In this document: positions 1 to 64,000 of the stretch, piece by piece
How positions within the stretch are numbered: the stretch's first letter is position 1
Layout: the number at the start of each line of letters is the position of its first letter
Assembly (NCBI RefSeq): GCF_030295425.1
Contig: NZ_AP027081.1
Location: 4,422,001-4,486,000, forward strand
Reading direction: 5' to 3'
Origin: Mesoterricola sediminis
GTDB lineage: Bacteria; Acidobacteriota; Holophagae; Holophagales; Holophagaceae
DNA length: 64,000 bases
The notes under the pieces: model-generated
Database searches by the model: none
What the model was told of the DNA's origin: nothing
What the model saw: only the letters and a program-made list of their open reading frames with translations
Translations under genes and position numbers: made by a program

Positions 1-331
1 GGTTGAAGTCGACCCGGGCGAAGAGGTCCTCGATCTCCTTGCCGGAGAAGCCGCCCGCCATGAGGGCGCCCATCAGGGAGCCGGCGCTGGTCCCCGCGAC
101 CCCGTCGATGGAGAGGCCCACCTCCTCCATGCGCTGGAGGACGCCGATGTGGGCCACGCCGCGGGCCCCGCCCCCGGAGAGGGCGAGGACCACCTTCGGC
201 CTGCCGGGAACCTCCACCCGCGGCGAGAAGGTGAACACCATGTCCGGCGGGATCACCGTCACGTCGATGCAGGGCGCGGGCTCCTGCGCGGCGAGGGCGG
301 CCGCCGCGAGCAGGGCCGCGAGGAACCTCAT
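1..331 (-). CDS. Patatin-like phospholipase, 5' part only
   Basis: The gene starts at 331 on the minus strand and runs off the left edge, so only about 110 N-terminal residues are visible. It begins with a short hydrophobic, Ala-rich segment (MRFLAALLAAAALAAQ) that looks like a signal peptide. Next come the two patatin hallmarks: the glycine-rich oxyanion-hole segment LALSGGGARGVAHIGVL and the nucleophile elbow GTSAG (GxSxG). The catalytic Asp lies outside the window. Its ATG overlaps the rph stop codon (ATGA), so it is probably co-transcribed and translationally coupled with rph. The family comprises lipid acyl hydrolases; substrate and final location (periplasm or outer membrane) cannot be told from this fragment. 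Confidence 0.85.
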   Translation of the reverse strand, partial: MRFLAALLAAAALAAQEPAPCIDVTVIPPDMVFTFSPRVEVPGRPKVVLALSGGGARGVAHIGVLQRMEEVGLSIDGVAGTSAGSLMGALMAGGFSGKEIEDLFARVDFN

Positions 332-1059
332 GCGCGGGCGATCGCCTCGAGCTGGGCGTCCATGAAGGAGGCGCATCCGGTCAACCCCAGGTCCAGGAGG
401 TCCAGGGCCTCGGCCCGGGTGAAGCTGCGCCCCTCCCCCGTGGACTGGAACTCCACGATGTCGGGGACGTCCTCCACCCGGCCCGCGGGCCGGGACGCGA
501 CCAGGTTGCAATCCACCGCGGCACGGTGGTCCTCCTCGTATTCCAGATCCAGGATGAGGCCCTGGCGAAGGCCGGGGCCTGCCTCCAGGATACCCACGCT
601 CACGGCCGAGACCTGGTTCTTCAGCGCACTTTCCAGCCCGCGGGCCTTGAGGGCCAGGGCCAGGGCCACCCAGGCCCCGGTGATGGAGGCGCAGCGGGTG
701 CCGCCGTCCGCGTTCAGGACGTCGCAGTCGAGGGTGAGCTGGCGCTCCCCGAGCCGGGCCAGGTCCACGGCCTGGCGCAGGCTCCGGCCGATGAGGCGCT
801 GGATCTCCACGGTGCGCCCCTGCTGGCGGCCCTTGGCGGCCTCGCGCGCGTTGCGGGTGTGGGTGCTGCGGGGCAGCATCCCGTACTCGGACGTGATCCA
901 GCCCGTGCCCCGGCCCTTCATCCAGTCGGGCACACGATCCTCCAGGCTCGCCGAGCAGAGCACGTGGGTGTTCCCGAGGCGGACGAGGCAGGAGCCCTCC
1001 GCATGGACCTGCACACCGGTCTCGAAGGCGATCCGCCTTGTTTCTCCCTGAAGTCTCAT
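328..1059 (-). CDS. rph: Ribonuclease PH
   Basis: The 243-residue product has the full length of RNase PH, a phosphorolytic 3'-5' exoribonuclease that trims tRNA 3' ends. Visible family features are LGNTHVLCSASLE near the N terminus, the RQAVDLARLGERQLTLDCDV block and the phosphate-site region DGGTRCASITGAWVAL. The C-terminal LDLGLTGCASFMDAQLEAI is typical of the family. It lies 4 nt downstream of rpiB and overlaps the patatin gene by 4 nt, so rpiB-rph-patatin look like one minus-strand operon. Nothing is unusual in the sequence. Confidence 0.95.
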   Translation of the reverse strand: MRLQGETRRIAFETGVQVHAEGSCLVRLGNTHVLCSASLEDRVPDWMKGRGTGWITSEYGMLPRSTHTRNAREAAKGRQQGRTVEIQRLIGRSLRQAVDLARLGERQLTLDCDVLNADGGTRCASITGAWVALALALKARGLESALKNQVSAVSVGILEAGPGLRQGLILDLEYEEDHRAAVDCNLVASRPAGRVEDVPDIVEFQSTGEGRSFTRAEALDLLDLGLTGCASFMDAQLEAIARA

Positions 1060-1063
1060 GGTC

Positions 1064-1492
1064 TCAGGCCTCCGGTTCGATCTTTTTCACCCGATTTTCG
1101 TGCCGCCCCCCTTCGAAGGGGGTTTCCAGGAAGATTTTGAGGTAGTATTCAGCTTGTAGCGGATCCGTCAGCCGCTGGCCGAAAGCGATGGCGTTAGCGT
1201 CATTGTGCATCCTGGCGAGGCTGGCGTGCTCTGGTGAAGTCACCAGGGCGCAACGGACGCCCCTGTGGCGATTGGCTGCGATGCTGATGCCGATGCCCGA
1301 TCCGCATACGAGAACGAGGCGCTCCCACTTGTCCATACCTTCCGCAGCCCGGTGCGCGAAATCCGGATAATCCACAGAGGCGTGGCCATCGGTGCCAAAG
1401 TCCACCGCTTCGTGACCCTGGGCCTGGGCCCAAGCCTTCAGGCGCTCCTTGAGGTCGTAACCTGCATGATCGCTACCAAAGCCGATTTTCAT
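1064..1492 (-). CDS. rpiB: Ribose-5-phosphate isomerase B
   Basis: The 142-residue protein is a RpiB/LacAB-type isomerase interconverting ribose 5-phosphate and ribulose 5-phosphate in the pentose phosphate pathway. Diagnostic segments are IGFGSDHAGYDLKERL at the N terminus, the catalytic-loop region LVCGSGIGISIAANRHRGVRCA and HNDANAIAFGQRL. An AAGGGAG Shine-Dalgarno sits a few bases before the ATG. The start lies only 30 bp from the divergent helicase start at 1523, so the two promoters must share or overlap that short gap. It is followed closely by rph. Confidence 0.95.
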   Translation of the reverse strand: MKIGFGSDHAGYDLKERLKAWAQAQGHEAVDFGTDGHASVDYPDFAHRAAEGMDKWERLVLVCGSGIGISIAANRHRGVRCALVTSPEHASLARMHNDANAIAFGQRLTDPLQAEYYLKIFLETPFEGGRHENRVKKIEPEA

Positions 1493-1522
1493 AAATTCAC
1501 TCCCTTACAAGAGGGTAACTGA

Positions 1523-4500
1523 ATGGCCCGGCCCATCCTCCAGTATCGTCCCCTGGACCGGGGATTCCTCCTTTGCCTGCCCGGTGAGGGGGGAAGCCAC
1601 GCGTGGCAGCGGACGCTGCGGAGCCTTCCCGGCAACCTCCACGGCCGGGACCGCCTGACGCCGGCCCGGGCCCGGCTCTTCCTGCCCGACTCGACCCTGG
1701 TCGACACCCACACGGTGCCCCTCCGCTGGCAGCGGGCCCTGCCCTGGCTGGCCTCCATGCCCACCGACCCGGAGCGGGTGGGGGGCAGCCTCGCCTTCTG
1801 GGCCTCGGCCCTGCGCCTCCTCCAGTCCCTCGTCCTCCGCGGCGCCCTCCTGCCCCAGCTCGACACCCGGGGCAACCCGTGGCGCGCCACGTGGGGCATC
1901 AGCCTCACGAGCCCCGCGGACCGCCAGGCCCTGGACGCGCTCCTCAAGGCCATGCCCCCGTCCGTCCTCGCCTTCCCCGAGGCCGACGGCTGGATCTTCA
2001 CCAAGGGCCTCGCCCTGGGCACCCTCGACACGGAAGAGGTGGACGACGACCTGGCCCAGCCGCCCGGGGCCGCCTTCGTGCTGCGGGCCTTCCTGGAGGA
2101 CGGCGCCGACTTCCTGGTGCGCTTCGTGGCGGGCTCCCTCCGGCAGGGGGACGATCCCCGCCTCGCCCTCATCCACCGGCTCCGCGGCCACAAGCGGGAC
2201 CGGCTGCCCTGGGACGAGCGCCTCATGGTGGCCCTCAGCCACCCCATGAATGAATTTCCCACCATCGGGGTTACCGAGCGCACGCTCGGAGAGCAGCTCG
2301 AGCAGTGGAGCGAGGGCGCCCGGGTCCAGTGGATCCGGCCGAGCCTCAAGCTGGAGGCGCCCCCGGTGCCCCCCGGCAAGGACGCCATCCAGGAAGCCGA
2401 CCGCCTGTCCGAAGCGGGCTGGATCCTCCGGGTGGGCCTGGAGACCCAGGACGGGGACGAGATCCCCGTGGCCCGGCTCTGGGCCTCGTCCACGGAGCCG
2501 GAGGTCCTGGAGGCCCGCAAGGTCCTCCTCCGGGGCCTGGCCCGGGCCGTGCCCTTCTTCCCGCCCCTGGGCGGGGCCCTCGCGGGCAAACAACCGGATG
2601 ACCTTCCCCTCCTGCCCGCCGAGGCCTGGCAGTTCCTGACCAAAGGCGCCACCCAGCTCAAGGAGGCGGGTTTCCTCGTCCACATCCCCGAAGCCCTGGC
2701 CGAGTTCGGCGGCGCCCGCCGCCTCCGCGCCAAGGTGAAGCTGGGCGCCCGTCGACTCGATGGGGGCGCCGGGGCCGGGCCCGCCGCCCAGGAGGGCCTG
2801 GAGGGGGCCGTGTCCGCGGATTGGTCCCTCATGCTGGGCGACGACACCCTGGACCTCCAGGACTTCGCCCAGATGGCCAGCCTGAAGCACCCGCTCGTGG
2901 CCTGGAAGGGCAAGTGGGTGGCCCTGGATCCGGAGACCCTCAAGCAGATCACCCAGGTCATCCAGGCCAGCCGCGGCGCCGGCTTCGAGAGCATGAGCAA
3001 GGGGGAGGCGCTGGCCGCAGCCCTCACCGGCAGCGCGCACATCCCCGGCGTCTCCGAGGCCATCGAGGTCGAGGTCGCGGGCGATTTCGGCGCGGCCCTG
3101 GAGGATCTCAAGGTCCTGCCCGACAAGCCCATCACCCAGCCCGCGGCCTTCAAGGGCCAGCTCCGCCCGTACCAGCTCCGGGGCCTCGCCTGGCTCGAGG
3201 GGCTCTGCCGGCTCGGCCTGGGCGGCATCCTCGCCGACGACATGGGCCTGGGCAAGACCATCGAGGTCCTCGCCCTCCTCCTGCATCGCCAGCAGCGCGA
3301 TCCCCACGCCGGGGACCCGACCCTGCTGGTGTGCCCCACCTCCCTCCTGGGCAACTGGGAGCGCGAGATCGCCAAGTTCGCCCCGACCCTGCCCTTCTTC
3401 GTCCACCACGGCAACAACCGGGACAGCCTGCCGAAGCACTTCAAGCCCCACACCATCGTCCTCACCACGTACGGCGTCGTCCGGCGGGAGGAGGACGTGT
3501 TCGCGGCCCGCAACTGGTCCATGGTGGTCGTCGACGAGGCCCAGGCCATCAAGAACCCCGGCTCCCACCAGGCCAAGGCCGTCCGGAAGCTGCGGGCGCC
3601 CTTCAAGCTGGCCCTCACCGGCACGCCCATCGAGAACCGCCTGCTGGAGCTCTGGTCGATCCTCGCCTTCGCCCTGCCCGGCTACCTCGGGAACGAAGGC
3701 CGGTTCAAGGACCAGTTCGCCGCCCCCATCGAGAAGTACCGGGACCCCGACGCCGCCCTGGAGCTGCGCCAGCGGGTCGGGCCCTTCATCCTCCGCCGCC
3801 TGAAGACGGACCGGTCCATCATCCAGGACCTCCCCGACAAGCAGGAGATGAAGGTCTACACCCAGCTCTCCCGCGAACAGGCCCTCCTGTACCAGGGCCG
3901 GGTCGAGCAGATGGAGAAGGACCTCCAGGCCGCCCAGGGCATCGAGCGGCGCGGGCGCATCCTCGCCCTCCTCACCCACCTCAAGCAGATCTGCAACCAC
4001 CCGAGCCAGTTCCTCAAGCAGACCGGCCCCTACAAGGGCCGCAGCGGCAAGCTCGAACGCCTCACCGAGATGCTCGAGGAGGTGCTCGCGAGCGGAGAAC
4101 GGGCCCTGGTCTTCACCCAATTCAAGGAGATGGGGGACCGCCTCCAGGTCCACCTGGCGGAGGTGCTCGGCTTCGAGCCCCCCTTCCTCCATGGCGGGAC
4201 CACCCGGGAGCAGCGCGACGAGATGGTCCGCACCTTCCAGGAGGACGCCGACGCGCCGCCCATCATGCTCCTCTCCCTCAAGGCCGGCGGCGTCGGCCTG
4301 AACCTCACCGCGGCCACCCACGTCTTCCACTTCGACCGCTGGTGGAACCCCGCCGTGGAGGACCAGGCGACGGACCGGACCTACCGCATCGGCCAGTCCC
4401 GGAACGTCCAGGTCCACAAGCTCATCACCATGGGGACCCTGGAGGAGAAGATCGACGCGCTGCTGGAATCCAAGCGGGATCTGGCGGACCGGGTCGTCGG

Positions 4501-4744
4501 CACGGGGGAGGGCTGGCTCACCGAGCTGGACGACGACGCCCTGCGGCGCCTCGTCATCCTGGAGCCCGACGCCGACATCATGGGCGAGGACGAATCGGGC
4601 AACGGCTCCTCCGATGAGGGCGCGCCCCCCCGGGGGGACGACGGCGTCACGGAAGAGACCCTCGAGGACCTCCTCCCCGCCCGCACCCGCACTCCGGTCC
4701 GGCGCAAGCCCAAGACCGCCGCCAGGAAGGGGGTGCTGTCGTGA
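1523..4744 (+). CDS. SNF2-family DEAD/DEAH-box helicase
   Basis: This is a 1073-residue Swi2/Snf2 ATPase. About 500 N-terminal residues form a bacterial SNF2-associated region. The helicase core starts near residue 550 (LRPYQLRGLAWLE); Walker A ADDMGLGKT is near 571, the Walker B box DEAQ near 671, motif III as LTGTPIENR, and motif VI as DRTYRIGQSRNVQVHKL near 950. The C-terminal 60 residues are acidic then basic and probably disordered. It overlaps the SWIM gene (GTGA at 4741), so the two are coupled. A comparable SNF2/SWIM pair is ywqA/ywqB in Bacillus. The family translocates on DNA and remodels protein-DNA complexes; the target here is unknown. Confidence 0.92.
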   Translation: MARPILQYRPLDRGFLLCLPGEGGSHAWQRTLRSLPGNLHGRDRLTPARARLFLPDSTLVDTHTVPLRWQRALPWLASMPTDPERVGGSLAFWASALRLLQSLVLRGALLPQLDTRGNPWRATWGISLTSPADRQALDALLKAMPPSVLAFPEADGWIFTKGLALGTLDTEEVDDDLAQPPGAAFVLRAFLEDGADFLVRFVAGSLRQGDDPRLALIHRLRGHKRDRLPWDERLMVALSHPMNEFPTIGVTERTLGEQLEQWSEGARVQWIRPSLKLEAPPVPPGKDAIQEADRLSEAGWILRVGLETQDGDEIPVARLWASSTEPEVLEARKVLLRGLARAVPFFPPLGGALAGKQPDDLPLLPAEAWQFLTKGATQLKEAGFLVHIPEALAEFGGARRLRAKVKLGARRLDGGAGAGPAAQEGLEGAVSADWSLMLGDDTLDLQDFAQMASLKHPLVAWKGKWVALDPETLKQITQVIQASRGAGFESMSKGEALAAALTGSAHIPGVSEAIEVEVAGDFGAALEDLKVLPDKPITQPAAFKGQLRPYQLRGLAWLEGLCRLGLGGILADDMGLGKTIEVLALLLHRQQRDPHAGDPTLLVCPTSLLGNWEREIAKFAPTLPFFVHHGNNRDSLPKHFKPHTIVLTTYGVVRREEDVFAARNWSMVVVDEAQAIKNPGSHQAKAVRKLRAPFKLALTGTPIENRLLELWSILAFALPGYLGNEGRFKDQFAAPIEKYRDPDAALELRQRVGPFILRRLKTDRSIIQDLPDKQEMKVYTQLSREQALLYQGRVEQMEKDLQAAQGIERRGRILALLTHLKQICNHPSQFLKQTGPYKGRSGKLERLTEMLEEVLASGERALVFTQFKEMGDRLQVHLAEVLGFEPPFLHGGTTREQRDEMVRTFQEDADAPPIMLLSLKAGGVGLNLTAATHVFHFDRWWNPAVEDQATDRTYRIGQSRNVQVHKLITMGTLEEKIDALLESKRDLADRVVGTGEGWLTELDDDALRRLVILEPDADIMGEDESGNGSSDEGAPPRGDDGVTEETLEDLLPARTRTPVRRKPKTAARKGVLS

Positions 4745-5703
4745 ACACCCTGAGCGAGCGTTTCGGCACCACGTGGTGGGGCCGCCTCTGGATCCACGCC
4801 CTGGAGCAGCTGGGCGACGACTTCGAGAACCGCCTGCCCCGCGGGAAGAAGTACGCCGAGGAGGGCGCGGTGAGCCACTTCACCGTCAGCCCCGGCGAGA
4901 TCCAGGCCAAGGTCCACGGCCGCAAGACCTACAACGTCACCCTCGGCCTGCCGGCCCTCAGCGCCACCCAGTGGGAGAAGGCCCTCGAGCGGATCCACGC
5001 CGAAAGCCGGTTCGTGGCCTCCCTCCTGGCCGGCGAGATGCCCCAGGGCCTGGACGAGACCTTCCGCGAGGCCGGGGCCAGCCTCTACCCCCGGGTGCCG
5101 AAGGAGCTCCAGACGCACTGCGACTGCCCCGACTGGGCGAACCCCTGCAAGCACGTGGCCGCGGTGTGCTACATCATGGCCGAGGCCCTGGACCGGGACC
5201 CCTGGCTCCTCTTCGACCTGCGCGGCCGGACCCGGGAAGAGGTCCTGGAGGCCCTGCAGGCCCGCGTCGAGCCCGCCCAGCCCGCCCCCCGCAAGCGCGG
5301 GAGGCCGCGGAAGGAGGTCTCCGTCGTGGACCTGCTGGCCCGGCGTCACGAGATGGCCGAACCCTGGCTCCGCATGGACGAGGCCGTCTACGACGCCCCC
5401 AGGGCCGCGATCCCCGAGATCCCCATCCCCCGCGCCATCCCCCCGGATCCCTCCGTGTTCATCCAGCTGGGCCCCCTCCCCCACGCCCGGATCGAGACCA
5501 GCCTCTGCCTCGCGGCCCTCATGCACCGCACCGCCCAGGTCGTCCAGATCCAGATCGAGGAAGGGGTTGGTAACATGGAGGAGCCCGAGGGCGCGCCCCC
5601 CGAGCAGGGCCAGGCGCCCTCCCCCTTCGAAACGCCCATGCCCCCGCCCTCGAGCTCCAAGTCATGGCGCCACAACAAGAAGCGCCGCTGGGGCAAGGGC
5701 TGA
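4741..5703 (+). CDS. SWIM zinc-finger protein
   Basis: The GTG-started 320-residue protein begins inside the stop codon of the SNF2 gene. Residues 127-138 (CDCPDWANPCKH) give a complete SWIM motif (CxC...CxH) with zinc ligands C127, C129, C136 and H138. A basic KRGRPRK AT-hook-like stretch follows the domain, and the last 60 residues are Pro/Ser/Lys-rich. SWIM domains bind DNA or proteins. The tight coupling suggests this is the adaptor or DNA-binding partner of the upstream SNF2 motor, but that is inference from order and overlap. Confidence 0.85.
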   Translation: MNTLSERFGTTWWGRLWIHALEQLGDDFENRLPRGKKYAEEGAVSHFTVSPGEIQAKVHGRKTYNVTLGLPALSATQWEKALERIHAESRFVASLLAGEMPQGLDETFREAGASLYPRVPKELQTHCDCPDWANPCKHVAAVCYIMAEALDRDPWLLFDLRGRTREEVLEALQARVEPAQPAPRKRGRPRKEVSVVDLLARRHEMAEPWLRMDEAVYDAPRAAIPEIPIPRAIPPDPSVFIQLGPLPHARIETSLCLAALMHRTAQVVQIQIEEGVGNMEEPEGAPPEQGQAPSPFETPMPPPSSSKSWRHNKKRRWGKG

Positions 5704-5724
5704 GACCGGAACAAAGGAGCCGCC

Positions 5725-6111
5725 ATGAAGACCATCTCCACCTCCAGCGCCCCCGGCGCCATCGGTCCCTACTCCCAGGCCAAGGTCTGCGGAGGGTTCC
5801 TCTTCACCGCCGGCCAGATCCCCCTCGTCCCCGGGACCGCCGACCTGATCGCCGGCGGCATCGAGGCCCAGACCGAGCAGGTCATCCGGAACCTGGACGC
5901 GGTGATGGCCGCCGCAGGCACGGACTGGAGCCGGGTCGTCAAGACCACGGTCTTCCTCACGGACATGGGCGAATTCGCGGCCTTCAACGCGGTGTACGAG
6001 CGGATGCTGGGCGGCGCGAAGCCGGCCCGCAGCACCGTCCAGGTCGCCGCCCTTCCCAAGGGCGCCCGCGTGGAGATCGAGCTGGTCGCCGAGGCCGGCG
6101 CCGATGCGTGA
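5725..6111 (+). CDS. ridA: RidA-family enamine/imine deaminase
   Basis: At 128 residues this is the normal length of a RidA (YjgF/YER057c/UK114) protein. Signature segments are APGAIGPYSQAKV, LFTAGQIPL, VIRNLDAVMAAAG and the C-terminal ARSTVQVAALPKGARVEIE, which includes the Arg that binds the substrate carboxylate. RidA hydrolyses reactive 2-aminoacrylate-type intermediates released by PLP enzymes. It overlaps the following PLP-dependent cysteine-synthase-like gene by 8 nt, which fits detoxification of that enzyme's by-products. An AAAGGAG ribosome site lies just upstream of the ATG. Confidence 0.93.
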   Translation: MKTISTSSAPGAIGPYSQAKVCGGFLFTAGQIPLVPGTADLIAGGIEAQTEQVIRNLDAVMAAAGTDWSRVVKTTVFLTDMGEFAAFNAVYERMLGGAKPARSTVQVAALPKGARVEIELVAEAGADA

Positions 6112-7084
6112 CAAGCGCGTCTACGACAGCATCCTGGACGTCATCGGGAACACCCCCCTCGTGCGGCTCCACCGCATCACGGCCGGCATGCCCTTCCCCG
6201 TCTGGGCCAAGCTGGAATTCCTCAACCCCATGGGGAGCAGCAAGGACCGCATCGCCAAGTACCTGGTCGAGCAGGCCGAACGCACGGGCCGCCTGCACCC
6301 CGGCGACTGCATCCTCGAGAACTCCTCGGGCAACACGGCCATGGGCCTGGCCCTCATGGCCATCCAGAAGGGCTATCGCCTGAAGGCGGTCGTCCGGGAC
6401 CGCACCAGCAAGGAGAAGCTGGACCAGCTCTCCGCCCTGGGCGTGGACGTGGTGAAGGTGGACACGAGCCTGCCCCCCGAACACCCCGACAGCTACAACA
6501 ACATCACCCCCCGGCTCGCCCGGGAGATCCCCGACTGCTACTTCCCTGACCAGCACAACAACCGGGAGAACAACCAGTCCCACTACCTGGGCACCGGGCC
6601 CGAGCTGTGGGACCAGCTGGACGGCCAGATCGATGTCTTCGTGGCCGGCATGGGCACGGGCGGCACCGTCGGCGGCGTCGGCCGGTTCCTGAAGGAGCGC
6701 AACCCCGATGTGAAGATCGTGGCCGTGGACGTGGTGGGCTCCGTCTTCACCCGCTTCTTCCGCACCGGCGAACCCGGCCAGGCCGCGCCCTACCTCCTGG
6801 AGGGCCTGGGGGACGAGTTCCTGATCGGCACCGCCGATTTCTCCGTCATCGACGACATGGTCCAGGTGACCGACCGGGACGCCTTCCTCGCCGCCCGGGA
6901 ACTGGCCCGCACCGAGGGCCTGCTCGTGGGCGGGTCCAGCGGCGCCGTCATCCATGCCCTCCGCACGATCGCGCCGTCGATCCCCGAAGGGGCCCGGGTG
7001 GCCGTCCTCTTCCCCGACAGCGCGAGCCGGTACCTCAGCACCATCTTCAACGACGACTGGATGCGCGAAAAAGGCATGCTCTAG
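6104..7084 (+). CDS. PLP-dependent cysteine synthase / cystathionine beta-synthase-like enzyme
   Basis: The 326-residue protein is a fold-type II PLP enzyme. GNTPLV is at residues 15-20, the Schiff-base lysine lies in NPMGSSKDR (K47), the substrate loop is NSSGNTAMGLA, and a phosphate-binding glycine loop GMGTGGTVGGVG follows. There is no C-terminal CBS domain pair. It could be an O-acetylserine or O-phosphoserine sulfhydrylase or a short cystathionine beta-synthase; sequence alone does not decide. It is coupled to ridA by an 8-nt overlap. Its TAG stop lies in the CTAG at 7081-7084 that is also the target duplication of the mobile region that follows. Confidence 0.88.
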   Translation: MRDKRVYDSILDVIGNTPLVRLHRITAGMPFPVWAKLEFLNPMGSSKDRIAKYLVEQAERTGRLHPGDCILENSSGNTAMGLALMAIQKGYRLKAVVRDRTSKEKLDQLSALGVDVVKVDTSLPPEHPDSYNNITPRLAREIPDCYFPDQHNNRENNQSHYLGTGPELWDQLDGQIDVFVAGMGTGGTVGGVGRFLKERNPDVKIVAVDVVGSVFTRFFRTGEPGQAAPYLLEGLGDEFLIGTADFSVIDDMVQVTDRDAFLAARELARTEGLLVGGSSGAVIHALRTIAPSIPEGARVAVLFPDSASRYLSTIFNDDWMREKGML

Positions 7085-7152
7085 GGAGCGTTTGGCATCC
7101 CATGGGCAAAATGATCAGTTAGCCATCCCTGATTGGACCTTCCGAACACACC
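7085..7152. repeat. 68-bp MITE-like segment with IS5-type ends
   Basis: The segment begins GGAGCGTTTGGCAT and ends with the reverse complement of GGTGTGTTCGGAAG, and CTAG flanks both sides (7081-7084, 7153-7156). Its right half resembles the true right end at 9253-9284: both carry TTAGCCAT followed after a short gap by CGAACACACC and then CTAG. It is too short to code. It may be a non-autonomous mini-copy or two ends brought together by deletion. Confidence 0.5.
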
Positions 7153-7179
7153 CTAGGCTCAATACTGTCGGTACAAGCC

Positions 7180-7207
7180 TTGCCATGCCGCCTCGGTAGC
7201 CTATAGT
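7180..7207 (+). promoter_or_regulatory. Putative transposase promoter
   Basis: TTGCCA (7180-7185) and TATAGT (7202-7207) are separated by 16 bp and lie just before the AGAAGAGG ribosome site of the IS4-family transposase. The implied leader is very short, so this is a plausible but unproven promoter. Confidence 0.4.
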
Positions 7208-7224
7208 TGCAAGAAGAGGCGACC

Positions 7225-8548
7225 ATGGCGAGGACTGCGGCGACGCTCCCGGCAGGGAGTCGGATCACCGATTACATGAGCTTGGGGGTGGTGGCAAAGA
7301 CCTTCCCCCGAGCACACGTGGACGAGGTTCTAAAGCGCACAGGCAGGACCAGTGCGCGGCAACGGGACCTGCCCGCCCATGTCGTCGTCTACTACGTGAT
7401 CGCTCTCGCGTTATTCATGCAGGCTTCCTACGGTGAGGTGCTGCGATGCCTGCTGGAAGGCGTCCAATGGTTGATGGACAAGGCTGTCGAGCCGAAGGTC
7501 TCCCACAAATCCAGCATTTCCCAGGCCCGAATCCGACTTGGTTGGGAGCCGATGAAATTGCTTCACGACGAGATCGTCAAGCCGATCGCAACGCCTCAGA
7601 CACGTGGTGCCTGGTTTCGGGACTGGCGTCTGGTGAGCATTGACGGAAGCACCCTTGATGTTCCGGATGAGGCTGAGAAGGAGGAAGCCTTCGGATCTCT
7701 GGGGTCATCGCGAGGCAAAGTCGCATTCCCGAAGGTCCGGTTTGTTTGCCTCTGTGAGCTTGGGACCCATGTGATGTTCGGGAGTCGCGTAGATTCCTAT
7801 GAGGTCGGAGAGGTCACACTTGCGGAGGACGTGTTGCCCCTGCTCGAACCAGGGATGCTCTGCCTGGCCGATCGCGGATTCAATTGCTTCAAGCTATGGA
7901 AGTTGGCCCAAGGAACCGGGGCTGATCTCCTTTGGCGCCTGCGTAAGGACATGAACCTGCCCAGGGAGAAGCAACTGCAGGATGGAAGCTACCTGAGCAC
8001 CTTCTACGAGTATTGGTATGACCGGAAGAAGTCCACGAATGGAATTCGGGTCCGCGTTGTGGAATACACCCTGGATGGGATGGAGGGAGCGGAACCGATC
8101 TACCGCCTGGCGACTACCATCCTCGATCCAGAGAAAGCCCCAGCCAGGGAATTGGCTGCCCTCTATCACGAGCGATGGGAGATCGAGAGTGCGTTCGATG
8201 AATTGAAGACCCATCTCCGGGGTCGCCAGGTAACCCTTCGAAGCAAGACGCCTGACCTGGTCAGACAGGAGTTCTACGGGATGATGATGGCCCACTTTTC
8301 CATCCGCGGCCTGATGCATGAAGCGGCCCTGAAGGGGGATGTCGATCCCGATCGCTTATCGTTCCTGCACGCAGTTCGGGTGATTCGCCGCAAGCTGACG
8401 CGTTTCGCGTCTCTCCCCCCCTCGGGAGAGGCCGGCATTCCATCAGAGCGTCCTGTCTGAGCTGCTGAGCGAACCCGCAGGCTGTAGCCGCGACCGGATG
8501 AACCCCAGGGCCATCAAACGGAAGATGAGCAACTGGCCGACCCGACTA
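7225..8548 (+). pseudogene. IS4-family transposase, frameshifted near the C terminus
   Basis: The ATG at 7225 is preferred over an in-frame TTG at 7207 because AGAAGAGG lies 5 nt before it. The open frame gives 411 residues to the TGA at 8460. DDE residues are present: D140 (SIDGSTLD), D216 (CLADRGF) and E321 in YHERWEIESAFDELK, a perfect IS4 Y-R-E-K signature. After FASLPP the frame leaves the family: a run of seven C near 8415-8421 precedes a switch. In the +1 frame the expected ending continues as FHQSVLSELLSEPAGCSRD then MNPRAIKRKMSNWP. The reading frame is then cut at about 8548, where the IS5 remnant begins. It is probably inactive, or very recently mutated. Confidence 0.8.
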
Positions 8549-8618
8549 CGACAAAACGGCGCGAAGTTTCTCAGCCCAGGTGGCTTTGGCCTGCATCGTG
8601 ATCTGGCTGAGGCTATGA
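8549..8618 (+). pseudogene. IS5-family transposase, last 23 codons only
   Basis: This stretch encodes the extreme C terminus of an IS5-family transposase (DKTARSFSAQVALACIVIW) and is identical to 63643-63712 of the second element. Everything upstream of it has been replaced by the IS4-family sequence, so this is a truncated remnant. It marks the junction between the two nested elements. Confidence 0.85.
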
Positions 8619-8651
8619 GCGGAGGGTGACAAGCGTTCCGGATCCTCATTG

Positions 8652-8704
8652 ATCCTATGAAACGCGGAGGCGCGGAGGATCTCGCAGAGGGTCGCGGAGG
8701 AAAG
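8652..8704 (+). repeat. Left inverted-repeat arm of the GxxExxY cassette
   Basis: This arm contains ATCCTAT, then AACGCGGAGGCGCGGAGG, then an ATCTCGC-AGAGG-type tail. It pairs with 9119-9171 in inverted orientation: 25 consecutive bases match (8661-8685), and most of the rest agrees. The same arm recurs at 63746-63798. Confidence 0.85.
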
Positions 8705-8754
8705 CGCTCCTGGAACCTGCCACCTCCCAATGACACGTCCCAACGGGAGGCGTG

Positions 8755-9099
8755 ATGGGAAGGCATTGGGGAGAGGTCGACGGGGAGGATCATCCGCACA
8801 AGGAGATCACCCAGGCCATCATCGGGGAGGCCATCGAGATCCAGAAGGCTCTGGGGCACGGACTCCTGGAAGATCCCTACAAGGTCTGTCTGGCGCACTC
8901 CCTGAGACTGGCCGGCCATAAGGTGAAGCGGGAGGTTTTCCTGGATATCGAGTGGAGGGGGCTTGTGGTTGAGCGGGCCTATCGGCTGGATTTGCTGGTT
9001 GACGACCTCGTGGTCGTGGAGGCGAAGGCGGAATGGAGGTCGGCCTGCTCCTCAATTTCCGTCAGTGGCCTTTCAAAGACGGTGGAATCAAGCGGGTGA
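8755..9099 (+). pseudogene. GxxExxY protein (PD-(D/E)XK_3), internally deleted
   Basis: The ATG at 8755 follows a GGGAGG site. The N-terminal two thirds match the GxxExxY family: the name-giving motif is present as GLLEDPY, and the nuclease-like core is RLDLLVDDLVVVEAKA with the E-x-K pair. After VEAKAEWRS the frame is wrong. Another frame carries the normal ending VGLLLNFRQWPFKDGGIK. About 25-30 codons therefore seem to be missing at the junction, with loss of frame, and the open frame stops at 9099. These proteins belong to the PD-(D/E)XK nuclease superfamily but have no established role that I know of. The gene lies between inverted repeats inside an IS5-family element. Confidence 0.8.
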
Positions 9100-9118
9100 T
9101 ACATACAAGGGCTTGATC

Positions 9119-9171
9119 CTTTCTCCGCGAGCCTCAGCGAGATCCTCCGCGCCTCCGCGTTCCAATAGGAT
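9119..9171 (-). repeat. Right inverted-repeat arm of the GxxExxY cassette
   Basis: Reverse complemented, this reads ATCCTAT, three bases, then AACGCGGAGGCGCGGAGG and an ATCTCGCTGAGG-type tail, matching the left arm at 8652-8704. The two arms bound a cassette of about 520 bp holding only the GxxExxY gene. From here to 9267 there is no gene. Confidence 0.85.
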
Positions 9172-9267
9172 GCTGCGAATGCGCGGCGCCATCAGGCACT
9201 GCAGCACAGACTCACTATTCCAGCTCCTCCATGCTCCGGCACGGATGGGTATTAGCCATTACTATCC

Positions 9268-9284
9268 TAGATTACGAACACACC
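9268..9284. repeat. IS5-family right terminal inverted repeat
   Basis: The reverse complement reads GGTGTGTTCGTAATCTA. It matches the left end of the 62870 element (GCTGTGTTCGGAATCTA) at 15 of 17 positions. It abuts the CTAG duplication at 9285-9288. Confidence 0.75.
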
Positions 9285-11474
9285 CTAGTTCCGCCAGAGG
9301 TAGCTCACCTTGAAGAAGAGGCTCCGCTGCATGGGCTCGTAGCGCGAGCCCTGCGGCTTCCACTGGCCCTCCACCCACTCGGCCTTGTCCTGGATCTCGC
9401 CGTAGCCGAGGAAGAGCACGGTGCCGGGGATGTAGGTGAAGGAGGCCAGGTAGTCCGTGAGCATCCGGCGGCGCCAGGAGTCGGTGCGGACGGTGGCCCT
9501 CAGGAAGAAGCTGCTGTTGAACTGGTAGGTGACTTGGCTGTTCACGGTCCGCACGTCGAAGACGGGCGCCCCCGTGTCCGGGGCGTCCATGCGCACGCGG
9601 TTCAGGTCCAGGGTCCAGCGGAGCTCCTGGCTGGGCTGGAGGACGAGGCTGCCGGTGACGGACCGGGTCGGGCCCTGGAAGGGGACGTCGGCCTCGTAGT
9701 AGACATCGCGGCCGTAGCGGAGGGTCCCGGAGACGTTCAGCCAGCGGGTGGCCCAGACGCCGCCGTTGACCCTGTAGACCGTCTTCGTGAAGAGCAGGCC
9801 CTTCCAGCCCTCCCGCACGCGCTGGAGGTCGAACCTCAGGCTGCCCCCGTGCACCGTATTGAGGCGGAGGGCGGCGAGGGCGAGGTAGTCGGTGAGGCCG
9901 GTGACGTTGTCATGGATGACGTAGCCGAAGAGGAAGGGGTTCACCTTGGTGATCCACGAATCCTTCGGGTGGAAGTTCGGCCCGACGTAGAAGGTGTGCT
10001 GGTCGATCCCGGTCCGGTTGTAGAAGGCCGTGTCCATGCGGAAGTCAGGGTCGTAGTGCTCCGAGGTCGCCTGGAGGTCCAGGGACCGGGAGGCGTAGCT
10101 CCACAGGAGGAGGGCCCCGGTCCCCGCCTTCCGGTCGGCGACGCCGGGGTCGGCGGACCAGGACTGGAGCACGTTGCCCGCCAGGGTCTGGCCCGCGGCG
10201 GGCCGGATCTGGAAATCCGCGCCGGCGACCCGGTTCCAGCCGCCGTCGAAGGCGCGGCTGCCCCACAGGGCCCCGGCGTACTCGCCCTGGCCGAACCCGT
10301 AGAGGCCCCGGGCGATGGTCCACGCCGCCGCATGGCCGAGGCCGGGGTTCTCCCCGTCCGCCCAGGCCTGGCCCGGGGCCCGGTCCCCCGCGGCCAGGAC
10401 GCCGAAGGAGAGGGGCCCCTCGTCGCCGGTGACCTTGGCGCCCCACTTGGGATCGACGATCTTCCGGGTGTGGACGGCGACCTGCATGTTGGCGTCGCCG
10501 CTGGGCCCCGCCAGGCTGAAGATCCCCATGCTCTCCATGAAGAAGGGGCGCTTCTCGCTGTAGAAGATCGGGTAGCGCTGGTTCACCTCCACCTGGAAGG
10601 CGTCGCTCTCCACCTGGCTGAAGTCCGGGTTGTAGGTGAGGTCGGCGGTGATGGAGGAGGTCAGGCCCGCCTTCACCCCGATGCCCAGCTCCGTGGAGGA
10701 CGCCCGGTCCCAGCGCCCCGGGGCCGCGTGCACCGATGTCCGGCCGTACGTGACGCTGGGCAGGACCTCCAGGCGCAGGGGGGCGTCCAGCTTCGCGAAC
10801 TGGAGGGGGAGGTGGGTCTGGTACACCCAGTCCCCCGCCTTCATGGCCGGCCAGGATCCGCTGATGCCCAGGCGGGTGATCTTCCGCCAGAAGAGGATGC
10901 CCATGCGCACGTCGGTGCCGCTCTTGAACCGGATGCTCTTGAAGGGGAGCCGGAGCTCGACGGTGTAGCCGCCCGGGAAGCGGGCACCCTTGGATTCCCA
11001 GACCCAGTCGGGGCTCGAATCCTCCCCGCTGGCCAGGGAATCCAGGGCGTCGCCCTGGATGCCCAGGGGGTTCACGAAGAGGTGGATGGCGCTGTGGCGG
11101 GTGCCGAAGGTGTCCAGGGAGAGGCCCACCCAGTCGTCGCCCCACAGATCGTCCCGCTTGCTGAGGCTCGCCTTGATGGTCCCGGGCTGGCTGTCGTGGC
11201 ATCGGAAACCCACGTACAGGGCCTCGGCGTCGTAGGCCAGGTAGACCTCCGTGCGCTCCGTGAAGGCCCCGCCGCGCGCGGGGTTGTACGTGCCCCAGGC
11301 CCCGTCCGGGAGCCGGGCCTGGGCCCAGGCCGGATCGCTCAGGTCCCCCCGGAGCTCCGGGCCCTTTTCCAGACGAACCGGCCGCAGGACCAGCGGTGGC
11401 GGGGCCGGGTCCCCGGCCAGGGCGACCGCGCCCAGCGCGCACGCGAGGAGGGCCCCCAGGATGCTTCGCCCCAT
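9285..11474 (-). CDS. DUF5916 outer-membrane barrel with CBM9-like N-terminal domain
   Basis: The 729-residue protein starts with a signal peptide ending near residue 20 (MGRSILGALLACALGAVALA). Residues 40-220 resemble a family 9 carbohydrate-binding-like beta-sandwich (DPAWAQARL, TEVYLAYDAEALYVGFRCHD). The rest is the DUF5916 region, with PDFSQVESDAFQVEVNQRY and YSEKRPFFMES, followed by alternating beta-strands and a C-terminal aromatic-rich end (SLFFKVSYLWRN) typical of outer-membrane barrels. Substrate is unknown. The TAG stop overlaps the CTAG bordering the IS region, so the insertion left the protein intact. An AAGGGG site precedes the ATG. Confidence 0.88.
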   Translation of the reverse strand: MGRSILGALLACALGAVALAGDPAPPPLVLRPVRLEKGPELRGDLSDPAWAQARLPDGAWGTYNPARGGAFTERTEVYLAYDAEALYVGFRCHDSQPGTIKASLSKRDDLWGDDWVGLSLDTFGTRHSAIHLFVNPLGIQGDALDSLASGEDSSPDWVWESKGARFPGGYTVELRLPFKSIRFKSGTDVRMGILFWRKITRLGISGSWPAMKAGDWVYQTHLPLQFAKLDAPLRLEVLPSVTYGRTSVHAAPGRWDRASSTELGIGVKAGLTSSITADLTYNPDFSQVESDAFQVEVNQRYPIFYSEKRPFFMESMGIFSLAGPSGDANMQVAVHTRKIVDPKWGAKVTGDEGPLSFGVLAAGDRAPGQAWADGENPGLGHAAAWTIARGLYGFGQGEYAGALWGSRAFDGGWNRVAGADFQIRPAAGQTLAGNVLQSWSADPGVADRKAGTGALLLWSYASRSLDLQATSEHYDPDFRMDTAFYNRTGIDQHTFYVGPNFHPKDSWITKVNPFLFGYVIHDNVTGLTDYLALAALRLNTVHGGSLRFDLQRVREGWKGLLFTKTVYRVNGGVWATRWLNVSGTLRYGRDVYYEADVPFQGPTRSVTGSLVLQPSQELRWTLDLNRVRMDAPDTGAPVFDVRTVNSQVTYQFNSSFFLRATVRTDSWRRRMLTDYLASFTYIPGTVLFLGYGEIQDKAEWVEGQWKPQGSRYEPMQRSLFFKVSYLWRN

Positions 11475-11529
11475 ATCGTCCCCTTGCCAATGGCTGGGCT
11501 ACGGGGAGGCGCCGGGTCCGTTTACGGGG

Positions 11530-12309
11530 TCAGGCCTCGCCGCCCTTCCCCTCCCGGTGCCGGCCCTTGGTGGGCGGCCGGGTGATGAGCCGAAGGGATT
11601 CGGGGGGCGGGGGCAGATCGGGCAGGGAAAGGGGGGACAGCAGGTTGTCGCCGACCACCTTCCAGGCGCGGGCCTGCTTGGGCAGGCGCTCGGGCTGCAT
11701 GACCTCCCAGCCCTGGGCGTACGAAACGAAGGAGGGCATCACGAGGGCGAAGCCCGTGAAGAGGAAGGCGGGGTACCGCAGCCACTCCGACCCGGTCTCC
11801 CCGATGGGCACCGCGAAGAGCGGATGGAGCCCGCCGTTGATCCAGAAGCCGTTGGGCGGGTCGTGGCGGGGGTAGACGAAGATGCGGCGGCGGTGCATGA
11901 GGGTGTGCGAGCCCACGCGGTAGGTGTCCATGGGCTGGATCCCGGTCCCCTCCAGGGACGGGCCCCAGCTCCGTTCGGGGTGGCCCACCACCTGCACGAC
12001 CTCCCGGCGGTGGCCGGCCAGCTTGCGGAACAGGAGGCGCAGTTCCTCGGCCTCCTCGTCCTCCAGGTGCCCCTGGTTGGGCTTGATGTCGCCCAGGATG
12101 GCCACCCGGCGCGGCTTGAAGTCATCGAGCAGGCCCAGGAGGCGCTCCCAGATCTCGTGCTGCTGGCCATTCGGAAGTGCGTCCGGGCGCTTCCGCCGTC
12201 CGGCCCCCAACCCCAGGAACAGGTCGGCGATGACCAGGGTCTCCTGGCGGGGCAGGAGGATGGCTCTCCGGCTGTCGAGGATGATGTCTTCCGAGAACTT
12301 GATCTGCAT
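11530..12309 (-). CDS. Metallophosphoesterase-like protein with missing metal ligands
   Basis: Start chosen at 12309 (MQIKFSEDIILDS); the upstream in-frame extension is not protein-like. The 259-residue protein resembles the PdeM-type calcineurin-like phosphoesterase layout: ETLVIADLFLGLGAG, PRRVAILGDIKPNQG and QVVGHPERSWG stand where DxH, GDxxH and GNH(D/E) motifs are expected. DxH reads DLF, the second motif keeps GD but lacks its His, and GNHD reads GHPE. The C-terminal half (GFWINGGLHPLFAVPIGE, LFTGFALVMPSF) is less recognisable. It may be a non-catalytic or altered relative. It lies 55 bp upstream of the DUF5916 gene on the same strand and is divergent from the membrane-protein gene. Confidence 0.6.
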   Translation of the reverse strand: MQIKFSEDIILDSRRAILLPRQETLVIADLFLGLGAGRRKRPDALPNGQQHEIWERLLGLLDDFKPRRVAILGDIKPNQGHLEDEEAEELRLLFRKLAGHRREVVQVVGHPERSWGPSLEGTGIQPMDTYRVGSHTLMHRRRIFVYPRHDPPNGFWINGGLHPLFAVPIGETGSEWLRYPAFLFTGFALVMPSFVSYAQGWEVMQPERLPKQARAWKVVGDNLLSPLSLPDLPPPPESLRLITRPPTKGRHREGKGGEA

Positions 12310-12430
12310 GGGCCTGTTTTTCCGCTCCCTCCCATTGGAACATGACCGGGGGGCCCCGTGGGCATCGGCGGCAAGGATGCCCCCGGCGGCGCCCGGGCGT
12401 ACTGGTATCCTTGCGCTGGAGGATGCCGTC

Positions 12431-12778
12431 GTGCCGCTGGAAGCCCCTGCCCCCCTGTACACGGGTGACCGCCTGAGGGACTTGATCCTGTGCTATGCGG
12501 GCCCCTGGGCCTTCCTGCCCTACCTCCGCCGCCGGGACGACGAGGAACTGCTCTGGCATTCCCGGCAGGGGGTGCTGCTGGCCTTCTCCGAGGTGTCCCT
12601 GGCCCTGGCGCTGGTCATCATGGGGCTCTTCCCCCTCGTGGGCTTCGTCTTCGTGCGCTTCTTCCTCCCCCTCTGGCTCATGTGGTGCCTGACCATGTCC
12701 GTCACCGCCATCCTGCAGGCCTGCAAGGGCAAGCGGCACAAGATCCCGGTCCTCTGCCAGTTCATGGACTACCTGTAG
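12431..12778 (+). CDS. Small integral membrane protein (DUF4870/Tic20-like)
   Basis: A GTG at 12431, 7 nt after GGAGGA, begins a 115-residue protein. It has an amphipathic N-terminal part (YAGPWAFLPYLRRRDDEELL), two hydrophobic spans near residues 45-95 and a basic C terminus (CKGKRHKIPVL). The WHSRQGVLLAF segment preceding the membrane spans resembles DUF4870-type proteins, whose function is unknown. It overlaps the sugar kinase start by one base (TAGTG), so the two are probably translated together. Confidence 0.7.
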   Translation: MPLEAPAPLYTGDRLRDLILCYAGPWAFLPYLRRRDDEELLWHSRQGVLLAFSEVSLALALVIMGLFPLVGFVFVRFFLPLWLMWCLTMSVTAILQACKGKRHKIPVLCQFMDYL

Positions 12779-13656
12779 TGCGCCCGCTGGTCATCGGCAT
12801 CGGCGAGCTGCTCTGGGACGTGTTCCCCGAAGGCCGCCGGCTGGGCGGGGCCCCCGCCAACTTCGCCTTCCACGTGTCCCGGCTCGGATGCCGGGGTGCG
12901 GTCGTCAGCCGGGTCGGTGATGACGCGAACGGCCGGGACGCCCTGGCCTTCCTGGACCGCACCGGCGTCGACCGCAGCCGGGTCCAGGTGGATCCGGACC
13001 TGCCCACCAGCACCGTGGACGTGACCGTGGACCCGGAGGGCCGCCCCACCTACCGCATCCACCGCCCCATCGCCTGGGACGCCATCGCCTGCCCCGACGC
13101 CCTCCGGAGCTGGGCGCCGGAGGCCGCCGCCATCTGCTACGGCAGCCTCGCCTGCCGCGACCCCCGGAGCCGCGAGAGCATCCTCGCCTTCCTGGCCTGC
13201 GCCGGCCGCGGCTGCCTCCGGGTCCTCGACATCAACCTGCGGCGGGACTGCTGGGAGCCCGCGGGCATCCTCGCCCTCCTGGGGTACTGCGACGTCCTGA
13301 AGCTCAACGAGGACGAGTTCCCCGTCGTCGCCGACCTGTGCGGGCTGCGCCCGGACCTGCAGGCCCTGCGCGCCGGCCTGGGGCTGAGGCTCGTGGCCCT
13401 CACCCTCGGCGAGCGGGGCAGCATTCTCTGCTCCGAGGAGGAGCGGATCGAGGCGCCCGGCCTGTCCGTCCCGGTGCGGGACACGGTCGGGGCCGGGGAC
13501 GCCTTCACCGCCGCGTTGGTCGCTGGCTTGGTTTTTGGCCAGGACCTGCGGACCCTGCAGCGCCGAGCCACCCGGCTCTCCGCCTTCGTGTGCACCCAGG
13601 CAGGCGCCACGCCCGAGACCGCCGACTTCCTGCGCCGGGATCCCCACTTCCGCTGA
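12778..13656 (+). CDS. PfkB-family carbohydrate kinase, probably fructokinase-like
   Basis: A GTG start overlaps the previous stop and gives 292 residues. PfkB (ribokinase-type) motifs are clear: LGGAPANFAFHVSRLG and SRVGDDANGRDAL near the N terminus, DINLRRDCW in the middle and the anion-hole/catalytic motif DTVGAGDAFTAALVAG near residue 235-250, with the catalytic Asp in GAGD. The DxNxR-type block favours fructokinase, but the sugar is inferred. It converges with the methyltransferase gene, whose stop is 14 bp away. Confidence 0.85.
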   Translation: MRPLVIGIGELLWDVFPEGRRLGGAPANFAFHVSRLGCRGAVVSRVGDDANGRDALAFLDRTGVDRSRVQVDPDLPTSTVDVTVDPEGRPTYRIHRPIAWDAIACPDALRSWAPEAAAICYGSLACRDPRSRESILAFLACAGRGCLRVLDINLRRDCWEPAGILALLGYCDVLKLNEDEFPVVADLCGLRPDLQALRAGLGLRLVALTLGERGSILCSEEERIEAPGLSVPVRDTVGAGDAFTAALVAGLVFGQDLRTLQRRATRLSAFVCTQAGATPETADFLRRDPHFR

Positions 13657-13670
13657 GCGCGCGCGCCGGG

Positions 13671-14468
13671 TCAGGCGGAAGGGGACCGGTAGACCGCGAG
13701 GGTGGTCCCCCGGAGGTGGGCGACCGGGAGGCTGTGCCGGAGGGTGTTGAGGTACTGGAAGACCCCCTTCGAGGCGCGGCCCCGGGTGGCGGCGTAGTCG
13801 TGCCAGAGGATGATGCCCCCGGGCCGGAGCATGCGAAGGGCCTTCTCCGTGTCGCTGCGGCAGTAGCTGTACGCATGGGAGCCGTCGATGAAGACGAGGT
13901 CCATGGTCCCGGCGAAGGGCGTCTCGTCGAAGAGCTTGCTGTCCGAGAAGATCTGGGTGACCTTGGCCTCCACGTCGGTCCCCGTGTAGCGGAAGCGGGT
14001 GAAGCAGGACTCCTCCAGGGAGACCGCCCGGGCCTTGGCGGTGTCCGTGGCCTCGGGCCGGAAGTCGTCCCGCTGGTCGGGGGCCAGGGTGAGGGTGACG
14101 ATGCGCGCCTCCGGCGGGCTGTTCCGGGCCCAGAGGTAGGCGGTGCGGCCGGAGCAGGTGCCGAATTCGAAGAGGTTCAAGGCCCGCTTCGCGAGCACGG
14201 CCAGCACCCAGGCCTCCAGGTCCGTGGTGCCGGAGGGGACCCCGTCCCCCCGCCCCAGGAAGGCCACCTCGCAGCGCTCGGGCAGGGGTCCCAGGTCATC
14301 ACGCTTGAACAGTTCATCAAACTCTTCCAGCCGGAGGGAGGGAAGCGGCCAGCCCATCGCCTTGCCGTGGAGGAGGTGGAGGCGCCGCTGATAAGACCAG
14401 CAGGTGTAACTTGCGGCCCCCAGGGCCAGGGTGAGCAGCAGGATGATGGACCAGGCGGCGGTGCCCAT
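13671..14468 (-). CDS. Membrane-anchored class I SAM-dependent methyltransferase
   Basis: The 265-residue protein begins with a single hydrophobic segment (WSIILLLTLALGAASYTC), likely a membrane anchor. The catalytic domain has the SAM-binding motif as NLFEFGTCSGRTAYLWA near residue 97, DLVFIDGSHAYSYCRSDTE as motif IV, and LRPGGIILWHDYA, all typical of Methyltransf_24-like enzymes. The substrate is unknown. Upstream of its ATG lies an AT-rich stretch (14485-14505), unusual for this region, that probably holds its promoter. Confidence 0.82.
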   Translation of the reverse strand: MGTAAWSIILLLTLALGAASYTCWSYQRRLHLLHGKAMGWPLPSLRLEEFDELFKRDDLGPLPERCEVAFLGRGDGVPSGTTDLEAWVLAVLAKRALNLFEFGTCSGRTAYLWARNSPPEARIVTLTLAPDQRDDFRPEATDTAKARAVSLEESCFTRFRYTGTDVEAKVTQIFSDSKLFDETPFAGTMDLVFIDGSHAYSYCRSDTEKALRMLRPGGIILWHDYAATRGRASKGVFQYLNTLRHSLPVAHLRGTTLAVYRSPSA

Positions 14469-14553
14469 GGGACTCCCAGAAATTTACAATTCATACTATA
14501 TATTCATCGAGACCTCCCCACAACAGCCCTTCGGCCTCCGCCCGCCTCCCAGG

Positions 14554-14606
14554 ACGTCCGCGCCTCCGCATCCGCCCCAGGGGGCGGACCGGAGGCGCGG
14601 AGGTCG
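14554..14606. repeat. REP-like hairpin related to the GxxExxY inverted repeats
   Basis: Two inverted halves (about 14554-14578 and 14581-14606) share GGGGCGGA and CGGAGGCGCGGA, with a one-base bulge. The right half, CGGAGGCGCGGAGG then TCGCAG, shares its core with the arms at 8661, 9161 and 63755. It sits in the 146-bp gap between the methyltransferase start and the queA stop, with no other feature except an AT-rich probable promoter. Confidence 0.65.
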
Positions 14607-14614
14607 CAGCGCCG

Positions 14615-15682
14615 TCAGTCCCGGCCGGCGCGCGCCCCCAGGATGAGCATGGCGTCCCCGTAGCTGAAGAACCGGTAGCGCTCCCGCACCGCCTCCCGGT
14701 AGGCCTCCTGGGCGAAGTCCAGCCCCAGCAGGGCGCTCACCAGGACGAAAAGGGTGCTCTCCGGCAGGTGGAAGTTGGTGAGGAGGTGGTCCGCGGTCCG
14801 GAGGCGGTAGCCGGGCTGGATGAAGAGCCGGGTGGAACCGGACCGGGCCAGGCGCTCGCCGTCCCAGGCGGCCTCCAGGGTGCGGAGGCTGGTGGTCCCC
14901 ACCGCCAGGACGGGCCGGTTCCGCTCCCGGAAGGCCGGCTCCAGCAGGGCGGCGGCGGCCTCCGGCACCTCGTAGCGCTCCTCGTGCATCACGTGGTCGT
15001 CGAGGTCCTCGGCGGTCATGGGCCGGAAGGTCCCCAGGCCCACGTGGAGGCGCACCGGCTCCCAGGCGCAGCCGCGGGCGCGGAGGGCGCCGATCAGCTC
15101 CGGGGTGAAGTGGAGGCCCGCGGTGGGGGCGGCCACGGCCTCGCCCTCCGCGGCGTGGAAGACCGTCTGGTAGCGCCCCTCGTCCTCGGCGTCGGCGGGA
15201 TGCGCGATGTAGGGCGGCAGGGGGAGGCGGCCGATGGCGTCCACGGCGTCCCAGTCCAGGTCCCCGCCGGGCCCGACGACGCGCACCCGGCGCAGGCCCT
15301 CGTCCAGGGCGGCCTCGATCTGGACCTCGGCCAGGACGCTGCCGGCCTCGTCCACCACGAGGGCGTGCTTGCCGGGGCGGAGGCGGGACCCGGGCCGCAC
15401 GAGGGCCTCGAAGGCTCCGCCGGGCAGGGCCCGGAGCAGGAGGGCCTCGCCGGTTCCGCCCCCGGATCGCCGGAGCGGGAGCCGCGCGTGCCTCACCTTC
15501 ACGTCGTTGGGCACGCAGACGGCGCCCGGGGGGACCAGGTCCGGCAGGTCGCGGATCATGGCGTGGCGGAGGGTCCCCGCCGCCGCGTCGGCCACGAGGA
15601 GGCGCGCCCCGTCGCGGCGCTCCGCGGGATGCTGCGCGATGAGCTCCGGGGGCAGGTCGAAGTGGAAGGCCGATCTACGCAC
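14615..15682 (-). CDS. queA: tRNA preQ1(34) S-adenosylmethionine ribosyltransferase-isomerase
   Basis: A GTG at 15682 (VRRSAFHFDLPPELIAQHPA) gives 355 residues, the usual QueA length. Diagnostic blocks are FDLPPELIAQ, AAPTAGLHFTPELI, RLHVGLGTFRPM, AVGTTSLRTLE, FIQPGYRL and LLTNFHLPESTL. QueA transfers the ribosyl part of SAM to preQ1 in tRNA to form epoxyqueuosine. It lies 8 nt after the MsbA-like gene stop and is the last gene of the minus-strand run. Confidence 0.95.
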   Translation of the reverse strand: MRRSAFHFDLPPELIAQHPAERRDGARLLVADAAAGTLRHAMIRDLPDLVPPGAVCVPNDVKVRHARLPLRRSGGGTGEALLLRALPGGAFEALVRPGSRLRPGKHALVVDEAGSVLAEVQIEAALDEGLRRVRVVGPGGDLDWDAVDAIGRLPLPPYIAHPADAEDEGRYQTVFHAAEGEAVAAPTAGLHFTPELIGALRARGCAWEPVRLHVGLGTFRPMTAEDLDDHVMHEERYEVPEAAAALLEPAFRERNRPVLAVGTTSLRTLEAAWDGERLARSGSTRLFIQPGYRLRTADHLLTNFHLPESTLFVLVSALLGLDFAQEAYREAVRERYRFFSYGDAMLILGARAGRD

Positions 15683-15690
15683 GCCCGGCC

Positions 15691-17526
15691 TCAGTCGTGG
15701 AACTGGAGGCTGTGGAGGCGGTCGTACTCGCCGCGCAGGGCGAGCAGCTCCTCGTGGGTCCCGCGCTCGACGATCTCGCCGCCCTTGAGCACGCAGATCC
15801 GGGTGGCCCGCTGGATGGTGGAGAGCCGGTGGGCGATGACGAGGGTGGTGCGGTCCTTCATGAGGGCCTCGAGGGCCTCCTGGACGGCGCGCTCGCTCTC
15901 CGTGTCCAGGGCGCTGGTGGCCTCGTCCAGCAGGAGGATGGGCGGATCCTGGAGCAGGGCCCGGGCGATGGCCAGGCGCTGGCGCTGGCCGCCGGAGAGG
16001 GTGGAGCCCGTCTCCGCCAGGGCCGTGTCGTAGCCCTTCGGCAGCGCCATGATGAAGTCGTGGGCGTGGGCCTTCCGCGCCGCCTCGATCACGGCCTCGC
16101 GGGAGGCCTCCTTGCCGTAGGCGATGTTCTCGTGCACGGAGTCCATGAACAGCAGGGTCTCCTGGGTCACGATGCCGATGCGCTGGCGCAGTTCCCGGGG
16201 ATCGAAGTCGCGGAGGTCGGTGCCGTCCAGGGTCACCCGGCCCTCGGTGGGATCGAAGAAGCGGGGCACGAGGTTCACCAGGGTGGTCTTGCCGCCGCCG
16301 GAGCCGCCCACCAGGGCCACCGTCTCGCCCCGGCCCACCTGCAGGTCGATGCCCCGGAGCACCTCGTTCCGGCCGTTCCGCCCATCGTAGGCGAAGCGGA
16401 CGCCCTCGAACGCGAGGCGGGCGGGGTTCTCCGGCACCGGCCGGGGATCGGCGGGCACCGTCATCCCGGTCTCCCGGTCCAGCATGCCGTAGATGCGGTC
16501 GAGGCTCGCCTGGGCGACCTGGATCTCGGCGTTGAGCTTGGTCAGGCGGCGGATGGGGTCGTAGAAGCTGTAGAGGGCGAGGATGTATCCGAAGAAGGCG
16601 GGGCCGTCCATGAGGCCGGCCTGGATCTGCCGGGTGGCGAACATGAGCAGGCCCGCCAGGAGCAGCCCCCCCACCAGCTCCATGATCGGGTGGGAGATGG
16701 CCGAGGCCCGGGCCGACTTCATGCCGAGCCGGAAGAGCTCGTTGTTCTGCTCGTGGAAGCGGGCCTCCTCGAAGGGCTCCCGCGCGAAGCCCAGGACGAC
16801 CCGGATGTTGCTGAACACCTCCTTGAGGCGCTGGAGGAGCCGGCTGGAGGCCTCCATGTTCCGGTGGTTGATGCGCCGGATGCGCTGGCTCAGCTTCCGG
16901 ATGGGGAACACCACGAGGGGCCCGGCGATGAAGACCGTCAGGCTCAGGCGCCAGTTCAGGTACATCACGTAGCTGAGCATGGCCAGGGCCTGGGTGATCT
17001 CCCGCACCGCGTCCGCGAACTGGTTGGAGGAGATGCCCTGGACAGCCTGGACGTCGCTGATGCACCGCTGGAGCAGCTCGCCCACGGGGTGCTTCTGGAA
17101 GAAGGCCGGCTCCTGGCGGAGCAGATGCCCGAAGAGGCGCTCCCGCAGGGAAATGGTCGCCCGGATGCCCGAGCGGACCATGATCAGGGTGCCCGCATAG
17201 GTGAAGATGCCCTTCAGGATGAAGATGGCCACCAGGACGGCCGGCAGGATCCAGGCCTTGGCCTGGAGGGTCGCCGGGCTAGGCAGGTGGGCGGCGGCCC
17301 AGGCCTTGATCGAGACCAGGAGGCCCACCTTGTCCGCGTGCGCCCCCGCCATCCGGTCCAGGCCGGAGGAGGTGCCCATGCCCAGCAGGGTGCCGAAGAT
17401 GATCTGGATGACCCCGATCATGGCCCCATGGCAGGCCCCGGCCAGGGCCAGGAGGACCGACCCGGAGGCGATCAGGGGGAGGAAGCGCTTGAGGTGCTCG
17501 CGGAAGAACCGGCCGAATGACGACAT
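15691..17526 (-). CDS. MsbA-like ABC exporter (lipid flippase)
   Basis: This 611-residue protein is a half-transporter with a six-helix transmembrane domain (residues 1-340) fused to an ATPase. The nucleotide-binding domain shows Walker A GGSGGGKT, Q-loop VTQETLLF, signature LSGGQRQR, Walker B PILLLDEATSALD and the H-loop IAHRLST. Length and arrangement match MsbA-type lipid A/core flippases, which fits the LPS genes elsewhere in the window, but other homodimeric exporters look similar. It lies 17 nt after the TPR/HEAT gene and just before queA. Confidence 0.85.
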   Translation of the reverse strand: MSSFGRFFREHLKRFLPLIASGSVLLALAGACHGAMIGVIQIIFGTLLGMGTSSGLDRMAGAHADKVGLLVSIKAWAAAHLPSPATLQAKAWILPAVLVAIFILKGIFTYAGTLIMVRSGIRATISLRERLFGHLLRQEPAFFQKHPVGELLQRCISDVQAVQGISSNQFADAVREITQALAMLSYVMYLNWRLSLTVFIAGPLVVFPIRKLSQRIRRINHRNMEASSRLLQRLKEVFSNIRVVLGFAREPFEEARFHEQNNELFRLGMKSARASAISHPIMELVGGLLLAGLLMFATRQIQAGLMDGPAFFGYILALYSFYDPIRRLTKLNAEIQVAQASLDRIYGMLDRETGMTVPADPRPVPENPARLAFEGVRFAYDGRNGRNEVLRGIDLQVGRGETVALVGGSGGGKTTLVNLVPRFFDPTEGRVTLDGTDLRDFDPRELRQRIGIVTQETLLFMDSVHENIAYGKEASREAVIEAARKAHAHDFIMALPKGYDTALAETGSTLSGGQRQRLAIARALLQDPPILLLDEATSALDTESERAVQEALEALMKDRTTLVIAHRLSTIQRATRICVLKGGEIVERGTHEELLALRGEYDRLHSLQFHD

Positions 17527-17543
17527 CCAACCAGATTACCAGC

Positions 17544-18365
17544 CTACTCCACCTTCACTTCGATGCTGCTCTTCGGGTCCTCCACCGACAGGAGGACGCT
17601 GCCCTTGGGGAGGTTGACGGCCTGGTCCGTGAGGGACTCCAGGTCCACCCCCTTGGCCCGCGCCTCCTTGATCTGGGCGTCGGACATGTAGTTGACGACA
17701 GCCCGGGCCAGGGAGAGGGCGAGACGGATGGTCACGGTGTCGGGCTTCCCCGCCTCCCGGATGCGGATGACGAGGAAGCGGCCCCGGGTGGCGGGGGTCG
17801 CGGCGGCCGAAGGCTTCACGCCCAGGTTGAGGAGGGCGAGGCTGCAGGCGTCCGCGGAGGCCGCCACCTCCAGGCCCCGGCGGAGGGCCGGCACGCTGCG
17901 GGCGTCCCCGGTCTTGGCGAGCTGGAGGGCGGCAGCCACCTGCACCTCCAGGGTGGGATCGTTGAGGGCGGCCACCAGCCCGGGGGTCGCCTGGGGCACC
18001 TGCCCCTGGGTGATGCCCCAGCACCGGATGCGATTCAGCTTCGCCTCCTTGCCCAGCAGCCGCTGGTCGGGATGCTTGTCCAGGAACTCCGTGTAGGCGG
18101 CGGCGGCGGCGTCCCATTGCTGGTTGGACTCGAGGCTGGCCGCGAGCCAGAACCGGGCCTCCGGGACCCGGGTGGAGGCCCGGTGCTCGGCCAGGAAGCG
18201 CCGGTAGACGACGGCGGCCTCGTACCAGCGGCCCGCGTAGCGGAGGTTCTTGGCCTCCCGCAGCAGGGCGTCGCCGGCGTCCTCCCGGAGGGCGGCCGCG
18301 GGCAGGGGCTCGGGCATGGGCAGGGGCCCCGCCGCCAGCGCCCAGGTCAGGAAGAGGGCGATCAA
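17544..18365 (-). CDS. TPR/HEAT-repeat protein with signal peptide
   Basis: The 273-residue protein starts with a short hydrophobic leader (MIALFLTWALAAGPLPMP). Residues 30-110 look like tetratricopeptide helices (AKNLRYAGRWYEAAVVYRRF, EARFWLAASLESNQQWDAAA). Residues 115-185 look like HEAT-type helices (LVAALNDPTLEVQVAAALQL). I do not recognise a function. The start overlaps the anti-sigma gene stop by 4 nt, tying it to the ECF module, so it may be a periplasmic partner of that circuit. Confidence 0.65.
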   Translation of the reverse strand: MIALFLTWALAAGPLPMPEPLPAAALREDAGDALLREAKNLRYAGRWYEAAVVYRRFLAEHRASTRVPEARFWLAASLESNQQWDAAAAAYTEFLDKHPDQRLLGKEAKLNRIRCWGITQGQVPQATPGLVAALNDPTLEVQVAAALQLAKTGDARSVPALRRGLEVAASADACSLALLNLGVKPSAAATPATRGRFLVIRIREAGKPDTVTIRLALSLARAVVNYMSDAQIKEARAKGVDLESLTDQAVNLPKGSVLLSVEDPKSSIEVKVE

Positions 18366-19045
18366 GACTTGTCCCCCTTCAGGACCTGGCTGAGCCGCCG
18401 GGCCTCGTCACCCAGGTTGTGGGTGCTGGCCCACTGGCGCAGTTCCTCGGCCCGCTGGGGATCCATGCAGGCGTCCTCGAGGCTGAGCTCCCGGAGCCAG
18501 GCGTGCAGGTCGGCCCGGACCGCCTCGGCCTCCGGGCCGGGGGCCTCCTGGCCGGCGAGGCCGTGGCTGCTCTGGAGGAGGGCGAGAGCGATCTCCCGCT
18601 CCTCGGCCCGATCCTGGGTGTTCCGCTTGTCGCAGACCGGCGGCTGGGTGTTGAAGCGCTGGATGAGGGTGGAGCTCTGCTGGAAGAAGGCGGCCCACAG
18701 GCGTTCCTGGCCCCGCTTCTGCGCCACTTCCTGGATGCGGGCCTGGTCCTGGGCCAGGCGGGCCATGTGGCGGGAATGGACCAGGTGGTAGCCCAGGGGC
18801 AGGGCCATCAGCACCGCGGCGGCGGCGGACAGCATCCAGGGGAACCGGTGGAGGGGGGCGACCCGCGGGGCCTCGTCGCCGAGGGCCTCGGCCGCCACGC
18901 CCTCCGCGGAGAGGGCGAGGTGCACCTCGAGCAGGGCGGCGAGTTCCGCCTGGGCCGCGGGATCGTCGGGCCAGAGCTCGGGCCGTTCGAGAATCTCGAA
19001 GGCCTGCTCGGGGCTCAGATCATGGGGTTCAGGGGCGGGGTTCAT
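18362..19045 (-). CDS. Probable anti-sigma factor, single-pass membrane protein
   Basis: The 227-residue protein begins with an acidic helical N terminus and has one transmembrane segment near residues 70-88 (WMLSAAAAVLMALPLGYHLV), then a mainly helical outer part. It overlaps the ECF sigma gene by 17 nt and follows it directly, the usual arrangement for a sigma/anti-sigma pair. I see no HxxxCxxC zinc anti-sigma motif, so the call rests on position and topology. Confidence 0.6.
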   Translation of the reverse strand: MNPAPEPHDLSPEQAFEILERPELWPDDPAAQAELAALLEVHLALSAEGVAAEALGDEAPRVAPLHRFPWMLSAAAAVLMALPLGYHLVHSRHMARLAQDQARIQEVAQKRGQERLWAAFFQQSSTLIQRFNTQPPVCDKRNTQDRAEEREIALALLQSSHGLAGQEAPGPEAEAVRADLHAWLRELSLEDACMDPQRAEELRQWASTHNLGDEARRLSQVLKGDKS

Positions 19046-19601
19046 GGTTCACATCCAGGTTCTTGCGCAACTTGGCGAGGCTTTGAAAGAGGGTCGCCTT
19101 GACGGTGCCCTCGGCGCAGCCCAGGTCCTCGGCGATCCGTTTGACGGGATGCTCGTGGACGTAATAGGCCAGCACCATGGCACGCTGCCGGGGGGTCAGT
19201 CCCTCCAGGGCCTGGCGCAGGCCCTGGATCCTCCGGCTCTGGTCCACCTCGTCCCAGGGAGCGGGCTGGTGGGGGTCTGGAGCGTCAAAGGTCTCGGGAG
19301 GGGGCAGCTCCCGACCTCGTTTACGCAGATGGTCCGTCGCCGCATTAGCCGCCAGGGTGAAAATCCACGCAGCGACCGGACGACCTTCCTCGAAGCGCTG
19401 GCAGTGCTGCAGACACTTGAGAAACACATCCTGGGTCAACTCCTGGACCACGCCGGTCTCCCCGCCCAGGCGGCGATGGAGGAAGGCGAAGACCGGCTTC
19501 TCGAACCGCGCCATGAGGTGGGCGAGGGCCTCCTCCTGGCCGGCCCGGAGCCGCATCATCCAGTATTCCGGCGGGCGTTCTTCCAGAAGGGCCGGGGCCA
19601 T
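19029..19601 (-). CDS. ECF-family RNA polymerase sigma factor
   Basis: The start at 19601 gives 190 residues, typical of ECF sigma factors. Region 2 is seen in LTQDVFLKCLQHCQRF and VAAWIFTLAANAATDHLRKR; region 4 is seen in LTPRQRAMVLAYYVHEHPV with the helix-turn-helix RIAEDLGCAEGTVKATLFQS. It is coupled to the downstream anti-sigma gene and follows the lipoprotein gene by 2 nt. Its regulon cannot be predicted from this window. Confidence 0.9.
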   Translation of the reverse strand: MAPALLEERPPEYWMMRLRAGQEEALAHLMARFEKPVFAFLHRRLGGETGVVQELTQDVFLKCLQHCQRFEEGRPVAAWIFTLAANAATDHLRKRGRELPPPETFDAPDPHQPAPWDEVDQSRRIQGLRQALEGLTPRQRAMVLAYYVHEHPVKRIAEDLGCAEGTVKATLFQSLAKLRKNLDVNHEPRP

Positions 19602-19603
19602 GG

Positions 19604-20587
19604 TCACTTTTTCCCCGCCAGGGACAGGCCGGGCAGGGCCAGGCGGCCCAGCGCCTGGTTGATCTGGTCGGCCGTCATTTGGCAGCGGAGGCCGATGCGC
19701 TCGCGCTCCTGGAGGATCTCGGGGGCCGCCGTGCCGGTGCCGCCCTGCACCGCCGAGGCGGCGGCCATGAAGCGCTGGACCCAGGGGGCCACCTGGAGGA
19801 TGGCTTCGGGGCTCCCGGTCAGGGACAGGTCGAAGCGGTGGGTGCCCTTGCCGCCCGGGGTCACGCTCCAGGCCAGGGATTCGATGCCCTTCGGCAGGCT
19901 CCGGGCCAGGTCGGGCGGCACCGAGGCGGAAAGGCCGTCCAGGATGGGCCGCACCTGGAGGAAGCCCTGGATGGGGGAAGCGCCGTCCGTCCACTCCGCG
20001 GCCTTCATCACCGGGTGGCGGGGGCCCAGGGGCCCCATGGCCAGGCGCGTGAGGGTCTTCAGGTCGCCCAGCCACACCCGGCCCTGGGCGTCCGTGACGG
20101 CCCGGATGTGGACCTGGTTGACATCGAGGATGACGTGGACCGGCAGTTCCTGCCGATTCACCGGCAGGGAGCCTTCGGTGGGGAAGGCCTCGCTCACGGC
20201 CATGTTCAGACCGGCCTGGTCCTTGAACCCGCCGAGCTGGATGAGGAATTCGGGCAGGGACGGCTTCCCGTCCGGGTCCACGCGGGGGACCGAGAGCACG
20301 TAGAAGCTGATCCGCCCCGTCTCCCGGGCGGGGCTGATGCGGGCCTTCTTCAGGAACAGGTCCAGGGTCTGGTCCGCGTAGGGGTACTGGCGCAGGTAGG
20401 CCTGGAAGGCCTGCTGCTCGATGAGCCAGCCCGCGCGCCCCGACAGGGCCATGACGGTGCCGGCGGGGGCGGAGCCGGCCCAGTCCGGGGCGGCGGCCTT
20501 GCGGTGGCCACAGGCGGCCAGGACGAGGACCGAAACGACCGCGGCTCCGCCCGCCAGGCGTCGCAGGGAAGGGGGTCGCAGGTCCAT
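19604..20587 (-). CDS. Putative lipoprotein of unknown function
   Basis: The 327-residue product has an N-terminal signal with lipobox (VVSVLVLAACG; predicted lipidated Cys near residue 26). The body has mixed alpha/beta character with no motif I can name (WLIEQQAFQAYLRQYPYA, LGDLKTLTRLAMGPLGPRHP). The text resembles proteins that compute a per-residue sum over windows, but that is not informative. It ends 2 nt before the ECF sigma start, so it is probably part of the same transcript and may feed an envelope signal to it. Confidence 0.65.
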   Translation of the reverse strand: MDLRPPSLRRLAGGAAVVSVLVLAACGHRKAAAPDWAGSAPAGTVMALSGRAGWLIEQQAFQAYLRQYPYADQTLDLFLKKARISPARETGRISFYVLSVPRVDPDGKPSLPEFLIQLGGFKDQAGLNMAVSEAFPTEGSLPVNRQELPVHVILDVNQVHIRAVTDAQGRVWLGDLKTLTRLAMGPLGPRHPVMKAAEWTDGASPIQGFLQVRPILDGLSASVPPDLARSLPKGIESLAWSVTPGGKGTHRFDLSLTGSPEAILQVAPWVQRFMAAASAVQGGTGTAAPEILQERERIGLRCQMTADQINQALGRLALPGLSLAGKK

Positions 20588-20604
20588 GGTGTCTCCGAGG
20601 GGGG

Positions 20605-22434
20605 CTACGGCTGGGCGGGCCCGGGGCTTAGCTGGCCCAGGGCCCGCAGGGCCATGGGCAGGTGGGGGCTGCGGAGGAGCTGCTGCTGTTCGCTGGGCGA
20701 CAGGAAGGTCCAGATCCGGCGGGCGGCTTCCCGGGGCGTCTTGGGATTGAGCAGGAGCTCGCTCATGACGGCGGGGTGGGCCATGAGGGCGGGGTGGCCC
20801 GCGATCCGCTCCAGCACCTCGCGGGGGGTCTGCTTGTTCCGGGCGAGGCGCAGCAGGATCGCCGGATCCACCTGGCGGTCGGAGACCAGGAGGCGCAGAA
20901 CCTCCTCGTCCCGGAACACCTCGGCGGGCAGGTGGCGGATGAGTTCTCCCCCGGAGTGCCGGAGCGCGAGGATCCGCTGGGGCACGTCCATGCCCTCGTA
21001 GGCCGCCCGCAGGCGCTCCTGGGCCAGGCGCTTCACGGCCAGGTGCGGCAGGCGCTGGTCCCGGAGGAGGTCCAGCAGGAGGCGGGGCGGCCCATCGAGG
21101 CCCGCCAGGAGGGTGAGGGCGGTGGGCTCGGAGAGGTGCGGGTTGTGGAGGAGGGCCTCCTTCACCGCGGGGTGGGCCGACCAGGTCCGGTTGGCCGCGA
21201 GGCGCTCCGCGCGGTGGCCGTCCAGGGCGGGGATGGCGGGCAGCAGGTCCCGGGGCGCCAGGCCCGGGTTCTCCAGGGCCACCTGGAAGACCTGGGGATC
21301 GGGGTCCCGGAGGGCCGCCTGGATCTGCTCGGGCTGGGTGGCCTGGTTGGCCAGGAAGACCCGCTCCTCCAGGGAGACCCAGCGGCCCTCGGCCTGGGAG
21401 GGGGAGAGGCCCGAGGCCTGGGTGGCCCGGCGCCGCTGGAGCCGGTCGAAGAAGACCTTGATGACCCGGAGCATGGTCGGCGCCTTCCGCTTGGCCCACC
21501 AGGTGAGGTACTGGTACTCCGATTCCTCGGCCTGGGTGAAGAGGCTCACCACGCGCCGCAGGCGGCGCCGGTCCAGGCCGCCCGGGGCCGCGGCCCCCCG
21601 CTCCAGGGCCAGGATCAGGTCCCGGGTCGCGCCCATGCGCCGGGCGAGCTCCCCGGGGCAGAAGGGCGAGGTCCAGAGCGCCTCCCGGATCGATTCCTTG
21701 AAGTACCAGCGGGCCTCCTGGTAGATCTCCTCGAAGAGGCCCGGGGCCTGGGCCGCCTCCAGGGCCCCGTGGAGGGTGTCCTCGGACAGGGCGGGGTTCC
21801 GGAGGGCCGCGATCCGCACCCGGCTCTCCTCGTCGGCCAGGAAGCGACCCAGGTCCTCCTGGACCAGGGTGCTCTCGGCCTGGGCCGTGCGGTCGGCACT
21901 GGACATGCGGTAGGCGGGACGGACCGGTCCCGGGGCCGGGGGCAGCCGGAGGAGGGCCTCCCAGTCCGGGTCCCCGGAGGGCAGGGGCGGCAGTTCGAGG
22001 GTCGTCCCCGTGGCGTGGACGCTGCGGGCCATATGCTTGGCCATCTGCTTCACCACCGGCCGCAGCTCGCCGGGCAGTTCCTGGTAGAGGGCCTTGACGG
22101 CCTCGGCCCGCTCCGCCTTCTCCCCCTCCGGGGCGCGGTCCATTTCCCGCATGAGGTCGAACAGGGAAACCGCCATCTCCAGGTCCCGCCGCAGCCCCTC
22201 GGGCGTGGCCTCGTTGGCGGCCAGGCCGTGCAGCACGGGGGGATGGACGAGCCAGTGGGGCGTGCGCGCGATGAGCGCGAGGAGGTGGGGCGAGGCCAGG
22301 GTGCGGGCCAGGTTCTCCACCAGCTCCAGCTGGCGCTCCGTGGGGAGCTGGGGGCGGATCAGGGCGAGGTTGCGGAAGTGCGGCCGGTCGGGCTCCGGCA
22401 GGCTCAGCAGGATCGGGACGCCCGGCTCCGACAT
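20605..22434 (-). CDS. Alpha-helical repeat protein, LRV/HEAT-like
   Basis: The 609-residue protein is all-helical with many short repeats of the form NP-x-(T/S)P-x-x-x-L or ALRNPALSEDTL, for example DPDPQVFQVALENPGLAPRDL, HPAVKEALLHNPHLSEPTAL and HPAVMSELLLNPKTPREAAR. This spacing resembles leucine-rich-repeat-variant (LRV) and HEAT-like solenoids. No signal peptide or membrane span is visible, so it is probably cytoplasmic. Function is unknown. It is 17 nt upstream of the lipoprotein gene and 4 nt downstream of the HisA-like gene, in the same direction. Confidence 0.65.
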   Translation of the reverse strand: MSEPGVPILLSLPEPDRPHFRNLALIRPQLPTERQLELVENLARTLASPHLLALIARTPHWLVHPPVLHGLAANEATPEGLRRDLEMAVSLFDLMREMDRAPEGEKAERAEAVKALYQELPGELRPVVKQMAKHMARSVHATGTTLELPPLPSGDPDWEALLRLPPAPGPVRPAYRMSSADRTAQAESTLVQEDLGRFLADEESRVRIAALRNPALSEDTLHGALEAAQAPGLFEEIYQEARWYFKESIREALWTSPFCPGELARRMGATRDLILALERGAAAPGGLDRRRLRRVVSLFTQAEESEYQYLTWWAKRKAPTMLRVIKVFFDRLQRRRATQASGLSPSQAEGRWVSLEERVFLANQATQPEQIQAALRDPDPQVFQVALENPGLAPRDLLPAIPALDGHRAERLAANRTWSAHPAVKEALLHNPHLSEPTALTLLAGLDGPPRLLLDLLRDQRLPHLAVKRLAQERLRAAYEGMDVPQRILALRHSGGELIRHLPAEVFRDEEVLRLLVSDRQVDPAILLRLARNKQTPREVLERIAGHPALMAHPAVMSELLLNPKTPREAARRIWTFLSPSEQQQLLRSPHLPMALRALGQLSPGPAQP

Positions 22435-22438
22435 GCCC

Positions 22439-23161
22439 CTAGCATCCAGGCACGATGTTGGACACGGAAAAGGCGGGATCGTCCCTGAGGAGCAGGCCGT
22501 CCAGGACGACCCCCTGCAGGCCGGGGATCTCCTTGGCCTGCGTCAGGTGCCGCGGGGCCCGGATGCTGCCGCCCATGAAGACGGGGACCTTGGACTGGAG
22601 GGAGAGGAGGCGCGCCGTCTCGAAGTCGGGTTCGGGCGCGTCGGGCGACAGGTCCATGAAGAGCACGCGCTTGAAGCCGAAGCGCCCGATGAGGCCGCCC
22701 GCGGCGTCGGGCTTCTGCCCCCAGGTCCCGCCCCAGCCGGAGGCGAGGATCTCCCCCCCGCGCACGTCCACGGCCGCGGTGAGGTGCTCGCGGAACCGCG
22801 CCAGGAGCTGCTCCACCATCACCGGGGAGCGGTGCAGGATCGTCCCGACCGCGAGCCAGGTGGCCCCGTGGTCGAGGAAGAACTGGGCCTGGTCGGAGCT
22901 GCGGATCCCGCCCCCGACCTGGATGAGGACCTTCTGCCGGCCCGCGTGGAAGCGGTTGACGGCGCGCGCGATGAGCTCCCGGTTGTTGCCGTGGCCCCGC
23001 GCCGCGTCGACGTCCACGAGGCCCAGGCGGTGGCAGCCCTGGTCCATGAGCCACGTGACCATGCCCATCACGTCGCCCGTGGCGCCGCCCTGGCCCGAGA
23101 GGGGTACGACGAGGCCGTTCTGGATGTTGAGGGTTGGCAGGATCTTCAAGGGAGCTTCCAT
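22439..23161 (-). CDS. HisA/HisF-family TIM-barrel protein with altered catalytic Asp
   Basis: The 240-residue protein is clearly of the HisA/HisF fold: GCHRLGLVDVDAARG and VLIQVGGGIRSSDQAQ match the first phosphate-binding half, and VFMGGSIRAPRHL the second. In HisA the strand-1 motif is PA(I/L)DLxxG with a catalytic Asp; here it reads PTLNIQNG, with Asn in that place. The strand-5 region keeps Asp (TAAVDVRGGEI). No other histidine gene lies nearby. It may be a paralogue with another role rather than the biosynthetic isomerase. Confidence 0.7.
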   Translation of the reverse strand: MEAPLKILPTLNIQNGLVVPLSGQGGATGDVMGMVTWLMDQGCHRLGLVDVDAARGHGNNRELIARAVNRFHAGRQKVLIQVGGGIRSSDQAQFFLDHGATWLAVGTILHRSPVMVEQLLARFREHLTAAVDVRGGEILASGWGGTWGQKPDAAGGLIGRFGFKRVLFMDLSPDAPEPDFETARLLSLQSKVPVFMGGSIRAPRHLTQAKEIPGLQGVVLDGLLLRDDPAFSVSNIVPGC

Positions 23162-23201
23162 CCTCTCGCGACACTGCCGATGGTAACCGATGCGGCGCCC
23201 T

Positions 23202-23909
23202 TTAAGAAGGCGCGCCCGCGGAGGAGGCGGGGAGCGCCTCCAGGAGGAGGCGCGCGGCCTCCATCTGCGCGCGCTTGAGGGAGCCCGCCGAGGCGACGGC
23301 TTCGTGGGGGCCGACGCGGACCTTCACCGTGAAGGTGGGGGCGTGGTCGGGGCCCTGGCGGGAGACCTCCTCGTAGACCGGGGCCCCGAGCGAAAGGACG
23401 GCGGCCCGCTCCTGGAGGGTGGTCTTGGTGTCGCGCACCTCCCAGACCCCGAGGTAGGCCCGCCGGATCGTCTCCAGGAACCGGGCCTCCACCAGGGCCA
23501 TCACCCCGTCGAGGGGCGACCGCCCCCGCGCTTCCAGGTCCAGGTGGACCGCGGCGAGGAGGGCCTCCACGGCATCGGCCAGCTCGTTGCGGGTGCCGCG
23601 GGTCCTGCGTCCGGAGCGGGGTCCCATCCGGACCTCCAGCCCCAGGTCCTCGGCCCAGGCGTGGAGCGCGTCGGCGCAGACCACGAGGCCCCGCAGCTTG
23701 GTCAGCGCGCCCTCGGGCCAGGCGGGGTGCTCCCGGTACACGAGGCGCGAGACGCAGAGCTGGAGGACCGCGTCGCCCAGGAACTCGAGCCGCTGGTTGT
23801 CCACGTCCAGGCCCGCCGAAGGGGGCGTCAGCGCGGCCTCCACGAGGGCGGGATCCCTGAATGTGTAACCCAGTTTCGCTTCCAGGGGCGTGGGCTTGCG
23901 TGCGCTCAA
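23202..23909 (-). CDS. rnc: Ribonuclease III
   Basis: A TTG at 23909 behind an AAGGAGG site gives 235 residues. Longer in-frame starts reach the upstream gene and are not protein-like. The RNase III signature is intact: NQRLEFLGDAVLQLCVS, followed by ELADAVEALLAAVHLD with the second acidic cluster. The C-terminal double-stranded-RNA-binding domain is seen in PTFTVKVRVGPHEAVASAGS then LKRAQMEAARLLL. It processes rRNA and other structured RNA. It is divergent from the DUF4388 gene. Confidence 0.92.
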   Translation of the reverse strand: MSARKPTPLEAKLGYTFRDPALVEAALTPPSAGLDVDNQRLEFLGDAVLQLCVSRLVYREHPAWPEGALTKLRGLVVCADALHAWAEDLGLEVRMGPRSGRRTRGTRNELADAVEALLAAVHLDLEARGRSPLDGVMALVEARFLETIRRAYLGVWEVRDTKTTLQERAAVLSLGAPVYEEVSRQGPDHAPTFTVKVRVGPHEAVASAGSLKRAQMEAARLLLEALPASSAGAPS

Positions 23910-24003
23910 GGGGGGGTCCCCCTCCTTTCCCGGAGCGCCGGCCGCGCCCCGCTCCCTCCATCGTAGCGGAGGCCGCGAATATTGCCGCACGTCCCCGGGC
24001 GCC

Positions 24004-25728
24004 ATGAATATAATGACCTCAAGCTGCCGCATCCTCCCTTTCCTGCAAACCCCGGGGTTCACCCACGTGGCCATTCCCTTCAAGAACCTGCCCATCCTGC
24101 TGGGGGCCATCCGCCAGGACGGGGCCGACGGAGAGCTGGCGCTCGTCCAGAACGACGGGGAACGGCGCTTCTATTTCGTGAAGGGCGAGCTCGTCCACCT
24201 CAAGAGCGAGGCCGCGGGCGAGCAGTTCGGCAACTACCTGCTCCGCCAGGGCATCCTGGACCTCCAGGCCCTCAACGAGCTGCTCGCCAACGAGGAGCGC
24301 TACCGGCTCGGCGAGAAGGTCATCCAGTGGGGCATGATGACCCTCGAGGAGCGGGACACGCACATCCTGGCGCTGCAGGAGCAGATCATGGTGCACGCCC
24401 TGGAGCACCCCGTCCTCGACTGGACGTGGACCCCGGGCGCCATGGACCAGCGGCTGGAGCAGGACCTCCACTTCCGGATGCACCACCGGCGCTTCGTGTG
24501 GAACGCCTTCCAGGAATGCCACTACATGATGGATCTCCTGGACATCCTGGACGGCCAGCGCGACTGGACCTGGGAAGGACGCCGGGACCTGGTGGAGAGC
24601 ATGGCGGACCTGCCGCTCACCCCGGGAACGGCCTACGCCCTCTCCTTCCTGGGGGCCGACCCCATCGCCTTCGGCACCTTCCGGGACCTGAGCGCCCTCG
24701 ACGAGGAGGAGGCGGCCCGGCTCGTCATGACCCTCTGGGCCCTGGGCGCCCTCACCCTCAAGGCGGAGGCGGTCCCCACCCTGAAGGCGGCGCCCCCCCC
24801 GGCCCCGGCGCCCGAACCGGTCCTCGAATTCACGCCCGGCCCCGCCCCGGATCCGCTTCCCCTCATCCCCCCGCCCCTCCTCCGGCCCTCCGACATCCGG
24901 CCCTCCACCGGCCTCCCGCTCATCCTGCCTCCCCCGCGCCCGCCCCGGGCGACGCCCCCGGCCCTGGACCTGGAGCCGCTGCCGATCCAGCCCGAATTCC
25001 TGGATTTCGAAGGGGAGCCCGGGGACGGCAAGGGGCCTTCCGGCAACAAGCGCATCCAGGCGCCGGCCGCGCCGCCGCCCCCCCCGCCCCCGCCGCCCGC
25101 GGAGCCGGAGCCCGAGCTGCCGCCCCAGCTGCCCCCCACGGGCCTGCCCCTTTCTCCGGCCGGCATTCCCCTGGCCTCCCCCGCCATCCCCCTCGCCCCG
25201 GCGCCCGCGCCGCCGGAGAACCCGGACCGGCCCCTGGAGGCCGCGGCCACGGCCATCCCCGCCCTGCCGCCCCCGCCCCCGGTCCTGGAGGGACCCGCCC
25301 GGGCGCGCCAACTGATGACCCATGCCCGCATGTCCGCCCAGCAGGACCGGACGGTGGAGGCGGTCCGCCTGCTGGAGCAGGTGGTGCAGCTGGACCCCGA
25401 CGGGGAGGTGGCCTTCGAGGCCTGGCTGATGCTCGGCCGGCTCCGCAGCACCAACCCCGCCTGGTCGACCCGGGCCATCGAGGCGCTGCAGCAGGCCGCC
25501 CGCCTCCGGCCCCGGCGCGCGGAGCCCTGGGCGGCCATGGGCGAGATCTACCACCGCAAGGGCTTCGAGACGAACGCCATCGCCTGCTTCAAGAAGGCCC
25601 TCGGCCTGGACCCGTCGGTGGCGATCCCCAAGGACGTGGACCTGGACGCCCCCGCCCCCACCCCGGCGCCCGCCCCGGCCAAGAAGGGCCTGCTCGGGAA
25701 ATTCAAATCCATGCTCGGCGGGGACTGA
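24004..25728 (+). CDS. DUF4388 protein with Pro-rich linker and TPR-like C terminus
   Basis: The ATG at 24004 gives 574 residues. An in-frame GTG at 24067 is also possible, because a TATAAT sequence lies at 24009-24014, inside the first codons. Residues 20-110 form a DUF4388-like region (RRFYFVKGELVHLKSEAAGE, NYLLRQGILDLQALNELL). Residues about 270-460 are strongly Pro/Ala/Glu-rich and probably disordered. Residues 470-555 look like tetratricopeptide helices. The C-terminal tail is basic (KKGLLGKFKSM). DUF4388 proteins are linked to signalling and motility in Deltaproteobacteria and Acidobacteriota; this one sits just before flagellin. Confidence 0.75.
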   Translation: MNIMTSSCRILPFLQTPGFTHVAIPFKNLPILLGAIRQDGADGELALVQNDGERRFYFVKGELVHLKSEAAGEQFGNYLLRQGILDLQALNELLANEERYRLGEKVIQWGMMTLEERDTHILALQEQIMVHALEHPVLDWTWTPGAMDQRLEQDLHFRMHHRRFVWNAFQECHYMMDLLDILDGQRDWTWEGRRDLVESMADLPLTPGTAYALSFLGADPIAFGTFRDLSALDEEEAARLVMTLWALGALTLKAEAVPTLKAAPPPAPAPEPVLEFTPGPAPDPLPLIPPPLLRPSDIRPSTGLPLILPPPRPPRATPPALDLEPLPIQPEFLDFEGEPGDGKGPSGNKRIQAPAAPPPPPPPPPAEPEPELPPQLPPTGLPLSPAGIPLASPAIPLAPAPAPPENPDRPLEAAATAIPALPPPPPVLEGPARARQLMTHARMSAQQDRTVEAVRLLEQVVQLDPDGEVAFEAWLMLGRLRSTNPAWSTRAIEALQQAARLRPRRAEPWAAMGEIYHRKGFETNAIACFKKALGLDPSVAIPKDVDLDAPAPTPAPAPAKKGLLGKFKSMLGGD

Positions 25729-25743
25729 GCGCCGGCGCGTCCA

Positions 25744-25761
25744 CATCTATATATATAGATG
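25744..25761. repeat. 18-bp AT-rich perfect palindrome
   Basis: CATCTATATATATAGATG is a perfect palindrome in a very GC-rich region, 16 bp after the DUF4388 stop and 37 bp before the flagellin promoter. It may be an operator or the stem of a terminator; there is no T-run after it. Confidence 0.5.
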
Positions 25762-25797
25762 GACCGCCCTGGGGACTTGCGCGCCGGGAAAAAAGGC

Positions 25798-25824
25798 TAA
25801 AGTGTCCGCTCGACTGGACCGAAG
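25798..25824 (+). promoter_or_regulatory. Sigma-28 (FliA)-type promoter of flagellin
   Basis: TAAAGTGT (25798-25805) and GACCGAAG (25817-25824) are 11 bp apart, close to the FliA consensus TAAAGTTT-N11-GCCGATAA. It lies 75 bp before the flagellin start and has the expected orientation. No competing sigma-70 sites stand out. Confidence 0.7.
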
Positions 25825-25833
25825 AGATCTGTG

Positions 25834-25878
25834 CGGGGGGATTCCCCCGGACCCCATCCCGGCGGCACGGATGCCGCC
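25834..25878 (+). other. Two hairpins in the flagellin 5' UTR
   Basis: CGGGGG-GATT-CCCCCG (25834-25849) and GGCGGCA-CGGA-TGCCGCC (25861-25878) are perfect stems between the sigma-28 promoter and the GGAGG site at 25890. Such structures can stabilise highly expressed flagellin mRNA or control its translation; which applies here is not known. Confidence 0.5.
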
Positions 25879-25899
25879 CTCAGCATCACGGAGGATGCC

Positions 25900-26736
25900 A
25901 TGAGTTCCATTCTTAACAATATCTCTGCCATGGGCGCGAGCCGTCAGCTGGGTATCACCGGCTCCAACCTTCAGCAGACGATTGAGCGCCTGACCACCGG
26001 CAAGCGCATCAACAAGGCCTCCGACGACGCGGCCGGCTTGGCGATCGCCAACAAGCTGAACGCGGACATCAAGATCGCCGGCCAGGCCCAGCGCAACGCC
26101 AACGACGGCGTCTCCTACCTGCAGGTCGCCGACGGCGCCCTCGACCAGGTGACCTCCCTCCTCACCCGCGCCTCCCAGCTGGCGCAGCAGGCCCAGACCG
26201 GCACCATCAGCACGTCCAACCGGGCCAACCTCGACGCCGAGTTCCAGAACATCATCACCACCATCTCCAACATCGGCATCAACACCAACTTCAACGGCAC
26301 GGCCATCTTCAGCTCCACCGGCACCCAGAGCGTGACGGTCCAGGCGGGCGACTACAGCTCCCTGACCATCTCCCTGGCCCAGGTCGCCAGCAGCTCCACG
26401 TCCGCCCTCGGCCTGACCTCCAACGGCACCACGGGCAACAACCTGCAGAGCTCCTCCGCCGCCAAGACCTCCGCCGACGCCCTGGCCGCCGCCCTGAACT
26501 CGGTCAGCAGCATGCGCGCCACCATCGGCGCCTCCGAGGCCCAGCTGAACGCCACCTCCGACATCCTGGGCATCCAGGTGCAGAACTTCACCGCCGCCTC
26601 CAGCCAGATCCAGGACGCGAACATCGCGGATGAAGTGGTCAACCTGACCAAGTTCCAGATCCTGAACCAGTCCGGCACCAGCGCCCTGGCCAAGTCCAAC
26701 CAGAACGCCCAGCAGATTCTCGCCCTCCTCCAGTAG
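25900..26736 (+). CDS. fliC: Flagellin
   Basis: The ATG at 25900, 5 nt after GGAGG, gives 278 residues, a short flagellin. The conserved N terminus (LTTGKRINKASDDAAGLAIA, QRNANDGVSYLQVADGAL) and C terminus (NIADEVVNLTKFQILNQSG then NQNAQQILALLQ) form the D0/D1 coiled-coil shell. The variable middle is only about 80 residues and Ser/Thr-rich. It is the filament subunit, exported by the flagellar type III system, and leads a cluster with flaG, fliD and fliS under a sigma-28-like promoter. Confidence 0.96.
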   Translation: MSSILNNISAMGASRQLGITGSNLQQTIERLTTGKRINKASDDAAGLAIANKLNADIKIAGQAQRNANDGVSYLQVADGALDQVTSLLTRASQLAQQAQTGTISTSNRANLDAEFQNIITTISNIGINTNFNGTAIFSSTGTQSVTVQAGDYSSLTISLAQVASSSTSALGLTSNGTTGNNLQSSSAAKTSADALAAALNSVSSMRATIGASEAQLNATSDILGIQVQNFTAASSQIQDANIADEVVNLTKFQILNQSGTSALAKSNQNAQQILALLQ

Positions 26737-26766
26737 GTCACTGACTCCACCGGCTGAATGAGACAT

Positions 26767-26794
26767 GGGGGGAGGGCCGTCAGGTCCTCCTCCC
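26767..26794 (+). terminator. Terminator or attenuator hairpin after flagellin
   Basis: GGGGGGAGG (26767-26775) pairs with CCTCCTCCC (26786-26794) over a 10-nt loop, with one G-T pair, followed by TTGT. It would reduce readthrough from fliC into flaG. Confidence 0.4.
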
Positions 26795-26821
26795 TTGTCC
26801 ATGGAAACCGAGGAGGACGCC

Positions 26822-27289
26822 ATGTCCGATGCCATCAGTCCAGCAGGGAACCAAGGGGTGTCACCGCCCTCGGCCGCCCTGGCTGCGGCCCAGAGCGTGG
26901 CCGCGCAGGCGTCACCCCGTACGGACGCCACCACCGTTGCGAGCGCCCAGGCTGGCGCCATCCACACCGCCGCGGCGCAGTCCCAGGCCGCGGCCAAGCT
27001 CGAGCTGTCCGAGACGGCCGCCCAGGCCACGGCCAAGGCCCCGGTCAACGCTGTCATGACCATGGAGGAGGCCGCCCAGGCCTTCCAGGACTACCTGAAC
27101 AGCCTGCCCTCCAACCTCCAGTTCAAGCCCGACTACGAAGCCGGCATCGTCGTCTTCAAGGTCGTCAACCCGGTGACCCAGAAAGTCATCCGGCAGCTGC
27201 CGCCGGAAGAGGTCGTCAACCAGGTGCGGAACATGCGCCTGGCCGAAAAGCGCGGACATTCTGGCATCCTTCTTGATGAGAGTTTTTGA
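26822..27289 (+). CDS. flaG: FlaG-family flagellar protein
   Basis: The start at 26822 follows a GGAGG 5 nt away; upstream in-frame codons encode no plausible protein. The 155-residue product has an Ala/Gln/Ser-rich disordered N-terminal half and a C-terminal FlaG domain (SNLQFKPDYEAGIVVFKVVN, RQLPPEEVVNQVRNM). FlaG influences filament length and motility in other bacteria. It lies between fliC and fliD, the usual location. Confidence 0.85.
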   Translation: MSDAISPAGNQGVSPPSAALAAAQSVAAQASPRTDATTVASAQAGAIHTAAAQSQAAAKLELSETAAQATAKAPVNAVMTMEEAAQAFQDYLNSLPSNLQFKPDYEAGIVVFKVVNPVTQKVIRQLPPEEVVNQVRNMRLAEKRGHSGILLDESF

Positions 27290-27328
27290 GGCAGCAGTTT
27301 CTGCCGCTCTGGTAAGGGGGAGGGTCCC

Positions 27329-28966
27329 ATGGCATCCGCCATCAGCTTTCAAGGCTTGTCGACCAACCTGCCCACGGACCAGCTCATCGCGGCGATCATC
27401 AATCAGCAGAGCCAGCCGATGGTCCGCATGCAGAACCAGCAGGCGACCAACAACAAGAAGTCCCTGGCCCTCCAGACCCTGCGCACGGACCTGACGAGCC
27501 TCAGCACGGCCATCGACAGCCTGACCATCAGCGGCTTCCAGAGCAACAAGGTCACCAGCACCGACTCCCAGGGCACGTACGCCACGGCGACCGCCAGCGG
27601 CGCCGCCTCGGGGCAGTACGACCTCACCGTGAAGAGCCTGGCCACCCGGTCCCGGCTCGTCCTCCCCACCGCCCTCGCCACCGGCGCCGCGGTGGGCACC
27701 GGCACGTACACGCTGACGGACATGTCGGGCCGGACGGCCTCCATCACCATCGACAGCACCAACAACACCCTGTCCGGCCTCGCCCAGGCCATCAACAACG
27801 CCAAGGACGCCAGCGGCACCGCCCTGGACGTGGGGGCGACCGTCATCCAGACCAACGCGGACGGGACCAGCCAGCTGGTCCTCAGCGCCAACAACACCGG
27901 CGTCGGCAGCGGCGGGGCCACCACGTTCTCCCTGCAGATGGCCGCCGGCAGCGCCCTCGACCCCGGCGCGACCGGGACCTTCACCTCCAGCACCGCCACC
28001 AATTCCAACTTCATCCTCAACGGGGTGGAGATGTGGCGGAGCTCCAACGCCGTCTCGGACGCCGTCGCCGGCGTCACCTTCAACCTGAACCAGGCCCAGA
28101 CCGACCTGACCAAGACGACCACGTTCACGGTCGCCATGGACACGGACGCCGCCACCAAGGCCATGCAGACCGTCGTCGACAAGTTCAACGCGTTCTACAA
28201 GGACTACAAGGACAACGCCAAGTTCACCCAGAACGACGACGGCACCTACACCAAGGGCGTCTTCAACATGGACATGACGGTGCGCAACATCGTCAGCCAG
28301 GTCTCCCAGGCCCTCATGGGCTCCCCCTCCGGGGTCAACCCCGCGACCGCCTACAACTCGGCCGCCTCCATCGGCCTCAAGACCAACCAGGACGGCACCA
28401 TCGCCCTGGACACCACCGCCTTCACCGACGCCCTCACGAAGGGCAGCCGGGCGGTGTCCAACCTCTTCGCCAACAGCGGCAGCTCCACGAGCCCCCTCCT
28501 CACCTTCGTGAGCTCGGGGAGCAAGACCACGAGTTCCCCCATCGCGTTCTCCGTCGCCAACAACGCCGGGACCCTCACGGGCTCCTTCACCACCACCGGC
28601 GCGGACGGGAATCCCGCGACCTACACCCTCACCTCCACCGACGGCAATTTCTATGGCGCCACCGGCACGCCCCTGGAAGGCCTGGTTCTCCAGGCCAGCG
28701 CAGGAGCGACCGGGACCCTGACGGTTTCCACCGGCATCTCCCGCCTGTTGCAGGACCTGAACAACACCCTCAGCGACAGCAACCCGGGCGATATCGGCGG
28801 CCTCATTTCCGATCTCTCGGCCTCCAACTACCGGCTCCAGATCCAGATCGACCAGCAGAAGGATTATCTGGACCGGTCCAAGGCCAGTCTTCAGAAACTC
28901 TATTCCAACCTCGAAACCGTCGTCGGACAGTTGCAGGCAGCCGGGCAAAGCCTCTCCAGCCTCTGA
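27329..28966 (+). CDS. fliD: Flagellar filament capping protein FliD
   Basis: The 545-residue protein starts with the FliD N-terminal signature (MASAISFQGLSTNLPTDQLI, then a coiled segment QPMVRMQNQQATNNKKSLAL). The Thr/Ser/Gly-rich middle forms the variable cap domains. The C-terminal helix (QIDQQKDYLDRSKASLQKLY then SNLETVVGQLQAAGQSLSSL) is typical. FliD forms the pentameric cap at the filament tip that folds flagellin subunits. A GGGGGAGGG site precedes the ATG, and fliS follows. Confidence 0.93.
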   Translation: MASAISFQGLSTNLPTDQLIAAIINQQSQPMVRMQNQQATNNKKSLALQTLRTDLTSLSTAIDSLTISGFQSNKVTSTDSQGTYATATASGAASGQYDLTVKSLATRSRLVLPTALATGAAVGTGTYTLTDMSGRTASITIDSTNNTLSGLAQAINNAKDASGTALDVGATVIQTNADGTSQLVLSANNTGVGSGGATTFSLQMAAGSALDPGATGTFTSSTATNSNFILNGVEMWRSSNAVSDAVAGVTFNLNQAQTDLTKTTTFTVAMDTDAATKAMQTVVDKFNAFYKDYKDNAKFTQNDDGTYTKGVFNMDMTVRNIVSQVSQALMGSPSGVNPATAYNSAASIGLKTNQDGTIALDTTAFTDALTKGSRAVSNLFANSGSSTSPLLTFVSSGSKTTSSPIAFSVANNAGTLTGSFTTTGADGNPATYTLTSTDGNFYGATGTPLEGLVLQASAGATGTLTVSTGISRLLQDLNNTLSDSNPGDIGGLISDLSASNYRLQIQIDQQKDYLDRSKASLQKLYSNLETVVGQLQAAGQSLSSL

Positions 28967-29016
28967 GGCTTCAGCTCCGGCCGTGACAGGACGATCATTC
29001 CCATGGGGGGAACCGC

Positions 29017-29445
29017 ATGAACCCGAACTACGGCGGCACCGCCGCCAACCACTACCTGATCCAGCAGATCAACGGCGCCTCGCCCGAGCGCCTCATGTTC
29101 ATGCTCCTGGAAGGGGCCCAGAAGTTCCTGCTCCAGGCCATCGCCGCCGTCCGCCGGCGGGACATCGCCACCCGCGCCCGCATGGTCAACCGCGTCTCCT
29201 CCATCGTGGAGGAGCTGGCCATCCGCCTCAACCACGAGGAGGGCGGTGAGCTGGTGGGCAACCTGACGCGCATCTACGACTGGTGGCTGAAGGAGCTCTT
29301 CGAGGCCAGCCAGCGCAACGAGGCCGAGCGCCTGGAAACCATCGAGCGGCAGATCGCGGAGATGAAGACCGCCTGGGCCGAGCTGGACCAGCGCCAGAGC
29401 ACCACCCAGGCCAGCCCCCTCAGCGCCCAGGGGCTGGTGGGATGA
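29017..29445 (+). CDS. fliS: Flagellar export chaperone FliS
   Basis: The 142-residue protein begins like FliS (NHYLIQQINGASPERLMFML) and continues with the four-helix bundle, including AIAAVRRRDIATRARMVNRV and GGELVGNLTRIYDWWLKEL. FliS binds the C-terminal helix of flagellin and prevents premature polymerisation. It overlaps the next small gene by 4 nt (ATGA), so the two are translationally coupled. Confidence 0.92.
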   Translation: MNPNYGGTAANHYLIQQINGASPERLMFMLLEGAQKFLLQAIAAVRRRDIATRARMVNRVSSIVEELAIRLNHEEGGELVGNLTRIYDWWLKELFEASQRNEAERLETIERQIAEMKTAWAELDQRQSTTQASPLSAQGLVG

Positions 29446-29738
29446 GCGACCTGACCGTCGCCGCCAGCCTGGACGACCTGGAGCGTCTGCTGGGGGAGGT
29501 CATGGACGATCCGGATCCGGTGGCCGTGGAGACCTGGCACACGGCCTTCAAGGCGGCCCTCGCCGGGGCGGAGCGGGGCCCCCAGTGGCCCGGGATCGCG
29601 GCCCGGGCCCGGGAGCTGGGCCAGCGCCTGGAAACGCGCACAAGCCAACTCAGGGCCCTTCGCGGGGCGATCCGGGAGGAGCTCCTGGCCCAGGAGAAGG
29701 GCGGCAGGGCCCTCCGAGGTTACAAGCCGACGACCTGA
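29442..29738 (+). CDS. Small flagellar-cluster protein, possibly FliT-like
   Basis: The 98-residue, helix-rich product starts within the fliS stop codon. The sequence (SLDDLERLLGEVMDDPDPVA, ELGQRLETRTSQLRALRGAI) suggests a coiled or helical bundle, ending in a basic tail (GRALRGYKPTT). FliT-type chaperones are often encoded after fliS and have this size, but similarity is weak, so the call rests on position. Confidence 0.5.
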   Translation: MSDLTVAASLDDLERLLGEVMDDPDPVAVETWHTAFKAALAGAERGPQWPGIAARARELGQRLETRTSQLRALRGAIREELLAQEKGGRALRGYKPTT

Positions 29739-29740
29739 CA

Positions 29741-29762
29741 ATTGCACATTTTTGTGTGCAAT
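29741..29762. terminator. Hairpin between convergent flagellar cluster and upp
   Basis: ATTGCACA and TGTGCAAT form a perfect 8-bp stem with a T-rich loop, directly after the last + strand stop and before the minus-strand upp stop at 29915. It is AT-rich in GC-rich surroundings. A clear T-run is lacking on either side. The remaining 29763-29914 is non-coding with no other feature I can see. Confidence 0.45.
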
Positions 29763-29914
29763 CCAGGGGCCGGGGTCAAACGGGTCCGGGGGGATCCCGG
29801 GACCCCGGCGTCCCGTCGGAACGGCGCGGCCCGCCTCGATCCGCGGCGATGCCACGCGCCGGGATCCGGGTCGGCGGGGACCCGGATCCGGCCGTGGACG
29901 CCCGGGCGTGCCGG

Positions 29915-30541
29915 CTACAGGGTCCCGAAGAGGCGGTCCCCCGCGTCGCCGAGGCCGGGGAGGATGTACGCCTTGTCGTTGAGTTCCCGGTCGAGGGCCG
30001 CGACGAAGATGCGCAGGTCGGGGTGGTCCTGCTGGAGCCGGGCGACGCCCTCGGGGGCGGCCAGCACGGAGCAGAGGGTGATCCGCTGGGCGCCGGCGAC
30101 CTTCAGCTGGCGCACGGCCTCGGACGCGCTGCCGCCGGTCGCGAGCATGGGGTCCAGGATGAAGACGTGGCGCTGGTCGAGGAGCGGGGGGAAGTTCCGG
30201 TAGTACGGCACGGGCACCAGCGAATCGTGGTCGCGGTAGAGGCCGAGGTGGCCCACCTTGGCCGTCGGCAGCAGCTGCAGGAACGGCGGCAGCAGGCCGA
30301 GGCCGGCGCGCAGGACGGGGACGAGCACCGGGTCGAGGGCGGTGAGCCTGCGGCCCTGAGTGCGCTCCAGCGGCGTTTCCACGGCCACGGGCTCGGTCGG
30401 CAGATGCCGCGTGCACTCGACGGCGAGGATCAGGCCGAGCTCCTCAAGCACGCGCCGGAACAGGATTCCAGGCGTCTTCCGGTCGCGCAGGAGGGAGACC
30501 TTGTGGTCGCACAACGGGTGATCGAGAACGGTCGCATCCAT
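29915..30541 (-). CDS. upp: Uracil phosphoribosyltransferase
   Basis: The 208-residue protein is a full-length UPRTase salvaging uracil with PRPP to UMP. Signature features are HPLCDHKVSLLRDRKTPG near the start, PVLVPVLRAGLGLLPPFLQL, the PRPP loop DPMLATGGSASEAV and the C-terminal LPGLGDAGDRLFGT. It is convergent with the flagellar cluster and divergent from the TrpC-like gene. Confidence 0.95.
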   Translation of the reverse strand: MDATVLDHPLCDHKVSLLRDRKTPGILFRRVLEELGLILAVECTRHLPTEPVAVETPLERTQGRRLTALDPVLVPVLRAGLGLLPPFLQLLPTAKVGHLGLYRDHDSLVPVPYYRNFPPLLDQRHVFILDPMLATGGSASEAVRQLKVAGAQRITLCSVLAAPEGVARLQQDHPDLRIFVAALDRELNDKAYILPGLGDAGDRLFGTL

Positions 30542-30650
30542 GGGTCAGCCTCCTAGATGCCTCTAGTTTGGGGCATCCCGGCCGATTCCGAAATCGGTGG
30601 TTCCTTGAAAAAAATCACGGGCGCAACGGAGAAAAGAAGCCACAATTCTG

Positions 30651-30678
30651 TTGACCTCTTTAGAAACGCTGGTTTAGT
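30651..30678 (+). promoter_or_regulatory. Putative sigma-70 promoter of the TrpC-like gene
   Basis: TTGACC (30651-30656) and TTTAGT (30673-30678) with 16 bp between lie 78 bp before the ATG, in an unusually AT-rich 200-bp stretch (30560-30740). The leader holds no other gene I can see. Confidence 0.45.
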
Positions 30679-30755
30679 GGTTTCTAGTAAGAACATTCTC
30701 ATGAGGATCCTGGTGCAAAAACGTGTCTGGACCCAGTGAGACCCGGGGGTTGTAA

Positions 30756-33669
<2,914 letters not shown>

Positions 33670-33676
33670 GACCGCG

Positions 33677-33982
33677 ATGAACACCTCCCTCCTCCTGAAG
33701 TCCAGCACCCTTTGGACGGTGCTGGGCTTCTCGGGGCTGGGATCCGCCGCCATCCTCCTCTTCAGTCCCGACGGCGTGACCAGCCTGCACAAGCGCCGCG
33801 CCGACCTCGTCGAGCAGCAGCGGCAGCTCCTGCGCATGCACCGGGCCAACCTGGAGCTGGCGCAGGAGGTGCAGCGCCTCGCCGCCAAGGATCCCGAACT
33901 CTACGAAGCCCTGGCCCGCCAGCAGGGCCTGGCCCGGCCCGGGGAGACGGTCTACACCTTCCGCGACCGCGGCCGCAAGTAG
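33677..33982 (+). CDS. FtsB/DivIC-family septum formation initiator
   Basis: The 101-residue product has one N-terminal transmembrane helix (LWTVLGFSGLGSAAILLF), then a coiled-coil segment (LHKRRADLVEQQRQLLRMHR, NLELAQEVQRLAAKDPELYE) and a short basic C-terminal tail (PGETVYTFRDRGRK). This topology and the ARPGETVY-type ending match DivIC/FtsB proteins, which form the division subcomplex with FtsL and FtsQ. The position immediately after eno is common in bacteria. Confidence 0.8.
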   Translation: MNTSLLLKSSTLWTVLGFSGLGSAAILLFSPDGVTSLHKRRADLVEQQRQLLRMHRANLELAQEVQRLAAKDPELYEALARQQGLARPGETVYTFRDRGRK

Positions 33983-33990
33983 GCCGCGGC

Positions 33991-34773
33991 ATGCTCACCC
34001 TGGCCTCGGCCTCGGGCAACGCCTTCGCCTACGCCTGGGCGCCCTTCGACCGGGCCTCCGAGTGGGCCCGGATCCTCTGTCCCCGCCTGGGGCTGGACGG
34101 CCTCTTCGTGCTCCAGCCGCCCGCCGGCGACGGGGGCCCCTGGGTCCTGGAGCACTGGGACGCCGACGGCGGCGCCACCTTCTGTTCCAACGGGACACGG
34201 GCGGCCCTGGCCGTGGAGGGCGCCCCCGGGGGCGACCTGGTGGCCGCGCGCTCCAACGGCGAGGACGTGCTCCTGCGCCGCCACGGCGGGGAGGTGGGCA
34301 TTCGCATGCCCGACGGGCCGGGCACCGGCTTCCGGGACCTCCCCCCCGCCCTGGCCGAGGCCGCGGGCCCCGGCCACGCGTTCGGCTGGATCGGCAATCC
34401 CCAGCTGGTCCTGGAGCGGCGCGGCGTCGCGGGCCTGGATCTGCCGGCCCTGGCCCGCCCCCTCCGGCACCACCCGGCCCTCCCCGGTGGGACGAACGTG
34501 AACGCCGTGGAGATCCTCGCCCCGGGCCAGGCCCGGATCCGGAGCTTCGAGCGGGGGGTCGAGGGGGAAACCCGCTGCTGCGGCACGGGCTGCGCCGTCG
34601 CCGGCGCGTGGCTGGCCAGCCGCACGGGCATTCCGGTCTGGCGCCTGGAGACCCTGGACGATCCGGTCCAGGTGGCGGTGCGCCTGGAAGGCCCCCACTG
34701 GCGGGACCTGTGGCTGTCGGGGCCCGTCCGTGTGCTCGGCACCCACGCCCCCGATCCCGCACTGCTATCCTGA
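33991..34773 (+). CDS. dapF: Diaminopimelate epimerase-like protein
   Basis: The 260-residue protein begins MLTLASASGNAFAYAW. Both DapF half-sites can be recognised: ADGGATFCSNGTRAAL with the first active-site Cys, and GETRCCGTGCAVAGAW with the second. Family members usually have GND(F) at the start and CGNG(x)R; here it reads GNAF and CSNG. It is therefore DapF-like with some atypical positions. DapF makes meso-diaminopimelate for lysine and peptidoglycan synthesis. It lies 8 nt after the FtsB-like gene. Confidence 0.75.
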   Translation: MLTLASASGNAFAYAWAPFDRASEWARILCPRLGLDGLFVLQPPAGDGGPWVLEHWDADGGATFCSNGTRAALAVEGAPGGDLVAARSNGEDVLLRRHGGEVGIRMPDGPGTGFRDLPPALAEAAGPGHAFGWIGNPQLVLERRGVAGLDLPALARPLRHHPALPGGTNVNAVEILAPGQARIRSFERGVEGETRCCGTGCAVAGAWLASRTGIPVWRLETLDDPVQVAVRLEGPHWRDLWLSGPVRVLGTHAPDPALLS

Positions 34774-34794
34774 ACCCCGCACCCGGAGACGCGC

Positions 34795-36234
34795 ATGGAG
34801 GCCCCCCGGCCGGACATCCTGCCCTGGTTGGCCGAAGCGCTGGCCAAGCAGCGCGCGGGCAACCTCGGCGGCGCCCTGCTGGCGTACCGGCGGGTTCTCA
34901 GCCGTGATCCGGCCATCCCCGACGCCTGGAGCAACCTGGCGTCCGTCCTCCACACCCTCGGCCGCCACGAGGAGGCCCACGAAGCCGTCCAGGAGGCCCT
35001 GCGCCTGGCCCCGGCCAACCCCGCCGCCCTGGTGACCCTCGGCGGGGTCCTCGCGGCCCTGGGGCGCCCTGGGGCGGCGCTGGAGGCCTACCGGGAGGCC
35101 CTGACCCAGGACCCCGGCAACCTCGCCGCCACCGCCAACCTCGCCGGCGTCCTCGCCCGGCTTGGCCGCCTGGATGAAGCCCTGGAGGCCGACCGCGCGG
35201 CCCTCGCCCTGGCGCCCGCCAACCCCGAGGTCCGGCTCAACCTCGGCTACACCCTCATGCGCATGGGCCGCCTGGACGAGGCGGAGGCGGCCTTCCTGGC
35301 GGCCCTGGCCGCCGACCCCGGCCTGGCCAAGGCCCGGTGGAACCTGGCCTACCTGCGCCTCCTCCAGGGCCGCTACCGGGAGGCCTGGCCGGACTTCCGT
35401 GCCCGCCTGGACGTTCCCCAGGGCCTGGACAACCTCCGCAGCTTCCAGGAACCGGCCTGGGACGGCGCGCCCTTCCCCGGCCGCACCCTCCTCGTGTGGG
35501 CCGAGCAGGGCCTGGGCGACACCCTCCAGTTCGCCCGCTACCTGCCCCTCGCCCGGGCCCGGGGCGGCACCGTGCTCTTCCAGACCTACGCCTGCCTCCG
35601 GGGCGTCCTGGGGGACCTGCCGGGGGCCGACCGCATCGTCACCGAGGCGGAGGACCTGCCCCCCTTCGACCTGCAGGCCCCCCTCCTGGACCTGCCCGCC
35701 CTCTTCGGGAGCACCCCCGCGGACCTGCCGCCCCCCGCCCCCCTGGGCCCCCCGCCGGGCCATCCGGCGACCCCGGAGCTCCAGGCCTTCCGGGAGGGCC
35801 CCGGCCGGCGCGCGGGCCTCGTGTGGGCCGGCAGCGCCCAGCACCTGGACGATGCCCGGCGCAGCCTGGATCCCGCCCTCCTGGCCCCCCTGGGGGCGGC
35901 GCCGGGGGTCCGCTGGGCGAGCCTCCAGGTGGGCGGGCCTCCGCCTCCCCCTCTGCCCGGCCTCGTGGACCTGGGCCGCACCTTCCGGGATTTCTCGGAC
36001 ACGGCGGCCGCCCTGGCCACCCTGGACCTGCTGGTGACCGTGGACACCTCGGTGGCCCACCTGGCCGGGTCCATGGGCGTCCCCACCCGCCTGCTGCTGC
36101 CCTTCTTCCCGGACTGGCGCTGGGGCATGACCGGCGAGGCCTGCCCCTGGTACCCCTCCGTGCGGCTCCTGCGGCAGCCGGAGCCGGGCGCCTGGGCGCC
36201 GGCCATCGCCCGCATCCTGGAGGACCTCCGGTGA
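34795..36234 (+). CDS. TPR protein with glycosyltransferase-9-like C-terminal domain
   Basis: The 479-residue protein has about six tetratricopeptide repeats in residues 15-200 (AWSNLASVLHTLGRHEEAHE, EVRLNLGYTLMRMGRLDEAE). A second domain follows, with TLLVWAEQGLGDTLQFARYL, RAGLVWAGSAQHLDDARRSL and LDLLVTVDTSVAHLAGSMGV, which resemble ADP-heptose/GT9-type glycosyltransferases. In such TPR fusions the role is often unknown; O-linked or surface glycosylation is possible. It overlaps the next gene by 4 nt, a homologous TPR/GT9-like protein. Confidence 0.75.
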   Translation: MEAPRPDILPWLAEALAKQRAGNLGGALLAYRRVLSRDPAIPDAWSNLASVLHTLGRHEEAHEAVQEALRLAPANPAALVTLGGVLAALGRPGAALEAYREALTQDPGNLAATANLAGVLARLGRLDEALEADRAALALAPANPEVRLNLGYTLMRMGRLDEAEAAFLAALAADPGLAKARWNLAYLRLLQGRYREAWPDFRARLDVPQGLDNLRSFQEPAWDGAPFPGRTLLVWAEQGLGDTLQFARYLPLARARGGTVLFQTYACLRGVLGDLPGADRIVTEAEDLPPFDLQAPLLDLPALFGSTPADLPPPAPLGPPPGHPATPELQAFREGPGRRAGLVWAGSAQHLDDARRSLDPALLAPLGAAPGVRWASLQVGGPPPPPLPGLVDLGRTFRDFSDTAAALATLDLLVTVDTSVAHLAGSMGVPTRLLLPFFPDWRWGMTGEACPWYPSVRLLRQPEPGAWAPAIARILEDLR

Positions 36235-37682
36235 GCACCGATCCCGCGACCCCCGCCCGCCTCGCGGAGGCGCGGCGCCTGGACCGGGAGGGCCAGCACG
36301 GGCGCGCCGTCCTGGCCTACAAGCTGGTGCTCCGGGCCGACCCGGGCTGCCTGGAGGCCCAGGTGGACCTGGCCGGCCTCCTGCTGGTGCTGGGCCGGTA
36401 CGAGGAGTCCCTGGCCCTGTCCCGGGAAGCGCTGGAGGCCCGCCCGGGCCTGCCCGCGGCACTCCAGAACCTCATCGGGGCCCTCCTGGGCCTGGAGCAG
36501 TACGCGGAGGCGGAGGCCCACTGCCGCGACCTGCTCCGCCGGGTCCCGGACGCCCCCGCCGCCCACCTGGGCCTGGGTCTGGGCCTCGCCTCCCGGGACC
36601 TCCACCTGGAGGCCGAACCCCACTTCGCCCGGGTCCTGGCCCTGGACCCGGGGAACCGACGGGCCCGGCTCGCCCTGTGGACGAGCCGCATGAAGGCCCG
36701 CGCCTGGGACCGGGCCCTGGCCACCTGGCTCGAGATCGCGGAGCGGGACATGACCGGCGCGGAGGCGGTCTTCGAGCGGGGCCTGGCCCGGCTCACCTGC
36801 GGCGACCTGCGGGAAGGCTTCCGGGACTACGAGGCCCGCTGGGCCGACCCGCCCCAGGTGGGCCCCGTGCTGGACCTGAAGGCCCCCCGCTGGGACGGGA
36901 CCCCCTTCCCCGGGCGCACCCTCCTGCTCCACTACGAGCAGGGCTTCGGCGACACGCTCATGGCGCTGCGCTACGCGGGCCGGGTGAAGGCCCTCGGCGG
37001 CGCGGTGGCCGTCCAGGTCCAGCCGCAGCTCCTGCCCGTGGTCCGCAGCTGCGCGGGGGTGGACCAGTGGCTCGTCCCCGGGGACCCCCTGCCGCCCCAC
37101 GACCTCCACCTGCCCCTGATGTCCCTGCCCCACGTGTTCGGCGGCGAGATTCCCGCGGAGATCCCCTACCTGCGGGCCCCGGCGGCCCCCTCGGAGGCCG
37201 AGGCGCGGGTGGCCGGGGAGGGCCTCCGGGTGGGCCTGGTCTGGGCGGGTTCCACGGGCCACCGCCTGGACGCGCTCCGCACCCTGCCGCCCGAGGCCCT
37301 GGCGCCCCTGTTCCGCCTGCCCGGCATCGCCTGGCACAGCCTCCAGGTGGGCTGGGAGGGCGGCCTCCCGGATCCCGCCCTGCGGGACCTGGCGCCCTGG
37401 CTGAAGGACTTCGGGGACACCGCCCGGGTGATTGAGCGGCTGGACCTCGTCCTCGCCGTGGACACCGCCGTCGCCCACCTGGCGGGCGCCCTGGGCAAGC
37501 CGGTCTGGCTCATGCTCCCCCTCATCGCCGACTGGCGCTGGCGGCTGGAGGGGGAGTCCACCCCCTGGTACCCGGCCTTCCGCCTCTTCCGGCAGATCCG
37601 CTACGGGGACTGGGCGGACGTGGGCCGTCGCGTCGGGGAATCCCTTAACCACCTAATGAACATTCGGCGTGGAACCTGCTAG
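36231..37682 (+). CDS. TPR protein with glycosyltransferase-9-like domain, tandem paralogue
   Basis: A GTG overlapping the upstream stop (GTGA) gives 483 residues. The layout repeats that of its neighbour: TPR helices in residues 1-200 (AQVDLAGLLLVLGRYEESLA, LIGALLGLEQYAEAEAHCRD), then TLLLHYEQGFGDTLMALRYA, RVGLVWAGSTGHRLDALRTL and LDLVLAVDTAVAHLAGALGK. Conserved WLMLPLIADWRW motifs close both proteins. They look like products of an old tandem duplication. The exact substrate is unknown. Confidence 0.75.
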   Translation: MSTDPATPARLAEARRLDREGQHGRAVLAYKLVLRADPGCLEAQVDLAGLLLVLGRYEESLALSREALEARPGLPAALQNLIGALLGLEQYAEAEAHCRDLLRRVPDAPAAHLGLGLGLASRDLHLEAEPHFARVLALDPGNRRARLALWTSRMKARAWDRALATWLEIAERDMTGAEAVFERGLARLTCGDLREGFRDYEARWADPPQVGPVLDLKAPRWDGTPFPGRTLLLHYEQGFGDTLMALRYAGRVKALGGAVAVQVQPQLLPVVRSCAGVDQWLVPGDPLPPHDLHLPLMSLPHVFGGEIPAEIPYLRAPAAPSEAEARVAGEGLRVGLVWAGSTGHRLDALRTLPPEALAPLFRLPGIAWHSLQVGWEGGLPDPALRDLAPWLKDFGDTARVIERLDLVLAVDTAVAHLAGALGKPVWLMLPLIADWRWRLEGESTPWYPAFRLFRQIRYGDWADVGRRVGESLNHLMNIRRGTC

Positions 37683-37701
37683 AATTTCCACTGTTCCACG
37701 C
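37667..37701. repeat. Inverted repeat with parS-like half sites
   Basis: GCGTGGAAC (37667-37675) and GTTCCACGC (37693-37701) form a 9-bp inverted repeat across 17 bp. TGTTCCAC / GTGGAACA are the two halves of the widespread parS consensus, but here they face outward. It spans the 3' end of the glycosyltransferase-like gene and the upstream region of parA. Confidence 0.5.
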
Positions 37702-37753
37702 CCGAGGATCTACCGGTGTCCCCTCTCCCTCCCCCCATCCCGCAGGCCCTGTC

Positions 37754-38539
37754 ATGACCGCACGGATCATCGCGCTGGCCAACCAGAAGGGCGGGGTCGG
37801 CAAGACGACCTCCGCCATCAACCTGGCCGCGAGCCTGGCCATGATGGAGAAGCTCGTGCTCCTGGTGGACTTCGATCCCCAGGGCCACAGCACGACGGGG
37901 CTCGGGTTCCCCAAGCCGGATCACCGGGCGGGGTCGTACGCCCTCATGAAGGGCGCCCCGGTCGAGGCCCTCATCCTCACCACCGAGGTCCCGATGCTGC
38001 AGGTGATCCCCGCGGGCAAGGACCTCGCCCAGCTGGAGTTCGAGCTCTTCGAGCTGCCGGAGCTGCAGGTGCTGCGCCGGGCCCTGGGCCCCGTCCTGGA
38101 GCGCTTCGACTACATCCTCATCGATCCGCCCCCCAGCCTGGGCATGATCACCCTCAACGCCCTCACCGCCGCCGACGAGGTGATCGTCCCCATGCCCTGC
38201 GAGTTCCTCGCCATGGACGGCCTCGCGGAGCTGATGGAGACCATCCGCCGCATCCAGGCCGGGCCGAACCCGCGCCTGAAGCTGGGCGGCATCCTCCTCA
38301 CCATGGCCGAGGAGCGCACGAACCTGGGTTCCGCCGTCGCCAGCGAGGTGCGCTCGGCCTTCCCCGGCAAGGTCTTCCAGACCCAGATCCCCCGCAACAT
38401 CCGGCTGGCCGAGGCCCCGAGCCACGGCAAGCCCGTCGCGTTCTACGACCTCCGCTCCAAGGGCGCCCAGGCCTACCTGAGCCTGGCCAAGGAGTGGCTG
38501 GGGCTCGAGGCGCCCCTCCCCGCGAGAGAGAACCCATGA
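37754..38539 (+). CDS. parA: Chromosome-partitioning ATPase ParA (Soj)
   Basis: The 261-residue protein is a Walker-type ATPase with the deviant Walker A motif KGGVGKTT (NQKGGVGKTTSAINLAASLA), then VDFDPQGHSTTGLG and DYILIDPPPSLGM. ParA moves ParB-parS complexes over the nucleoid. It overlaps parB by 4 nt (ATGA). The promoter region contains parS-like half sites that could let ParB or ParA autoregulate. Confidence 0.95.
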   Translation: MTARIIALANQKGGVGKTTSAINLAASLAMMEKLVLLVDFDPQGHSTTGLGFPKPDHRAGSYALMKGAPVEALILTTEVPMLQVIPAGKDLAQLEFELFELPELQVLRRALGPVLERFDYILIDPPPSLGMITLNALTAADEVIVPMPCEFLAMDGLAELMETIRRIQAGPNPRLKLGGILLTMAEERTNLGSAVASEVRSAFPGKVFQTQIPRNIRLAEAPSHGKPVAFYDLRSKGAQAYLSLAKEWLGLEAPLPARENP

Positions 38540-39396
38540 CCACCAAACGCCCCGCCCTGGGCCGCGGGCTCACCTCCCTCATGAGCCAGCTGGCCCCCGA
38601 AGACACCACCAACCGCGAGCTGCCGGTGGGCGCCCTCGTGGCGAACCGCCACCAGCCCCGCCTCCACTTCGACGAGGGCCTCCTCGAGGATCTCGCCGCG
38701 AGCCTGCGGACCCACGGCATGGTCCAGCCCATCGTGGCGCGCAAGGTGGGCGACCGCTACGAGATCATCGCCGGCGAGCGCCGCTGGCGGGCCGCGAAGC
38801 TCGCCGGGCTCACCACGGTCCCCGTCGTCCTCAAGGACGTCCCCGACGACCGGCTCCTGGAGTTCGCCCTGGTGGAGAACATCCAGCGGCAGGAGCTCAA
38901 CCCGATCGAGGAGGCCAAGGCCTACTTCCAGCTCGGCGAGCACCTGCGCCTCACCCAGGAGCAGGTGGCGGACCGCGTGGGCAAGTCCCGCCCCCAGGTG
39001 GCCAACACCCTGCGGCTGCTGCGCCTCCCCTCCCGCCTCCAGGAGCTGGTGTCCTTCTCCCGCCTCTCCACGGGCCACGCCAAGGTCCTGCTCGGCGTCG
39101 AGGACGCCCGGCTCCAGGACCAGCTCGCCGAGGAGGTGGTCGAGAAGCAGCTCAGCGTCCGCGCCCTGGAGGCCCGCGTCCACAAGCTCGGGCGGGCGAC
39201 CAAGGGCAAGACCCGGCGCCACCATCCCCAGGCGGTCTTCCTCAAGGCGGCCGCCGAGGAGCTGACCCAGGCCTGGCGCACCCGGGTGGAGATCCGCCCC
39301 CGGGGCAAGGGGGGCCTGCTCCAGATCCACTACGGCAGCGAGGCCGAGCTGGACCGGATCTTCGAAGGCTTGAAATCGGGCCCGGGAACCCGTTAA
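38536..39396 (+). CDS. parB: Chromosome-partitioning protein ParB (Spo0J)
   Basis: The 286-residue protein starts PALGRGLTSLMSQ, the usual ParB N terminus. It has the CTPase/ParB box as ITAGERRWRAAKLAGL-type (IIAGERRWRAAKLAGL), ALVENIQRQELNPIEEA, and a helix-turn-helix DRVGKSRPQVANTLRLLRLP for parS binding. The C-terminal dimerisation domain follows. It closes the parAB operon; a hairpin lies 17 nt after its stop. Confidence 0.95.
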   Translation: MTTKRPALGRGLTSLMSQLAPEDTTNRELPVGALVANRHQPRLHFDEGLLEDLAASLRTHGMVQPIVARKVGDRYEIIAGERRWRAAKLAGLTTVPVVLKDVPDDRLLEFALVENIQRQELNPIEEAKAYFQLGEHLRLTQEQVADRVGKSRPQVANTLRLLRLPSRLQELVSFSRLSTGHAKVLLGVEDARLQDQLAEEVVEKQLSVRALEARVHKLGRATKGKTRRHHPQAVFLKAAAEELTQAWRTRVEIRPRGKGGLLQIHYGSEAELDRIFEGLKSGPGTR

Positions 39397-39413
39397 CGTT
39401 TCCCCTCGGTCCG

Positions 39414-39430
39414 GCCGGGCTGAGCCCGGC
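39414..39430 (+). terminator. Hairpin after parB
   Basis: GCCGGGC-TGA-GCCCGGC is a perfect 7-bp stem 17 nt after the parB stop. There is only a weak T-run after it (GGGGGTTTGG at 39440-39449), so termination would be partial. The gap to accD (39397-39504) holds nothing else. Confidence 0.4.
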
Positions 39431-39504
39431 GGTCCGCCGGGGGTTTGGGGGGATCCGGATCATCCCAGCGCAGGGTCGCCGTTCCCCCCGGTTCTGAGGT
39501 GCCG

Positions 39505-40356
39505 ATGTCCTGGTTCATCAAGAAACGTCAGCAGAAGACCGCGGTCGAGGAGCGCACGGTCCGGGTCCCCGAGGGGCTCTGGGTCAAGTGCGAGGCCTGC
39601 CGCGAGCTCATCTACCGGGCCGAACTGGCCAACACGCGGAACGTCTGCCCCAAGTGCGGGTACCACTTCCGCATCGGGGTCGCCGAGCGCCTGGAATCCA
39701 TGATGGACCCGGGTTCCGTGGAGCTCTTCGGCAACCTCCGCAGCGGCGACCCCCTGGGCTTCGTCGCCACCAAGCCCTACAAGGACCAGCTCAAGCGCCT
39801 CCACGAGGCGGGCCACGACCACGACGCCGTCCTCGTCGTGGAGGGCACCCTCAAGGGGCACCCGGTGGTCCTGGCCATCATGGACTGGGACTTCCTGGCC
39901 GCGAGCATGGGCAGCGTGGTGGGCGAGAAGCTCCGCCTGGGCGCCGAACGCGCCCTGGCCCAGGGCTGCGCCTACATCATCGTCAGCTGCTCGGGCGGGG
40001 CCCGCATGCAGGAGGGCACCCTCTCCCTCATGCAGATGGCCAAGGTGAGCGCGGCCCTGGCGCGCCTGGACGACGCCGGGATCCCCTACCTCTCGATCCT
40101 CACCGATCCCACGACGGGCGGGGTCAGCGCCAGCCACGCCATGCTGGGCGACCTCAACATCGCCGAACCCAAGGCCCTCATCGGCTTCGCCGGGCCGCGG
40201 GTCATCGAACAAACCATCAAGCAGACCCTGCCCGAGGGCTTCCAGCGCTCCGAGTTCCTGCAGGCCCACGGCATGGTGGACAAGGTCGTCCCCCGCGACC
40301 GGCTGCGGGACTTCGTGGCCACGGCCCTGGACTGGATGACCGGCGGCCATGACTGA
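39505..40356 (+). CDS. accD: Acetyl-CoA carboxylase carboxyltransferase beta subunit
   Basis: The start at 39505 (MSWFIKKRQQKTAVEERTVR) follows GAGGTG and gives 283 residues. The N-terminal zinc ribbon is complete: CEACRELI and CPKCGYHFRI. The carboxyltransferase core shows AIMDWDFLAASMGSVVGEKL, VSCSGGARMQEG and DPTTGGVSASHAMLGD. It forms the carboxyltransferase with AccA for malonyl-CoA synthesis. It overlaps folC by 8 nt, a common pairing. Confidence 0.96.
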   Translation: MSWFIKKRQQKTAVEERTVRVPEGLWVKCEACRELIYRAELANTRNVCPKCGYHFRIGVAERLESMMDPGSVELFGNLRSGDPLGFVATKPYKDQLKRLHEAGHDHDAVLVVEGTLKGHPVVLAIMDWDFLAASMGSVVGEKLRLGAERALAQGCAYIIVSCSGGARMQEGTLSLMQMAKVSAALARLDDAGIPYLSILTDPTTGGVSASHAMLGDLNIAEPKALIGFAGPRVIEQTIKQTLPEGFQRSEFLQAHGMVDKVVPRDRLRDFVATALDWMTGGHD

Positions 40357-41560
40357 GCCGGACGGCTTGCGCCGCCTGGAAGCGCGGGGCCACTGGGGCA
40401 TCAAGTGCGGGCTGGAGAACATCAGGAGCCTGCTCGCGCGGCTGGACCACCCGGAGCGCGCCTGCCCCGTCGTTCTCATCGCCGGCACCAACGGCAAGGG
40501 CAGCACCGGCGCCTTCCTGGCCCACGCCCTCCGGGCCGCCGGTCGCCGCGTCGGCTGGACCACCTCCCCCCACCTCCGCCACCCCCGGGAGCGCATCTGG
40601 GTGGATGGGGCCTGCCTGGAGCCCGCCGAGCTGGAGGGGTTCCTGGAGGAGGTCTTCCGGGCGGAAGCGGCCCTGGGGCTGCGGGCCACGTACTTCGAGC
40701 TCATGATCGCCGCCGCCTTCCTCGCCTTCCGTGCGGCGCGCCTGGACGGCGCCGTCGTGGAAGTGGGCATGGGCGGCCGCTGGGACGCCACCAACGCCTC
40801 GGATCCCGTGCTCACCGTCCTCACCAACGTGGAACGGGACCACATGCAGTACCTGGGCTCCACCCGGGAGGCCATCGGCCGCGAGAAGCTCTGCACGGCG
40901 CGGCACGGCCGGCCTCTCGTCCTGGGGCCGCGCCTGGACCCCGCCTGGATCTGGCCCCTGCTGGAATGCCGCCCGGTCCTCCACCCCGCGCCCGCCCTCC
41001 GCGCGGAGCACCTGGCCTGGGACCACAGCCGCGTGGCCGGCCATCGCGTGCCCCTCGCCGGCGCCCACCAGCTGGAGAACCTGGCCACGGCCCTGGAGGC
41101 CCTGCGCTGCCTGGGCGTGCCCGAGGCGGCCGCGTGGCGGGGCGTCGAGGCGACGCGCTGGCCGGGCCGGCTTTGGGCCGTGCCGGGGCTGGACGGCGTC
41201 ACCCTGGATGGGGCCCACAATCTGGACGGCGCCCGGCGCCTGGCGGAGCACGCCCTCGCCACGGGCACCCGCCCCCACCTCTTCTTCAGCGCCATGGGCG
41301 ACAAGGACCTGGCCGGCATGCGCGCCGAGCTGGAGCGCCTCGCGCCGGTCTCGCTCACCCTGGTGCACGGCGAGAACCCGCGGTATGCGACGCCCGAGGC
41401 CCTCCGGGAGATCTGGGGCACCCGCCAGGCGGTCCTGGACATCGCCACGGCCGCCGCCCGCCTGCGAGAACCCGCGGACGGCCCGCGCCTCGTGTGCGGC
41501 TCCCTCTATTTCATCGGCGACCTGCTGGGGGCCCTGGGCGTGGATCCCGCCCGCCCCTGA
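40349..41560 (+). CDS. folC: Bifunctional folylpolyglutamate/dihydrofolate synthase
   Basis: The 403-residue protein has the Mur ligase-like ATP motif IAGTNGKGSTGAFLAHAL, the DHFS-type TTSPHLRHPRERI, VEVGMGGRWDATN and GAHNLDGARRL. FolC adds glutamate to dihydropteroate and tetrahydrofolate. It overlaps accD by 8 nt, which couples translation. It lies 23 bp upstream of the Ser/Thr kinase on the same strand. Confidence 0.92.
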   Translation: MTEPDGLRRLEARGHWGIKCGLENIRSLLARLDHPERACPVVLIAGTNGKGSTGAFLAHALRAAGRRVGWTTSPHLRHPRERIWVDGACLEPAELEGFLEEVFRAEAALGLRATYFELMIAAAFLAFRAARLDGAVVEVGMGGRWDATNASDPVLTVLTNVERDHMQYLGSTREAIGREKLCTARHGRPLVLGPRLDPAWIWPLLECRPVLHPAPALRAEHLAWDHSRVAGHRVPLAGAHQLENLATALEALRCLGVPEAAAWRGVEATRWPGRLWAVPGLDGVTLDGAHNLDGARRLAEHALATGTRPHLFFSAMGDKDLAGMRAELERLAPVSLTLVHGENPRYATPEALREIWGTRQAVLDIATAAARLREPADGPRLVCGSLYFIGDLLGALGVDPARP

Positions 41561-41583
41561 GATGGTAACGTGGGGGGCAGCCT

Positions 41584-44151
41584 ATGAGCCTCCCACCCGG
41601 ATCCCGGCTCGGTCCCTACGAGCTCGTCGCCCTCCTCGGCGCCGGAGGGATGGGCGAGGTCTACCGGGCCCTGGATCCCCGCCTGGGCCGGGACGTGGCC
41701 CTCAAGGTCCTCCACGCCTCCGGGGCCTCCGATCCGCAGCAGCTCCGCCGGTTCGAGCAGGAGGCCCGGGCGGTGGCCGCCCTGAACCATCCCAACATCC
41801 TCCAGGTGTACGACACGGGCCTGCACGAGGACGCGCCGTACATCGTCATGGAACTCCTGGAGGGGTCCAACCTGCGGGAGCGCATGGGGGGCCAGCCCCT
41901 CCCGCCCCGCCGGGTCCTGGACATCGCGATCCAGGCGGCCCGGGGCCTCGCGGCCGCCCATGACAAGAAGATCATCCACCGGGACCTCAAGCCGGAGAAC
42001 CTGTTCATCACCACCGAAGGCCTGGTGAAGATCCTGGACTTCGGGCTCGCCAAGCTCGCCCCCGCCCTTCCCCAGGACGCGGAGAAGACCCTGGCCCAGC
42101 CCTTCGCCGCGGGCGCGACCCTGGCCGGCACCCTCCTCGGCACCACGGGCTACATGTCCCCCGAGCAGGTGAACGGCTCGGAGGTGGACGCCCGCTCCGA
42201 CCTCTTCGCCTTCGGCGCCATCCTCTACGAGCTGGTCGCGGGCCGCCCCCCCTTCCAGCGCCCCACCCTGGTGGAGACCCTGCACGCCATCCTCAAGGAG
42301 GAGCCTCCGGATCCGGACCCGGCCGGGCGCCTGCCGCCGGCCCTGGCCCGGGCCCTGCACCGGTGCCTGGAGAAGGATCCGCGGCGGCGGTTCCAGACCG
42401 CCGCGGACCTGCTTTTCCACCTGGAGGGGGCCACGCTCCCCCAGAGCACCCAGACCCACCTGCGCCTCCCCTGGCGCCCCCGGCCCGTGCCCCGGTGGCT
42501 CCGCCTCGCGGCGGCCACGGCCGGATTGGCGGCCTTGGCCGCGGGCGCCTTCCTGCTGGGGCGGCGCGCCTCGGCCCCCGCGCCGCCGGGGTACCACCGG
42601 CTCACCTACCGCAAAGGCGTCATCCGCTCCGCCCGGTTTTCCGCCGATGGGCAGACCTACGTGTACAGCCTCCACACCACCGGCCGCACCCAGGTGCTGG
42701 CGGGACGCACGGACGGTGTTGGCGCCCGGTCTCTGGGCCTCCCGGAGGGAACCGAGATCCTCGCCATCTCCCGGCACGGCGACATGGCCCTCCTGCTGAG
42801 GCCGGATCCTTCGGACGCAGGCACGCTGGCCATCGCGCCCCTCTCCGGCGGGGCGCCCCGGGAGCGCCTCGCCCAGGTGTACGAGGCCGACTGGAGCCCC
42901 GACGGCCAGCACCTGGCCGTCATCCGCAAGGGCGCGGACAGCCACTACGTGGTCGAGTATCCCATCGGGCATCCCGTCTACCACGGCCCCCCGGTGACCC
43001 CCACCCTCCTGGACAACGTCCGGGTCAGCCCCCGGGGGGACCGGGTCGCCTTCCTGGAGCACCTGGGCATCGGCCGCGAAAGCCTGTCCGTGGTGGACCG
43101 CGCCGGGCGCCGGACCGTGCTGGTGGAGGGCGCCTGCGAGACCCTGGCCTGGGCCCCCGACGGCAAGCGCCTCTTCTTCACCTTCCAGCCCGGGGGGGAC
43201 CGGCATGAGATCCGGTCCGTGACCCTCGCCGGGCGCCAGCAGGTCGTGGCGACCGTCCTGGGCCGCGTGCGGATCCGGGACATCACCCCCTCGGGCCGGC
43301 TCCTGCTGGACCAGACCCTCAACCGCACCTCCATGGTCCTCCAGGGACCCAGATCCCCGGCCGGCCAGGACCTCTCCTGGCTGAACACCTCGTACCTCGC
43401 CGATCTCTCGGCCGACGGCGCCCAGGTCCTCTTCGGCGAACCCCAGGAGGGCCCGGGACCCGGCGGCGCCTACCTCCGGCGCCGGGACGGGGGGGACGCC
43501 GTGCGCCTGGGGGACGGGGATCCCCTGTCCCTGGCGCCCGACGGCTCCGCAGCCCTCATCCTCTCCGTCGACGCCCGGAAGGCCCTCTCCCTCTTCCCCA
43601 CCGGCCAGGGCGCGCCCCGGGTCCTCTGTCCGACGGTGCGGGCGGACTGGGCCGTGTTCGCCGCCGGCGGCAGCCAGGTCCTGGTGGGCGGCATCGGCCC
43701 CGACGGCGAATTCCGGGTCTGGCTGCAGCCGGCGGCGGGCGGCGCGCCCACCCCCTGGACCGCCGCCGTGCCCCCCGAGGCCTTTCCGGTGGTGGCCCCC
43801 GGCGGCGCCCAGGTCGCCCTGGCGCCGGTGCGCGGCCGGGTGGAGATCTACACCCTGGAAGGCCGGCTCCTGCGGACGGTGCGGGGCCTCCGGGAGGGCG
43901 AGATCCCCGTCCAGTGGGAGCCCTCCGGCCAAGCGCTGCTGCTGGCCGACTTGACCGGCCTCCCCGCGCGCCTCACGCGCCTCGACCTGGCCACGGGCGC
44001 CCGGCGACCCTGGCGGGAGGTGGGCCCCCCGGACCGGGACGGTGTCGACCGCCTGCGCGCCCTGGTGGTGAGCGCCGATGGGCGGACCCTGGCCTACGCC
44101 TACACCCGCACCCTGGCCTCCGACCTCTACGTGACGGATCCGCTGCCCTGA
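41584..44151 (+). CDS. Hanks-type Ser/Thr kinase with extracytoplasmic PD40-like propeller
   Basis: The 855-residue protein has a kinase domain at residues 9-285 (glycine loop LLGAGGMGEVYRA, HRDLKPENLFI, DFGLAKL, APE-like MSPEQVNG), so all catalytic motifs are present. A transmembrane helix follows (WLRLAAATAGLAALAAGAFL, about 303-325). The remaining 530 residues form WD40/PD40-like blades (VIRSARFSADGQTYVYSLHT, YEADWSPDGQHLAVIRKG). This architecture is frequent in Acidobacteriota. The propeller probably senses a ligand outside the cytoplasm; substrate proteins are unknown. Confidence 0.9.
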   Translation: MSLPPGSRLGPYELVALLGAGGMGEVYRALDPRLGRDVALKVLHASGASDPQQLRRFEQEARAVAALNHPNILQVYDTGLHEDAPYIVMELLEGSNLRERMGGQPLPPRRVLDIAIQAARGLAAAHDKKIIHRDLKPENLFITTEGLVKILDFGLAKLAPALPQDAEKTLAQPFAAGATLAGTLLGTTGYMSPEQVNGSEVDARSDLFAFGAILYELVAGRPPFQRPTLVETLHAILKEEPPDPDPAGRLPPALARALHRCLEKDPRRRFQTAADLLFHLEGATLPQSTQTHLRLPWRPRPVPRWLRLAAATAGLAALAAGAFLLGRRASAPAPPGYHRLTYRKGVIRSARFSADGQTYVYSLHTTGRTQVLAGRTDGVGARSLGLPEGTEILAISRHGDMALLLRPDPSDAGTLAIAPLSGGAPRERLAQVYEADWSPDGQHLAVIRKGADSHYVVEYPIGHPVYHGPPVTPTLLDNVRVSPRGDRVAFLEHLGIGRESLSVVDRAGRRTVLVEGACETLAWAPDGKRLFFTFQPGGDRHEIRSVTLAGRQQVVATVLGRVRIRDITPSGRLLLDQTLNRTSMVLQGPRSPAGQDLSWLNTSYLADLSADGAQVLFGEPQEGPGPGGAYLRRRDGGDAVRLGDGDPLSLAPDGSAALILSVDARKALSLFPTGQGAPRVLCPTVRADWAVFAAGGSQVLVGGIGPDGEFRVWLQPAAGGAPTPWTAAVPPEAFPVVAPGGAQVALAPVRGRVEIYTLEGRLLRTVRGLREGEIPVQWEPSGQALLLADLTGLPARLTRLDLATGARRPWREVGPPDRDGVDRLRALVVSADGRTLAYAYTRTLASDLYVTDPLP

Positions 44152-44157
44152 CGAACG

Positions 44158-44181
44158 GAAGGCCCCCGGAAGGGGGCCTTC
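44158..44181 (+). terminator. Rho-independent terminator of the kinase gene
   Basis: GAAGGCCCCC-GGAA-GGGGGCCTTC, a perfect 10-bp stem, starts 7 nt after the kinase stop and is followed by the T-rich GTCTTCTTCT. Confidence 0.85.
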
Positions 44182-44313
44182 GTCTTCTTCTGCTTCCAAC
44201 CCCGCGTGTCCATCTCCGGGAGCCAGTCGGAGCGGGCGCGGCCCTCACGTCTTCAGGTATGCGCGGATGGCGGGTGGGGTTCCCCGGAATTCCGAATCGG
44301 GTCCAAAGAAAAT

Positions 44314-44341
44314 AAAAAGGGTCGCCGCGTAAACCCTTTTT
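44314..44341. terminator. Bidirectional-type hairpin in the TonB-receptor upstream region
   Basis: AAAAAGGGT (44314-44322) pairs with ACCCTTTTT (44333-44341), giving A-run and T-run on the two sides. It lies in the 427-bp gene-free gap 44152-44578, whose left half (44182-44313) shows nothing I recognise and whose right half (44300-44470) is strikingly AT-rich. Confidence 0.5.
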
Positions 44342-44374
44342 GAAATTCAGTCTTAATTGAATTTATGTGAAGCT

Positions 44375-44403
44375 GTGACAAGTTGGTGAATTTTTTATAT
44401 AAA
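44375..44403 (+). promoter_or_regulatory. Strong sigma-70-type promoter upstream of the TonB receptor
   Basis: GTGACA (44375-44380) and TATAAA (44398-44403) are separated by an ideal 17 bp, in a very AT-rich stretch. Transcription would start near 44411, giving a leader of about 168 nt before the receptor start at 44579. Confidence 0.6.
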
Positions 44404-44447
44404 TTTATCCACTCTTTCTCCTTGCATTTCAACAAAAGAGGATTGTA

Positions 44448-44582
44448 ATGACGGCAATCCGCCACCGAATTGTCACAACCATGCGTTGGACGACACGGGG
44501 TCATTGCCAGACTGCACTTCCACCGTCCCGGGACCGAGAACCCGGGACCTCCCCTCAACGTTCCATAGGAGCCAGCCTATGA
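44448..44582 (+). CDS. Possible 44-residue leader ORF upstream of the TonB receptor
   Basis: ATG 44448 stands 5 nt after AAGAGGA. The ORF (starting MTAIRHRIVTTMRWTTRGHC, ending PQRSIGASL) ends in a TGA that overlaps the receptor start (ATGA, 44579-44582). The product would be a basic peptide with no known motif. Third codon positions are far less GC-biased than in real genes here, which argues against a conserved protein. The overlap and ribosome site could still couple translation, as leader peptides do. A GTCCCGGG/CCCGGGAC hairpin (44525-44548) lies in its 3' half. Confidence 0.35.
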   Translation: MTAIRHRIVTTMRWTTRGHCQTALPPSRDREPGTSPQRSIGASL

Positions 44583-47494
44583 CTAACCGCTTTGCCAAGC
44601 TGGGCTTTACAGCCCTGGCCCTGGTCGCCAGCCCCGCGCTGGTCGCCCAGACCTCCACGACGGGAAGCGTCAACGGCGTCGTTGCCGACAAGGGCGGCGC
44701 CCCTGTCGCCGGCGCGACCATCCTCATGGTTTCCGGTCAGATCAGCCGCACCGTGGTGACGGACGCGGAAGGCCGGTTCTCCGCGAGCCTCCTCAACCCC
44801 GGCCGTTGGACCTGCACGGTGTCCAAGCCCGGGTACACGACCACCAAGCAGACCGTCTCGGTCAGCATCAACACCAACACCCTCGCCAACTTCAAGATGG
44901 GCAAGGAAGGGTCCGCCACCGTCGAAGTGGTCGCCTCCGCCACCGCGGTCGACACAACTTCGACCACGACCGGCTCGAACTTCTCCATGGACGTCATCGC
45001 GGACGTGCCGAAGGGCCGCGACATCGGCGACGTGGCGTTCATGACCCCGGGCGTGTCGTTCTCCGGCTTCAACGCCAGCGACAGCCTCGGCCTGAACATC
45101 TCCATCGCCGGCGCCTCCGGCGCCGAGAACTCCTTCAGCGTGGACGGCCTGAAGACCAACGACATGCGCTACGGCGGCCAGGGCGTCTCCATGAGCCAGG
45201 AGTTCGTCGACCAGATCGAGGTCCAGACCGGCGGCTACAAGCCCGAGTACTCCGCCATGGGCGGTGTGTTCAACGTGCTCACCAAGAGCGGCACAAACAC
45301 CTTCGCCGGCAGCGCCTGGGCCGACATGAGCCCCGGCTCCCTGTCCCCCGCCCTGAAGAAGAACGCCTTCTACTCCGAGTCCAAGCCCGTCGACACCTAC
45401 CAGATCGGCGCGCTGGCCAGCGGCGCCTTCATCAAGGACAAGTTCTTCTACGCCGTGGGCCTCAACCTGCTGCAGACGAACACCCCCAGCTCCCCGAACC
45501 TGGACGGCCTTTCGGTTGGCGCCATCAAGACGCCCACCTACCAGTTCTTCGCCAAGTTCAACTACTACCTGAACACGGACAACCAGCTGACCGCTTCCTA
45601 CTTCGGCAGCCAGCAGACCGCGGACCAGGACAACAACGCGGCCACGCCCGGCGATTTCGTGGACGGCCACGGCAACATGTGGTCCGGCAACAAGACCAAG
45701 GACAATTCCAACAACTTCAGCCTGATCTGGGATTCCGCCCTCACGACCAACTTCAGCATGTCGGTGAAGCTCGGCCAGGCCAGCCGCCTCAACCAGGTCA
45801 CCCCCAAGTCGGACACCCCCGAGGTGATCGACTACACCTACTTCTACGGGCCCCGCACCGGCTTCCCCGGCGGCGCCGGCTACGGCCAGGCCGACGAGGG
45901 CATCCGCTGGGCCACCGGCGGCTACGGCACCAACGAGAAGGAGACCAACCTCCTCCGGCAGGGCTCCATCGACTTCACCTGGGTCCTGGGGAACCACTCC
46001 GTCAAGGGCGGCTTCTCCCACATGACCTCGCGGTACGAGACCCACAGCCACCGCAGCGGCGCCGAGAGCGTGGTCTGGTACACCAACATGGCGGCCAATG
46101 GCGAGCTGCGCATCAGCAAGCGTCTCTACACCAATGACTCCGTCGCCAACGCCGAATTCCAGGCCCTGTACCTGCAGGACACCTGGCAGGTGACCAAGAA
46201 CCTGAACCTGTTCTACGGCGCCCGCGCCGAGCACCAGACCCAGAAGGGCAACAACGGGAAGCCCTTCATGGAGTTCAAGTTCACGGACTACATCCAGCCC
46301 CGCATCGGCTTCACCTGGGACATCAAGGGCGACGCCACGTCCAAGCTGTCCGGCAGCTTCGCCGAATACTACGAGCAGATCCCGCAGCGGATGGCCATCC
46401 GCACCTACGGCAACGAGGATTACTTCCGCTACAACTACTACGGCAGCGGCTACACCGGCCCCGTCCTCATGTGGAATGCCGCCGCCTCCACCCAGCCCTG
46501 GACCCTGGTCAATGGCCAGACCCCCGTGCTCGCCGCCAACTACTCCCTCGGCTGGAGCCACGATCCCATCGCCGACGGCGTCAAGCTGCCGAAGCGCATC
46601 GAGTACCAGCTGGGCTACGACCAGCAGGTGTCCACCACCACCACCCTCGGCATCCACGGCCGCTACCGCAAGCTGACGAACCCCCTCGAGGATTCGGAGC
46701 TGGTGGTCAACGACGGCTCCGGAACGCCCCTGGATCCCAACGACGACGTGGGCCAGGCCGTCATCTGGAACCCGCGTCCCGGCAAGGTCTCCTTCACGAA
46801 CCTGGCGGGCCAGCACGTCACCGTCGACGTCCAGGGCTACCCCGAGGCCTACAACGAGTACAAGGCCGTGGACGTCTCGTACACCTACAAGACGGCCAAC
46901 ACCCTCCTCTTCCTGGGCTACACCTGGAGCCGGAACTACGGCAATTACGAGGGCCTCATCAGCCCCTCCAATGGCCAGGCTGACGGCAACATCACCGCCT
47001 CGTACGACTACCAGCCCTACGTCGGCACGGGCCTCCTCCCCGTCGACCACGAGCACGCCTTCAAGGCCTACGGCTACCACAAGTTCCTGGTCGGCCAGCT
47101 GGATTCCCTCACCCTGGGCTTCAATTTCATGGCCCAGAGCGGCACGCCCATCTCCAAGCAGGACAACGGCGACAGCACCTACGGTGCCGGCCTGGGCGAT
47201 CCCGGTGGCTACGGCAACGCCACCTTCGTGGGCGGCCTGATGGGCAACTACGGCCGCACCCAGACCCAGACCAAGCTGGACGTGAACATGATGTACACCC
47301 ACGTCCTCGCCAACAAGATGAAGCTCTCCGGCTTCCTCCAGATCTACAACCTCTACAACTACCGTCCCGCCCTCTCGGTCTTCGAGCAGGCCGCCGACGT
47401 GCTCGGCAACATGCTGCCGGACGGCAAGTGGAGGTCCCCCACCACGTACCAGGCTCCCCGGTCCTTCCGCTTCGGCGTGAAGCTGGCCTTCTGA
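44579..47494 (+). CDS. TonB-dependent receptor-like outer-membrane protein with CarboxypepD_reg domain
   Basis: The start at 44579, with AGGAG 7 nt before it, gives 971 residues. A signal peptide covers residues 1-24 (LGFTALALVASPALVAQ). Residues 28-115 form the carboxypeptidase regulatory-like domain (GSVNGVVADKGGAPVAGATI, VVTDAEGRFSASLLNPGRW). A plug-like region follows (VPKGRDIGDVAFMTPGVSF, NSFSVDGLKTNDMRYGG), then a beta-barrel ending in PRSFRFGVKLAF with a C-terminal Phe. No recognisable TonB box was found. Such receptors, sometimes called OAR-like, are expanded in Acidobacteriota. The substrate is unknown. The long AT-rich leader suggests specific regulation. Confidence 0.9.
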   Translation: MTNRFAKLGFTALALVASPALVAQTSTTGSVNGVVADKGGAPVAGATILMVSGQISRTVVTDAEGRFSASLLNPGRWTCTVSKPGYTTTKQTVSVSINTNTLANFKMGKEGSATVEVVASATAVDTTSTTTGSNFSMDVIADVPKGRDIGDVAFMTPGVSFSGFNASDSLGLNISIAGASGAENSFSVDGLKTNDMRYGGQGVSMSQEFVDQIEVQTGGYKPEYSAMGGVFNVLTKSGTNTFAGSAWADMSPGSLSPALKKNAFYSESKPVDTYQIGALASGAFIKDKFFYAVGLNLLQTNTPSSPNLDGLSVGAIKTPTYQFFAKFNYYLNTDNQLTASYFGSQQTADQDNNAATPGDFVDGHGNMWSGNKTKDNSNNFSLIWDSALTTNFSMSVKLGQASRLNQVTPKSDTPEVIDYTYFYGPRTGFPGGAGYGQADEGIRWATGGYGTNEKETNLLRQGSIDFTWVLGNHSVKGGFSHMTSRYETHSHRSGAESVVWYTNMAANGELRISKRLYTNDSVANAEFQALYLQDTWQVTKNLNLFYGARAEHQTQKGNNGKPFMEFKFTDYIQPRIGFTWDIKGDATSKLSGSFAEYYEQIPQRMAIRTYGNEDYFRYNYYGSGYTGPVLMWNAAASTQPWTLVNGQTPVLAANYSLGWSHDPIADGVKLPKRIEYQLGYDQQVSTTTTLGIHGRYRKLTNPLEDSELVVNDGSGTPLDPNDDVGQAVIWNPRPGKVSFTNLAGQHVTVDVQGYPEAYNEYKAVDVSYTYKTANTLLFLGYTWSRNYGNYEGLISPSNGQADGNITASYDYQPYVGTGLLPVDHEHAFKAYGYHKFLVGQLDSLTLGFNFMAQSGTPISKQDNGDSTYGAGLGDPGGYGNATFVGGLMGNYGRTQTQTKLDVNMMYTHVLANKMKLSGFLQIYNLYNYRPALSVFEQAADVLGNMLPDGKWRSPTTYQAPRSFRFGVKLAF

Positions 47495-47511
47495 GCCGTT
47501 CCACCCAACCC

Positions 47512-47539
47512 GAAGGCCCCCGCGCGAGCGGGGGCCTTC
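47512..47539. terminator. Terminator between TonB receptor and argF
   Basis: GAAGGCCCCCGC-GCGA-GCGGGGGCCTTC is a perfect 12-bp stem between convergent genes, followed on the + strand by GTGT. It probably stops transcription in both directions. Confidence 0.75.
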
Positions 47540-47611
47540 GTGTACGGGCCCGGGCGCCTGGGGCAGCGGCCGATCCCCTCGGAGGATCCAGGCTCCGTCG
47601 CGGACGCTGAG

Positions 47612-48598
47612 CTAGAGGGTGGCGACCATCACGGCCTTGATGGTGTGCATGCGGTTCTCGGCCTCGTCGAAGGCCTTGCAGTGCCGGCTGCGGAAGACCT
47701 CGTCGGTGACTTCGCGGATGTCGTGGCCCTGCTCCTTCATGTCCTTGGCCAGCTTGGTCTCGAAGTCATGGAAGGCCGGCAGGCAGTGGAGGAAGATCAC
47801 GTCGGGATTGCCCGTGCGCTTGAGCAGGTCCAGGGTGACGCGGTACGGCGTCAGGAGCCGCACGCGCTCGGGGATCTGCGCCTCCTCGCCCATGGAGGCC
47901 CACACGTCCGTGTAGATGACGTCGGCCCCGGCCACCGCGGCGGGATCATCGGTGATCTCGAGGATCGCGCCCGTCTCCTTCGCGGCCTCGCGGGCGCGGG
48001 CGAGCACGTCCTCGCTGGGCGCGAGGGCCTTGGGGCCCAGGCCCACGAAGTGCATGCCGGTCTTGGCGGCGCCGTACATGAGGGCGTACGACATGTTGTT
48101 GCGGATGTCCCCGCAGAAGACCAGCTTCACCTTGTTCAGGGGCTTGGCCACGTGCTCCTCGATGGTGAGGAAGTCGGCCAGGATCTGGGTGGGATGATCC
48201 ACGTCCGTGAGGCCATTCCAGACGGGCACGCCAGCGTGCTTGGCCAGGGCCTCCACCACCTCCTGCTTGTAGCCGCGGTACTCGATGCCGTCGTAGAAGC
48301 GGCCCAGCACCTTGGCGGAATCCTCCAGGGACTCCTTCTTGCCCATCTGGCTGCTGTTGCTGTCCAGGAAGGTGACGTGGGCCCCCTCCTCCAGCGCGGC
48401 CACTTCGAAGGCGCAGCGCGTGCGGGTGGAGGTCTTCTCGAAGAGCAGGACGATGTTCTTGCCCTTGAGCACGTCGTTGTAGATGCCCATGCGCTTCTTG
48501 GCCTTGAGGTCCCTGGACAGGTCCAGGAGGTAGCGGACTTCCTCGACGGTGAAGTCCATGAGGGTCAGGAAGCTGCGGCCCTTCAGGTTGACTGCCAT
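47612..48598 (-). CDS. argF: Ornithine carbamoyltransferase
   Basis: The start at 48598, after AAGGAG, gives 328 residues; an upstream ATG at 48646 would add a leader without family similarity. Signature blocks are the carbamoyl-phosphate site [20 protein letters not shown], the ornithine site [28 protein letters not shown] and [14 protein letters not shown]. ArgF makes citrulline from ornithine in arginine synthesis. It lies downstream of the Tat epimerase gene but has its own promoter region with a palindrome. Confidence 0.95.
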
Positions 48599-48630
48599 GG
48601 TTCGCTCCTTGGGTGGGGTTGCCGGGAATG

Positions 48631-48644
48631 GGCAATATATTGCC
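48631..48644. promoter_or_regulatory. 14-bp palindrome upstream of argF
   Basis: GGCAATATATTGCC is a perfect palindrome 33 bp before the argF start. Position and symmetry suggest an operator, or a promoter -10 region read in either direction. It does not match the ArgR box I know (TNTGAAT...ATTCANA). Confidence 0.45.
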
Positions 48645-48691
48645 ACGGCCAGCTTAGCACGGCCCCGGCCTCCCCCAAGGGGTGAGGCGCG

Positions 48692-49855
48692 TCACTTCTG
48701 CGCGGTTTTCCAGGCGTCGAGGAGCTTGCGCTCCGCGGCGGCGTCGGGCCCGGCCAGGCGGATCCGGCCCTTCTCCACCTGCTCCTGGCCGTGGTACCAG
48801 GCGAGGGTGTCCTTCACCGTCTCGGCCACGGGCCGGAAGGTGAGGCCCGCCTTGACGGCCTTCAGGTTGCTCCAGGTGTGGAAGCCCTGGGTCTCGCCCT
48901 CGGCGGGCGCCCAGATGGGGAAGTCCGGCCCCTGCTGCTTGGCGAGGAAGGCGGTGGGGATCCAGGTGAGGGTGGGCTTCGTGGAGCTGGCCGCCCGGCA
49001 GGCCTCCACCAGCTCGCCCCAGGGCAGCTTGCGGGCGGGGCCGCAGGCGTTGAACACGCCCCGGGTGCCCGTCTCGGCCAGGTGCACCAGCCACTGGCCC
49101 AGGTCCCGCACATCGATGATCTGGACGGGATCCGCCGGACCGCCCGGCACGGCCACCTCGCCGCCCCGGTCCATGCGCACAGGCCAGTAGGTGAACCGGC
49201 CGGTGGGGTCGTCGGGCCCCACGATGTAGCCGGGGCGCACCACGGTCACCCGCCCGGGCATGGCCTTCTCCGCGGCCTGCTCGCACAGGGCCTTGAGGCC
49301 GCCGTAGTTCTCGTACTGCTTGCCCATCTCCTCCACGGCCGGGTCGGCCAGGGTGGCCAGGGGGGCCCGCTCGTCCCCGTTCACGGGGTTGGGTTCCTTG
49401 TAGGCGGAGATGCTGGAAATGATGATGTACTGCTTGCAGCGCCCGGCCAGGAGGCTGGCGGAGGCGGCCACGTGGCGGGGGTAGTAGGCCGAGTTGTCGA
49501 TGACCACGTCCCAGGTCCCCTGCTCCAGGGCCTTGAGCCCCTCGCCCTTCTTCGGATCCCGGTCGCCCTGGAGGCGCTCGACGCCCGGAAGGAGGTCCGG
49601 CCGCGTCTTGCCGCGGTTGAACATGGTGACCTTGTGGCCCCTCGCCAGGGCGTGCTCGATGGTGGCGGGGCCCAGGTAGCCCGTGCCGCCCAGCACGAGG
49701 ATGCGCAGGGGCTTGGCGGGCCTGGCGGGCGCCTTGGGGGCGGCCGCGAAGGCGGTGCGGCCCAGGGTGGCGGCCGCGAAGGCGGTGCGGCCCAGGGTGG
49801 CGGCCGCGGCGGCGGTGCCGGCGGCCTGGAGGAAGGTGCGGCGGGACAGGACCAT
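48692..49855 (-). CDS. Tat-exported NAD-dependent epimerase/dehydratase
   Basis: The 387-residue protein begins with a twin-arginine signal, SRRTFLQAAGTAAA, so it is exported folded. The mature domain is an extended SDR with the Rossmann motif LVLGGTGYLGPATIEHALAR, ISSISAYKEPNP (active-site Ser region), YGGLKALCEQ (the YxxxK is ENYGGLK) and VVRPGYIVGPDDPTGRF. It may be a periplasmic nucleotide-sugar or sugar-modifying enzyme; the substrate is unknown. The signal region contains a 30-bp tandem duplication. Confidence 0.85.
   Translation of the reverse strand: MVLSRRTFLQAAGTAAAAATLGRTAFAAATLGRTAFAAAPKAPARPAKPLRILVLGGTGYLGPATIEHALARGHKVTMFNRGKTRPDLLPGVERLQGDRDPKKGEGLKALEQGTWDVVIDNSAYYPRHVAASASLLAGRCKQYIIISSISAYKEPNPVNGDERAPLATLADPAVEEMGKQYENYGGLKALCEQAAEKAMPGRVTVVRPGYIVGPDDPTGRFTYWPVRMDRGGEVAVPGGPADPVQIIDVRDLGQWLVHLAETGTRGVFNACGPARKLPWGELVEACRAASSTKPTLTWIPTAFLAKQQGPDFPIWAPAEGETQGFHTWSNLKAVKAGLTFRPVAETVKDTLAWYHGQEQVEKGRIRLAGPDAAAERKLLDAWKTAQK
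49741..49800. repeat. 30-bp perfect tandem duplication in the Tat signal
   Basis: Two identical 30-bp units occupy 49741-49770 and 49771-49800, with the next 8 bases starting a third unit. It duplicates ten residues (ATLGRTAFAA) within the Tat signal and its cleavage region, keeping frame. Confidence 0.9.
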
Positions 49856-49931
49856 GGGGACCCCCGGTGGAAAAGGTGCTTCGACTATACCTCGTCATGC
49901 TATATATCAACCACCCTTTTTCGGACCCCCC

Positions 49932-51194
49932 ATGGACGCCCAACCCTCCTTTGCCCTCAAGGCCCTCGGCCGCCTCGTCCAGGTGCGGGAGGGCGAAGGC
50001 CGCCCCCTGGTCCTGGGGACGGCCTGGTTCTTCCTCCTCATGACCGGCTACTACCTCCTGCGGCCCGTCCGGGACGCCTTCGGCATCGCCCGCGGGGCGG
50101 ACAAACTCCCCTGGCTCATGACGGCCACGCTGGTGTGCATGTTCGCCGTGAACCCAGCCTTCGCGGCCATGGTCTCCCGCCTCCCGCGGCGCCGCTTCGT
50201 GCCCCTGGCCTATCGCCTGTGCACCCTGTGCCTGGTGGCCTTCTACGCCCTCTACCGCTTCCTCCCCGGCCACGGCGGGGCGGCCCTGGGCTACGTGTTC
50301 TACGTGTGGCTGAGCGTCTTCAATCTCTTCGCCGTCTCGGTGTTCTGGGCCTTCATGGCCGACGGCTGGAACCAGGAGCAGGGCAGCCGGCTGTTCGGCT
50401 TCATGGCCATGGGGGGCACCCTGGGCGCCATCGTGGGCGCGGCCGGCGCCCAGGCCCTCGCCCGGGGGCTCTGGAGGGCCGACGCGGGCACCTCCCTCCT
50501 CCTGGCGGTGCTCTGCCTGGAGGCGGCGGTCCTCTGCATCCGGGCCCTCGCCGCGCGCTTCGGCATGGGCGCGGGCACCGCCACCCGGGAACCGGGCCCC
50601 GGCACCCTCCAGGGCCTGCGTCTCATCGCCGGGTCGCCCTTCCTCGCCCTCATCGCCCTCTACATCCTGCTCTACACCCTCACGTCCACTTTCCTCTACC
50701 TGGAGCAGGGGGCCATCGTCGCCCGCACCTTCACCGGGGCCGCCCGCACCGCGGCCTTCGCCCGCATCGATCTCTGGGTGAACGTGCTCACCCTCGCCAC
50801 CCAGGTGCTCCTGGCCAGCCGGATCATCGCCCGCTTCGGCCTCCGGGCCGTGCTCTGCTTCATGCCGGTCCTGACCCTGGGCGGCTTTGGCGCCCTGGCG
50901 GCCCTGCCCACCTTCGGGACCTTGGCGGTCTTCCAGGTGCTGCGCCGGGGCCTCCACTACGCCGTGGACCGCCCGGCCCGGGAGGCCCTCTACATCCCCC
51001 TGGGCCCGGACGAGAAGTACAAGGCCAAGCCCTTCATCGACACCTTCATCTACCGCGTGGGCGATCTCCTGGGCACCTGGACCCCGGCGGCCCTGGCCGC
51101 CCTGGCCCTGCCCGTCGCCCCCGCCGCCCTGGCGGCCTCAGCCGCCTGGATCCTGGGGGCCTCCCGGCTGGGGGCCCACTGGCAGCGCCGCTGA
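49932..51194 (+). CDS. NTP/NDP exchange transporter-like MFS protein
   Basis: The start at 49932 gives 420 residues with about 12 hydrophobic segments (for example FFLLMTGYYLLRPVRDAFGI, WLMTATLVCMFAVNPAFAAM, LFGFMAMGGTLGAIVGAAGA, AAWILGASRLGAHWQRR). The motif LRPVRDAFGIARGADKLPWL and YRVGDLLGTW resemble bacterial proteins annotated as NTP/NDP exchange transporters or MFS transporters. Whether it moves nucleotides is uncertain. It is divergent from the Tat epimerase, with an AT-rich gap (49880-49915) that can hold both promoters. Confidence 0.7.
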   Translation: MDAQPSFALKALGRLVQVREGEGRPLVLGTAWFFLLMTGYYLLRPVRDAFGIARGADKLPWLMTATLVCMFAVNPAFAAMVSRLPRRRFVPLAYRLCTLCLVAFYALYRFLPGHGGAALGYVFYVWLSVFNLFAVSVFWAFMADGWNQEQGSRLFGFMAMGGTLGAIVGAAGAQALARGLWRADAGTSLLLAVLCLEAAVLCIRALAARFGMGAGTATREPGPGTLQGLRLIAGSPFLALIALYILLYTLTSTFLYLEQGAIVARTFTGAARTAAFARIDLWVNVLTLATQVLLASRIIARFGLRAVLCFMPVLTLGGFGALAALPTFGTLAVFQVLRRGLHYAVDRPAREALYIPLGPDEKYKAKPFIDTFIYRVGDLLGTWTPAALAALALPVAPAALAASAAWILGASRLGAHWQRR

Positions 51195-51212
51195 GCTCCG
51201 CCCCGCGGGACG

Positions 51213-51962
51213 TCAGTCCAGGCCATCCACGATGAGGATGCCGGGGGCGAAGCCGAGGCCCTCGGCGTCCTTCGGCGTGCGCAGGCCCCAGAGGGCGATG
51301 CGCTTGGCGTAGGGCGCGAAGAAGGCCGGGCGGGCCTTCACGGCGGACAGGGGCAGGTGGAGGGTGAGGGTTTCGGGCAGGTCGGCCAGGGCCTCCGCGT
51401 CCAGGTCCGCGGCCTCGTCGGGTTCCCAGAGGAAGCCGCAGCGGGCTTCGGGGCAGGCGGCCCAGAGCTGGAGCACTTCGCTGTGCTCGAAGCTGCTGAA
51501 GATCACCCTATCCAGGGCCCCGGCGGCCTCGACGGCGGCCAGGGCCTGGACCCAGCCGGGCTCGCCCTTGAGCTCCACGTTGATGAGGCGGGCCGGCAGG
51601 TCCAGCACGTCGGAGAGGCGGGGCACCGCCTCGCCGTTCCGGAGGCGGGGCAGGTCCGAGCTCTTCAGGCGGCGGAGGAGGCCCCGGCCCTGGGCCGTGC
51701 GGCCGAGGTCGTCATCGTGGAGCACGTGGCAGACGGCATCCGCCGTGGGCTGCACATCCAGCTCGAAGCCGTCCATGCCGGCCGCCAGGGCGGCCTTGAA
51801 GGCTTCCAGGGAATTCTCCAGGTGCTTGCTCGAAAGGCCGCGATGGCCGAGGATGCGGGTCATGGGGGGCTCCTGCCGGGGGGGCGTCTCCGCCCGCAGC
51901 GGGGCCGCGGCGGGCAGGGACCAGAAAAGGATGGATGCGAGGAAGGTCCGGGGGGCGATCAT
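51213..51962 (-). CDS. Glycerophosphodiester phosphodiesterase
   Basis: The 249-residue GDPD family protein has the catalytic first strand ILGHRGLSSKHLENSLEAFK, then GMDGFELDVQPTADAVCHVL, with the HRG, E-x-D and H-D motifs for metal binding and acid-base chemistry. Starting at 51962 gives a hydrophobic leader (TFLASILFWSLPAAAPLRA), so it may be periplasmic. An AGGAG site just before ATG 51863 (MTRILGHRG) could also make a cytoplasmic form. It hydrolyses glycerophosphodiesters to glycerol 3-phosphate plus alcohol. Confidence 0.85.
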   Translation of the reverse strand: MIAPRTFLASILFWSLPAAAPLRAETPPRQEPPMTRILGHRGLSSKHLENSLEAFKAALAAGMDGFELDVQPTADAVCHVLHDDDLGRTAQGRGLLRRLKSSDLPRLRNGEAVPRLSDVLDLPARLINVELKGEPGWVQALAAVEAAGALDRVIFSSFEHSEVLQLWAACPEARCGFLWEPDEAADLDAEALADLPETLTLHLPLSAVKARPAFFAPYAKRIALWGLRTPKDAEGLGFAPGILIVDGLD

Positions 51963-51984
51963 GGTTCACCGGCGAGGCGGGACC

Positions 51985-53322
51985 TTAGATGATCTTGCCG
52001 GGGTTGAAGATGCCGAGCGGATCGACGCCCTGCTTGATGCCCCGGAGGGCCTCCAGGTGGTAGGGGTCGCTGAAGTGATGGAAGGCGTCCCGCTTGGCGA
52101 GGCCGATGCCGTGCTCCCCGCTGAGGGTGCCCCCCAGGCGCACGCAGATGCCGAAGAGGTCCACCAGCTGGCGGTCCAGCTCGGGCCGCGGCGTCTCGCC
52201 CGCCGCCAGGAGGTTGACGTGGAGGTTGCCGTCGCCCAGGTGCCCGTAGGTGACCGTGGGCAGGCCCATGCCCTCCATGGCCTCGAAGAATTCGCGCACC
52301 CGGCTGCGGGGCACGACGATGTCCTCGCTGACCTTGCGCGGGTAGCGCTCCTTGAGGTGCACGGAGGTGAGGCGGCGGACCTCCCATAGGGCTTCGCGCT
52401 GGCGCGCGTCGGTGGCCGACTGGAGGTGCTCGGCCAGGTCGCCGAGGGCCTCGATCAGCCCCTCCAGGAAGGCTTCGGTGCCGCAGTCCCGGTCATCGAA
52501 CTCCAGGAGGGCCAGGGCCTCCCCGGGCATGCGGCGCGCGGCCTCGGGCCCATGGCTGCGCAGGTCCGCCAGCACGGAGGGATCCCAGAACTCGAAGGCC
52601 GCGGGCAGGTACCCCGCGGACACCAGGCGGGCCGGGAGCTCCAGCAGGTCGTGCCAGCGCTCCATGGGCAGGAGGAGCGTCAGGCGCTCCTGGGGCGCGG
52701 GGATGAGCCGGACGGTGGCGCCGGTGATGATGCCGAAGATGCCCTCGCTGCCGATGAGGAGCTGGCCGAGGCTGGGGCCGGTGTTGCACTTGACGCTGGG
52801 GATGCCGAAGGTGTGCACCTCGCCGTCGGCCATGAGGGCCTCGACGGCCAGCACCCACTGGCGCGTCATGCCGTACTTGCAGGCGCCGGGCCCGCCCGCG
52901 TTGGTGGCGAGGCTGCCGCCGAAGGCGCACTGGTCCCAGGAGTTCGGATCCGGGGGATAGAACAGCCCCTCGGCGAGGGCGGCGGCCTTCACGTCCTTCA
53001 GCAGGGCGCTGGCGGGGGCCCGCAGGGCCAGGTCGGGGCGCGACACCTCGATGCGGCCTTCGTACTGGCCCATGTCCACCACGACGGCGGGTCCCATGGG
53101 GAGGCAGCCGCCGGCCTTGCCCGTGCCGGTGCCGCGGGGCACCAGGGAGAAGCCCTCGGCCTTGGCGCGGCGCACCAGCTCCCGCAGGGCCGCGGGGGTG
53201 CGGGGCTTCACCACCGCCAGGGGCGCGTCCCCCGTCAGGTGGGACTCGTCGTGGCGGTAGGCCTCGGTGGTGTCCGAGGCGGTGAGGACGGCGGCGTCGG
53301 GGATCTCGGGAAAGGTGGCCAT
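51985..53322 (-). CDS. FAD-linked oxidase, GlcD/D-lactate dehydrogenase-like
   Basis: The 445-residue protein has a PCMH-type FAD-binding domain (FSLVPRGTGTGKAGGC, GLFYPPDPNSWDQCAFGGSL, ATNAGGPGACKYG, LIGSEGIFGIITGATVRL) and a C-terminal GlcD-type domain ending in YGHLGDGNLHVNLLAAG, LSGEHGIGLAKRD and GVDPLGIFNPGKII. It probably oxidises a 2-hydroxy acid such as glycolate or D-lactate. It lacks GlcE/GlcF partners nearby. It follows pyrH downstream on the same strand by 34 nt. Confidence 0.88.
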   Translation of the reverse strand: MATFPEIPDAAVLTASDTTEAYRHDESHLTGDAPLAVVKPRTPAALRELVRRAKAEGFSLVPRGTGTGKAGGCLPMGPAVVVDMGQYEGRIEVSRPDLALRAPASALLKDVKAAALAEGLFYPPDPNSWDQCAFGGSLATNAGGPGACKYGMTRQWVLAVEALMADGEVHTFGIPSVKCNTGPSLGQLLIGSEGIFGIITGATVRLIPAPQERLTLLLPMERWHDLLELPARLVSAGYLPAAFEFWDPSVLADLRSHGPEAARRMPGEALALLEFDDRDCGTEAFLEGLIEALGDLAEHLQSATDARQREALWEVRRLTSVHLKERYPRKVSEDIVVPRSRVREFFEAMEGMGLPTVTYGHLGDGNLHVNLLAAGETPRPELDRQLVDLFGICVRLGGTLSGEHGIGLAKRDAFHHFSDPYHLEALRGIKQGVDPLGIFNPGKII

Positions 53323-53356
53323 GGATCCATTGTGGACCCAATCGCCCCCGCCCGGG

Positions 53357-54061
53357 TCAGCCGACCAGGGTGCCCACCACCTGGCCCTTCACGGCGGCCA
53401 GGAGGTTGCCGGGCTCGGTCATGTTGAAGACGAGGATCGGCAGGTGGTTGTCGCGGCAGAGGCTGATGGCGGCGGCGTCCATGACCTTGAGGTTCTTCTC
53501 CAGGACCTCCTGGAAGCTGATCCGGTCGTACTTGGTGGCCGTGGGGTCCTTCTTGGGATCGGCGGTGTAGACGCCGTCCACGTTCGTGGCCTTCATCACC
53601 ACCTGGGCGTCGATCTCGTTGGCGCGGAGGGCGGCGGCGGTGTCGGTGGAGAAGTAGGGGTTGCCCGTCCCCGCCCCGAAGATCACGACGCGCCCCTTCT
53701 CCAGGTGGCGCATCGCGCGGCGGCGGATGTAGCTCTCGGCCACCTTGGGCACGTCGATGCCGGCCATGACGCGGGTCTCGATGCCGTCCTGCTCGAGGGC
53801 GTCCTGGAGCGCCAGGGCGTTGATCATGGTGGCGAGCATGCCCATGTGGTCGGCGGTCACCCGGTCCATGCCCTTGGTGGCCCCCGCGACGCCCCGGAAG
53901 ATGTTCCCGCCCCCGATCACCAGCCCCACTTCCACGCCCAGGGCCTGGATGGCCTTCACCTGGCCCGCGATGAGGGAGACCACCTCGGGATCGATCCCGT
54001 GGCCCAGGTCGCCCATGAGGGCCTCGCCGGAAAGCTTGAGGAGAATGCGCTTGTATTTCAT
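53357..54061 (-). CDS. pyrH: UMP kinase
   Basis: The 234-residue protein is a bacterial UMP kinase of the amino-acid-kinase fold: [13 protein letters not shown] at the start, [72 protein letters not shown]. It phosphorylates UMP to UDP for pyrimidine nucleotide supply. Two strong hairpins separate it from plsX, so it probably has its own promoter. Confidence 0.96.
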
Positions 54062-54078
54062 GTGGAGGCTCCATGGAA

Positions 54079-54142
54079 CGCGCTCCCGGAAGGGGGGCTT
54101 CCAGGAGCGCGGACGGGCGGCGGGAGGGGGCGTCCCCTCCCG
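54079..54142 (-). terminator. Tandem hairpins between plsX and pyrH
   Basis: Two inverted repeats lie just after the plsX stop: CGGGAGGGG-GCGT-CCCCTCCCG (54121-54142, perfect 9-bp stem) and CGCGCTCC...GGAGCGCG (54079-54111, one mismatch). No T-run follows, so they could also slow or process the transcript. Confidence 0.5.
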
Positions 54143-54143
54143 G

Positions 54144-55196
54144 TCAGGTTGTCTCCCGGGTTTCCGTCTGGGGCAGCAGGCGCCCCAGGGATTCCTGGAT
54201 GTGGTCGTTCACCCGGTGCTCGCAGGCCATGAGGGCGGCGCGGATGGCGCTGTGGACGGCCCGTCCATTCGAGCGACCGTGGCCGATGATGGAGATGCCC
54301 TTCACCCCCAGGAGCGGGGCCCCGCCGTACTCCGCGTAGTCGAGGCGCTTGGCGAAGCGCTTCAGGGCCGGCTTGGTAAGCAGGCCGCCGAGCTTGGTGA
54401 AGATGTTCTCGTAGAAGGTGTCCCGCAGGCCCATCATGAGGCCTTCGGCGAGGGCCTCGGCCGACTTCAGGAGGGCGTTGCCCACGAAGCCGTCGCAGGC
54501 GATGACGTCGAACTTGCCGTTCCAGATGTCCCGGCCCTCGGCGTTGCCCGTGAAGTTGATCTCCATGTCCTTCAGGGCCTGGGCCGCCTCCTTGGAGGTG
54601 GCGGAGCCCTTGCCTTCCTCTTCGCCGACGCTGAGGACGCCGACCCGGGGGCGCTCGATGCCGAGCACCTCGCCCGCGTAGATGGCGCCCATCATGGCGA
54701 ACTGGGCGATGTGCTCCGGCCGGCAGTCGACGTTGGCGCCCACGTCCACGAGGACGGTCGGCCGCCCCTTCATGTTCGGAAGGATCGTGGCCAGCGCGGG
54801 CCGGTCGACCCCCGGCAGGGTGCCGATCACCATCTTGGAGGCGACCATGGCGGCGCCGGTGTGCCCCATGGACACGATCCCGTCCGCCCTGCCTTCCCGG
54901 ACCATCTGGGCGGCGACCCGGATGGAGGAGTCCTTCTTCTCCTTCAGGATGGACGTGGCCTTGTCATCCATCTCCACCACGGTGGCGGCATGCACCACCG
55001 CGCACCGGGAGAGGAGCTCGCCCTTGAAGCCCAGCTGCCCCATGAGGGGACGCAGACGGGCCTCGTCCCCCACGAGGTGGAGGTAGAGGTCCGAGTGGGC
55101 TTCCAGGGCCGCGAGGGCCCCTTCCAGGATGGCGCGGGGGGCATGGTCGCCCCCCATGGCGTCCAGGGCGATGTGGTAGACGGAGGGAACGTCCAC
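54144..55196 (-). CDS. plsX: Phosphate acyltransferase PlsX
   Basis: A GTG at 55196, right after GAGGGGAAAG, gives 350 residues. PlsX features are [86 protein letters not shown] and [15 protein letters not shown]. It makes acyl-phosphate from acyl-ACP for phospholipid synthesis. It starts 8 nt after the rpmF stop, the classical rpmF-plsX order. Confidence 0.95.
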
Positions 55197-55204
55197 CTTT
55201 CCCC

Positions 55205-55390
55205 TCAGACGGTCTGCTGGGGACGAACGGTCAGCTTGCCGCGGTAGAAGCCGCAGGAGGGGCACACGCGGTGCGGCATCTTGGCCTCGCCGCAGTTCGG
55301 GCAGGTGCTGGCGCTCATCGCCTCGAGGGAATCATGGGTGCGGCGGCGGTCGCGGCGGGCGCGGGAGTGGCGTCGTTTCGGATTCGGCAT
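55205..55390 (-). CDS. rpmF: 50S ribosomal protein bL32
   Basis: The 61-residue basic protein (MPNPKRRHSRARRDRRRTHD then SLEAMSASTCPNCGEAKMPH) carries the zinc-type CPNCGEAKMPHRVCPSCGFY motif. The start at 55390 follows GAGGAG. It precedes plsX and follows the YceD gene by 53 nt, the usual order in bacteria. Confidence 0.95.
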   Translation of the reverse strand: MPNPKRRHSRARRDRRRTHDSLEAMSASTCPNCGEAKMPHRVCPSCGFYRGKLTVRPQQTV

Positions 55391-55443
55391 GGCGTTGCTC
55401 CTCGATGGGGGGTGTCGGTTGAGGGGAGGGGCGGAAGGAGGGT

Positions 55444-55968
55444 TCAGTCCCCTTCCAGGTTGAGCTTGAGTCCGGAAAGGGCCTTGGCGAGGGCGCCGGG
55501 CTCCTTCACGATGTCGGGCCTGCAGGAACAGGGACCCTTGTTCCAATTCTTACCACACTGGGGACAGAGACCGGCGCAATCCTCCCTGCACAGGGGGTGC
55601 ATGGGGGCGTGGAGCTGGAAGTGCTCGACGGCGAGGGCCTCCTCGTCCACGGCCGGCTCGGGGAGGAAGACGACGTCCAGGTCCTGGGACCCGATCACGT
55701 GGTTCCCGCCGGAGACCAGGGCGGCGTCCCGGCTCCCCAGGAAGCGGCTTTCCAGCTCCAGGGAGAGGTCCAGGGGCTCCAGGCAGCGGGAGCAGGCGCC
55801 TTCCCAGACCGCGGCGCCCTTCACTTCCAGGAAGTAGTCGCCGTCGGAGGGGAGGACGCGGACCCGCCAGGAGGCGTCGCGCAGGACGGTGCCGTCCCCC
55901 AGGTCGAGGGAGGCCGCGGCGCCGGAGGCTGTGGCGCCTTCGGGGGGCAGCTGGGCGAGATCGATCAT
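55444..55968 (-). CDS. YceD/DUF177-family protein
   Basis: The start at 55968 (MIDLAQLPPEGATASGAAAS) gives 174 residues. DUF177 traits are VWEGACSRCLEPLDLSLELE and the C-terminal CREDCAGLCPQCGKNWNKGP with four Cys. In other bacteria it is involved in 23S rRNA accumulation or ribosome assembly and lies just upstream of rpmF, as here. It overlaps the pseudopilin stop by 4 nt (ATGA). Confidence 0.9.
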   Translation of the reverse strand: MIDLAQLPPEGATASGAAASLDLGDGTVLRDASWRVRVLPSDGDYFLEVKGAAVWEGACSRCLEPLDLSLELESRFLGSRDAALVSGGNHVIGSQDLDVVFLPEPAVDEEALAVEHFQLHAPMHPLCREDCAGLCPQCGKNWNKGPCSCRPDIVKEPGALAKALSGLKLNLEGD

Positions 55969-56429
55969 TTCCCGGGTTCCTTCGCGTCCGCGGCGGGGGC
56001 GGAGGGGGTTCCGGTGGCGCCGCCGGAGATCTTGCCGGGCTCGACGGCGAAGGGGGGGCGGTCCGGGGACCCGTTGGGGTCGCCGGCGCACTTGAGCTCG
56101 TAGGTGCCCTTGCCGGACTTGCCCTCGAAGGGGTTGGCCCAGGGATCCTGGTTGGCCACGCCGACGGGGATCAGGTTCTCCTTGACCAGCGGGGAGTTGG
56201 GCTCGACCATCGCCTCGAAGGAGGTCAGGTCGGGATACTTGCCGTGCTTGAGGAAGTACTGGTCCAGGCCCTCGCTGACGATCTTCACCGTGTCATGCGC
56301 CTTGATGTAGCGGGCGTTGGCCGAGAACTCCCGGAACTGCCTGATGCCGATGGTCGCCAGGACGGCGATGATCATCATCGCGACCAGGAGTTCCATGAGG
56401 GAGAAGCCGGCTTGGGTTTTCTTGTTCAT
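55965..56429 (-). CDS. Type IV pilin / GspG-like pseudopilin
   Basis: The start at 56429 (MNKKTQAGFSLMELLVAMMI) gives 154 residues with a typical prepilin leader: cleavage after Gly8 (TQAG/FSLMELL), the Glu5 of the mature protein and a hydrophobic helix LLVAMMIIAVLATIGIRQF. The C-terminal part (DPWANPFEGKSGKGTYELKC) resembles the GspG calcium-site loop. It could serve type II secretion or type IV pili; assembly genes are not in this window. A PilR-like regulator gene lies upstream on the same strand. Confidence 0.85.
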   Translation of the reverse strand: MNKKTQAGFSLMELLVAMMIIAVLATIGIRQFREFSANARYIKAHDTVKIVSEGLDQYFLKHGKYPDLTSFEAMVEPNSPLVKENLIPVGVANQDPWANPFEGKSGKGTYELKCAGDPNGSPDRPPFAVEPGKISGGATGTPSAPAADAKEPGK

Positions 56430-56523
56430 TTGAGGGGTTCCCGGTAGGCGCGAAGGCGCAACCAAGTATGGGGGGGCCGAACGGTCCTGTCCAAGCATCC
56501 CAGTGTGCCACAGGTGCACGATT

Positions 56524-57984
56524 TTACAAGAATTCATTGACATTCTCGCCTTTCCCCTCCCCCTCCGCGGCCGCCCCGGGCGGGAAGGCCTCGGGAAGGG
56601 GGAAGGCGCCGGCGGGAGCTTCCGCCCCCCCCATCTCCTGGAGCCAGTAGCGGTAGGCCCGGAAGCTCATGCCGAGCAAGCGAGCGGCTCGCGTCTTGTT
56701 CCCCTCGGCCCGCTCCAGGGCCCCCAGGAGGAAATGGCGCTTGAGCGCGGCCAGGTAGCCCTCGAGGTCGAACCCGGCGCCCGGGATCTCCAGGACCGCG
56801 CCCGGGGCGGCGGGCCCGGGGCGCAGGACCTCGTCCGGGAAGAGGTCCACGCCGATGGGGCCCCCGGAATTGAGGGCGACGCAGCGCTCCATGAGGTTCT
56901 CGAGCTCCCGGACGTTGCCGGGGAACCGGTAGCGGCGCACGGCGTCCATGGCCTCCGCCGAGAGGCCCATGGGGGGCTTCCCCAGCTTGCGGCAGAACCG
57001 GGCCAGGAAATGCTCCACCAGGACCGGCAGGTCCTCCTGGCGCTCCCGGAGGGGCGGCAGCCCGATGTGGAGGATGTTCAGGCGGTAGTAGAGGTCCTGG
57101 CGGAACTGGCCCCGGGCCACCCGGTCCCGGAGATCCCGGTTGGTGGCCCCGATCACCCGGGCGTCGACGGGGAGCTCCCCGGTCGCGCCGACCCGCCGCA
57201 CCCGCCGCTCCTGGAGCACCCGCAGGAGCTTGACCTGCAGGGGCAGGGGGATCTCGCCGATCTCGTCCAGGAAGATGACGCCCCCCTCGGCCTCCTCGAA
57301 GAGCCCGCGCTTCAGGCCGGTGGCGCCGGTGAAGGCCCCCTTCTCGTAGCCGAAGAGCTCGGACTCCAGGAGGGCCTCGGGCAGGGCCCCGCAGTTGACG
57401 GGCACGAAGGGCCCCTTGGCCCGGTCCGAGTAGCGGTGGATGAGGCGCGCCACGATCTCCTTGCCCGTGCCGCTCTCCCCGGTGACGAGGACCGTGGTGT
57501 CGGCCCGGGCCACCTTCCCGACGAGGGCCTGGACCTTGCGGATGGTGGGGCCGACCCCCACCAGGTCGCCGATGTCCCGCACTTCGGCCGCCGGCGAGGT
57601 CTCGGAGACGGAGAAGATCCCCTTGAGGACCTTGGTGAGCTCCTGGATGTCGTTCTTGGTCTTGGTCAGGAAGTCCACCGCGCCCAGGTTCAGGGCCTGG
57701 ACCGTGGTCTCGGTGGTGGCGTAGGCGGTCATGATGACCACGGGGGTCTCCAGCCCCCGCGCCTTCATCCACGTGAGGAGGTCGATGCCGCTGCCGTCCT
57801 TGAGGCGCAGGTCCGAGACCACGGCGTCGAAGGCCCGACTGGACAGGAGCTGGCAGGCTTCCGCCAGGCCGCCGGCAGGCTGGCTGTCGAAGCCCTGGGG
57901 GGCGAGGCCCATCTGGAGCACGTCCCGGAAACCGGGCTCGTCCTCCACGATGAGGACCGTTCGGACGGGTGCGGACGGATGCAT
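56524..57984 (-). CDS. Sigma-54-dependent response regulator, PilR-like
   Basis: The start at 57984 (MHPSAPVRTVLIVEDEPGFR) gives 486 residues. Three domains are seen: a receiver (VLIVEDEPGFRDVLQ, Asp in VVSDLRLKDGSGIDLL), a sigma-54 AAA+ domain (VLVTGESGTGKEIVARLIHR, GAFTGA contact loop, GGVIFLDEIGEIPL, ATNRDL) and a FIS-type helix-turn-helix (NKTRAARLLGMSFRAYRYWL). Position next to the pseudopilin suggests a PilR-type pilus regulator. The cognate histidine kinase is not next to it. Confidence 0.88.
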   Translation of the reverse strand: MHPSAPVRTVLIVEDEPGFRDVLQMGLAPQGFDSQPAGGLAEACQLLSSRAFDAVVSDLRLKDGSGIDLLTWMKARGLETPVVIMTAYATTETTVQALNLGAVDFLTKTKNDIQELTKVLKGIFSVSETSPAAEVRDIGDLVGVGPTIRKVQALVGKVARADTTVLVTGESGTGKEIVARLIHRYSDRAKGPFVPVNCGALPEALLESELFGYEKGAFTGATGLKRGLFEEAEGGVIFLDEIGEIPLPLQVKLLRVLQERRVRRVGATGELPVDARVIGATNRDLRDRVARGQFRQDLYYRLNILHIGLPPLRERQEDLPVLVEHFLARFCRKLGKPPMGLSAEAMDAVRRYRFPGNVRELENLMERCVALNSGGPIGVDLFPDEVLRPGPAAPGAVLEIPGAGFDLEGYLAALKRHFLLGALERAEGNKTRAARLLGMSFRAYRYWLQEMGGAEAPAGAFPLPEAFPPGAAAEGEGKGENVNEFL

Positions 57985-58059
57985 GGGGAACCTGGAAGTG
58001 ACGTGCCGCGTCAGTATCTCAGCGTTGACGGTGCCAGGGGAATGCGGAACCATCGCATC

Positions 58060-58971
58060 ATGCGATTTCTGCTCGGCAGGACCGACGCCCTGGGGGACGT
58101 CGTCATCTCCCTTCCCGTGAGGGAGCGCATCCTCTCCCGGATGCCGGAGGCCGAGGTGCACTGGCTCGTGCGCCCCTACGCCGCCCCCCTCCTGCGGGGC
58201 CTGGGGACGGTCCACCTCCGGGAGGACGGCCAGGACCTCGCCGCCCTCCTGCGGGCCATCGCCCCGGACGCCGTCCTCAACCTGGGCCACCGGGACCAGG
58301 CGATCATCACCGCGGCGCGCGCGGCGGGGGTTCCGGTCCGGGTCGCCCGGAGCCGGGGCCGCCAGATCTGGGAGGCCACCCACGTGCTGTGGAACGGCCG
58401 CAACGGCACGGGGCGCCCCGAGGCCATGAACGTCCTCGACTTCCTCAAGCCCTGGGGCTGGGAGGGGGGCTGGCCCGCCCCGCCCCGGCTGGTCCTGGAC
58501 GCGGCGGAGCGGGAGCGGGGCCGGGCGGACCTCGCCCACCTGCCCCGCCCCCGCCTGGGCGTGGCCACCCGTTCCTCCGGGTCCTCGGCCTACCCCAGCG
58601 CCGCCTGGTGGGACCGGGCCCTGGCGGTGGTGCGGGAGGCCGGCTGGACACCCGTCATCCTGTCCCCCCCCGAGGACGCCCCCCTGCCCCCCGCCGACCT
58701 GCGGGGCCTGCTGGCCCGCATCGCGGCCTGCGACGTCTTCCTGGGCCCCTCCACGGGCCCCACCCAGATCGCCGGGGCCCTGGACGTGCCCACCCTCGCC
58801 CTCATGGGGCTCACCTCCAACCGGGGCCCGAGCCGCTGGGCGCCCCTCGGCCGCCGGGTCCAGGTGCTCCAGTATCCGCCCCCCGAGGCGGACCTCTCCG
58901 GCGGCATGGACCGCCTCGACCCCCGCGACCTGCTGCCCCACCTGGCGCGCCTCGCCCAGCCGGAGGCATGA
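58060..58971 (+). CDS. Glycosyltransferase family 9 (heptosyltransferase-like)
   Basis: I chose ATG 58060 (MRFLLGRTDALGDVVISLPV); an in-frame ATG at 58042 adds six residues. The 303-residue product has the GT9 N-terminal motif GRTDALGDVVISLPVRERI and the C-terminal donor site FLGPSTGPTQIAGALDVPTL. It probably transfers ADP-heptose or another sugar in LPS core synthesis. It overlaps the next GT9 gene by 4 nt. Confidence 0.88.
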   Translation: MRFLLGRTDALGDVVISLPVRERILSRMPEAEVHWLVRPYAAPLLRGLGTVHLREDGQDLAALLRAIAPDAVLNLGHRDQAIITAARAAGVPVRVARSRGRQIWEATHVLWNGRNGTGRPEAMNVLDFLKPWGWEGGWPAPPRLVLDAAERERGRADLAHLPRPRLGVATRSSGSSAYPSAAWWDRALAVVREAGWTPVILSPPEDAPLPPADLRGLLARIAACDVFLGPSTGPTQIAGALDVPTLALMGLTSNRGPSRWAPLGRRVQVLQYPPPEADLSGGMDRLDPRDLLPHLARLAQPEA

Positions 58972-59939
58972 TGGGCGCCCCGCCCCCGCCGGGCGCCACC
59001 TGGGTGCGCTTCCCCCGCTTCGTGGGGGACGCGGTCATGCAGTTCCCCGTGCTCCGGGCCCTGCGGGCGGTGGGCGCCGGCCCCCTCGTCGTCTGGGGCC
59101 CCGCCGCCACGGTCGCCCTCGTGGACGGCCATCCGCTGGCCGACGCGGTGATCCCGGACGTGGGCCGGCCCGGCCCCTGGGCCATGGCCGCCCTCCTGCG
59201 GACCCACCGGGCCGCCCGCAGCGTCCACTTCCCCAAATCCCTCCGGCCGGCCCTCGCCGCCTTCCTCGCCCGGGTCCCGGAGCGCATCGGGGTGGACGAG
59301 AGCCTGGCGGGCCTCTTCAACACCCACAGCGCCCCCTTCTGGGGGGCCCCGGGCCACTTCCTCGACCGCTACCACGCGGTCCTCGCCCAGCGCTGGCCGG
59401 GCCTGCCCCCCCTGCCCCCCGCCGACTACACGCCCCCCGGGACCGTGGCCCTGCCCGGGGCCCCCTACCTCTGCCTGATGCCCGGCTCCATGTGGCCTTC
59501 CAAGGCCTGGCCGGCGGATCACTTCCGGCGCGTCGCGGCCATCGCCCGGGCCGCCGGGCTCCAGATCGCGGTCCTGGGCGCCCCCGCCGAGCGGGAGCTC
59601 TGCGCCCAGGTCATCCAGCCCGGGGACCTGGACCTGGTCGGCCGCACGACCCTCGTGGAGGCGGCCGCCTGGCTCAAGGGGGCCCGCGCCGCCCTGGGCA
59701 ACGACTCCGGGCTCTGCCACCTGGCCGCGGCCTGCGGCACCCCGACCCTCGCCCTCTTCGGCCCCACGGACGCCACGGACTGCGCCCCCGTGGGCCCCCG
59801 GGCGGCCACCCTCCGCCTGGACGGCATCCCCTGCGCCCCCTGCAGGAAGCGGGTGTGCGCCGTGGCGGGCCACCCCTGCCTGGCGCAGCTCGGGCCCGAA
59901 CGGGCCTGGTCGGCCCTGGAGGCCCTGGTTTCACGCTAG
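58968..59939 (+). CDS. Glycosyltransferase family 9 (heptosyltransferase-like), second copy
   Basis: The 323-residue protein starts at the ATG overlapping the preceding stop and shares the same family traits: RFPRFVGDAVMQFPVLRALR, LCLMPGSMWPSKAWPADHFR, ALGNDSGLCHLAAACGTPTL, FGPTDATDCAPVGP. A Cys-rich ending (CAPCRKRVCAVAGHPC) resembles that of lipopolysaccharide heptosyltransferase II. It probably adds the second heptose of the LPS inner core, in line with hldD downstream. Confidence 0.88.
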   Translation: MMGAPPPPGATWVRFPRFVGDAVMQFPVLRALRAVGAGPLVVWGPAATVALVDGHPLADAVIPDVGRPGPWAMAALLRTHRAARSVHFPKSLRPALAAFLARVPERIGVDESLAGLFNTHSAPFWGAPGHFLDRYHAVLAQRWPGLPPLPPADYTPPGTVALPGAPYLCLMPGSMWPSKAWPADHFRRVAAIARAAGLQIAVLGAPAERELCAQVIQPGDLDLVGRTTLVEAAAWLKGARAALGNDSGLCHLAAACGTPTLALFGPTDATDCAPVGPRAATLRLDGIPCAPCRKRVCAVAGHPCLAQLGPERAWSALEALVSR

Positions 59940-59961
59940 AATCGGCCTGTCCGAGGTACCC

Positions 59962-60927
59962 ATGCGATCACCCCTGCTGCTGCTCACGGTTCCGGCCCTC
60001 TGCTGGGCCCAGGGGCCGGTCATTTCCGTGGACCGCCCCCACCACGATTTCGGCCGCATCGACGGCGACAGCCGCGTCACCCACCGGTTCCGGATCTCCA
60101 ACAGGGGCGGGGCGAACCTCAACATCTCCCGGCTGAACCCCTCCTGCGGCTGCACCTCCACGGTCATCGGCCAGTGGACCCTCAAGCCCGGCGAGAGCAC
60201 GGAGGTCGAGGCCGCGTTCAATCCGGCCGGCTTCCGGGGCACGGTCCGGAAGTCCATCCAGGTGGTCTCGGACGACCCCGCCAACCCGAACCTCACGCTC
60301 ACCTTCGAGGCGGAGATCGTCCGGGAGATCACCCCCTCCCAGGATTCGGTGTTCTTCCAGGGCGTCCGCCGCACGGGGACCACGAAGCACGCCGTCAAGC
60401 TCACCTCCGGCACGGGCCGCCCCGTCCGGGTGACCCGCATCGACGCGCCGGGCGCGAAGTACCTCTCCTTCGGGATCCGCCCCGAGGGCGGCAACGTCTG
60501 GGTGGACATCGCCCTCGACGGGGCGGCCCTGCCCGCGCACCAGATGGTGGGCACGGACGCCGTCGCGATCCAGACCGACAACCCCCGGGCCCCGCTCCTC
60601 AACGTGACCGTCCAGTGGGAGGCCTACCAGGCCCTCACCGCGACGCCCCCCCGCGTCGCCATCGCCGAGGCCCCTGGCCGGGAGCACCGCCAGAAGATCC
60701 TCGTCGCGAACGCCGACCGCAAGCCCTTCCGGATCCTCTCCGCCAGGGCCACCAGCTCGCTCCTGCGCGTCGAGGGGCTCGGCGGCGGAGCCTCGGACCG
60801 CCACGAGCTCACGATCGTGATGGACGCCCGCGCCAAGGCCGGCCTCTACAACGAACGCATCACCCTCACCACCGACAGCCCCGACCAGCGGGAATTCGAA
60901 CTGCGCGTCGCCGCCTCCCTCCGCTGA
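59962..60927 (+). CDS. DUF1573 secreted protein
   Basis: The 321-residue protein has a signal peptide (MRSPLLLLTVPALCWAQ) and then an Ig-like DUF1573 domain: DFGRIDGDSRVTHRFRISNR, LNPSCGCTSTVIG and LKPGESTEVEAAFNPAGFRG. The CGCT pair is the family hallmark. The second half is made of further beta-strands. DUF1573 proteins are periplasmic or surface proteins of unknown role. It follows the GT9 pair and ends 4 nt before the EamA gene. Confidence 0.8.
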   Translation: MRSPLLLLTVPALCWAQGPVISVDRPHHDFGRIDGDSRVTHRFRISNRGGANLNISRLNPSCGCTSTVIGQWTLKPGESTEVEAAFNPAGFRGTVRKSIQVVSDDPANPNLTLTFEAEIVREITPSQDSVFFQGVRRTGTTKHAVKLTSGTGRPVRVTRIDAPGAKYLSFGIRPEGGNVWVDIALDGAALPAHQMVGTDAVAIQTDNPRAPLLNVTVQWEAYQALTATPPRVAIAEAPGREHRQKILVANADRKPFRILSARATSSLLRVEGLGGGASDRHELTIVMDARAKAGLYNERITLTTDSPDQREFELRVAASLR

Positions 60928-60931
60928 GCCC

Positions 60932-61885
60932 ATGACAGCATCCTCATCCGGCGCGCGGCACGCCACGGCCGTCGCCGGCACCATCGCCACGGCCTTCGTC
61001 TGGGGCGCCAGTTTCGCGGCCATGAAGTTCATCCTCCAGGCCGGCCTCAGCGTGGGCGCCATGCTCACCGTGCGGTTCGGCATCGGGACGGTCTGCCTGG
61101 GCCTCCTCCTCGCGGTCCTCCAGGTGAGGCCCCGGTGGCCCGAGGTGCGGGACGGGCTCGTGCTCGGGGTCATCCTGACGATCGTCTTCTGGCTCCAGGC
61201 CGGGGGCCTCGTGACGACGACGACGACCAAGTCCGGGTTCATCACCGGCCTCTACGTGCTCTTCACGCCCATGGCCAGCGTGCTCCTCGGCCACCGGCTC
61301 CGGATCGCCCACGCCCTGGGGGCCCTGGTCGCCACGGGGGGCCTGTTCCTCCTCGTCCGGACCCCGGGGGCCAGCCTCGGAGGCTGGAACAGCGGCGACA
61401 GCCTGACCCTCGCCTGCGCCGTGGGCTGCGGCTTCCACATCGCCTACACGGGCATCTTCTCCCGGCGTTCCAGCGGGTGGGTGCTGGCCTTCACGCAGGT
61501 GGCCACCCTGGCCTGCCTCTCCCTGGCCATCACCGCCTTCCTCCCCGCGCCCCACGGCTTCCAGACGGCCCGCGCGGCCCTGGCCGCCCCCGGCGTCTGG
61601 ACGAGCCTCCTCTACCTCGGGGTGCTGGCCACCTCCCTGGCCTTCTATCTCATGTCCACCCTCCAGGCCCACCTCGGCAGCACCGAGGCCGCCATCCTCT
61701 ACTCCCTGGAGCCCGTGTTCACGGCCCTGCTGGCCATGACCGGCTGGGTCCCGGGCATCCGGGAGCGCCTGTCGCCCCTCCAGCTCCTGGGCGGCGCCAT
61801 CATCCTCGGCGCCATGATCCTGGCGGAGGTGGGCCCGCGGTGGATGGCCCGGTTCGGCGATGCGCGCCCGGAGCTCGACGGTTGA
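60932..61885 (+). CDS. EamA/DMT-family transporter
   Basis: The 317-residue protein has about ten hydrophobic helices in two EamA halves: IATAFVWGASFAAMKFILQA and LLYLGVLATSLAFYLMSTLQ, ending with LGSTEAAILYSLEPVFTALL. DMT proteins export amino acids, nucleotide sugars or other small molecules; the substrate cannot be told. It lies between the DUF1573 gene and hldD. Confidence 0.88.
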   Translation: MTASSSGARHATAVAGTIATAFVWGASFAAMKFILQAGLSVGAMLTVRFGIGTVCLGLLLAVLQVRPRWPEVRDGLVLGVILTIVFWLQAGGLVTTTTTKSGFITGLYVLFTPMASVLLGHRLRIAHALGALVATGGLFLLVRTPGASLGGWNSGDSLTLACAVGCGFHIAYTGIFSRRSSGWVLAFTQVATLACLSLAITAFLPAPHGFQTARAALAAPGVWTSLLYLGVLATSLAFYLMSTLQAHLGSTEAAILYSLEPVFTALLAMTGWVPGIRERLSPLQLLGGAIILGAMILAEVGPRWMARFGDARPELDG

Positions 61886-61927
61886 GGGATAATCGGGCCA
61901 GGGCCTGTTCGGAATGAAGGAGCGACC

Positions 61928-62869
61928 ATGCTGATCGTCACCGGCGGCGCCGGATTCATCGGAAGCAACACCGTCAAGGAGCTGAACCGGCGGGGCCGGA
62001 CGGATATCCTCGTCGTCGACAACCTGGAGCGGGCCGAGAAGTTCCGGAACCTGGCCGACCTCACCATCCAGGACTACCTGGACAAGCGGGACTTCCGGGC
62101 CCGCCTCGACGCCGGCACCTTCGACCTCAAGGTGGACTTCATCCTCCACAACGGGGCCTGCTCGGACACCATGGGCACCGACGGCCGCTACATGCTCGAG
62201 AACAACTTCGGGGATTCCAAGGCCCTCCTCAACTACGCCCTCTCCAAGGGCATCCCCTTCGTCTACGCCAGCAGCGCCGCGACGTACGGGGCCAGCCGGG
62301 CCTTCGTGCCCGAGCCCGCCAACGAGCGTCCCCTCAACGTGTACGGCTACTCCAAGCTCCTCTTCGACCAGCACGTGCGCACCCTCCTGCCCCACGCGGC
62401 GAGCCCGGTGGTGGGACTCCGCTACTTCAACGTCTACGGCCCCCGGGAGCAGCACAAGGGCCGCATGATGTCCGTCCTCCACCAGCTCCTGCGCCAGCTG
62501 CGGGAGACGGGGGTCTGCCGCCTCTTCGACGGCACCGACGGCTTCGGGCCCGGCGGCCAGGTGCGGGACTTCGTCCACGTGGGCGACGTCATCGACATCG
62601 GCCTCGCCTTCGCCACCGGCCCCCTGGTCAAGGGCATCTTCAACGCCGGCACCGGCAAGGCCCGCAGCTTCAACGCCATCGCCGAGACCCTCATCCGCCA
62701 CCTGGGCCAGGGCCGCATCGAGTACATCCCCTTCCCCAGGGAACTCGAGGGCAAGTACCAGAGCTTCACCCAGGCCGACCTCACGACCCTCCGCCAAGCC
62801 GGCTACACCCGGCCCATGACCGAGCTGGAGGAGGGCATCCGCCTCACCCTCGAGGAGCTGGAAGCCTAG
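61928..62869 (+). CDS. hldD: ADP-L-glycero-D-manno-heptose 6-epimerase
   Basis: The 313-residue SDR enzyme starts MLIVTGGAGFIGSNTVKELN, with the HldD-specific DNLERAEKFRNLADL and HNGACSDTMGTDGRYMLENN, SSAATYG, the catalytic YGYSKLLFDQ, and LRYFNVYGPREQHKGRMMS. It makes ADP-L-glycero-D-manno-heptose for the LPS inner core. An AAGGAG site precedes the ATG. Its TAG stop lies in the CTAG target of the IS5-family element that follows. Confidence 0.94.
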   Translation: MLIVTGGAGFIGSNTVKELNRRGRTDILVVDNLERAEKFRNLADLTIQDYLDKRDFRARLDAGTFDLKVDFILHNGACSDTMGTDGRYMLENNFGDSKALLNYALSKGIPFVYASSAATYGASRAFVPEPANERPLNVYGYSKLLFDQHVRTLLPHAASPVVGLRYFNVYGPREQHKGRMMSVLHQLLRQLRETGVCRLFDGTDGFGPGGQVRDFVHVGDVIDIGLAFATGPLVKGIFNAGTGKARSFNAIAETLIRHLGQGRIEYIPFPRELEGKYQSFTQADLTTLRQAGYTRPMTELEEGIRLTLEELEA

Positions 62870-62957
62870 GCTGTGTTCGGAATCTATAGATTAGATAAAT
62901 AGTTAACTTGTACTCATACGTAAAGGCTCGTACACCACGAATTTTCCTGGGGTAACG

Positions 62958-63712
62958 ATGCCGAGACGTTTCCTGACCGATGCCATGTGGGCAAAGCTTG
63001 AACCGCTCCTTCCGCCAGAGCGTGGAGGGATGGGGCGATCCCGTCACCCCAACCGTCCCATGGTGGAGGCGATCCTGTGGAGGCACAGGACTGGGGCGCC
63101 GTGGAGGGACCTGCCGGAGGAATCTGGACCTTGGACAAGCGTGTACACGCGATTTGAGGCCTGGACCAAGCGCGGCGTGTGGCAAAGGATCCTGGAGTTC
63201 CTGCGCAAGGAAGCCGACCTGGAGTGGGTCATGCTGGATGGCACCATCCTTCGCGCTCATCAACCTTCAGCAGGCAAAAGGGGGGGCTCTGGAACCAGGC
63301 GCTCGGACGATCTCGGGGTGGATGCTCGACCAAGATCCATTTGATCTGCGATGCCCACGGTAATCCTTTGGATTTCCTGGTCACTCCGGGGCAAGCCCAT
63401 GAAAGCCGGTCTGCTGAAGGATTGCTGTGCGGTTGGCAGGCAGAGTACGGGTTCGGAGATCGGGCCTACGATGGGAACCCGGTATGGAAGGCGATCGAGG
63501 CCATGGGTGCGACAGCCGTCATCCCACCTCATCCCCGGCGCAAGAATCCGGCGGCCTGGGACTCACACCTATACAAGGCCCGCCATGCCATCGAGCATGG
63601 GTTCGCCAAGCTCAAACAGTTCAGGGCGCTGGCCACCAGGTTCGACAAAACGGCGCGAAGTTTCTCAGCCCAGGTGGCTTTGGCCTGCATCGTGATCTGG
63701 CTGAGGCTATGA
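62958..63712 (+). CDS. IS5-family transposase, -1 programmed-frameshift type
   Basis: Two overlapping frames encode one transposase. ORF A (62958-63344) carries the DUF4096-like N terminus (RRFLTDAMWAKLEPLLPPER, ILWRHRTGAPWRDLPEE) and the first catalytic Asp in VMLDGTILRAH. ORF B (63179-63712, -1 frame) carries STKIHLICDAHGNPLDFLVT, the second Asp in FGDRAYDG and Glu in ARHAIEHGFAKLKQFRALAT. A slippery A4G7 run at 63276-63286 lies where the frames meet, as in IS427-type IS5 elements. A -1 shift there would give about 251 residues with an intact DDE triad. Confidence 0.85.
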
Positions 63713-63745
63713 GCGGAGGGTGACAAGCGTTCCGGATCCTCATTG

Positions 63746-63798
63746 ATCCTATGAAACGCGGAGGCGCGGAGGATCTCGCAGAGGGTCGCGGAGGAAAG
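63746..63798 (+). repeat. Second copy of the GxxExxY left inverted-repeat arm
   Basis: Identical to 8652-8704 over its full length. The right arm of this copy should begin just at the window edge (64000), where the matching sequence CCTTTCT is just entered. Confidence 0.85.
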
Positions 63799-63815
63799 CG
63801 CTCCTGGAACCTGCC

Positions 63816-63975
63816 CCTGGATATCGAGTGGAGGGGGCTTGTGGTTGAGCGGGCCTACCGGCTGGATTTGCTGGTTGACGACCTCGTGGTCGTGGAGGCT
63901 AAGGCGGAATGGAGGTCGGCCTGCTCCTCAATTCCCGTCAGTGGCCTTTCAAAGACGGTGGAATCAAGCGGGTGA
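63816..63975 (+). pseudogene. GxxExxY protein remnant, N-terminal half deleted
   Basis: Relative to copy 1 (8755-9099), bases 8722-8939 are missing, so the GxxExxY motif itself is gone, while DLLVDDLVVVEAKA with the E-x-K pair remains. The same broken end (EWRSACSS then SGLSKTVESSG) is present, so the C-terminal lesion predates the split of the two copies. Three base differences separate them otherwise. It cannot make the normal protein. Confidence 0.8.
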
Positions 63976-64000
63976 TACATACAAGGGCTTGATCCTTTCT

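Follow-up and report, generated by a model that had tools for sequence, protein, structure and literature searches.

Does a protein that has kept the fold of a metal-dependent phosphoesterase, with residues of its metal site exchanged, still cut phosphoesters, or has it been put to another use? The question is raised by a gene in a stretch of 64,000 nucleotides from the genome of Mesoterricola sediminis (contig NZ_AP027081.1; the whole stretch is called the window below). An earlier note, made from the letters alone, described its product as a phosphoesterase-like protein without its metal ligands that may have become a binding or regulatory protein. The gene was found exactly where that note had placed it, intact and on the minus strand, the lowest three positions being the stop codon (Table 1). 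It is a single-copy gene in a 4.52-Mb genome, and in the alignment of family proteins M1 is the start in 57/57 relatives. This alignment includes 57 proteins (the protein from genome G058, cut at 110 residues, was omitted); the canonical PdeM set used for comparison has 11 members, 10 chosen from 28 plasmid records plus locus L058.

Table 1. Positions in the window of the PdeM-like gene and of the motifs of its product, with residue counts in 57 family proteins and 11 canonical PdeM proteins
Feature	Positions	Strand	Observation
PdeM-like protein gene, 259 aa	11530..12309	-	ATG at 12309, stop TGA at 11530-11532; open frame, codon-usage gene call
Motif I, D29-L30-F31 (canonical D-x-H)	12217..12225	-	D 57/57; F 57/57 versus H 11/11 canonical
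Motif II, G73-D74-I-K76-P77-N-Q79-G80 (canonical GDxxH)	12070..12093	-	Bridging Asp kept: D 54/57, N in 3; new invariants K, P, Q, G 57/57
Motif III, G109-H110-P111-E112-R113 (canonical GNHD)	11971..11985	-	H52/Q5; P50 (His 0/57); E39/D18; R57
Motif IV and family insertion, H139-R140-R141-R142-I-F-V-Y-P-R148	11866..11895	-	Ligand His kept, H 56/57; R140, R141, F144, V145, Y146, P147, R148 57/57
Motif V, W156-I-N-G-G160-L-H162-P163 (canonical GHxH)	11821..11844	-	G160 57/57 versus H 11/11; H162, W156, N158 57/57
C-terminal extension, residues 223-259	11533..11643	-	Short strand, then Pro/Arg/Lys-rich tail; P236, R244 57/57

The window protein had no match in the Pfam search, Metallophos included; five of the comparison rows matched PF00149, four of them above its cut-off. 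The NCBIfam profile of PdeM (TIGR04123) did match it along its full length (7-221; 2.5e-23, 82.6 bits), and a weaker match was observed to TIGR00024, the profile of archaeal SbcD-related phosphoesterases (46.4 bits, cut-off 115.2). Among 30 family members scanned, all matched TIGR04123 and 29 matched TIGR00024. The equivalog cut-off of TIGR04123 (150 bits) was reached neither by the window protein nor by any other member of the family (maximum 90.7 bits); from eight comparison rows seven scored 166.7-226.3 and the archaeal row L178 scored 97.5. The only solved structures matched by sequence at E <1 were those of the Pseudomonas putida nuclease MPE (6nvo, 6nvp), with E 1.5e-6 for the single window protein and 7.7e-11 for the family profile.

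Structure prediction and comparison with PdeM-type enzymes, proposed in the earlier note as a check, gave a concordant picture. The best of five AlphaFold2 models had pLDDT 82.6 and pTM 0.83 (the five span pLDDT 61.4-82.6); its weak stretches are residues 35-48 and the last 14 residues (246-259), where pLDDT is <50. With this model Foldseek ranked 6nvo first (E 3.0e-11, TM 0.80 of target), and VIA-align aligned 194 residues of the 200-residue 6nvo chain (Z 19.3, rmsd 2.7), the best entry beyond nuclease MPE reaching only Z 9.4. Chains of Vps29 and of the Pol delta B-subunit were matched at Z 7.3-7.8, which implies a common fold only. The model is an alpha/beta sandwich of the calcineurin-like metallophosphoesterase type, in which the ligand loops follow the ends of successive strands; the strands finish at residues 28, 72, 107, 140 and 160, at or just ahead of each motif. 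A model of locus L118, the most eroded family member, was poor (pLDDT 62.7) and was left out of the reasoning. Full-length profile matches and fold matches together rule out a chance likeness of short motifs. The window protein is a distant PdeM relative with a metallophosphoesterase fold; the kinship recognized earlier from the letters is thus confirmed by TIGR04123, the model and both structural searches.

The superfamily to which PdeM belongs is characterized by the motifs D(X)H, GD, GNHD, H and GH(X)H, in which four His, two Asp and one Asn bind the metals (PMC4320098). Positions of the motifs in the window protein agreed in three alignments (HMMER to 6nvo, profile-profile to canonical PdeM, and MAFFT). 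Four of the seven ligands are kept (D29, D74, H139, H162) and three are replaced (H31 by Phe, N110 by His, H160 by Gly). Position 111, now Pro, held the His following the Asn ligand, which we take to be the catalytic His. The full complement of an active enzyme, seven ligands with the catalytic His, is therefore reduced to four ligands, the catalytic His occurring in 0/57 family proteins; likewise, neither Asn at 110 nor His at 111 was seen in any of the 57. In the canonical rows the corresponding residues were canonical in 11/11, with two exceptions at 10/11, the GDxxH His and that at position 139. Residues 144-148 of the Arg-rich stretch mostly align to gaps in canonical PdeM.

All three motif changes reported earlier, DLF (29-31), GDIKPN (73-78) and GHPE (109-112), are present in each of the alignments. 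With regard to GDIKPN the missing His is genuine, since P77 is found in 57/57 family proteins versus His in 10/11 canonical rows; however, the His of GDxxH does not figure in the ligand list of PMC4320098. A fourth altered motif had been overlooked: GHxH became GGLH, with Gly at 160 throughout the family. The description 'without its metal ligands' was too strong, given the four ligands that remain and the lost Asn that is now His. Other His or Asp residues in the metal site had been named as an observation that would count against it, and in part one appears to be there, H110 standing at the place of the Asn ligand in 52/57 proteins. On the other hand, the replacing residues are conserved in relatives, a point the note had asked about: F31, P77 and G160 are each 57/57. 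Because F31 and P77 never vary and neither Asn110 nor His111 occurs, the changes are no sequencing accidents. The alignments give good support for the loss of the two-metal centre, since three ligands and the catalytic His are replaced across the whole clade; D74, H110 and H139 could still hold one metal, at most in the 52 proteins with H110.

Residues that never vary in the 57 Holophagaceae proteins (F31, K76-P77, R140-R141, N158, G160) are located at the replaced site, and the loops of the old site carry a number of invariant newcomers (K76, Q79, G80, R113, R140, R141, F144-R148, W156, N158). Further invariants lie beyond the metal loops: W54-E55, E86, E89, A198-Q-G200 and R208-L-P. Two smaller alignments were also made, A1 with 30 of the 57 proteins and A2 with the window protein plus 37 loci out of the 61 from a genome scan. 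In 24 sequences <85% identical to each other, there are 67 invariant positions among the first 245, and the mean entropy within three residues of ten site positions is 0.48 versus 1.02 elsewhere. In a circular-shift test with this margin an equally low entropy was obtained in 1/244 shifts; with wider margins the numbers were 2/244 (five residues) and 21/244 (eight residues). As judged from these alignments, the old active-site loops are the best-conserved part of the family protein; only motif III departs from this, with varying residues at 110-112 (position 111 has P, S, Q or M and position 112 has E or D). The entropy minimum and the invariant newcomers on the site loops indicate that the altered site is constrained and has not drifted.

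Comparison of the window gene with five congeners gave dN/dS of 0.09-0.25, values to be read with dS being rough at such G+C (1195 pairs: median 0.27, range 0.02-0.71). Internal stops are absent in 57/57 aligned frames; the single stop in the matches of L013 and L014 is their terminal stop codon. The family proteins are basic, with a median pI of 9.25 versus 7.20 in the canonical rows, though the ranges overlap (6.52-9.95 and 4.54-9.49).

We observed matches in 59/100 genomes searched (its own included), namely in 58 of 61 genomes of a family group, which we infer to be Holophagaceae, and in G091, a genome from another family of the phylum with a canonical PdeM above cut-off. All 11 genera of the family carry matches. 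A search of 297 genomes across the phylum gave 27 matches, 26 in the family plus one in genome G208. The latter was considered as an intermediate outside the family and rejected; on reading it is canonical (DVH, GDFLH, GNHD, GHLH). Thus the 100- and 297-genome searches produced no intermediate outside the family, only the canonical proteins of G091 and G208. Conversely, no canonical PdeM above cut-off was found in the 61 family genomes. A genome scan with two family-specific patterns, which is blind to relatives lacking them, retrieved 61 loci. Most are titled Holophagaceae or Geothrix, the others Holophagales, Holophaga or unspecific Acidobacteria, with two exceptions; these, titled Deltaproteobacteria and Bacillota, share 76% and 72% identity with the window protein and probably represent bins with a wrong label. 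In a plasmid search the window protein reached PdeM-like genes in 10 plasmid records only at E 0.004-0.7, and a phage search with it gave no match.

The gene is present in three family genomes of only 0.9-1.2 Mb. It was not matched in G034, G050 and G054, and in no case is this a clean loss. For G034, the match to the neighbourhood ends before the gene. A clean loss in G050 and G054 was rejected: the whole neighbourhood is missing there, ThyX and QueA included (two control genomes have both), and only cross-matches to the 12.8-kb neighbourhood were seen; DUF192 had no match in these two genomes either, in a search run without a positive control.

A tree was built from 11 canonical rows (L183 was dropped for suspect ends and L185 added) and 27 of the 57 proteins of the family. 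The family forms one side of a branch with support 100/100; the stem has 4.1 changes per column and the median end branch 0.19. The tree program warned of long branches, and the root position is unsure. On this tree the change of the site falls on one stem, and slow evolution under purifying selection follows. By parsimony within the family, D74 was lost once (to Asn), H110 twice (to Gln) and H139 once (to Tyr), the remainder of the site staying as it was; K76, R140, R141 and N158 never change in the 57 proteins while D74 and H110 drop out. These losses within the clade speak against a metal site needed by all members.

Canonical PdeM is clustered with an exonuclease, an ATP-dependent ligase and a DEXH helicase, as seen in Comamonas. 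No such cluster was found in the family neighbourhoods. There the PdeM-like gene is solitary, and the unrelated genes around it encode QueA, ThyX, DUF192, a small DUF4870-like membrane protein, in many cases a TauE/SafE permease, and a product that from its sequence we presume to be transaldolase-like. Of 62 neighbourhoods, 38 have a divergent TauE/SafE permease nearby and 41 a convergent DUF192 gene; no genes were called in nine (L062, L064, L109-L112, L115, L117, L118), and in two more (L072, L119) one gene each was called and the target was missing. The 62 neighbourhoods gave no functional clue or partner. Since no ligase-associated helicase or exonuclease above cut-off was found in 60 genomes, including 37 from the family, the PdeM repair pathway, judged on the helicase and exonuclease models, seems to be absent from the family. 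In the window itself (12309-12431) the TauE/SafE permease is absent, and its place as divergent neighbour is taken by the DUF4870-like membrane protein.

We consider it rather probable that the protein is a pseudo-phosphoesterase, which lost its two-metal centre and whose old active site serves as a cationic pocket or surface for binding without cutting. A PdeM-type (MPE) nuclease fold in a Holophagaceae ancestor would have lost the catalytic centre once, early, through the changes His31 to Phe, Asn110 to His, His111 to Pro and His160 to Gly, and the same loops would have gained basic, polar and aromatic residues that are strictly kept (K76, Q79, R113, R140, R141, R148, W156, N158) and that may come together in one pocket. 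The putative target is either a partner docked at the old site or a ligand that bears phosphate, such as a nucleic acid or a nucleotide, and the protein would act as a binder or sensor. We place the binding there because the old active site is where conservation is highest and where the new Lys, Arg, Asn and Trp are fixed. The binding or regulatory role suggested earlier would agree with the purifying selection and with how strictly the altered site is conserved; still, the analysis revealed neither a ligand or partner nor a target of regulation. Other observations are against the pseudo-phosphoesterase: D29 and H162 are kept without exception and four of seven ligands in all, which a metal-free protein would not need; gene context yields no partner; and there is the possible one-metal site in up to 52/57 proteins. 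As a tentative scenario, a DNA-repair nuclease could have turned into a metal-independent core protein binding phosphate or nucleic acid, with Lys and Arg at the metal sites, its pathway lost first and the gene kept nearly everywhere, even in genomes of ~1 Mb.

According to the main rival explanation, the protein remains an enzyme whose site has been rebuilt around one metal or in an unusual way (D74, H110, H139 with D29, H162) and which acts on a new phosphoester substrate. The retention of D29 and H162 in 57/57, H139 in 56/57 and D74 in 54/57 proteins, the exchange of the ligand Asn for His, and loops as well conserved as expected of an active site would all be explained; the absence of the catalytic His from every member, the drift of motif III at 111 and 112, and the repeated loss of H110, with D74 and H139 each lost once while the remaining site stayed unchanged, make such an enzyme unlikely. 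A scaffold role comparable to that of Vps29 or of the DNA polymerase B-subunits, with a partner protein docked on surfaces off the old site, is also doubtful. The many invariants outside the metal loops, the insertion RRRIFVYPR and the structural matches to Vps29 and Pol delta B-subunit chains (a common fold only) are in its favour, whereas no linked partner gene was seen and conservation peaks at the old active-site loops, though docking there stays compatible with it. A functionless, decaying relic of PdeM, to which lost catalytic residues and pathway partners under the cut-offs might point, is highly improbable; the low dN/dS in all five congeneric pairs, the frames without internal stop, the 67 invariant positions and the retention in 58/61 genomes led us to reject it.

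Compared with known systems, the window protein shares with PdeM and nuclease MPE the fold over nearly the whole chain, D29, D74, H139, H162 and a C-terminal P-x-F. It differs from PdeM in that all family genomes are under the equivalog cut-off, three ligands and the catalytic His are replaced, and the family has an Arg-rich insertion and no ligase/helicase/exonuclease operon. Likeness to the archaeal SbcD-related phosphoesterases is limited to the weaker full-length match, far under 115.2 bits, and the archaeal L178 keeps DxH, GDxxH, GNHD and GHxH, although it is the single archaeal row examined and itself is under the cut-offs of both TIGR04123 and TIGR00024. Metallophosphoesterase folds put to non-catalytic use are described for the retromer component Vps29, a scaffold (PMC9636581), and for the catalytically inactive B-subunits of eukaryotic DNA polymerases (PMC4996933). 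Unlike the family protein, these belong to other branches of the superfamily (Z 7.3-7.8 as against 19.3 for nuclease MPE), are eukaryotic and have known partners. The residues replaced in Vps29 and in the B-subunits differ from those replaced here. To our knowledge, inactive metallophosphoesterase relatives are known mainly from eukaryotes, Vps29 and the polymerase B-subunits. In literature searches, from which subscription journals were mostly outside scope, we found no paper on a phosphoesterase clade of Holophagaceae, Geothrix or Holophaga, or on the metal residues of metallophosphoesterase pseudoenzymes. A soil and sediment bacterial clade with the change on one stem, fixed in 11 genera, and with the former site as the region conserved best, would offer a clean case of a nuclease becoming a binding protein; the names 'PdeM' or 'phosphoesterase' would be misleading if transferred to the Holophagaceae proteins.

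Elsewhere in the window, an IS4-type transposase (7207-8460, plus strand; PF13006, PF01609) lies between a cysteine-synthase-like gene and a DUF5916 gene; it was not picked by the codon-usage caller, as can happen with mobile genes. By the transposase there is a short PD-(D/E)XK nuclease-like ORF (8752-9099, plus strand; PF13366, 2.7e-19) that looks truncated, matching profile positions 1-77 of 117. In a Geothrix MAG (L074, 9855-11777, minus strand) ThyX, which has 226 aa in two other loci of the neighbourhood, is split by an intein-like insert (PF14890, 2.3e-7, under cut-off) with an HNH endonuclease domain (PF01844).
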